From a virus: 26,211 nucleotides of DNA. The notes under the pieces are model-generated. The model ran no database searches and was not told the origin of the DNA. It saw nothing but the letters and a program-made list of their open reading frames with translations. Location of the stretch: positions 1 through 26,211 of IMG/VR virus record IMGVR_UViG_3300005264_000201, one strand, 5' to 3'. Positions 1-26,211 of this stretch are shown here, one piece after another; the first letter of the stretch is position 1, and each line of letters opens with the position of its first letter. The position numbers and the translations under genes are program-made.

Positions 1-2
1 AG

Positions 3-311
3 GATTTAGCTGACAGCAAAGTTGCGGAATCTCTCTATCATAGAGCCATGGGATATAAGACTAAAGAGGTTAAAATAGCTACAGAGCACGGAAAGATAAC
101 AGATACAAGAGAAGTTGATAAATATTACCCTCCAGATGCAACATCTATAATATTTTGGCTAAAAAACAGACAATCTAAAAAGTGGAGGGATAAGCAAGAT
201 GTTCAGCACACTACTATTAATCGAGAGGGTGAAGAGGCAACAATTAACTATTCAAGTCTATCAACAGAAGTATTGCAGGCAATAGTTGAAGCTACCACCA
301 ATAAATCTTAA
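3..311 (+). CDS. terS: Terminase small subunit, C-terminal part (cut by window edge)
   Basis: The reading frame is open from base 3, so the first ATG (position 48) is probably an internal methionine and the gene starts before the window. The visible part contains an A/S-x-LYHRAxGY stretch followed by a TREVDKYYPPDATSIIFWLKNR region and a KWRDK motif, typical of the C-terminal half of phage small terminase proteins that recognise the packaging site and pass DNA to the large subunit. It overlaps the large terminase gene by 26 bases, the usual arrangement. The N-terminal DNA-binding domain is not in the window. Confidence 0.8.
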   Translation, partial: DLADSKVAESLYHRAMGYKTKEVKIATEHGKITDTREVDKYYPPDATSIIFWLKNRQSKKWRDKQDVQHTTINREGEEATINYSSLSTEVLQAIVEATTNKS

Positions 312-1761
312 AGAAGTTCAAAAAGAATTAGCAAGAAGAACTCAACTACAATTCACTAAATATACTATGCCTAAAAATAAGGATGGATCTAGTCGTTTCT
401 TTAGTGGGCAGTTTCATGAAGCTTACTATTCAATTCTAGATAAGTTCTATGAGGGTGAGATTAAAAAGTTAATGATAACCATACCTCCACAACATGGGAA
501 GAGTGAGGGGTCTACAAGGCGATTGCCTGCAAGGCTATTAGGTAAAGATAATAGTTTGAAAATAGCCATTACTTCCTATGCCTCTACACAGGCTAGACGG
601 TTTGGTAGAGACGTAACTAGAATAATAGATAGCCCTGAATATATAGGACTGTATAATGATGCAAGATTGTCTAAATCTAAGAACCATGATTTACAGAGTG
701 ATGCAATCCGAACAAGTGAAGAGTTTGAAATCATAGATAAACAAGGGCTTGCGACCGATGGGAATGTTAAACTTGTAGGTCGGGAAACCTCTTTAACTGG
801 GAATACTGTTGATGTTTTAGTCATAGACGATTTATATAAAAATGCGTCCGAAGGGAACTCTCCTACTATTAGGCAGAACTGTATTGATTGGTATAATACT
901 ACTGCAGAATCACGACTTCATAATGATAGTCAGCAACTTATTGTCTTTACTCGATGGCATGAAGAAGATCTAATCGGTTACTTAGAATCCAAAGAAGAGG
1001 TAAGAATCTTAAATAGTATTTCAGAAATTGATCCCGAATACGATGGTTGGTATAAGATAAATTACGAAGCTATCAAAACAGGAGAGCCTACAGATCTTGA
1101 TCCTAGATTACCTGGAGAACCTTTATGGCCAGAAAGACATTCACTCCAGAAACTGTTGAAAACTAAGGCTAGGGATATTGAAACTTTTGAATGTCTCTAC
1201 CAAGGAAACCCAGAGAGTACAGAAGGTTATCTTTACAAAGGATTCAATACTTATCACTCATTGCCAGAACATAATGGAATCTACAACTATACAGATACAG
1301 CAGATACAGGGAAAGATTATCTATGTTCAGTTAATTATGCTATCGGACAGGATGGTTTTTTTTATGTAGTAGATATACTTTATACGCAAGAGCCTATGGA
1401 ATTCACCGAACAATGGACCATAGATCTTCTCAACAGGCATGAAGTTAGTAGAGCAGATATAGAATCTAATAATGGTGGTAGAGGTTTTGCTAGAGTGGTT
1501 CAAACTGGTGCAGTTCATACTGTAGTAGAATGGTTTACACAAGGTGGGAATAAAGAAAGTAGGATTTTCACTAATAGTGCAATGCTTCAAGAAAAATTAA
1601 GGTTCCCTAGTGATTGGGCTAGTAGATGGCCTATATTCTATAAACACCTTACAAGATTTAAAAAACTGTTTAAAGCAAATGACCATGACGATGCACCAGA
1701 TACTTTAACAGGGATTATTGAAGTGAATATGACAGGAGCTTCTATTCTGGATGCCTTATAG
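286..1761 (+). CDS. terL: Terminase large subunit (ATPase and nuclease)
   Basis: This is the DNA-packaging motor that docks on the portal, hydrolyses ATP and cuts concatemeric DNA. The 491-residue protein has a Walker A-like PPQHGKSE at about 67-74, a Walker B VDVLVIDD at about 175-182 followed by the coupling motif FTRWHEEDL at about 221-229, and a C-terminal RNase H-like nuclease whose acidic residues are visible as D337/D340, E393 and D468-D472. Length is normal for the family. The start is TTG at 286, inside the end of the small terminase gene, and fits translational coupling. The ATPase and nuclease domains both look intact, so this gene should be functional. Confidence 0.95.
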   Translation: MKLPPINLKEVQKELARRTQLQFTKYTMPKNKDGSSRFFSGQFHEAYYSILDKFYEGEIKKLMITIPPQHGKSEGSTRRLPARLLGKDNSLKIAITSYASTQARRFGRDVTRIIDSPEYIGLYNDARLSKSKNHDLQSDAIRTSEEFEIIDKQGLATDGNVKLVGRETSLTGNTVDVLVIDDLYKNASEGNSPTIRQNCIDWYNTTAESRLHNDSQQLIVFTRWHEEDLIGYLESKEEVRILNSISEIDPEYDGWYKINYEAIKTGEPTDLDPRLPGEPLWPERHSLQKLLKTKARDIETFECLYQGNPESTEGYLYKGFNTYHSLPEHNGIYNYTDTADTGKDYLCSVNYAIGQDGFFYVVDILYTQEPMEFTEQWTIDLLNRHEVSRADIESNNGGRGFARVVQTGAVHTVVEWFTQGGNKESRIFTNSAMLQEKLRFPSDWASRWPIFYKHLTRFKKLFKANDHDDAPDTLTGIIEVNMTGASILDAL

Positions 1762-1766
1762 GAAAC

Positions 1767-1795
1767 TTTACTGATATTAAATTAAGCTATATAAT
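1767..1795 (+). promoter_or_regulatory. Putative sigma70-like promoter before the portal gene
   Basis: TTTACT (1767-1772), a 17-base spacer and a perfect TATAAT (1790-1795) lie in the 52-base gap between terminase and portal. The portal gene itself has a good ribosome site (GAGGGG) further down. This is inferred from consensus match only. Confidence 0.5.
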
Positions 1796-1813
1796 AAGAA
1801 AAAAGAGGGGATT

Positions 1814-3193
1814 ATGAGCCGAAGAAGAAGAAAAAGACCTAATAGTAACCAGAATACCCAGAGAAGAGAGAACGGACTTGCGGATGTATCTGCTGGACTA
1901 GGGGCTTTAAATTCAATGACAGGTGGTAGTTTCCTATCTAGTTACAACACGCAAGCATTTAGTAACAACTATTCCCTTATCACGTTAAACAGAATTATAT
2001 TGACATATATGTACACTGGAAATGGAATATTTCAGACAGCCATCCAACTGCCAATACAGGATGCAATTGGAAAAGGTGTTGAAATAGAATCAGGTGAATT
2101 AGATAATGATGATATTAATAAAGTTTATGAGTATTGGGAAGAAAAAGGAATATGGAATACTATTCTGGATTACATGACTTGGGTGCGACTCTTTGGAGGT
2201 GGTGCTTTACTGGTTAATACTAATCAAGATCCTAAAAAACCACTAAGCACTAAAAATTTAAGTAAAACAGACTTGGAATTTTACGATCTTGATAGATGGC
2301 AATTAGACATCAATATAGGAGTAGATGAAGAGTTTAATAATTATTTATCTTCTGGAGATGAAAACGATTATATAATGTTGAACGGTCAACAGATACATGA
2401 AAGTAGATTCTTAAAAGGTAAAGGGAAGAAAGCTCCGCATTATGTTCGTAGACAACTCAGAGGTTGGGGAATGTCTGAGGGTGAAAGAATGATCCGAGAA
2501 CTTAATATGTACTTGAAAACCCAAGATGCAACATTTGAACTTATAGACGAAGCAAAAGTAGACGTATATAAAATTGATGGACTAGCTACTAAGTTAATGC
2601 AAAGAGGTGGAACATCTTCTATTACAAGCAGAATACAAACAGCAAATGAAATTAAGAATTATGTAAACGCAATAGTGCTAGATGCTAAAGAGGATTACCA
2701 GCAAAAGACCATGACATTCTCCGGACTATCTGACATTATGGATCAGAATAGAAAAGGAGTAGCTGCAGCATTAAGGATTCCGGAAAATAAACTCTTTGGG
2801 CAATCTGCAGCCGGCTTTGGTGGAGGGGAAGATTCCCTGGAGAATTATAACTCTATGGTAGAATCAGAAATTAGAGCTCAACTTAGACCAGTAATCAGAA
2901 AACTGTTGAAAATTACAATGTCTCATTTATTTGGTTACGAACCAGAGTTCAAGTTTAAATTCCCTTCACTAAGGGAAATGTCGCCCGAACAGGAACAAAG
3001 TGTAAAGAATAGTGAATACAATAGATTTACTGGAATGTATGATAGAGGACTTATAACTGCAGAAGAATATATGGAAATGTCTCGAAAAGTTGGAATAGTC
3101 CAGATTGAAACCAAAACAGAAAAAGGTCTTAACCCAAATCCAGAACCTCCAGAACCATCAGCACAAGCAGAACAAAATGGATTCAACATCTAA
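1814..3193 (+). CDS. Portal protein (DUF1073 family)
   Basis: This 459-residue protein forms the dodecameric ring at the head vertex through which DNA enters and leaves. It sits directly after the large terminase and before a MuF-like gene, the standard position. Family-type features are the segment NRIILTYMYTGNGIFQTA near 60, the W-x-RLFGGGALLV region near 123-135 and the AALRIPENKLFGQSAAGF motif around 315-332, followed by ENYNSMVESEIR. The C-terminus ends in a proline-rich tail. The start ATG has a GAGGGG ribosome site. Databases sometimes label this family after the anti-CBASS protein Acb1, but no phosphodiesterase H-x-T pair is evident here, so portal is the right call. Confidence 0.88.
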   Translation: MSRRRRKRPNSNQNTQRRENGLADVSAGLGALNSMTGGSFLSSYNTQAFSNNYSLITLNRIILTYMYTGNGIFQTAIQLPIQDAIGKGVEIESGELDNDDINKVYEYWEEKGIWNTILDYMTWVRLFGGGALLVNTNQDPKKPLSTKNLSKTDLEFYDLDRWQLDINIGVDEEFNNYLSSGDENDYIMLNGQQIHESRFLKGKGKKAPHYVRRQLRGWGMSEGERMIRELNMYLKTQDATFELIDEAKVDVYKIDGLATKLMQRGGTSSITSRIQTANEIKNYVNAIVLDAKEDYQQKTMTFSGLSDIMDQNRKGVAAALRIPENKLFGQSAAGFGGGEDSLENYNSMVESEIRAQLRPVIRKLLKITMSHLFGYEPEFKFKFPSLREMSPEQEQSVKNSEYNRFTGMYDRGLITAEEYMEMSRKVGIVQIETKTEKGLNPNPEPPEPSAQAEQNGFNI

Positions 3194-4107
3194 TGTTAAA
3201 TATGAAAGATATCTACTACAAAGATATAGAAGATGAAATAAATAACTATTTCTATCAATTATACTATGCAGAGATATTCGAGATCCTAAAAGAAGATAAA
3301 GATCTTAGATTAAATTCTAAAAGTTATCTTCTTACTGCTATTAGAACAGGTAAGGTCCACTACACCAACGCAACATTTACCGGAACATTTAATGCTAAGA
3401 TCTCGAAAGAACTAAGAGAGTTTGCAAAGTATGACAGTAAACATAATTTATGGAGAGGCATAGCACCACCGGAGATCAAAGCAGCTGCAATTGTTGCAAG
3501 ATCTAAAGGTGAAACACTAAACCAACGAATTAAGGCAGCAATAGAGAAAATACCAGCAAAAGTTGCTGCAATGGTTGATAAGTTCAAATATTCTATAAAG
3601 CCAACTATGGAAGAGATATCTAAACAGGCAGATAAAGAATTAAACAGTATTGGTATTACTGCAGAACTTACTCCTAGCTTATCTAAAAGACTTACAGAAA
3701 ACTATACAAATAACCAAAACAAAAATATTAAAAACTGGTCAGAGAAGGAAACAGAACGTCTAAGAGCCATAATTGAAAAGAATACATTGTCTGGCTTCAA
3801 CAGAAATGAACTTAAAGATCTTATTCAGAATGAATTTGGAGTGACTAAAAATAAGGCTGCGTTCCTTGCAAGGCAGGAAACTTCACTGTTTTTGGTGGAA
3901 ATAAGAGATAATAGGTATCAAGATGCTGGAATTACTAAATGGAAATGGTCTACTTCTCATGATATTAGAGTAAGAGATGAACATAATAAATTAAACGGAA
4001 AGATTTTTACCTACTCTTCCCCTCCAATAATCGACCAAAGAACTGGAGAAAGAGGACTCCCCGGGCAAGCTTATGGGTGTAGATGCCAACTAATACCAGT
4101 TATTTAG
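3193..4107 (+). CDS. Phage head morphogenesis protein (Mu gpF / SPP1 gp7-like)
   Basis: This 304-residue minor head protein is probably packed near the portal and ejected or needed for capsid maturation. The C-terminal 120 residues match the MuF domain: FGVTKNKAAFLARQET, then the KWKWSTSHDIRVRDEHNKLNGK region, then GLPGQAYGCRCQLIPVI with the paired cysteines typical of this domain. The N-terminal part is lysine-rich and helical. The gene overlaps the portal stop by one base (TAATG), which supports the start at 3193, although a second in-frame ATG lies three codons later. Confidence 0.85.
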   Translation: MLNMKDIYYKDIEDEINNYFYQLYYAEIFEILKEDKDLRLNSKSYLLTAIRTGKVHYTNATFTGTFNAKISKELREFAKYDSKHNLWRGIAPPEIKAAAIVARSKGETLNQRIKAAIEKIPAKVAAMVDKFKYSIKPTMEEISKQADKELNSIGITAELTPSLSKRLTENYTNNQNKNIKNWSEKETERLRAIIEKNTLSGFNRNELKDLIQNEFGVTKNKAAFLARQETSLFLVEIRDNRYQDAGITKWKWSTSHDIRVRDEHNKLNGKIFTYSSPPIIDQRTGERGLPGQAYGCRCQLIPVI

Positions 4108-4115
4108 TTACTTGT

Positions 4116-4144
4116 TTGACAATCGTTTCCTCTAGGTTTATTAT
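4116..4144 (+). promoter_or_regulatory. Near-consensus promoter, possibly giving a leaderless mRNA
   Basis: A perfect TTGACA (4116-4121), exactly 17 bases of spacer and TATTAT (4139-4144) lie in the 43-base gap between the MuF gene and the protease gene. Transcription would be expected to begin about 7 bases after the -10 box, which is at or next to the ATG at 4151. No Shine-Dalgarno sequence is visible before that ATG. Confidence 0.6.
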
Positions 4145-4150
4145 ATTTTT

Positions 4151-5155
4151 ATGAATCTAAGAAAAAATGCCGTGCCTAAATCATACACAGCTTATTTTAT
4201 TGAACCAGGATTAGCAGACTATACCACGGAAGGAATCGGGGTTGTTCTCGTACAGAAAGATGTACTTGATCGAATGATGTCGACTTTTGTAGGGATGCCT
4301 GTTGTTAACTTTGAACATACTGACAAAGAACCAAGTGAATTGTTCAATATGTCAGATGATGAAAAGGGCGAAATAGCAGATGGAGTAGTTTCTTCATGTG
4401 GTTACGATGAAAAGAGTGGTTGGTATTATGCACAGATGATGATCTGGGATAAGGAAACACAACAAAATATTGATAAGAACGGTTATTCCGTTTCTTGTGC
4501 TTATGATGTTTTAAAAACAGACACTACAGGTGGAACAATCCATAATGTACCTTACGATGAAGAGGTAACTGATGGAACTTATGTCCACATGGCAGTAGTA
4601 CCTAATCCGAGATATGAAAAAGCTTGGATTATTAAGAATAGTAAATCACAGGAGGGAAGTGTGAAAATTAAATTATTTAGGAAAAAGCCTCTACAAAATG
4701 AAGCTCCTAAACCAGAGCCAGAAGTAGAAGAGGAAATTGTAGAAAATGCCGAATCTGGTGTTATTGAGTTAGCAGATGGAACACAAATTCCTCTTGCAGA
4801 AGCTATTGAATTATTCAAAGCAAAAAAAGCAGAAGAATTAGACAATGCTGGTGAAGTCTTATCCGAAGAAGATGAAATTGAAATCGATGGTGAAAAAGTC
4901 TCTGTAAAAGAACTTATGGCAGCTTGTAAGCAGAGCCCTGTCGAAAATGCAGAACCAGTGCAGGATGTTGTGGCTGAGGATGTAGTTGATGAAACAAGAC
5001 AAAACTCAACTCCAAGTAGAAAAGTTAATAAGGTTGTTAAAAACTCTGCAAAAAGAGATGAAACACCTATTGAAAGAAAATTAAATACTGTCTCTAGTAG
5101 GTTAGATCGAGGTAAAAGTCGATATGGTTCTAAAGTAGAACAGGGAGGAAAATAA
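4151..5155 (+). CDS. Prohead protease fused to scaffold (DUF2213)
   Basis: The N-terminal 165 residues are a DUF2213-type prohead protease: NFEHTD with H56, NGYSVSCAYDV with candidate nucleophile S113 or S115, and H-x-AVVPNPRYEKAW with H146, compatible with a Ser/His catalytic set. From about residue 171 the protein becomes acidic and low in complexity (proline/glutamate-rich, then helical), as expected of a scaffold core that is digested during capsid maturation. Two weakly repeated blocks (I-E-L-A-D-G-T-x-I-P-L near 205 and E-I-D-G-E-K-V-S-V near 240) occur in this half. The position before the cement and capsid genes fits. The exact catalytic residues are inferred from motif context. Confidence 0.82.
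   Translation: MNLRKNAVPKSYTAYFIEPGLADYTTEGIGVVLVQKDVLDRMMSTFVGMPVVNFEHTDKEPSELFNMSDDEKGEIADGVVSSCGYDEKSGWYYAQMMIWDKETQQNIDKNGYSVSCAYDVLKTDTTGGTIHNVPYDEEVTDGTYVHMAVVPNPRYEKAWIIKNSKSQEGSVKIKLFRKKPLQNEAPKPEPEVEEEIVENAESGVIELADGTQIPLAEAIELFKAKKAEELDNAGEVLSEEDEIEIDGEKVSVKELMAACKQSPVENAEPVQDVVAEDVVDETRQNSTPSRKVNKVVKNSAKRDETPIERKLNTVSSRLDRGKSRYGSKVEQGGK
4661..5155 (+). CDS. Probable nested scaffold protein from an internal in-frame start
   Basis: Inside the protease gene, at residue 171, there is a GTG codon in the same frame preceded by a perfect AGGAGG (4650-4655) with a 5-base gap. Starting there would give a 164-residue acidic, helical protein equal to the C-terminal scaffold half only. This is the arrangement known for lambda C/Nu3 and Mu I/Z, where the scaffold is made separately from the same frame as the protease. 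The sequence shows the site and the domain boundary; actual use of this start is inferred. Confidence 0.55.
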   Translation: MKIKLFRKKPLQNEAPKPEPEVEEEIVENAESGVIELADGTQIPLAEAIELFKAKKAEELDNAGEVLSEEDEIEIDGEKVSVKELMAACKQSPVENAEPVQDVVAEDVVDETRQNSTPSRKVNKVVKNSAKRDETPIERKLNTVSSRLDRGKSRYGSKVEQGGK

Positions 5156-5616
5156 TGCAAAACTTAAATCAATTTGGTCTTAATACCGAAATAGGGCAAT
5201 TAGACCTGCAAGCAAATGGTAGTCCTGCTGTTTTCACTTGTAAATTGTCACCTTCTTATGCTGGTGGTGGTGTTGTTCCGGGAGAAGGTGTTGATCTAGT
5301 AGATCTTGCTGCATCCGACATTAAAGGTATCAATCCTATTGTTGGAGTAAGGGCATTGACTACTACAGCTATTTTTGGTGTTAAAATATCTAATACTAAA
5401 TCAAATACATCTGCGAAAGGTGACATTGTTCAAATAGCCGGTCCTGGTTCTGTTATCTGGTTAAACTCAAATGCAGCAATAGTTAGAGGTGCAAGTGTAG
5501 AATTAGTTCTTGCAACTCCTGGTAATGTAGTAACACGATCAACTGGGACTACATTAGGTCGAGCATTAGACAAAGCAAGTGCAGCTGATGAACTTATTAG
5601 AGTTCTTATAGCGTAG
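5155..5616 (+). CDS. Capsid cement/decoration protein (DUF2190-like)
   Basis: A 153-residue protein placed between the protease-scaffold and major capsid genes, the usual place for a head decoration or cement protein that stabilises the expanded capsid. The sequence is rich in G, A, V and T with short beta-type segments (GINPIVGVRALTTTAIFGVKI, GDIVQIAGPGSVIWLNS, VRGASVELV) ending in GRALDKASAADELIRVLI, typical of small beta-barrel cement proteins. Its ATG overlaps the stop of the previous gene by one base (TAATG). Assignment rests on composition, size and position rather than a diagnostic motif. Confidence 0.6.
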   Translation: MQNLNQFGLNTEIGQLDLQANGSPAVFTCKLSPSYAGGGVVPGEGVDLVDLAASDIKGINPIVGVRALTTTAIFGVKISNTKSNTSAKGDIVQIAGPGSVIWLNSNAAIVRGASVELVLATPGNVVTRSTGTTLGRALDKASAADELIRVLIA

Positions 5617-5625
5617 GGGAGATAG

Positions 5626-6054
5626 ATGAAAAAATCAAAGTTTATAGGCCAAAGATTAACAAACAGTGCTGGACTAAACCTTCCTAGTTTTGTTTCTGAT
5701 GGTAGACGATTATTAAATTCAAATGGAGATATCGATCCTCAAAGTGCTGGTTACCAGTATATAATTGATACGTTATCTTATATAAGATCAAATGTAATTG
5801 AACAGAAATTCTATGAGATTGCAATAGCAGACTTTATCCCTGTTGATGTGGGCGAAGGTGCATGGATGGAAGATATTATCCAGAATGTAACTTACTCAAC
5901 TGGTGGTAGTTTCTTTGAAGGTGATATTGATACTCAAACTGAGACTAATAGAATTGCACAAGTTGGTGCTGGATTAGATAAAATCTCAATGGCAGTTAAG
6001 ACTTGGGCTAAAGGTACCGCATCCAGACCAGACAATCACAGGTCTACTGAATGA
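5626..6054 (+). CDS. Major capsid protein (DUF2184), N-terminal fragment of a broken gene
   Basis: This frame encodes the start of a HK97-fold major capsid protein of the DUF2184 type: residues 1-131 match the family up to the conserved AVKTWAKG segment. Directly afterwards the frame reads unrelated residues and stops at TGA. The family normally continues here with about 50 residues before a ...GLLNDP... motif; that motif appears in the next frame from 6002. The gene therefore seems to have lost an internal piece of about 150 bases and shifted frame. A ribosome site (GGGGAGAT) precedes the ATG. Whether this is a true mutation or a sequence artefact cannot be decided here. Confidence 0.75.
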   Translation: MKKSKFIGQRLTNSAGLNLPSFVSDGRRLLNSNGDIDPQSAGYQYIIDTLSYIRSNVIEQKFYEIAIADFIPVDVGEGAWMEDIIQNVTYSTGGSFFEGDIDTQTETNRIAQVGAGLDKISMAVKTWAKGTASRPDNHRSTE

Positions 6055-6094
6055 TCCGGAAGTAACTATCAATACAACACTTATTGGTAAATCT

Positions 6095-6556
6095 TTGAGC
6101 TCAATGAGTTCTACCGAGTTTACAGCATTTGTTGCAGGGTTATTACCAGCGTATTTTGCTAACAGTAATGATACTGCTTTGCCAGATACATTTGTTATTC
6201 CTAACAGTGACTATCTTGGTCTTGGTGTTCCTTATTCTGAAAGTTTCCCTAACATTTCTAAGTTACAGTATATGTTAGATTTCTTACAGAAAATGACAGG
6301 TAATGCTAATTTCCAGATCCTTGGTCTATCTTATGCTCAAAGCAATAGAAACACAGATCGTGGAGTAGGTAAGAATAGATATACTCTTTATAAAAATGAT
6401 GCAGAAACAATGAAGATGGCAATTCCTGTTGACTTCACAATGTTAGAAGCTGATACAACTAACAAGATTAACTGGCAACAACCAGCATACGGTCAATATT
6501 CCGGTGTTTTAGTTAGTAGAAAAAGAGAAGTATTATACTTAGATGAAACAGCCTAA
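6095..6556 (+). CDS. Major capsid protein (DUF2184), C-terminal fragment
   Basis: The second half of the broken capsid gene. Family-like coding in this frame starts well before the ATG at 6095: from 6002 it reads LGLK...DQTITGLLNDPEVTINTTLIGKS, the normal middle of a DUF2184 protein, and ends with a typical LVSRKREVLYLDETA. The ATG at 6095 has no ribosome site and is most likely an internal methionine. Together with the 5626-6054 fragment this gives about 310 codons, somewhat short for the family because of the missing internal piece. A terminator follows, as expected after a highly expressed capsid gene. Confidence 0.75.
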   Translation: MSSMSSTEFTAFVAGLLPAYFANSNDTALPDTFVIPNSDYLGLGVPYSESFPNISKLQYMLDFLQKMTGNANFQILGLSYAQSNRNTDRGVGKNRYTLYKNDAETMKMAIPVDFTMLEADTTNKINWQQPAYGQYSGVLVSRKREVLYLDETA

Positions 6557-6575
6557 CAGGTAGTTTTGATTAAAT

Positions 6576-6603
6576 AAAGGGAAGGTTTAAGGATCTTCCC
6601 TTT
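6576..6603 (+). terminator. Rho-independent terminator after the capsid gene
   Basis: Perfect 9-bp stem AAAGGGAAG / CTTCCCTTT (6576-6584 and 6595-6603) with a 10-base loop, with four T residues at 6601-6604. It lies 20 bases after the capsid stop and before the ribosome site of the next gene. Confidence 0.75.
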
Positions 6604-6624
6604 TGCTTATTCTGGGAGGAATCT

Positions 6625-6954
6625 ATGGCAAAAGCAGTAAGAGTGAATTTATACAATAAAGGTAGAAGAACATGGCCACTAATTGATGATGGTAAAGATA
6701 TTGAATTAATGCCCGGTAAAAGTATTGAAATAGATAAGACATTAGCTGATAAAATGATTAAGAATTATCCTAATGATTTTATCTTAGGAAACAAGCCAGT
6801 AATAGAAGATTCTGCAAAAGTTAAGGCTTTTAAAAAAGAAATAGAAACTTTAACAAAAACACTTGGAGAGAGAGATGCAGAAATAGAAGGATTAACAAAG
6901 CAAATTGTTGAGTTAACTAATTCTACCATTACACCTTCAAAAGAGGCTAAATAA
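6625..6954 (+). CDS. Small head-region protein with C-terminal coiled coil
   Basis: I do not recognise a named family. The 109-residue protein has an N-terminal 55-residue compact domain (VNLYNKGRRTWPL..G..I.LMPGKSIEID...ADKMIKNY) and a C-terminal helical part rich in K, E and T (about 65-100) that looks like a coiled coil. The first part resembles the whole of the next gene product, so the two are probably diverged copies. The start has a strong GGGAGG site. The place between capsid and connector genes suggests a head or head-fibre accessory role; that is inference only. Confidence 0.7.
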   Translation: MAKAVRVNLYNKGRRTWPLIDDGKDIELMPGKSIEIDKTLADKMIKNYPNDFILGNKPVIEDSAKVKAFKKEIETLTKTLGERDAEIEGLTKQIVELTNSTITPSKEAK

Positions 6955-7151
6955 TGCCTAAAGTGTACAATACAGGGAAAAAACCTTTAATTTACAATAG
7001 AAACTTTGATGGAACTCAATGTATCCATCCCGGCAAGTTTTTAGTATTCGGAGAAGATGAATCAAAAAAACTGATAAAAAAGTTCGATAATGCCGTTTCA
7101 GAAGAGGAATGGATTAAATTAAAGAAAAAATCAGAAAAGAAGGTTAAATAA
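6954..7151 (+). CDS. Small protein related to the preceding gene product
   Basis: This 65-residue protein shares a pattern with the N-terminal half of its upstream neighbour: V-Y-N-x-G-K-x-P-L near the start, a central P-G-K, and a closing K-K-x-I-K-K-F-x-N segment, followed by a lysine-rich tail. Start and stop overlap both neighbours by one base (TAATG), so it is translated as part of the same unit. Function is unknown. Confidence 0.7.
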   Translation: MPKVYNTGKKPLIYNRNFDGTQCIHPGKFLVFGEDESKKLIKKFDNAVSEEEWIKLKKKSEKKVK

Positions 7152-7570
7152 TGTCTAAAATTACAGCTGTAGAATTCAAGGAACAATTTGATAGAGGACA
7201 ATTTACTTACGGTGAAACCTTACCAGCTGTAAGGGATAAAGATATTACAGGAGCAATCACTGAGGCTGAATTTACTTACAATGAAGATTTATACCCAGAT
7301 GAAGATACTTGTAAACTTGCTCTCAATTATTTAACTGCTCATTACTTAACCAATGATATAGAGGCTGCCAATTCTGGTGGTCAATCTGTATTTATTCAAG
7401 GATCAAGATCTGCAGATGGTATAAGTGAATCCTTAACTATTCCAGAATGGATGAATGAAGGAGATTATGCTTTTTATTCCACAACTTATTACGGACAGAA
7501 ATATTTAATGCTCTCAAAACCTTATATGGGCGGTGCTGTTTATGTTGTAAATGGTGCAACTACACCATGA
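7151..7570 (+). CDS. Head-tail connector / adaptor (DUF4054-like)
   Basis: The 139-residue protein begins VEFKEQFDRGQFTYGETLPAVRDKDITGAI and has a central LALNYLTAHYLTNDI helix, followed by a segment with S-E-S-L-T-I and YYGQKYLMLSKPYMGGAVYVVNG, the pattern of DUF4054 adaptors that dock under the portal. It is the first in a run of four connector-type genes between capsid and sheath, the expected order. The stop overlaps the next start by four bases (ATGA). Confidence 0.75.
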   Translation: MSKITAVEFKEQFDRGQFTYGETLPAVRDKDITGAITEAEFTYNEDLYPDEDTCKLALNYLTAHYLTNDIEAANSGGQSVFIQGSRSADGISESLTIPEWMNEGDYAFYSTTYYGQKYLMLSKPYMGGAVYVVNGATTP

Positions 7571-8073
7571 GTGGTTTCAATATCAAAAATGGAGAATCTT
7601 ATGTTAAGGGTGATTTTACAAAGCTAGATAATTTAGTTAAGAACCTTAGTAAGAAAATCTATGTTGATATTGGAGTATTAAGTGAAACAAACGAAACTGT
7701 AGAAGGTGGAAAAACTATTGCTGGAATTGGAGCTTTACATGAGTTCGGTACAGACAAAGCTGGTCGAGGTGATGGTGGAACTATCCCGGAGAGATCTTTT
7801 ATTAGGATGCCTTTAGAAACAGGACAAAATGATATTGAAAAAGCCATTGAACCAAAGATTAAAAAGTTTATTACTGAAAAAAATATAGAAGGTCTATTTG
7901 AACTGATAGGTATAGCAGGAGAAGCCAGAATCCAGGAGGCATTTGATACTGCTGGTTTTGGAGAATGGGAGCCTAACGCTGAATCAACCATAAAAGCAAA
8001 AGGTTCAGACAGTCCTTTGATTGATGATGGAACATTAAGAAAATCTATAACATCAAAAGTAGGAGGGAAATAA
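7567..8073 (+). CDS. Neck / virion morphogenesis protein (HK97 gp10-like)
   Basis: A 168-residue protein with the signature of gp10-like neck proteins: an N-terminal VDIGVLSE strand, then IAGIGALHEFGTD..., then IPERSFIRMPLE, and a C-terminal SPLIDDGTLRKSITSKV segment (family form: L-x-D-T-G-x-L-x-x-S). Such proteins complete the head-tail interface before the tail is joined. It is coupled to both neighbours (ATGA overlap before, TAATG after). Confidence 0.8.
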   Translation: MSGFNIKNGESYVKGDFTKLDNLVKNLSKKIYVDIGVLSETNETVEGGKTIAGIGALHEFGTDKAGRGDGGTIPERSFIRMPLETGQNDIEKAIEPKIKKFITEKNIEGLFELIGIAGEARIQEAFDTAGFGEWEPNAESTIKAKGSDSPLIDDGTLRKSITSKVGGK

Positions 8074-8411
8074 TGCCAGTACCATACATGGGAAGGACTT
8101 TAAAAGGTTGGACATCTAAAACTACTATAAAACTAATAACCCAGACTATAGTTGACTATGAGACAGTAGAGAGTGAATCTATTGTAACTCTTAATTGTAA
8201 TTTTCAAGCATTGAAGCCTGCTGTTGTGGATAGAAAACCTCCAGAACAAAGAACATGGAAGTGGTGGTCTATTGTTGTAACAGAAGGACCACAATTGAAT
8301 ATAGATGATATTATTGTAAAAGACAGTAAAAACTATCGAATAGTGTCGAATAATGATTGGAGTGAATCTGGTTTCCAAAAATATGAGGCAATAGAGGATT
8401 ATACAGGATGA
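8073..8411 (+). CDS. Head closure / neck protein (hypothetical)
   Basis: A 112-residue beta-rich protein. It contains PPEQRTWKWWSIVVTEGPQLNIDDIIVKDSKNYRIVSNNDWSESGFQKYEAIEDY; a stretch of the form I-x-V-x-x-x-x-Y-R-V-x-x-x-x-D-W-S-x-x-G-F is typical of small head-closure (stopper) proteins in this type of phage. The function is suggested by shape and by position between the gp10-like and terminator genes; no catalytic motif is seen. It is coupled to the next gene by an ATGA overlap. Confidence 0.6.
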   Translation: MPVPYMGRTLKGWTSKTTIKLITQTIVDYETVESESIVTLNCNFQALKPAVVDRKPPEQRTWKWWSIVVTEGPQLNIDDIIVKDSKNYRIVSNNDWSESGFQKYEAIEDYTG

Positions 8412-8896
8412 ATCCAAATAAATTATTAGCAACGATTATTGAAGAAGAAATGAATCTCAATAATGGAAGAGTTGTTCTTTATGACCAGAACTTTAAAGCA
8501 CCTAAAGACAGAGGTCTTTTTATAGTTATAAGTACAGGATCAGATCAGATAATAGCAAATACCAATAAATTTGATACAGTAACAAACGAACAAGTTCAAA
8601 AAATTTCCAAGAATACAACTTATTGGGTAGAAATAACCAGTAGGAATATGGAGGCTGCAGAAAGACGACATGAAGTATTGATGGCGATCAATTCAAATTA
8701 CTCCATACAGCAAATGGAAAAGAATAATGTGAAAATCTTTAGGACCAACACAATTCAAGACTTATCTTTTATCGATGGAAGTTCTTCATTGCATCGGTAT
8801 AGAATACCTGTTATTATCAATAATATGAGCGAAAAGAGATCTGTTACAGATTATTTTGACAATTTTCAAACCGTGGAGGTAGAAAGCAATGAGTAA
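8408..8896 (+). CDS. Neck/tail terminator protein (LIC_12616-like)
   Basis: A 162-residue protein whose central part (RGLFIVISTGSDQIIANTNKF..., QVQKISKNTTYWVEITSRNMEAAERRHEVLMAI) and C-terminal part (DLSFIDGSSSLHRYRIPVIINN) match the phage neck terminator family that caps the tail tube and joins it to the head. The following gene is the tail sheath, which fits. It starts in a four-base overlap with the previous gene and ends eight bases inside the sheath gene. Confidence 0.72.
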   Translation: MNPNKLLATIIEEEMNLNNGRVVLYDQNFKAPKDRGLFIVISTGSDQIIANTNKFDTVTNEQVQKISKNTTYWVEITSRNMEAAERRHEVLMAINSNYSIQQMEKNNVKIFRTNTIQDLSFIDGSSSLHRYRIPVIINNMSEKRSVTDYFDNFQTVEVESNE

Positions 8897-10361
8897 ATTG
8901 GATATTAGTAATGTGATAAGAGTTACTATTTTATCAGCATTAAGAGGTCTTTCTGATATAAATACATCGGCATTGGCTATTTTTACAGATGAAGCACCTA
9001 TTCCTGGAGATTACGGAACCTCTGGTGTTTATTTAAACGCCTCTGGTGTAGCGGATGATTTCGGTAGTAATAGTGATACTTATTCTCTAGCACAAACCAT
9101 TTTTAGCCAGAACCCAAACATCTTAACAGGTGGTGGTTATTTAGTTGTAATTCCCAGGAATCAATCAGCTTTAGCACAGCCAGCAACAATTGTTGGGAAA
9201 GAATCTATAGATCTCACTAGCTTAAATGCTACGGATTTTAATATCAACCTAGACATAGATAGTGGTGGAGCAGTAGATATAGCTATAGGCGAGATAGATA
9301 CAACTTCTATTTCAACGGCTTTAATCTCTTTGAATAATACAGCTATAACAAATGCAGGAGTTAAATTTGAAATCTCTGGAAGTTTAGCAACGGCAATTAT
9401 TACTTTAAAAACAATAGCTGATGGATCAAGTAAGACTATAGATATAGGTTTAGCAGGAACAGGAACAGATCTACCAACACTTTTAAAACTATCCGGTTCA
9501 GCGACAGGTTCAGATGCAGGAGTTGAAAGAGTAAAGGATGCAATATTAAGAACAGCAGGATCAGTTAATTATTTTGGTATAGTTCTTAATGAAAAACAAT
9601 CAGATGTAAATTTATTAGAACTAGCAGCAACCGTTCAGACTTTAGATAAATTGTTATTTGTAGGATCAAATCTGTCAGCAGATATTGAAGGAGTTTTTAG
9701 TTCTGTTTTAAATAGAGGATATACTCATACAAGATGTTTGTATTATTCAGTCTCAGAAAATGATGCCTTAACTTTTGCTGCAGGATATGGCTCTAGGGGA
9801 TTATCTACAAATTTTAATGGTTCAGATACTGCTCAAACAATGCACCTTAAAGAGATAGTTGGATTAGAAGGTGATGCAGGAATGACACAAACATTGCTTA
9901 CTAAATGTGGCAGTGCTGGTGTAGATTCTTATGTAGATTTTGGAGTTCCTAAATTATTCACTTCTGGAGCAAATAAATACTTTGATCAGATTTATAGTAG
10001 ACTGGCATTAAAGGTTAAACTGCAAATAGCTGGTTTTAACTTCTTGGCTCAAACCAATTCTAAAATACCTCAGACCGAAGAAGGAATGAACGCTCTAAAA
10101 TCAACTTATAGAGACGTCTTATCGCAATTTGTTACTAATGGTACATTTGCACCTGGAACATGGAAAGGCTCAACTACTTTTGGTAATCCTGCAGATCATA
10201 TTAGGAATATAGCCGATTTTGGTTATTATATTTATAGTTTACCGTTATCTAAGCAATCTCAAACACAGAGAGATGCTAGAGTTGCACCATTGATACAATG
10301 TGCTGGTAAAGATTCGGGAGCTATTCATAGTTCCGATGTAACTGTTTTGGTGGAGGCATAG
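8889..10361 (+). CDS. Tail sheath protein (DUF3383)
   Basis: The contractile sheath that surrounds the tail tube and drives infection. The 490-residue protein opens with a segment typical of the family (ISNVIRVTILSALRGLSDINTSALAIFTDEAP) and has central SVNYFGIVLNEKQSDVNLLELAATVQTLDKLLFVGSN and a C-terminal YDQIYSRLALKVKLQIAGFNFL-like region, then GYYIYSLPLSKQSQTQRDARVAPLIQCAGKDSGAIHSSDVTVLVEA. Length is normal. It shows that the virion is a myovirus. A good ribosome site (GTGGAGG) lies before the ATG inside the end of the previous gene. Confidence 0.88.
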   Translation: MSKLDISNVIRVTILSALRGLSDINTSALAIFTDEAPIPGDYGTSGVYLNASGVADDFGSNSDTYSLAQTIFSQNPNILTGGGYLVVIPRNQSALAQPATIVGKESIDLTSLNATDFNINLDIDSGGAVDIAIGEIDTTSISTALISLNNTAITNAGVKFEISGSLATAIITLKTIADGSSKTIDIGLAGTGTDLPTLLKLSGSATGSDAGVERVKDAILRTAGSVNYFGIVLNEKQSDVNLLELAATVQTLDKLLFVGSNLSADIEGVFSSVLNRGYTHTRCLYYSVSENDALTFAAGYGSRGLSTNFNGSDTAQTMHLKEIVGLEGDAGMTQTLLTKCGSAGVDSYVDFGVPKLFTSGANKYFDQIYSRLALKVKLQIAGFNFLAQTNSKIPQTEEGMNALKSTYRDVLSQFVTNGTFAPGTWKGSTTFGNPADHIRNIADFGYYIYSLPLSKQSQTQRDARVAPLIQCAGKDSGAIHSSDVTVLVEA

Positions 10362-10362
10362 A

Positions 10363-10815
10363 ATGAGTGTAGCTTTAAGTGGAAATGATACTTTACTGAT
10401 AGATACAAGAATAATGAAAGATTTAGCTGATGGAGACACAGCTGTTTTGGATTTCCCAAATGAACTTGCAGGAGTTAAAAAAGGTAAGAACGGTAATACT
10501 CTCTTTGCTTTTAATTCCTCTGGAACTCAATGTACCTTAGCAGTACGTGTTGTTATGGGATCTGGAGATGATAAGTATCTAAACTCACGATTACAAGAAT
10601 ATAGAAATGATCCAGCAGCCTTTATATTGTTTAAAGCAGAACTAATAAAAAGAGTTGGTGATGGTGAAGGGAATATAACCAATAATACTTACAAAGTATC
10701 TGGTGGAATCATTACGAAGATACCTGGAGCAAAAGAAAACGTAGAGGGTGACACAGAACAGGCTGTTGCTATTTATACTTTGACATTTGCTAACACTGAT
10801 AGGTCGTTATCATAA
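10363..10815 (+). CDS. Tail tube protein (DUF3277-like)
   Basis: A 150-residue protein directly after the sheath, the standard place for the tube protein. It shows the family pattern: an N-terminal DTLLIDTRIMKDLADGDTAVLDFPNELAGVKKGKNGNTLFAFNSSG, then VVMGSGDDKYLNSRLQEY and a C-terminal GDTEQAVAIYTLTFANTDRSL strand. Stop and next start overlap by one base (TAATG). Confidence 0.82.
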   Translation: MSVALSGNDTLLIDTRIMKDLADGDTAVLDFPNELAGVKKGKNGNTLFAFNSSGTQCTLAVRVVMGSGDDKYLNSRLQEYRNDPAAFILFKAELIKRVGDGEGNITNNTYKVSGGIITKIPGAKENVEGDTEQAVAIYTLTFANTDRSLS

Positions 10816-11243
10816 TGGATATAAATAATAAGGAATTAATCGTACAGCCATCGAGCTTTACAAATACTATGCAACTAAAATATCACATAGGGAAAGCTCT
10901 AAATATTAAAGAGTTAAATCTTAGTGGTATTGATATTAACTCAGAAGATCCACTTAAAAGTAATGTAGGATCAGAAACTATTGGGAGTATGATAGAAAAT
11001 GCAATATCAGTAGCGACTGATCCTAAAGTTATGAAATCTTTGTTTAAATGTTGCGAAAAAGTCGTTATGTACGACAAGAACCTTGTGGATGAATCTTTTT
11101 TCGACAAGATAGAGAATAGGGAACTTTATTATCCGATAATGATAGAAGTCATTAAAGTTAACATTGCCCCTTTTTTCGGGAAAATCAGTTCCATGTTTCA
11201 GGGAGCCGAGGGACTGATGGCAAACTTCCAGAAACAAGGGTAA
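10815..11243 (+). CDS. Tail assembly chaperone, G-type product
   Basis: A 142-residue protein between the tube and tape-measure genes, where tail assembly chaperones are encoded. It is mostly helical, ending NIAPFFGKISSMFQGAEGLMANFQKQG. Its last part overlaps, in the -1 frame, a region that leads into a further chaperone-like segment, so this appears to be the short (G-like) product of a G/GT pair. These chaperones bind the tape measure and are absent from the finished virion. Assignment is from position and overlap layout; the protein itself has no diagnostic motif. Confidence 0.72.
   Translation: MDINNKELIVQPSSFTNTMQLKYHIGKALNIKELNLSGIDINSEDPLKSNVGSETIGSMIENAISVATDPKVMKSLFKCCEKVVMYDKNLVDESFFDKIENRELYYPIMIEVIKVNIAPFFGKISSMFQGAEGLMANFQKQG
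11168..11177 (+). other. Probable -1 ribosomal frameshift site in the chaperone gene
   Basis: The run CCCTTTTTTC carries two overlapping slippery heptamers in the correct phase of the upstream frame: C-CCT-TTT and T-TTT-TTC. A -1 slip here continues through an open frame to the stop at 11414-11416, producing a GT fusion of about 200 residues. The layout matches conserved G/GT frameshifting in phage tail operons. Confidence 0.6.
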
Positions 11244-11257
11244 CGGCAACCGAAGAG

Positions 11258-11416
11258 ATGCTCGTAGCTTTAAAACTTTCAAGAGCCGGTTACTATGGAG
11301 GTAATCTTGATAATGTTTTAAATGCTCGGGTAGATCATGTTTTAAGTGCTTTAGAATATGAAATTTTTAATAACGAATATGAAAGAGCGTATACAGAACT
11401 AAATAAGAGGAACTAA
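11258..11416 (+). CDS. T part of the tail assembly chaperone (made by frameshift)
   Basis: The -1 frame relative to the G gene stays open from the slippery run near 11171 to a TAA at 11414. Its distinctive part begins about here and reads ATEEMLVALKLSRAGYYGGN, then VLNARVDHVLSALEYEIFNNEYERAYTELNKRN, a pattern recognisable from the second chaperone segment of related phages (RAGYY-G-N and LSALEYE-x-F). The ATG at 11258 would give a 52-residue protein alone, but it lacks a good ribosome site, so expression as a fusion with the preceding gene is more likely. Confidence 0.65.
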   Translation: MLVALKLSRAGYYGGNLDNVLNARVDHVLSALEYEIFNNEYERAYTELNKRN

Positions 11417-11430
11417 TAAGTTCCTCTTAT
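11403..11430 (+). terminator. Hairpin at the end of the chaperone gene
   Basis: Perfect 11-bp stem ATAAGAGGAAC / GTTCCTCTTAT with the 6-base loop TAATAA, which contains the chaperone stop codon. No T-run follows, so it may slow transcription, protect the mRNA end or serve as a weak terminator rather than a strong one. A TATAAT (11450-11455) follows before the tape-measure gene, without a convincing -35 box. Confidence 0.55.
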
Positions 11431-11472
11431 GCAATACAGGAACATCGTATATAATTATTTTAGAGGTATCAA

Positions 11473-12864
11473 ATGACAATAGTAGATTTATTTGCAAGAA
11501 TAGGATTGAAAACAGACGAAGCAAAGGCTAAAAGCTTTTCTAGGTCTATGAATACTCTAAAGAATGGAATGGTAGTTGCTACTGCTACTGCTGTTGGAGT
11601 ATCTGCAGCAATTAATAAAATCACTAATGATGCCATGAAAATGGGTGTAGCTTTTAAGCAATTTGAAGTTGAGACAGGAGCCTCTGCCCAAGAACTGCAG
11701 AAATGGCAATCAGTTGTTGAACAAACCAACCAACCTATAGAAAGTGTAACTTCTGCTATTAAAGCACTTGCGACTAGCCGAGAAAAAATAAAATTAGGAC
11801 AAGGTGATATATCTGGCTATCAATTATTAGGGATAGATCCTAATAAAGATCCGTTTGAGATACTGGAAGATTTAAGAATCAAAACTCAAGGATTAAGCCA
11901 AGCTATGAAAAAAGATATTTTATCTAAATTTGGTGTAGGCTCTGGGATGATACAAGCTCTTGAAATGACTAATGAAGAATTTAATAAGCTCTCAGCAAAC
12001 GCTTTTATAATACAACCATCAGCAATAACTACTTTAAATCAAGCTAAGGCAAGTATGGATCTTGCTGGAAGGGCTATTGATTATATGAAATCTCAAATAG
12101 CCGTGGGATTATCTCCACAAATAGTATTGCTTACAAAAAGAATAACGGCTTTTATAAAAAAGAATGAAGATGGAATAATTAAAGGCTTTCAGCTTAGTTT
12201 TAAATGGGTGTCAAAATTTACAGATGCTATTATAAATACGGTTTCATGGATTGATACTCTAGTTACGAAAACAATCGGATGGAAAAACGGAATTATTGGT
12301 GTTATGGGTGTTTTAGCCTTATTGAACACTCAATTAATATTATCTCCTATAGGGTTAATGACCGCAGGGTTATTGCTTCTAATAGCTGTTATGGATGATA
12401 TAAAAGGTTATTCAGAAGGGAAAAACTCCTTGTTTGGTAAAATGATGGATGGAATGGCAGGATTTAAAACTTTTATCGATGGGATAATCAATGCTATAAA
12501 GATAATAAAAGATTTTATGGATGGAGGGGACCTTGATTTTGTAACTGGTGCTGCCGATGTAGCTAGAGAAGAAGGTAAAACTGTAAAAGCTAATACTTTA
12601 GATTTTTGGGGAGCAGGGGTAGGAACAGATAGATTTTATAATGCAGCACCTAGGTGGATGAAAACTGATTGGTATAAACAGGTTTTTAGTGGTGGTGGGT
12701 TTGGTAATTTGACAGGAGAAGAATCTAGAAATATGAATACTACAAATAATGTTACTATAACCGTAAATGGAACAGCCGATGCAGAGGATACAGCTATAGC
12801 AACAATGAAATTGTTTGAGAAGAACCTATCTGGAACATCTGCACAAATATCGAGGGACGAATAA
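11473..12864 (+). CDS. Tail tape measure protein
   Basis: The 463-residue protein follows the chaperones and precedes the baseplate genes. It opens with DLFARIGLKTDEAKAKSFSRSMNTLKNGMVVATATAVGVSAAINKITNDAMKMG, a tape-measure-type start, and carries hydrophobic segments near 275-310 (GIIGVMGVLALLNTQLILSP, MTAGLLLLIAVM), as expected for a protein that enters the host membrane on infection. It is short for a tape measure; at about 0.15 nm per residue it would set a tail of roughly 70 nm. The C-terminus ends with TNNVTITVNGTADAEDTA, often seen near the baseplate end. The ribosome site AGAGGT supports the start. Confidence 0.82.
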   Translation: MTIVDLFARIGLKTDEAKAKSFSRSMNTLKNGMVVATATAVGVSAAINKITNDAMKMGVAFKQFEVETGASAQELQKWQSVVEQTNQPIESVTSAIKALATSREKIKLGQGDISGYQLLGIDPNKDPFEILEDLRIKTQGLSQAMKKDILSKFGVGSGMIQALEMTNEEFNKLSANAFIIQPSAITTLNQAKASMDLAGRAIDYMKSQIAVGLSPQIVLLTKRITAFIKKNEDGIIKGFQLSFKWVSKFTDAIINTVSWIDTLVTKTIGWKNGIIGVMGVLALLNTQLILSPIGLMTAGLLLLIAVMDDIKGYSEGKNSLFGKMMDGMAGFKTFIDGIINAIKIIKDFMDGGDLDFVTGAADVAREEGKTVKANTLDFWGAGVGTDRFYNAAPRWMKTDWYKQVFSGGGFGNLTGEESRNMNTTNNVTITVNGTADAEDTAIATMKLFEKNLSGTSAQISRDE

Positions 12865-13634
12865 TGCTAGATACTAAAATATCTCCAATTACAGATTTAA
12901 CAGGAAAAACTCTATTAACAGATTCAGAAGGAAAAAAATTATCGATATTTGTTTTTGATATACCAGAAACTGAAAACATAGAACTATCTTCTGAAATATC
13001 AGATCATTATACTGAAAATAATAGTTTTATTAGTGACCATGAAATAAGAAAACCTATACAAATAAATCTAAGTGGATTGATTGGTGAATTAACGTTTAAA
13101 GAAAAAGATGGATTAGAAAGTGTTCTCCAGGATATGGACAATAGATTAGAAACTGTTGATGCGTATCTTGGAGATTTTACCCCTGGAGCAATCCAGGATA
13201 TACAACGTACTGTAAATTATGCCGAAACAGGAATAGCAGCCGCAAACAGTTTTATAGATAGAGGACAAAATGTAATAGGGTTTTTTGATGGGGAATCAGT
13301 AGAAGAAACAGCTCAACAAAAAGCTTTTAATAATTTATACCTGTTGTGGAAAACATCGGTTTTATTGGATGTTCAAACTCCTTGGAAGTTGTTTAAAAAT
13401 ATGAGAATAATAAATATAGGAATATCTCAAAATCAAGACACAGAAGAGATCACTGATATAAATATAACATTAAAGGAATTAAGATTTGCAAGTTTACAAA
13501 CAACAGATTTCAGTAAAGATATAAACGCTCCTAGGGTGGATGTTCAAGTTGCACCTACGGAGGACATAGGAAAGATTAAAGGAGTAAGTAATAATACGTT
13601 ATTATTTGATATAATTGAGGGGATAAAGGGTTAA
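12864..13634 (+). CDS. Dit-like tail/baseplate protein
   Basis: The 256-residue protein has an N-terminal part of the type seen in Dit-like phage tail proteins: FVFDIPETENIELSSEISDHYTENNSFISDHEIRKPIQINLSGLIGEL, where H-E-I-R-K-P-I-x-I-x-L-S-G is the recognisable piece. It sits between the tape measure and the plug and hub genes, as expected of the protein starting the tail tube on the baseplate. The C-terminal part (SVLLDVQTPWKLFKNMRIINIGISQNQDTEEITDINITLKELRFA) is also conserved in this kind of protein. Overlaps on both sides support coupled translation. Confidence 0.7.
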   Translation: MLDTKISPITDLTGKTLLTDSEGKKLSIFVFDIPETENIELSSEISDHYTENNSFISDHEIRKPIQINLSGLIGELTFKEKDGLESVLQDMDNRLETVDAYLGDFTPGAIQDIQRTVNYAETGIAAANSFIDRGQNVIGFFDGESVEETAQQKAFNNLYLLWKTSVLLDVQTPWKLFKNMRIINIGISQNQDTEEITDINITLKELRFASLQTTDFSKDINAPRVDVQVAPTEDIGKIKGVSNNTLLFDIIEGIKG

Positions 13635-13981
13635 TGAAATTATTAGAAGGAATACAGGCTTTTGGATCTCAAACTTTTAAAACTAATATTGATAATGGTG
13701 AGAGTGTAACAATAACGCTTAATTTTAAACCGTCTATAAAAATGTGGTTTATTGATTTAGAATATAAAGATTTTAAAGCAAATGGAATAAGAGTTTGTAA
13801 TTCTACTAATCTATTAAGGCAATTTGAAAAAATACTCCCATTCGGTTTAAATGTTTCTGTATCTGATAATGGAGAGCCATTCATTATTAATGATTTTACA
13901 ACCAAGAGAGTACGTCTTGGAATATTAACAATAAATGAAGTTTTGCAAATTAACCAGGCTTATGAGGATGCAAAGATTTGA
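13634..13981 (+). CDS. Baseplate plug protein (Pam3 gp18-like)
   Basis: The 115-residue beta-rich protein carries VTITLNFKPSIKMWFIDLEYKDFKANGIRVCNSTNLLRQFEKILPFGLNVSVSDNGEPFIINDF, the pattern of small baseplate plug proteins (a W-x-x-D-L...G-x-R-V...L-L-R-Q core). Such proteins block the tube end before infection. It lies between the Dit-like and hub genes. Start and stop overlap both neighbours. Confidence 0.65.
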   Translation: MKLLEGIQAFGSQTFKTNIDNGESVTITLNFKPSIKMWFIDLEYKDFKANGIRVCNSTNLLRQFEKILPFGLNVSVSDNGEPFIINDFTTKRVRLGILTINEVLQINQAYEDAKI

Positions 13982-14829
13982 AATTTCAAAGGAATTATCA
14001 ACTTGATATTATAACTCCAGACAATAAGAAAATAACTATAAATCCTCCCTTTACAATGGTTTTTAATTTAACTCGTAATGTAAATGCCTCAGCTAATAGA
14101 TGTCAGATAAAAATATATAATTTAGGTAAAAATACTCGAAATCAGATATATAAAGATAGATACGAATTAACAACAATATGGGAGATCTCATTAAAAGCAG
14201 GATATGGAAGTTCTTTACGTGAAGTATTTTCTGGAAATATATTTGAAGCATCTTCAACAAAAGAAAAAACAGATTGGATAACCTCTATTGAATGTTATGA
14301 TGGAATGAACGCAATCCAGAATGGATATACTGCAAAAACCGTGGCACCTAAAATTGACAAAAAAGAAATGATAAAAAGTCTTATAAGTGATATGCCTGGA
14401 GCTATTGCAGGATTTTTTGGAAAGGAAACAGAAGGAGAAGCTCCACGAGGACAAGTCTTTATGGGGCAGACTTATAGTCTCTTGCAAGAGATTACTGATA
14501 ATAAGGCTTTTATTGATAACCAGACTATAAATATTTTAACCGATGATGAAACAATCAAAGGAGATGTTTTAGTATTAGATTCAGATCAATTATTAGCAAC
14601 CCCGAAAAGACAGGATACTTTTTTAACCGTATCTATATTGTTTCTACCGGAATTGGTGGTAGGAATGGTCGTTGAGATCAGAAGTTTGGAAGAAATATAT
14701 AATGGACAGTATAAAGTTATGGGATTCAATCATAATGCTACAATATCTCAAGCTATTCCAGGAGATGCAAGAACTGAAATACAACTTTATTATGGAGCAA
14801 ATGGATTAACGGAGGTGTCTAATGTTTGA
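13978..14829 (+). CDS. Baseplate hub protein (gp44/gpD-like)
   Basis: A 283-residue protein with a classic hub start: INPPFTMVFNLTRNVNASANRCQIKIYNLGKNTRNQIYKDRYE, followed by ISLKAGYGSSLREVFSGNIFEASSTKEKTDWITSIECYDG, and ending VGMVVEIRSLEEIYNGQYKVMGFNHNATISQAIPGDARTEIQLYY. Hub proteins form the trimeric ring that carries the spike. The start codon is TTG at 13978, in a TTGA overlap with the stop of the plug gene, preceded by a GAGGAT ribosome site. The 8-base overlap with the spike gene fits this operon. Confidence 0.8.
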   Translation: MKFQRNYQLDIITPDNKKITINPPFTMVFNLTRNVNASANRCQIKIYNLGKNTRNQIYKDRYELTTIWEISLKAGYGSSLREVFSGNIFEASSTKEKTDWITSIECYDGMNAIQNGYTAKTVAPKIDKKEMIKSLISDMPGAIAGFFGKETEGEAPRGQVFMGQTYSLLQEITDNKAFIDNQTINILTDDETIKGDVLVLDSDQLLATPKRQDTFLTVSILFLPELVVGMVVEIRSLEEIYNGQYKVMGFNHNATISQAIPGDARTEIQLYYGANGLTEVSNV

Positions 14830-15520
14830 GCAAGGTATAATCCCACCAGACCTTGATAATATATTAAATGATCTGAAAAACTCTATTTTCGCAAATCTTA
14901 ATTGCGTGCAAATAGGAAAGATAGAAAAAGTAAATAATAATCAGACTGTAGAAATACAGATACAAGTAAAGCGTAGAATAAAAGGATTAGAGACAGTTAA
15001 TTACCCTCTTTTGGTTGATTGCCCTTTAATGGTAATGCAAGGAGGTGGAGCTTTCCTTGAATTCCCTGTTAAAAAAGGAGATTATTGCATTGTTTTATTT
15101 AACGACAGAAATATTGATACGTGGTGGGATACTGCAAACATTAAAGAACCTCTTACGAAAAGAAAACATAGTCTGTCTGATGGATTTGCCTTGGTTGGAA
15201 TTAATCCCAAAACATCGACTTTAGGATTGTCTGGAGATAAAGTTGGTTTAAAGGCTGTGGGATATGATATTGAAATAACTACTGATAAGAATATTATATT
15301 TGATAATGGGGAAGATAATGCAGTTAGATATAATAGTTTAAATACAGGGCTTACGTCTCAAGACGCTTCTATTAATGAAGAATTAACAAAGTTGACTACC
15401 ACTATAAATGCGATGGTTACAGCCTTTTCATCTTTAGGGATTACTATTCCACCTTATACTCAAGGGAGTGTCTCTACAGATATAACAGGCTCAAAAATAG
15501 AGGAGATTAAAGTACCATGA
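14822..15520 (+). CDS. Baseplate spike protein (Gp138 N-terminal / gpV-like)
   Basis: The 232-residue protein has an OB-fold start typical of Gp138-type spikes: VQIGKIEKVNNNQTVEIQIQVKRR, then the YPLLVDCPLMVMQGGGAFLEFPVKKGDYCIVLFNDRNIDTWW segment, then HSLSDGFALVGINPK. After this come short beta repeats (GLSGDKVGLKAVGYDIEITTDKNIIFDNG) expected of the spike shaft, and a helical/threonine-rich end. It forms the trimeric membrane-piercing tip. A GGAGGT site precedes the ATG. Confidence 0.82.
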   Translation: MFEQGIIPPDLDNILNDLKNSIFANLNCVQIGKIEKVNNNQTVEIQIQVKRRIKGLETVNYPLLVDCPLMVMQGGGAFLEFPVKKGDYCIVLFNDRNIDTWWDTANIKEPLTKRKHSLSDGFALVGINPKTSTLGLSGDKVGLKAVGYDIEITTDKNIIFDNGEDNAVRYNSLNTGLTSQDASINEELTKLTTTINAMVTAFSSLGITIPPYTQGSVSTDITGSKIEEIKVP

Positions 15521-15858
15521 TACATAGGAACTTAGACGATAATGGAGATTGGCAGTTTGGAAAAGGGAAACAATCATACACTAAAGATTTGCAAGCTGTT
15601 TTACTAAATATAAAAACTAGGTTAAAATCATGGAAAGGAGATAGCTTTTCTAATCCATCAGAAGGAGTAGACTATAATAATTTTTTAGATAAAGGAACTA
15701 AAAGCTTTCTTGATGCAGATATTAAACGTGTTATACTAGAAAGTGAAAGTGTTATTAAGATTAAAAAATACACTTCTGTCTTAGAAGAAGATTCTAGGGG
15801 ATTTTCGGCAAAAGCTGAAATATTAACAATTTATGGAATAGCTACAATAGGGGTTTAG
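15517..15858 (+). CDS. Baseplate wedge protein (T4 gp25-like / DUF2634-like)
   Basis: The 113-residue protein reads IHRNLDDNGDWQFGKGKQSYTKDLQAVLLNIKTRLKSWKGDSFSNPSEGVDYNNFLDKGT, then VILESESVIKIKKY and SAKAEILTIYGIATIGV. This matches the small wedge proteins that start sheath assembly on the baseplate (WQFG-G...A-V-x-Q-x-x-x-x-R-L-x-x-x-x-G...NPx-x-GVDY). It starts in an ATGA overlap with the spike gene. Confidence 0.78.
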   Translation: MIHRNLDDNGDWQFGKGKQSYTKDLQAVLLNIKTRLKSWKGDSFSNPSEGVDYNNFLDKGTKSFLDADIKRVILESESVIKIKKYTSVLEEDSRGFSAKAEILTIYGIATIGV

Positions 15859-15859
15859 T

Positions 15860-16471
15860 ATGGATAGTTTAAGAGATGTGTTTGTTACACTAGGAAGTGG
15901 TAAAAGAGCAATACAAGTATCTGAAATTGATAATGGTATAACTCAAAATAATTTGCTAGTGAATAGACCTATGACAACTACAGGGATGTCTGCAGGGAAT
16001 AGAAATATTAATCCAAATGCTTCTCTTGAGTCTCCAATTGATTATTTTGTTGAAGCATTGCCCGGAGAAAGATTATCAATTGCTAGAATAATGATTCATG
16101 TTGTTGATAGCGGATCTTTCGACTCTGGAAGTTATGGGAATGGAATTACAGTTCCCAACGGAATACAGGTTTTTTATCGTAGAAACAATATTGATATAGA
16201 TGTAACTGGTGAATTACCAATTAAGACCAATGTTGATTGGTCTAGGTGGTGTTACGATTTAGCCCTCTCTGAATTTGGAGGTGGTAATGAAACGTTAGAT
16301 GCTAGATGGTCCTTAAACAAATATGGAACTCCTTATGGAATAGTATTAGAAGAAGGCGATAGACTTGGAGTAAGGATTAGAGATAATCTTAGCGGATTAG
16401 TGGAGCAAACTATTATTGCTGAGGGTGTACATTTTGGAATCCCTAGTCAAGATTGGATTCGGACATTGTAA
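15860..16471 (+). CDS. Baseplate-region protein of unknown function
   Basis: I do not recognise the family. The 203-residue protein is beta-rich and contains a repeated glycine/serine pattern (VDSGSFDSGSYGNGITVPNGIQVFY) and aromatic motifs (VDWSRWCYDLALSEFGGG, DARWSLNKYGTPYGIVLEEGDRLGVRIRDNLSGL). The last segment resembles a jelly-roll or carbohydrate/ligand-binding fold more than an enzyme. It lies between gp25-like and baseplate J genes and is probably a structural baseplate or tail-side component; this is inference from position. Confidence 0.7.
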   Translation: MDSLRDVFVTLGSGKRAIQVSEIDNGITQNNLLVNRPMTTTGMSAGNRNINPNASLESPIDYFVEALPGERLSIARIMIHVVDSGSFDSGSYGNGITVPNGIQVFYRRNNIDIDVTGELPIKTNVDWSRWCYDLALSEFGGGNETLDARWSLNKYGTPYGIVLEEGDRLGVRIRDNLSGLVEQTIIAEGVHFGIPSQDWIRTL

Positions 16472-16485
16472 TGGAGACTATATAG

Positions 16486-17094
16486 ATGCCAGATATTTTT
16501 GATAAAAACGGATTACAAACAAAAACTCTTACCGAACTTCGAGATGAATTGATTGCTAAATATAAAACGATATATGGTGATGATATAAATGTAGATCAAA
16601 ATTCTCCCGATGGTCAGATAATAAATATTGAAGCTCAAATCGGAGAAGATCTTCGGGAAATATTACAGCAAGTAAATGCCGGGTTTGATCCAGATCAAGC
16701 ATCTGGCAGAACCCTGGACCAAAGAATTGCAATAAACGGAATAACTAGAAATGAAGGAACGTATACTTTTCAAGATATAGAAGTAACTACAGATAGAGCT
16801 TTAAATCTTGTCGGTTTAGATGCCCAAGCCAACGAATTAAATCCGATAGTTTCCGGTCTTTATACCGTAAAAGATGATGCAGGGACATTGTTTTATTTAT
16901 TATTTTCTCAAGTAATCGCTGGAGCAACTACAACAGCTTTTAATTTTAGGGCTGCTGATATTGGACAGGTAGAAGTTACCCCAAACACTATAACTACAGC
17001 GGAGACAGTTATAGCAGGAGTAACAAATATAAATAATCCATCCGGTGCAATATATCTTTGGCGTTATCGTTCACTTTATAAGCAAAACCTGTGA
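16486..17094 (+). CDS. Baseplate J-like protein, N-terminal fragment of a rearranged gene
   Basis: Residues 1-185 match the baseplate J (Mu gp47 type) family: GLQTKTLTELRDELIAKYKTIYGDDINVDQNSPDGQIINI, then GRTLDQRIAINGITRNEGTYT and AETVIAGVTNINNPSGAI. The family continues after NPSGA with an E-T/S-D-x-x-L-R-x-R region, but here the sequence turns into unrelated residues (YLWRYRSLYKQNL) and stops at TGA 17092. The rest of the gene, including a C-terminal domain, appears from 17152 in the same frame, with a second stop, TAG, at 17134. About 100 residues of the normal protein are missing. Confidence 0.75.
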   Translation: MPDIFDKNGLQTKTLTELRDELIAKYKTIYGDDINVDQNSPDGQIINIEAQIGEDLREILQQVNAGFDPDQASGRTLDQRIAINGITRNEGTYTFQDIEVTTDRALNLVGLDAQANELNPIVSGLYTVKDDAGTLFYLLFSQVIAGATTTAFNFRAADIGQVEVTPNTITTAETVIAGVTNINNPSGAIYLWRYRSLYKQNL

Positions 17095-17151
17095 AACAAA
17101 ATCTATCAAAATCTATCGCGACTTTCGCTGGCGTAGGACTATTTCCGATTC
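17057..17151 (+). other. Inverted remnant within the baseplate J gene
   Basis: On the plus strand this stretch encodes nothing related and contains stops in the gene frame. On the minus strand, reading left from 17157, it gives SHESEIVLRQRKSR, which fits the expected continuation of baseplate J after NPSGA (E-S/T-D/E-x-x-L-R-x-R-x-x-S). The right end falls in the palindrome TCATGA (17150-17155), which joins it to the true C-terminal part. It looks like an inverted piece of the same gene with the neighbouring sequence lost. Confidence 0.5.
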
Positions 17152-17502
17152 ATGAGAGGTCAACAATCAGTAGAAGTTCAGAGAACAAACAATAGAACGT
17201 TTACCGCAAAATATGATATCCCTGGAAATGAAGATTTATATATAAGATTTTCATTACAATCTGATGGGTTTGTAATAGACGAAGAAAATATAAAATTACA
17301 AATTGTAGAAAACGTTTTGTGGGATATAGGAAAATCAGCAGATGCTTCAACTATAATTAGCTTTGTAAAGTCTATTAGTTCAGATTATATAATAACAGGA
17401 ATGAATGTATCTAAAGATGGATTGTCATGGCTAGAAATTGAACAAATTAATGAGCCACAAAATAGATTTCTAAATAATATATCAAGGATAACTATATTAT
17501 GA
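17152..17502 (+). CDS. Baseplate J-like protein, C-terminal fragment
   Basis: This frame reads MRGQQSVEVQRTNNRTFTAKYDIPG and then NEDLYIRFSLQSDGF, the C-terminal domain that follows the conserved M-K-G-x-Q segment of baseplate J proteins. The ATG is therefore most likely not a start codon: it is the methionine of that segment, and no ribosome site precedes it. It is in frame with the 16486-17094 fragment but separated by about 95 bases of foreign-looking sequence with two stops. It ends in an ATGA overlap with the next gene, so the downstream coupling is intact. Confidence 0.72.
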   Translation: MRGQQSVEVQRTNNRTFTAKYDIPGNEDLYIRFSLQSDGFVIDEENIKLQIVENVLWDIGKSADASTIISFVKSISSDYIITGMNVSKDGLSWLEIEQINEPQNRFLNNISRITIL

Positions 17503-18227
17503 ATGAAGAACTTATTGATTATTATAAAAATCTTTTGATATTGCAATATAGAAATAAAACAAAATCTCAAAAACACATAAAAAACATCGGAAGCAACTCA
17601 ATGATTTTTGACATAATAAAAGATGTTGAAAATGGATATAATATTGATACAGCTGTAGGGATTCAATTAGATATATTGTCAAAATATGTAAATGCAAAAA
17701 GGGTTATATCTCAATTTGCTTTTACAAGAAACTTTTGGAGTTTGGTAGACTATAACCAACCAACACCTTATGTTGATTTAACAGGTATTATCAATTATTC
17801 GCAAGCTATAATCCCGGATGCTACAATGTTGGCTTACGAAACAGATCAAAAACCATCTTACAGTTTGTCTGATGAAGAAATGAGAATTATTATAAAGCTG
17901 AAAATAATACAAAATAATTCTAACTATTCAGCAAAGTCCATCGACGATTTAATATTTCTTTTTTTTGACAATGATGTTATCTTTAATGACAACTTTAATA
18001 TGAATGTAGAATATGTTATAGACGAATCAGTAAGAAGACTTATTGAAATAGCAAGAGCAGAAGATGCACTTCCTAAACCTATAGGAGTTGGTTTAGAATT
18101 AACCTTTACCCCAGACATTAAAAATATGTTCGGATTTATTAATTATAAAAGCATAGCAGAACCTAATTTTCTTGAAGGTTTTATAGATTATTCAGATTCA
18201 CCTTTTGGTGGATGGTTAAATTATTAG
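17499..18227 (+). CDS. Baseplate/tail protein (DUF2612)
   Basis: The 242-residue protein has the DUF2612 pattern: ELIDYYKNLLILQYRNKTKSQKHIKNI at the start, IIKDVENGYNIDTAVGIQLDILSKYVNAKR in the first third, and the Y-S-L-S-D-E-E-M-R-I-I-I-K-L-K-I-I-Q-N-N region before LIFLFFDN. It takes the place of the gpI-like wedge tip protein, between baseplate J and the tail fibre. The C-terminal part is aromatic and ends near GFIDYSDSPFGGWLNY. Its start overlaps the baseplate J stop (ATGA). Confidence 0.8.
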   Translation: MNEELIDYYKNLLILQYRNKTKSQKHIKNIGSNSMIFDIIKDVENGYNIDTAVGIQLDILSKYVNAKRVISQFAFTRNFWSLVDYNQPTPYVDLTGIINYSQAIIPDATMLAYETDQKPSYSLSDEEMRIIIKLKIIQNNSNYSAKSIDDLIFLFFDNDVIFNDNFNMNVEYVIDESVRRLIEIARAEDALPKPIGVGLELTFTPDIKNMFGFINYKSIAEPNFLEGFIDYSDSPFGGWLNY

Positions 18228-18236
18228 GAGGATTAC

Positions 18237-19937
18237 GTGAGTAAAGTAATAAGAGCTGTACAGAAGATTTTTGGAACAACAGCCGGAACAGGAGAAATTG
18301 GAGTCATAGGGTCTAAATCTAGTGGAATTGCTGCAACATCTAAAGATATAAAAAACATTCAAAGTGATCCTAATTATCTTTTAGGTTTTAACGGCATAAC
18401 TTCTGACCAAGGAACAAGCCGTTTGCCTTATACTGAAGATATGAATGGTTTATTATATATGACAACATCACAGATAAAATACTTATTCCAAAGTGGAATT
18501 CCTAAATGGGATGAAGAAGAGGATTATTATGATGAAGAATCATTTGTTTTTGATGAAGGGATATTGTTTAAATCTTTAGAGGGGACAGACTTATCTCCGA
18601 ACATAGGGAATAAACCTTATGATAATTTAGACAAATGGATTCCGGTATCTTTTAAAGAGTTGACCGTAACAGGGAATTATACCATAGGTGGAGAATCAAC
18701 TATTAATGTAAATACTGGAGCAGCAACGATTACCCTTCCAAATCTAAATAACGGAGAAAAAAAGTTAATAAGAAAAATTTCTTTAACTTCTGGATCTATC
18801 GCAGTTGTATTACCAGGAGGGCATGTTTTTACAGATGGCAGTACCTCTTTATTATTAACAGAATACTTAGACGCGGTAAAAATAGAAAAAATAACAGGGG
18901 CAACCTGGACAAAAGGGGATTTAATACAAACAGAAAAAGCTTCTAAGGGTTTGATTATTGGAGACTCCACAATTGCAGATCATGCTGGGCAACAAGGAAT
19001 AGATTTCTTCCTCAAAAGGCAATCGGACACGCTTATAGGCACAGTTATTGTTAATCAAGCCGTTCCTGGGGATACTATAGCTCAACAAAAAACAATATAT
19101 TTAGCAGATTCAGATAAAGCAACTTATGATTGGATAATTGTTCAAGTAGGTCTTAATGATTTAGACCCAGCAGAAGCATCAGCAGTAGCAATTGCTAGGC
19201 TACAAGACTTAATAGACACAATAAACTTAAATAAAAAGCCAACTGCAGTGGTTATTATTTCTGGTTTAATCTATTGCAAGCAAAGATTACTAAATATATA
19301 TGGAACTGTAGATGGTTTAGTTGCTGTACAAAAGTTGATTGATATACAGATTGCAATTCTCGGAGGTGGATTCCATGCAATAACAGGTGTTCATTATAGA
19401 AATTGGGCTCATGTTCCTATTCTTAGTGATGATACACAGACCTTATATGATTATTACTTAGACCCAAATAAAGATGGTATCCATCCAAATGATAGAGGTC
19501 GAAATATAATAGCTCAAACATGGAGAAAAACGTTAAACAGATTAGGATATTTAAAAAATATATCAGACGAAATAATACCAAGAGCACCAGTAAGTGGAAG
19601 ATATACCCCGACTTATTACACTGTAACAGGAGCAACAATAGAAACCCCGCTTAAATCAAATTGGATGCGAGTCGGGAACTTTGTGCAAGTAAGTGGAAGT
19701 GTCCAAATTACTATAACTAATAATCTTGCAGTAACCTTTGAAATGGATTGTCCAGTTCTTCCTAATTTCATAGATAACCAAATGGCTGGGGGATCGGCTG
19801 TATCAAATGCCTCTCAATCATCTCTTGCAATTTATGCCTCAACAGTAACAAATAGAGTTGTATTTTCTGGGGTGAATCTAGCAGATGCCGGGACTTTAAC
19901 CTTTCTTTATAGTTTCGGGTATTACTTAGAAGATTAA
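18237..19937 (+). CDS. Tail fibre / receptor-binding protein with SGNH hydrolase domain
   Basis: The 566-residue protein has three parts. About 1-230: tail-attachment and beta-rich stalk, with Trp/Tyr-rich GIPKWDEEEDYYDEESFVFDEG and a carbohydrate-module-like segment. About 237-440: an SGNH/GDSL hydrolase with block I IIGDSTI (S244), block II near G278 (AVPGDT), block III VGLND (305-308) and block V DGIHPND (D413, H416). About 451-566: a beta-rich C-terminal domain beginning YTPTYYTVTGATIE. The enzyme probably removes acyl or acetyl groups from host surface polysaccharide. The start is GTG with a perfect AGGAGG 5 bases upstream. Neither the substrate nor the host can be seen from the sequence. 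Confidence 0.85.
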   Translation: MSKVIRAVQKIFGTTAGTGEIGVIGSKSSGIAATSKDIKNIQSDPNYLLGFNGITSDQGTSRLPYTEDMNGLLYMTTSQIKYLFQSGIPKWDEEEDYYDEESFVFDEGILFKSLEGTDLSPNIGNKPYDNLDKWIPVSFKELTVTGNYTIGGESTINVNTGAATITLPNLNNGEKKLIRKISLTSGSIAVVLPGGHVFTDGSTSLLLTEYLDAVKIEKITGATWTKGDLIQTEKASKGLIIGDSTIADHAGQQGIDFFLKRQSDTLIGTVIVNQAVPGDTIAQQKTIYLADSDKATYDWIIVQVGLNDLDPAEASAVAIARLQDLIDTINLNKKPTAVVIISGLIYCKQRLLNIYGTVDGLVAVQKLIDIQIAILGGGFHAITGVHYRNWAHVPILSDDTQTLYDYYLDPNKDGIHPNDRGRNIIAQTWRKTLNRLGYLKNISDEIIPRAPVSGRYTPTYYTVTGATIETPLKSNWMRVGNFVQVSGSVQITITNNLAVTFEMDCPVLPNFIDNQMAGGSAVSNASQSSLAIYASTVTNRVVFSGVNLADAGTLTFLYSFGYYLED

Positions 19938-19968
19938 AGTTACAGCAAGTTTGATAAACATATATTTA

Positions 19969-19997
19969 TTGCAAAAAAAATAAAATACAGATATAAT
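19969..19997 (+). promoter_or_regulatory. Putative promoter before the small membrane-protein gene
   Basis: TTGCAA (19969-19974), a 17-base spacer, mostly A/T, and a perfect TATAAT (19992-19997). The tail-fibre gene ends 32 bases upstream. Consensus-based inference. Confidence 0.6.
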
Positions 19998-20020
19998 CCC
20001 CTTATACAGAGGGGATTATA
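19992..20020 (+). promoter_or_regulatory. Inverted repeat covering the -10 box, ribosome site and start
   Basis: Perfect 10-bp arms TATAATCCCC (19992-20001) and GGGGATTATA (20011-20020) with a 9-base loop. The left arm contains the -10 box; the right arm contains the ribosome site and reaches the first base of the ATG. It could act as an operator or, on RNA started further upstream, as a hairpin that hides the ribosome site. Confidence 0.55.
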
Positions 20021-20418
20021 TGGATTGGACATCAATTGGAGTTATTGTAACAATTATAATAGGACTTGTTTCTGGAGCAACATTTATTTTGCATAGGGTT
20101 TCAAACAAAAGCAAGCATGAAACAGTGCAAGATTCAAGGCTCGAATCTATAGAAGAAAGTAGGAGACTTTGTGTTTTAGAAAGAAAAGAATCAACAAAGT
20201 CCTTAGTAAAAAGGATAGAACAATTGGAGAATAAGGACCATGATAAAGATTTAGTATTAATCTCAATAAACGAGAAGATAGAATCTTTACATCAAGGCCA
20301 TGACCATACCCAAGCTATACTCGGTACTATACAAGAAACAATTCAAGAGAATACCATAAATCAACAAAAAATATTTACACAGCTTATAGATGTAATTAAG
20401 GATATAAAAAAGGGTTAA
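20020..20418 (+). CDS. Small membrane-anchored coiled-coil protein (lysis or superinfection candidate)
   Basis: The 132-residue protein starts with one hydrophobic segment (about 4-26: TSIGVIVTIIIGLVSGATFILH) followed by a charged, helical, heptad-rich region with many E, K and Q. This layout is shared by haemolysin XhlA-like proteins, Rz-type spanin components and other phage membrane proteins, and I cannot choose among them. It has its own promoter and GAGGGG ribosome site. Its last codons overlap a bidirectional terminator, and the next gene is on the opposite strand, so it forms a single-gene unit. Confidence 0.75.
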   Translation: MDWTSIGVIVTIIIGLVSGATFILHRVSNKSKHETVQDSRLESIEESRRLCVLERKESTKSLVKRIEQLENKDHDKDLVLISINEKIESLHQGHDHTQAILGTIQETIQENTINQQKIFTQLIDVIKDIKKG

Positions 20419-20444
20419 TTCAAACCCTTTATCCTTATTTTTTT
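20409..20444. terminator. Bidirectional terminator between convergent genes
   Basis: Stem AAAGGGTT / AACCCTTT (20409-20416, 20423-20430) with a 6-base loop. On the minus strand a T-run follows the stem at once, giving a good terminator for the leftward cassette. On the plus strand a 7-T run (20438-20444) follows after a 7-base gap, a weaker arrangement. The stem contains the stop codon region of the plus-strand gene. Confidence 0.65.
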
Positions 20445-20773
20445 GATCTTAGAGAATTATATCGTTTTTTTATATGGTTAATGATTTCCATATCATACTT
20501 ATGTTCTTCTGCATAAGACATCATGACAAACCCCGGATCTGGCATTTCATCAGCTTCGGTTCCTTTTAGTTTCATTTCAAAGTAATCAACAAAATCCTTA
20601 TCATCACGAATGTTAGCAGCACAATAGATCATTTCTGGTGATATAGGTTTAGCTTTCTTGAATTCCTTAATCTCTTTTTTCATGTGTTTAATAATACTCC
20701 GTTTATCGCATTTATACTCAAAAAATTTTGTAATCGAATGAACCTCTTCCTGGAATTGTTTTAAATTTACCAT
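20435..20773 (-). CDS. MazG-like nucleotide pyrophosphohydrolase (tentative)
   Basis: The 112-residue protein has a helical start (NLKQFQEEVHSITKFFEYKC), then HMKKEIKEFKKA, and later EADEMPDPGFVMMSYAEEHKYDMEIINHIKKRYNSLRSKK. The E-x-x-E-F segment followed by an acidic E-x-D-E-M-x-D region and a final helical K-x-R-x-x-x-L part follow the MazG-like / phage dNTP pyrophosphohydrolase layout. Phage MazG-like enzymes remove nucleotides or alarmones. The active-site acids are plausible but not complete enough for certainty. Ribosome site AAGGGG precedes the start; it is the last gene of the leftward cassette. Confidence 0.6.
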   Translation of the reverse strand: MVNLKQFQEEVHSITKFFEYKCDKRSIIKHMKKEIKEFKKAKPISPEMIYCAANIRDDKDFVDYFEMKLKGTEADEMPDPGFVMMSYAEEHKYDMEIINHIKKRYNSLRSKK

Positions 20774-20774
20774 G

Positions 20775-20972
20775 TTACCCCTTTATAGTATTAGAGACTT
20801 TTATCAGTCTTAGTGGAATCTTGTATTTTAAACTAATATCGATTCTCATTGTTTGTATTTTAGTTCTAAGTAATATTCCGCCCCAGAATCCCTCTTTTAG
20901 AAATAGTCCAGAATAGATAAGCCGTTGACCAACTATAAAATTATATCTTCTTACTTCGTTTTTTTTATCCAT
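20775..20972 (-). CDS. Small basic protein of unknown function
   Basis: I do not recognise this 65-residue protein. It is basic and beta-type in character (NFIVGQRLIYSGLFLKEGFWGGILLRTKIQTMRIDISLKYKIPLRLIKVS) and has no cysteine or enzyme motif. It starts inside the end of the HTH-ORF6C gene and ends one base before the next gene, so it belongs to the same mRNA. A role in early takeover or in helping the regulator next to it is possible but unsupported. Confidence 0.6.
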   Translation of the reverse strand: MDKKNEVRRYNFIVGQRLIYSGLFLKEGFWGGILLRTKIQTMRIDISLKYKIPLRLIKVSNTIKG

Positions 20973-21567
20973 CTATTAGTCCTTTCATAATGCTACAAGC
21001 ATTTAGTATTTTATTCTCTCGTTCTAGGTAGTCTATTGGCTTTATTCCTTCATTGTTAGCTTTGACCTTAATATTCTCATGACACCTGTACAGAATTTGA
21101 TCATATAGGACATTCCAAGCTTTTCTAAAGGCTACATTTTTCAACTGGGCATATTCTCTCACTAATTGATTTAGATAAGCTCTAGGCTCAATATCGGATA
21201 CAACAGGAAGAGTTAATTGATTAGTTGGATTACCTTCAATTTTCTCCAGCCTATCATATAATGGTTTTAATGCAGTTGCCATGCTAACTGCCATCATATC
21301 CGCAAACAATTTCATATTGAATCCATTGCTATCGATGATCGGCAACGGATTTTTATTCTCCGCTTGCCTTGCGTTTTGCATTAATATATAAACAGCATCT
21401 TTAGACATTGATCCAGCTTTTAAGATCTCTTCTACTTCATCAATGGTATAATCAATTTCAATCCGTTGTGCAGTTTCTGCATATCGAACGATATTAGCTT
21501 TTTTAATCCAATTTCTGACGGTTCTCTCTGATTTACCTGTAAACTCTATTAATTCTTTAATTGTCAT
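20965..21567 (-). CDS. HTH regulator with ORF6C-like C-terminal domain
   Basis: The 200-residue protein begins MTIKELIEFTGKSERTVRNWIKKANI, an obvious helix-turn-helix (17-residue T-G-K-S-E-R-T-V-R-N-W core), followed by a linker and a C-terminal region (RAYLNQLVREYAQLKNVAFRKAWNVLYDQILYRCHENIKVKANNEGIKPIDYLE) resembling the ORF6C domain of phage antirepressors. The start is taken at 21567, not at an upstream TTG, because AGGGAG sits 8 bases before this ATG and the extra N-terminus would only overlap the preceding gene. It probably acts with the RHH protein on the nearby operator; the target is not known. Confidence 0.72.
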   Translation of the reverse strand: MTIKELIEFTGKSERTVRNWIKKANIVRYAETAQRIEIDYTIDEVEEILKAGSMSKDAVYILMQNARQAENKNPLPIIDSNGFNMKLFADMMAVSMATALKPLYDRLEKIEGNPTNQLTLPVVSDIEPRAYLNQLVREYAQLKNVAFRKAWNVLYDQILYRCHENIKVKANNEGIKPIDYLERENKILNACSIMKGLIDG

Positions 21568-21715
21568 TAAGCATCTCCCTTTTGTCGTTTCTGATTTTTT
21601 CAGCAATTGCTATTCTGATAAAAGCAGCGACAGACATTTGTTGCTCTTTAGCTTTTTGATGGACCATATCTTTATACTCTGGTTCACATTGAAAAATTAT
21701 GTTTTTCTTTGGCAT
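21557..21715 (-). CDS. Ribbon-helix-helix (Arc-like) DNA-binding protein
   Basis: The 52-residue protein starts MPKKNIIFQCEPEYKDMVHQKAKEQQMSVAAFIRIAIAEKI, a short beta strand followed by two helices (the second starting S-V-A-A-F-I-R), matching Arc/CopG-type dimeric repressors. A perfect AGGAGG stands before this ATG, so the longer reading frame that begins at 21763 is not used. It is the first gene of the leftward unit, just beside repeated operator-like sites, consistent with autoregulation. It ends 11 bases inside the next gene. Confidence 0.75.
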   Translation of the reverse strand: MPKKNIIFQCEPEYKDMVHQKAKEQQMSVAAFIRIAIAEKIRNDKREMLNDN

Positions 21716-21734
21716 AATATTGCCTCCTAGAAAT

Positions 21735-21763
21735 AATATAGCACGTATTAAAAAAATATTCAA
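21735..21763 (-). promoter_or_regulatory. Leftward promoter of the regulatory cassette
   Basis: On the minus strand: TTGAAT (21758-21763), a 17-base spacer and TATATT (21735-21740), followed by AGGAGG and the RHH start. It is back to back with the rightward promoter, about 18 bases apart. Confidence 0.55.
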
Positions 21764-21776
21764 TAATTAAATAATA

Positions 21777-21811
21777 AACTATTGCAAACTATTGCATAAA
21801 TAGTTATAGTT
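21777..21811. promoter_or_regulatory. Operator-like repeat cluster in the divergent region
   Basis: AACTATTGCA occurs twice head to tail at a 10-base period (21777-21786, 21787-21796). An inverted AATAGTT follows at 21799-21805, making a palindrome with the second copy, and ATAGTT occurs again at 21806-21811. The repeats cover the -35 and spacer of the rightward promoter, so a protein bound here could shut that promoter while leaving the leftward one free or controlled. Arc-type proteins bind closely phased repeats, and the RHH protein nearby is the leading candidate. Confidence 0.6.
21782..21810 (+). promoter_or_regulatory. Rightward promoter of the early genes
   Basis: TTGCAA (21782-21787), a 17-base spacer and TATAGT (21805-21810). 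The -35 box lies inside the direct repeats of the operator cluster. Transcription would begin near 21817, a few bases before the ribosome site AGAGG. Confidence 0.6.
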
Positions 21812-21828
21812 CTAGTAGAGGTAACGGA

Positions 21829-22086
21829 ATGAGTAAGAAGAAAAAACCATTAGAAAAGAAAGATATGTTAGATTATTTCTTAGAAAGATCAGTAAAAATT
21901 GATCTGTTAGTAGATCTGTATTTTGAAATGAATGAATTAGTTAGACCAGCCAAAGATTCTGGAGAAGTCTGGATTGATTCTAAAGTTCAAGAGAGTAGAA
22001 TTGTTGAAGATTATTATTATCACAATACATTGATTTTAACTATTGTGAATGATGGTCTAAATTATAAAATAACAAAGGGATTTTAA
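21829..22086 (+). CDS. Early protein of unknown function
   Basis: I do not recognise this 85-residue, charged protein. It opens with a lysine-rich stretch (SKKKKPLEKKDMLDYFLERS) and has an acidic, aromatic middle and end (WIDSKVQESRIVEDYYYHNTLILTIVNDGLNYKITKGF). It is the first gene after the regulated rightward promoter, with ribosome site AGAGG, so it is likely an early protein, perhaps affecting host functions or gene control; no motif shows which. Confidence 0.6.
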   Translation: MSKKKKPLEKKDMLDYFLERSVKIDLLVDLYFEMNELVRPAKDSGEVWIDSKVQESRIVEDYYYHNTLILTIVNDGLNYKITKGF

Positions 22087-22087
22087 G

Positions 22088-22438
22088 ATGGGGAAAAAAG
22101 AAGAAACAATGGAAGCAATTGATGTTTATTTGACTAAAAATTTGAATAAACCAGCAGAAAGAATACTTGTAATTGAACTTATCAATAGGTTATTAGAAGA
22201 AAACGTTAAAACTAAATTTGTTAGCATGACTCCAGAAGTTTATTTTTGTCCTAGTTGTAATGAATGGATAACTGAGGATGATATTAATACTGTTGAGGTA
22301 TTCAAGCAGACCTTAGAAGAACCAGCAGAATATGAAAGTTTTTGTAAATGTGGAGCAACTGCAGAAGATTTCGAAGAAATGACACTGGATGCTGATGAAC
22401 TTTGTGAAACATTAAATGAATTAAAATTTAGGTTATAA
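22088..22438 (+). CDS. Early protein with a four-cysteine zinc-ribbon-like motif
   Basis: The 116-residue protein has C54-x-x-C57 (FCPSCNEW) and C86-x-C88 (FCKCGA), separated by an acidic helical region, compatible with a zinc-binding fold. The remainder is acidic and helical, ending DADELCETLNELKFRL. It starts one base after the previous gene. Zinc-ribbon phage proteins commonly bind nucleic acid or proteins, but nothing identifies the partner. Confidence 0.6.
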   Translation: MGKKEETMEAIDVYLTKNLNKPAERILVIELINRLLEENVKTKFVSMTPEVYFCPSCNEWITEDDINTVEVFKQTLEEPAEYESFCKCGATAEDFEEMTLDADELCETLNELKFRL

Positions 22439-22442
22439 TCCT

Positions 22443-22477
22443 CTATGCTGTCATTATGCCGCATTTTGTCAGCATAG
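22443..22477. repeat. Inverted repeat after the early gene pair
   Basis: Perfect 8-bp arms CTATGCTG (22443-22450) and CAGCATAG (22470-22477) around a 19-base centre that contains another small imperfect palindrome. It could be a terminator without T-run, a protein-binding site or part of an origin. The right arm runs straight into a phased repeat array. Confidence 0.55.
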
Positions 22478-22524
22478 ATTAGTTTAGATTAGTTTAGATT
22501 AGTATAGATAAGAATAGAATAGAA
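22475..22524 (+). repeat. Five phased 10-bp repeats (TAGATTAGTT type)
   Basis: Five consecutive 10-base units each begin TAGA or TAGATTAG: two exact copies of TAGATTAGTT, one ending GTA, then two degenerate ones. The 10-base period puts every unit on the same face of the helix and should bend the DNA. The array lies in the 183-base gene-free gap before the recombination genes, which otherwise holds only the inverted repeat and a promoter. Iterons of a replication origin, a bent upstream element or a binding array are all possible. Confidence 0.6.
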
Positions 22525-22564
22525 AAGGTTAATTCTGGATTTATTCTTTTTAACGATTATCTAA

Positions 22565-22593
22565 TTGACATTTTACAGTACATAAATTAACGT
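22565..22593 (+). promoter_or_regulatory. Putative promoter of the recombination genes
   Basis: Perfect TTGACA (22565-22570), a 17-base spacer and TAACGT (22588-22593), a weak -10 keeping the three most conserved bases. A ribosome site (AAGGAAG) stands before the annealing protein gene at 22622. Confidence 0.5.
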
Positions 22594-22621
22594 AAAGTAT
22601 ATCAAATATAAGGAAGATTGT

Positions 22622-23260
22622 ATGAGTGATAAAACGGAATTATGGAGTAAGGTTCAATATACTGAAGGTATAAGAACTAAGAAGGTAACTAACGGAGCAC
22701 GAAGCTTTAATGCTATAGATGCTCATTATCAACTACTTGTTGCTACTAAACTGTGGGGAGCATTTGGTGGGGCGTGGGGGATTAAAAACGAATCCTTCCA
22801 TAACTTTAAAGTAGGTCAGAAAGTAATAGGAGATACACAGGCTGATATAATGTTATGCCAGTATTCTGCTATATTTTTCTACCCAAATGGAGAGTTTCCA
22901 ATTAGTTCAGCGACTAAGATTTCTTATTTAACAAATACTGGTAAGCATAAACTTGAAGATGATTATGCAAAGAAAGTTGCTACAGATGCTCTTACTAAAG
23001 GACTATCAAAACTAGGATTCTCTGCAGATGTATTCATGGGTGCATTTGATGGAAATAAATATGATGGTATAGATGATACAGGAATTGATATGGAAGCAAC
23101 TTCAGATCAGATCAAAATAATGATGAATCTTAAAAAGACTTTAGAAAGTTCCCATCCCGACACAGCAAAATGGATAGATAAAGTTTTGTCAGAAAATATT
23201 AGTTTTGATCAAGCCAAAAAATCTATAGTGAAATTAGAGGAGATATTGGCAAATGTTTGA
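22622..23260 (+). CDS. Single-strand DNA annealing protein (Rad52/Sak-like)
   Basis: The 212-residue protein probably anneals complementary single strands during phage recombination and replication. It carries the family-type motif DDYAKKVATDALTKGLSKLGFSADVFMGAFDGNKYDG (about 113-149) and earlier AIDAHYQLLVATKLWGAFGGAWGI and ADIMLCQYSAIFFYPNGEFPISSATKISY. The C-terminal region (from about 155) is helical and variable, as in annealing proteins with a partner-binding tail. The next gene, an exonuclease, overlaps it by 8 bases, the classical recombinase-exonuclease pair. Confidence 0.75.
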   Translation: MSDKTELWSKVQYTEGIRTKKVTNGARSFNAIDAHYQLLVATKLWGAFGGAWGIKNESFHNFKVGQKVIGDTQADIMLCQYSAIFFYPNGEFPISSATKISYLTNTGKHKLEDDYAKKVATDALTKGLSKLGFSADVFMGAFDGNKYDGIDDTGIDMEATSDQIKIMMNLKKTLESSHPDTAKWIDKVLSENISFDQAKKSIVKLEEILANV

Positions 23261-23915
23261 TTTAGAACTGGTTGAAAATAATACAGATCCAAATATTATT
23301 CCTAATGAAGTTCAATGTGAACAGCTTTCAGATGAATGGTTTAAGGTCAGAACCGGAAGGATTACTGGATCCAAATTTGAAAAGATAATGAAAACTCCAA
23401 GACAAAAAGAAGAATGGTCGAAAGGTCAATTAGATTATCTTCGTGGTGTTGCTTCTGAAATAATGACAGGAGAGAAACCCGAAACATTTACATCTAAAGC
23501 AATGGAAAGAGGAACTATAGTAGAAGAGGAAGCTAGAAATTTCTATGAAATGGAAAATATGATAACTGTTAGAAAGTGTGGGATTTTTACTCATAAAGAT
23601 TTTGCTGGATCTTCACCAGATGGAATTATTGGAGATAACAGTGCCACATGGGAGTGTAAATCCCCAGACAGTAAGCAACACATGAAGTATCTTTTAGACC
23701 CCGAATCATTATACCTTGAATACAAATGGCAAGTTATTGGTGAAATGTTTTGCACTGGAATTAGAAAAGGTGTAATAGTTTCTTTTGATCCTAGATTCAA
23801 AGATGAAAAAAAGAAGATGGTATGCTACTGGCCTAAACCTACTCTTGAAGAATTTATTGAATTAGAAAATAGATTAAATGCTGCCAACTTATTAATACAA
23901 AGCTGGATTAAATGA
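23253..23915 (+). CDS. YqaJ-type viral recombinase exonuclease
   Basis: A 220-residue PD-(D/E)xK exonuclease of the lambda Exo/YqaJ type that degrades one strand of double-stranded DNA from ends to feed the annealing protein. Visible signatures are DEWFKVRTGRITGSKF near 27-42, AMERGTIVEEEARNFYE (83-99, with G87 and E91), GSSPDGIIGDNSATWECK (119-136, with D123 and E134-x-K136), and the final YKWQVIGEMFCTGIRKGVIVSFDPRF. The catalytic residues seem complete. It shares an ATGA-type overlap with the next gene. Confidence 0.85.
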   Translation: MFDLELVENNTDPNIIPNEVQCEQLSDEWFKVRTGRITGSKFEKIMKTPRQKEEWSKGQLDYLRGVASEIMTGEKPETFTSKAMERGTIVEEEARNFYEMENMITVRKCGIFTHKDFAGSSPDGIIGDNSATWECKSPDSKQHMKYLLDPESLYLEYKWQVIGEMFCTGIRKGVIVSFDPRFKDEKKKMVCYWPKPTLEEFIELENRLNAANLLIQSWIK

Positions 23916-24577
23916 TTAAGGGATTATGTATAGAATCTGGAGAAGATGGAGCTAAATTCATCTTTGAGGGATCTATACCCTTAACTGGTAGATATTATTA
24001 TTTAGAAGATTTAACTACTGGATCTGGAAAACAAAACAGATTGCTTCATGCCTTATTGACGGTGTTTTGGGATTTTATGTTTAATACAAATACTTTTATA
24101 ATAGAAGATAATGGGGTTATATATAATCTATCGAGTGATTGCATGGAAAATTTAAAAGACTTGTTAAAACATAAATACGGTTTAGGATTTAGCCATATTC
24201 AGTATGTTGATAATAGATATCGCATGAAGAGATTATCAATGAAAATGCCGAAAAATTGGGTTAAACCAGAATTGTATACTTTAGATCACTATGATCCTTG
24301 GGCCCTGGTCCCAGATTATGTTCTTGAAGATTTTACTAATGGTAATTCAGAAAGAATTAAAGGTGTTCTGATTTCATGGATTGATTATTCAATGCCACAG
24401 CGGCATAAATTAATTACTAAAGTTTTTTTACTTATGGATTTATTTGGAGTTGAAAGTCATAAGTATGAAAATATAAAGACCGGATTGATAGAATTAGAAG
24501 AAGAGAGAAAGAAAGAAGCAAAAAGGATAAAAGATGATAAAAAATTACGAGAGCAAGAAAAGAGAATTGATTCTTAA
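23912..24577 (+). CDS. Unknown protein of the recombination cluster
   Basis: I do not recognise this 221-residue protein with confidence. Its start (GEDGAKFIFEGSIPLTGRYYYLEDLTTGSGKQNRLLHALLTVFWDFM) could be compared with phage NinB-like recombination proteins, which carry a Q-N-x-x-x-H/W-A-L pattern near the same place, but the rest does not decide the matter. The C-terminus is a charged helix (IELEEERKKEAKRIKDDKKLREQEK). Overlaps with the exonuclease before and the HNH gene after suggest it acts in DNA recombination or processing. Confidence 0.7.
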   Translation: MIKGLCIESGEDGAKFIFEGSIPLTGRYYYLEDLTTGSGKQNRLLHALLTVFWDFMFNTNTFIIEDNGVIYNLSSDCMENLKDLLKHKYGLGFSHIQYVDNRYRMKRLSMKMPKNWVKPELYTLDHYDPWALVPDYVLEDFTNGNSERIKGVLISWIDYSMPQRHKLITKVFLLMDLFGVESHKYENIKTGLIELEEERKKEAKRIKDDKKLREQEKRIDS

Positions 24578-24839
24578 TCAAGATCTAAAGTGTGCTTCAT
24601 GTGGAGAAGATTTTCTTAATGGACAAAAAATAGATTTAGCACATAAAATTAAAGCATCAAAGTTTAATTATAAAGAGTATGGAGAAGAAGTAATTGATCA
24701 TGTTTTAAACCTTGCAGCAACTCATTCCAACGGATACAAAGGAAGATCCTGCAATGATAAGCAAAATTTAAGCAGAGCAATACACCCGATAGAAGCAGAT
24801 TGTTTAATTAAGGAGATCCAGGAATGTTTAGCAATTTAG
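24534..24839 (+). CDS. HNH endonuclease
   Basis: The 101-residue protein has C20-x-x-C23, the I-D-L-A-H motif with H37, N59 in HVLNLAA, then TH...SCNDKQNL with C73-N74, matching the HNH fold with its zinc-binding cysteines. Such small phage enzymes nick or cut DNA during packaging or recombination; position between recombination genes favours the latter. The ATG at 24534 overlaps the previous gene by 44 bases; a TTG at 24567 with an AAGAGAA stretch before it is an alternative start that keeps all motifs. Confidence 0.8.
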   Translation: MIKNYESKKRELILNQDLKCASCGEDFLNGQKIDLAHKIKASKFNYKEYGEEVIDHVLNLAATHSNGYKGRSCNDKQNLSRAIHPIEADCLIKEIQECLAI

Positions 24840-25168
24840 TTTTAATATCAAATAAAGGATATAAAATTTACAAAAGGCACAAGTCTACTCATGTTATTGC
24901 ATTGCCAAATGAATATGCAATATTTAAGAATTACCAAAAAGGTCAGTATCTCTACTGTTTTTTAGGAGAAATAGATAAAAAAGAATATTTATGTTATTCA
25001 GATATAGAAATAGCTGGAACAAAAAAAGTAATGATAGTAAGTGTTAATGAAAATCAATTTAGATTAACAGTTCCAGCAATTTACTATAATTGGTTGAATA
25101 ATAGTGACGATTGTAGTTATAAAGCTTATCATAACAAAAGAGGACTACTGGTCTTTAAAAAGGTATAA
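24824..25168 (+). CDS. Protein with AbrB/SpoVT-like C-terminal part
   Basis: The 114-residue protein has an N-terminal beta-type region (NLVLISNKGYKIYKRHKSTHVIALPNEYAIFKN) and ends NENQFRLTVPAIYYNWLNNSDDCSYKAYHNKRGLLVFKKV. The R-L-T-V-P-A-x-x-x-x-W-L pattern followed by strands is reminiscent of AbrB-like DNA-binding swapped-hairpin domains. Whether it binds DNA is not shown. It begins 16 bases inside the HNH gene, with GGAG before the ATG. Confidence 0.6.
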   Translation: MFSNLVLISNKGYKIYKRHKSTHVIALPNEYAIFKNYQKGQYLYCFLGEIDKKEYLCYSDIEIAGTKKVMIVSVNENQFRLTVPAIYYNWLNNSDDCSYKAYHNKRGLLVFKKV

Positions 25169-25178
25169 GGAGGAAAAA

Positions 25179-25652
25179 TTGAGTAGAGCAAATAAGTGGG
25201 GAATATATGCTTGCAAGGATGGTGTAGTCGTAGCAACTTATGTTTCCAAGAGTTATGGTAATTGTATCATAATAGAACATAAGGATGGGTACAGGACTTT
25301 ATACGGCCATAATAGCAAGCTATTGGTAGGTGATGGACAAGAAGTAAAAAAAGGGGATTTTATATCAATAATGGGTGATACAGGGCATGGAATCCCAAAA
25401 CCTAATAAACACTTCCATTTAGGTTTAATACCACCTAATAGACCGTTAACAAATCTAATAGATAACTGTATTAATCCAGTTCCATGGTTAACTAAAGGAG
25501 GTTGCTATCCTTGTAACACTCTGGTAAGTAATGGATTTCAAGAAGATTATGGTTCATACTTCCATGAAGGGATAGATTTCTCTGGATTAGAAAAAAATGT
25601 TATAAAAGATTGGCAATTAGGAATAAAAGCCGATACAAGGAGATATTATTAA
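25179..25652 (+). CDS. M23-type peptidase with permuted zinc motifs (endolysin candidate)
   Basis: The start is TTG at 25179 with a perfect AAGGAGG 5 bases upstream, giving 157 residues. Residues 9-83 follow the second part of an M23 (LytM) domain: IYACKDGVVV, YGNCIIIEHKDGYRTLYGH (H44), VKKGDFISIMGDTG and KHFHLGL (78-80 H-x-H). The usual first motif H-x-x-x-D is missing at the N-terminus but appears at the C-terminus as YFHEGIDFSG (H129, D133). All three zinc ligands are thus present in circularly permuted order. M23 enzymes cut peptide cross-bridges in peptidoglycan; together with the following holin this suggests lysis. No signal peptide is seen. Confidence 0.75.
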   Translation: MSRANKWGIYACKDGVVVATYVSKSYGNCIIIEHKDGYRTLYGHNSKLLVGDGQEVKKGDFISIMGDTGHGIPKPNKHFHLGLIPPNRPLTNLIDNCINPVPWLTKGGCYPCNTLVSNGFQEDYGSYFHEGIDFSGLEKNVIKDWQLGIKADTRRYY

Positions 25653-26125
25653 TGAGTTTTTTAAGTGATATGGTTGGATCTGGAGTAGAAGGGATTTTAA
25701 GTGGAGCATCTGGAATAATTGATCAGTTTGTTACCGATCCAGATAAGAAGTTAGAGGCTGGAATAAAACTAAAAGAATTAGAATTAGACAAGAAGGTTCT
25801 TGAATTAGATACCAAAAAAGCAGAATTTGAAAATACAGCTTCAGCAAGAGAAATGTATGAAAAGGATTCTAGTTTACAGAAAATATTTGCTATAGTATTT
25901 TTAGCTGGATATTTAGCCTTAACAGCTTTCATAATATTTTTTATATTCAGTAAAGTTGCAGGAAATACAATGGAAAATTGGAAAGTTGCATTAATAAGTA
26001 CAATTTTTACAGCAATGTCCTCAAAGGTGAATACTATTTGTGATTTCTTATTTGGAGGATCACAAGCTGGAGATAAGTCTGCTAAAAATATAAGTGATAT
26101 AATGAATAAAAGTACAGCGAAGTAA
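25652..26125 (+). CDS. Holin of the 3TM type
   Basis: The 157-residue protein has an amphipathic, charged N-terminal half (KLEAGIKLKELELDKKVLELDTKKAEFENTASAREMYEKDSS) followed by a long hydrophobic segment at about 77-98 and a second at about 109-123, ending in a short polar tail. This arrangement is that of 3TM phage holins. The ATG at 25652 has an AAGGAG site 9 bases upstream and overlaps the M23 stop by one base, so lysis enzyme and holin are co-translated. A longer reading frame start (25610) lies inside the M23 gene and lacks a ribosome site. Confidence 0.75.
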   Translation: MSFLSDMVGSGVEGILSGASGIIDQFVTDPDKKLEAGIKLKELELDKKVLELDTKKAEFENTASAREMYEKDSSLQKIFAIVFLAGYLALTAFIIFFIFSKVAGNTMENWKVALISTIFTAMSSKVNTICDFLFGGSQAGDKSAKNISDIMNKSTAK

Positions 26126-26127
26126 CA

Positions 26128-26211
26128 TTGAAAAAGAATTATTCAGTTGTGTCTGGGAGTTGCGAAGATTGCACTTTAAAGGCACAATGCATATCTAATA
26201 AAAAAGAATTG
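26128..26211 (+). CDS. Cysteine-rich reading frame running off the window end
   Basis: From the TTG at 26128 the frame stays open to the window edge: 28 codons, including C-x-x-C (SCEDCTL) and a third C soon after (AQCISNKK). It begins just after the holin stop. No ribosome site is obvious, and the frame is short, so it is a weak call. It could be the start of a small zinc-binding protein. Confidence 0.35.
   Translation, partial: MKKNYSVVSGSCEDCTLKAQCISNKKEL

Follow-up and report, generated by a model that had tools for sequence, protein, structure and literature searches.

A naturally circularly permuted M23 peptidase, a predicted phage endolysin

The M23 peptidases, cell-wall enzymes that are also candidate lysins, form a very large family and have been studied intensively. 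In peptidase family M23B (PF01551; LytM, lysostaphin, StM23 9gy1, ShyA), an H-x3-D segment precedes the core strands with their LYGH and HxH motifs. Xu et al. 2011 reportedly described circularly permuted enzymes in a different group, NlpC/P60. NlpC/P60 enzymes are also peptidoglycan peptidases, and in their natural permuted (YaeF/LRAT-like) branch the catalytic residues are swapped in order (PMC6403190); they are, however, papain-like cysteine peptidases, with a fold and chemistry unrelated to those of zinc-dependent M23. The M23 review from which we take the roles of the motifs, as zinc ligands and catalytic His (PMC9662197), does not mention permutation, and our literature search found no permuted M23, in agreement with the preliminary description of the locus presented here, which knew of no described permuted M23 lysin. 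The “circularly permuted endopeptidases” of one preprint were considered as M23 candidates and rejected, since the term there denotes NlpC/P60. With no permuted M23 in the literature searched, such a protein is seemingly new, and the permuted NlpC/P60 enzymes are its known analogue.

The gene in question occupies positions 25179-25652 of the + strand, in the last part of the window (the whole stretch of DNA analysed, a 26,211-base IMG/VR virus record), and encodes 157 residues. As read from the sequence, a Shine-Dalgarno element, AAGGAGG (25167-25173), is followed by a 5-nt spacer and a TTG start at 25179; the stop codon is TAA (25650-25652). Translation confirms the motif order first noticed in the preliminary description: LYGH (H44), then HFH (H78, H80), and only then HEGID (H129, D133). 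By its Pfam match and by alignment to canonical cores, the M23 core, residues 9-104 (25203-25490), represents the later part of a canonical domain and ends in INPVPWL. It holds His44 of LYGH (25308-25310), the equivalent of LytM His260 and predicted to be catalytic, and the HxH motif H78-F79-H80 (25410-25418), in which, by analogy, His78 would be catalytic and His80 a zinc ligand (PMC9662197). A short join, TKGGC (residues 105-109; 25491-25505), placed by alignment with locus L007 and canonical M23 domains, links the old C-terminus to the old N-terminus; it is followed by the moved N-terminal segment, residues 110-137 (25506-25589), YPCNTLVSNGFQEDYGSYFHEGIDFSGL, which includes the H-x3-D zinc motif H129-E-G-I-D133 (25563-25577). 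Compared with M23B, in which the H-x3-D segment comes before the core rather than after it, the protein also has an insertion before HxH (GIPKPNKHFH) and a C-terminal tail of 20 residues (138-157; 25590-25649). This tail lies outside canonical M23, where it has no counterpart; in the one homologue that we found (see below) it is 50% identical, with W145 and RYY kept. Of the cysteines, C97, C109 and C112 (25467-25514) are common to both proteins, unlike C12 and C29; C109 and C112 form a CYPC motif at the join of the old ends, and the three kept cysteines might act as a disulfide staple in the periplasm.

Is the C-terminal piece truly the M23 segment missing from the front? PF01551 matches only residues 9-83, equivalent to model positions 16-87 of 96, at E 4e-20 and 72.2 bits (cut-off 28.7 bits); the first 15 positions of the profile, which include H-x3-D, are absent from the N-terminus of the protein. 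We built our own HMMs (full, N-segment and core) from 71 canonical M23 domains of viral loci. A separate alignment that mixed core and N-segment rows was left out, as MAFFT set HLH rows under HEGID. The N-segment HMM scores the C-terminal segment (residues ~109-134) at 13.8 bits, whereas 3000 shufflings of these residues gave at most 8.1, and the match is wider than HEGID, with YPC..LVS.GF upstream resembling the canonical P..itS.FG. Piece by piece, the closest sequences are canonical phage M23 proteins (from Bacillus phage Eldridge, and HEGIDFSG proteins among loci L150-L159) and a canonical M23 protein from a genome, L065; in all of these, unlike in the permuted protein, H-x3-D lies before the core. 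L065 reads LVTSEFGEDRGDYLHQGIDFDG, with its core beginning five residues on. In the part of L065 that was compared, residues 7-28 (numbered within that part) are 59% identical to our residues 115-136 over 22 aa, and residues 34-94 are 39% identical to our residues 9-69 over 61 aa; both pieces thus align with their order swapped and a gap of five residues in L065. The preliminary description had noted that joining the C-terminus to the N-terminus restores the canonical order of motifs; when residues 105-140 are joined in silico to residues 6-104, the Pfam score rises from 72.2 to 79.7 bits and the match extends over model positions 2-87, while our canonical HMM goes from 63.1 to 75.3 bits as one single domain; the homologue, rotated likewise, rises from 60.5 to 65.9 bits in Pfam. 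The merging of two partial M23 matches upon rotation is the signature of circular permutation. The protein has the hallmarks of the family, namely a significant profile match, H-x3-D, and HxH with a His ~30 residues upstream of it; because H-x3-D comes last instead of preceding the core and HxH, and because the Pfam match begins at model position 16, we class it as a permuted variant and not as an ordinary M23 member. By its permuted order, the homology of both pieces to canonical M23, and the conservation and selection described below, the 157-aa protein is a natural, conserved, circularly permuted M23.

How does the rotated chain fold? AlphaFold2 models computed from alignments of 5 and 12 sequences contain the core strands, with 10-residue block means of up to 93; the core strands of the first model match LytM-type structures (best 9gy1, E 9.5e-07, TM 0.51/0.60), and core identity to the best solved M23 members is 32-35%. 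In the two runs, pLDDT is below 50 for residues 110-157 and 92-157, respectively, the alignments being very shallow; the second model has a short strand at 132-135 (IDFS), at low confidence. The monomer models thus left the C-terminal segment undocked, as would be expected if the zinc site were completed between chains, with this segment docking on the core of another molecule in a domain-swapped dimer or oligomer; such swapping can occur in permuted chains whose join is short. The tiny alignment, however, accounts for the AlphaFold2 result, and the short join and clean breakpoints suit ordinary permutation, so we consider such a swap unlikely.

Further support for the permuted order comes from a second phage. 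IMG/VR scans, following the suggestion that relatives with the same order be sought, returned a single homologue, in record IMGVR_UViG_3300043219_000190 (53,301 bases); its protein is 62% identical end to end, has the same rotated order, keeps H44, H78, H80, H129 and D133 (5/5), and ends two residues past the end of the window protein. It begins at its own ATG, with GGAG upstream, in an open frame of just 164 codons, which leaves no room for a hidden N-terminal H-x3-D. The two records otherwise share one weak protein match (24%, a tail protein) and must therefore represent very different phages with the same lysin; the recurrence of the rotated gene in an unrelated phage makes the rotation a real, conserved variant. 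The two proteins agree best in the moved segment (80% identity), and dN/dS (Nei-Gojobori), read with synonymous sites near saturation, is 0.21 for the whole gene and 0.09 for residues 113-137. Together, the conserved homologue and the selection exclude misassembly and recent decay, and the swapped alignment with L065, with its five-residue join, agrees with the original view that this is a real permuted protein.

The preliminary description had also offered an alternative, in which the HEGID segment begins a second, truncated M23 domain; in that case decay would have left only this beginning, and the first domain would be an inactive core without H-x3-D. Permuted proteins commonly arise when a tandem duplication is trimmed at its two ends, so an ancestor quite plausibly had this form. 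For the gene as it now stands, a lost second domain fails, since in an unrelated phage the homologue stops at nearly the identical position, and since a holin-like gene comes immediately after the window gene. The conserved homologue and the selection on the gene count against it as well: the moved segment is more constrained than the rest, all five ligand and catalytic residues are kept, and there is no further M23 core in the window or in the record of the homologue. A six-frame scan of the window with the full, N-segment and core HMMs found no further M23 core or N-segment, and no second M23 was found in the record of the homologue. We therefore regard a truncated second domain as very improbable.

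The permuted form is rare in the collections scanned, at the sensitivity of these searches, and two members are known in this analysis. Scans of IMG/VR with the whole protein, its C-terminal part and two alignments gave the one homologue and no further permuted member; tblastn against phages gave matches covering at most 66% of the window protein, with none covering 80%, and the best-covering phage matches of the window protein and of the homologue, each checked individually, are canonical. No permuted member appeared among the five loci of a GTDB contig scan (0/5) or in 398 genomes of one phylum. HEGIDFSG occurs at 10 loci in IMG/VR: one is the permuted homologue, two are not M23, and seven are canonical phage M23 proteins with the identical motif just before the core. 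The permuted gene is absent from twenty records, mostly tail-sheath kin, except for the homologue’s own; one of these, G007, has a canonical M23 within a baseplate-type protein. Rhodococcus plasmid matches covering 88% were considered as permuted and rejected, as they are canonical M23 with a linker. All other M23 loci examined in detail (phage, genome, Rhodococcus plasmid, HEGIDFSG) are canonical.

What would the protein do? A gene for a holin-like membrane protein follows on the + strand at 25652-26125 (PHROG 3427 holin, E 1.3e-5; Pfam Phage_holin_3_6, 0.0087; searched as 25655-26125), its ATG overlapping the stop codon of the M23 gene (TAATG), which makes the latter most likely the endolysin. 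The protein starts directly in the M23 core, with no room for a signal peptide; from this and from the holin-like neighbour, we infer a holin-dependent endolysin that would cut peptide cross-links. In the other phage, the homologue has small membrane proteins for neighbours, and one of these weakly matches an Rz-like spanin. By motif analogy, H129, D133 and H80 should be the zinc ligands and H44 and H78 the water-activating residues (PMC9662197); the conserved Y124 and Y127, a few residues ahead of H129, could supply the oxyanion Tyr (cf. LytM Tyr204). In this reading, the old N- and C-termini of the M23 domain were joined through the short link at about residues 105-109, while the loop that connects the H-x3-D segment with the first core strand was opened to give the new ends. 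By the most likely mechanism, the folded-back chain would bring H129 and D133, at its C-terminal end, up to H80, and the three would hold a single zinc ion; once the co-expressed holin has passed the enzyme across the inner membrane, H44 and H78 would activate water for cleavage of the peptide cross-links of peptidoglycan. Activity at a single zinc site is thus predicted, and the role in lysis is suggested by gene position. Overall, we put the probability that the gene encodes a natural circularly permuted M23 (LytM-type) zinc endopeptidase serving as a phage endolysin at about 0.8.

Some members of the M23 family are activators and not enzymes, so the permuted fold might bind or regulate without cleaving peptidoglycan, in the manner of EnvC/NlpD-type LytM domains. 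Unlike degenerate LytM activators, however, both permuted members keep H44, H78, H80, H129 and D133, and the gene adjoins a holin-like gene; a non-cleaving role is accordingly a most improbable one.

Elsewhere on the contig, the portal and sheath proteins are nearest to a Bdellovibrio phage and the terminase to Bacteroides phages, all below 50% identity. Two of its other genes, in contrast to the permuted M23 gene, carry apparent deletions. A major-capsid-like gene is in two pieces (5626-6054 and 6095-6556), which correspond to one ORF of 352-359 aa in L009, L012 and L013; about 66 residues of the relatives are reduced to about 76 bases, seemingly because a deletion broke the frame or the assembly went wrong. 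A baseplate-type gene (16486-17502) is also split, both pieces matching one ORF of 395-406 aa in the same three loci, with about 90 residues’ worth reduced to about 100 bases. The two splits imply that the contig comes from a defective phage or has collapsed regions. That a canonical M23 gene was rotated by misassembly in this contig is scarcely credible, being refuted by an independent contig whose protein has the same order at 62% identity; in both contigs a ribosome-binding site precedes the start, and the following gene overlaps or abuts the stop. Elsewhere in the window, a tail-region protein (18237-19937) has a GDSL lipase/acylhydrolase domain (Pfam E 4.8e-10) and possibly acts on a polysaccharide or lipid of the host surface; the C-terminal part of a Dit-like tail protein (12864-13634) matches phrog_1517 (E 1.1e-7), whose endolysin label is probably a mislabel of a tail-protein family.

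Why would a phage keep a rotated lysin? One speculative answer, to which we give little weight, is that the rotation is functional, as opposed to neutral. With two of its three zinc ligands in the part made last, the lysin would stay inactive until its C-terminus docks, possibly to be locked by C97/C109/C112 in the periplasm, which would build in a delay of lysis; if true, this would be a delay by C-terminal docking that canonical M23 enzymes lack. More generally, a natural and conserved rotation indicates that new ends next to the metal site are compatible with the M23 fold, and the permuted protein marks a point where the domain can be opened. It also exposes a blind spot of profile searches, in which a permuted M23 is scored as a truncated core and could be dismissed as dead. 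Finally, the permuted M23 adds a metallopeptidase case beside the known permuted NlpC/P60 enzymes.
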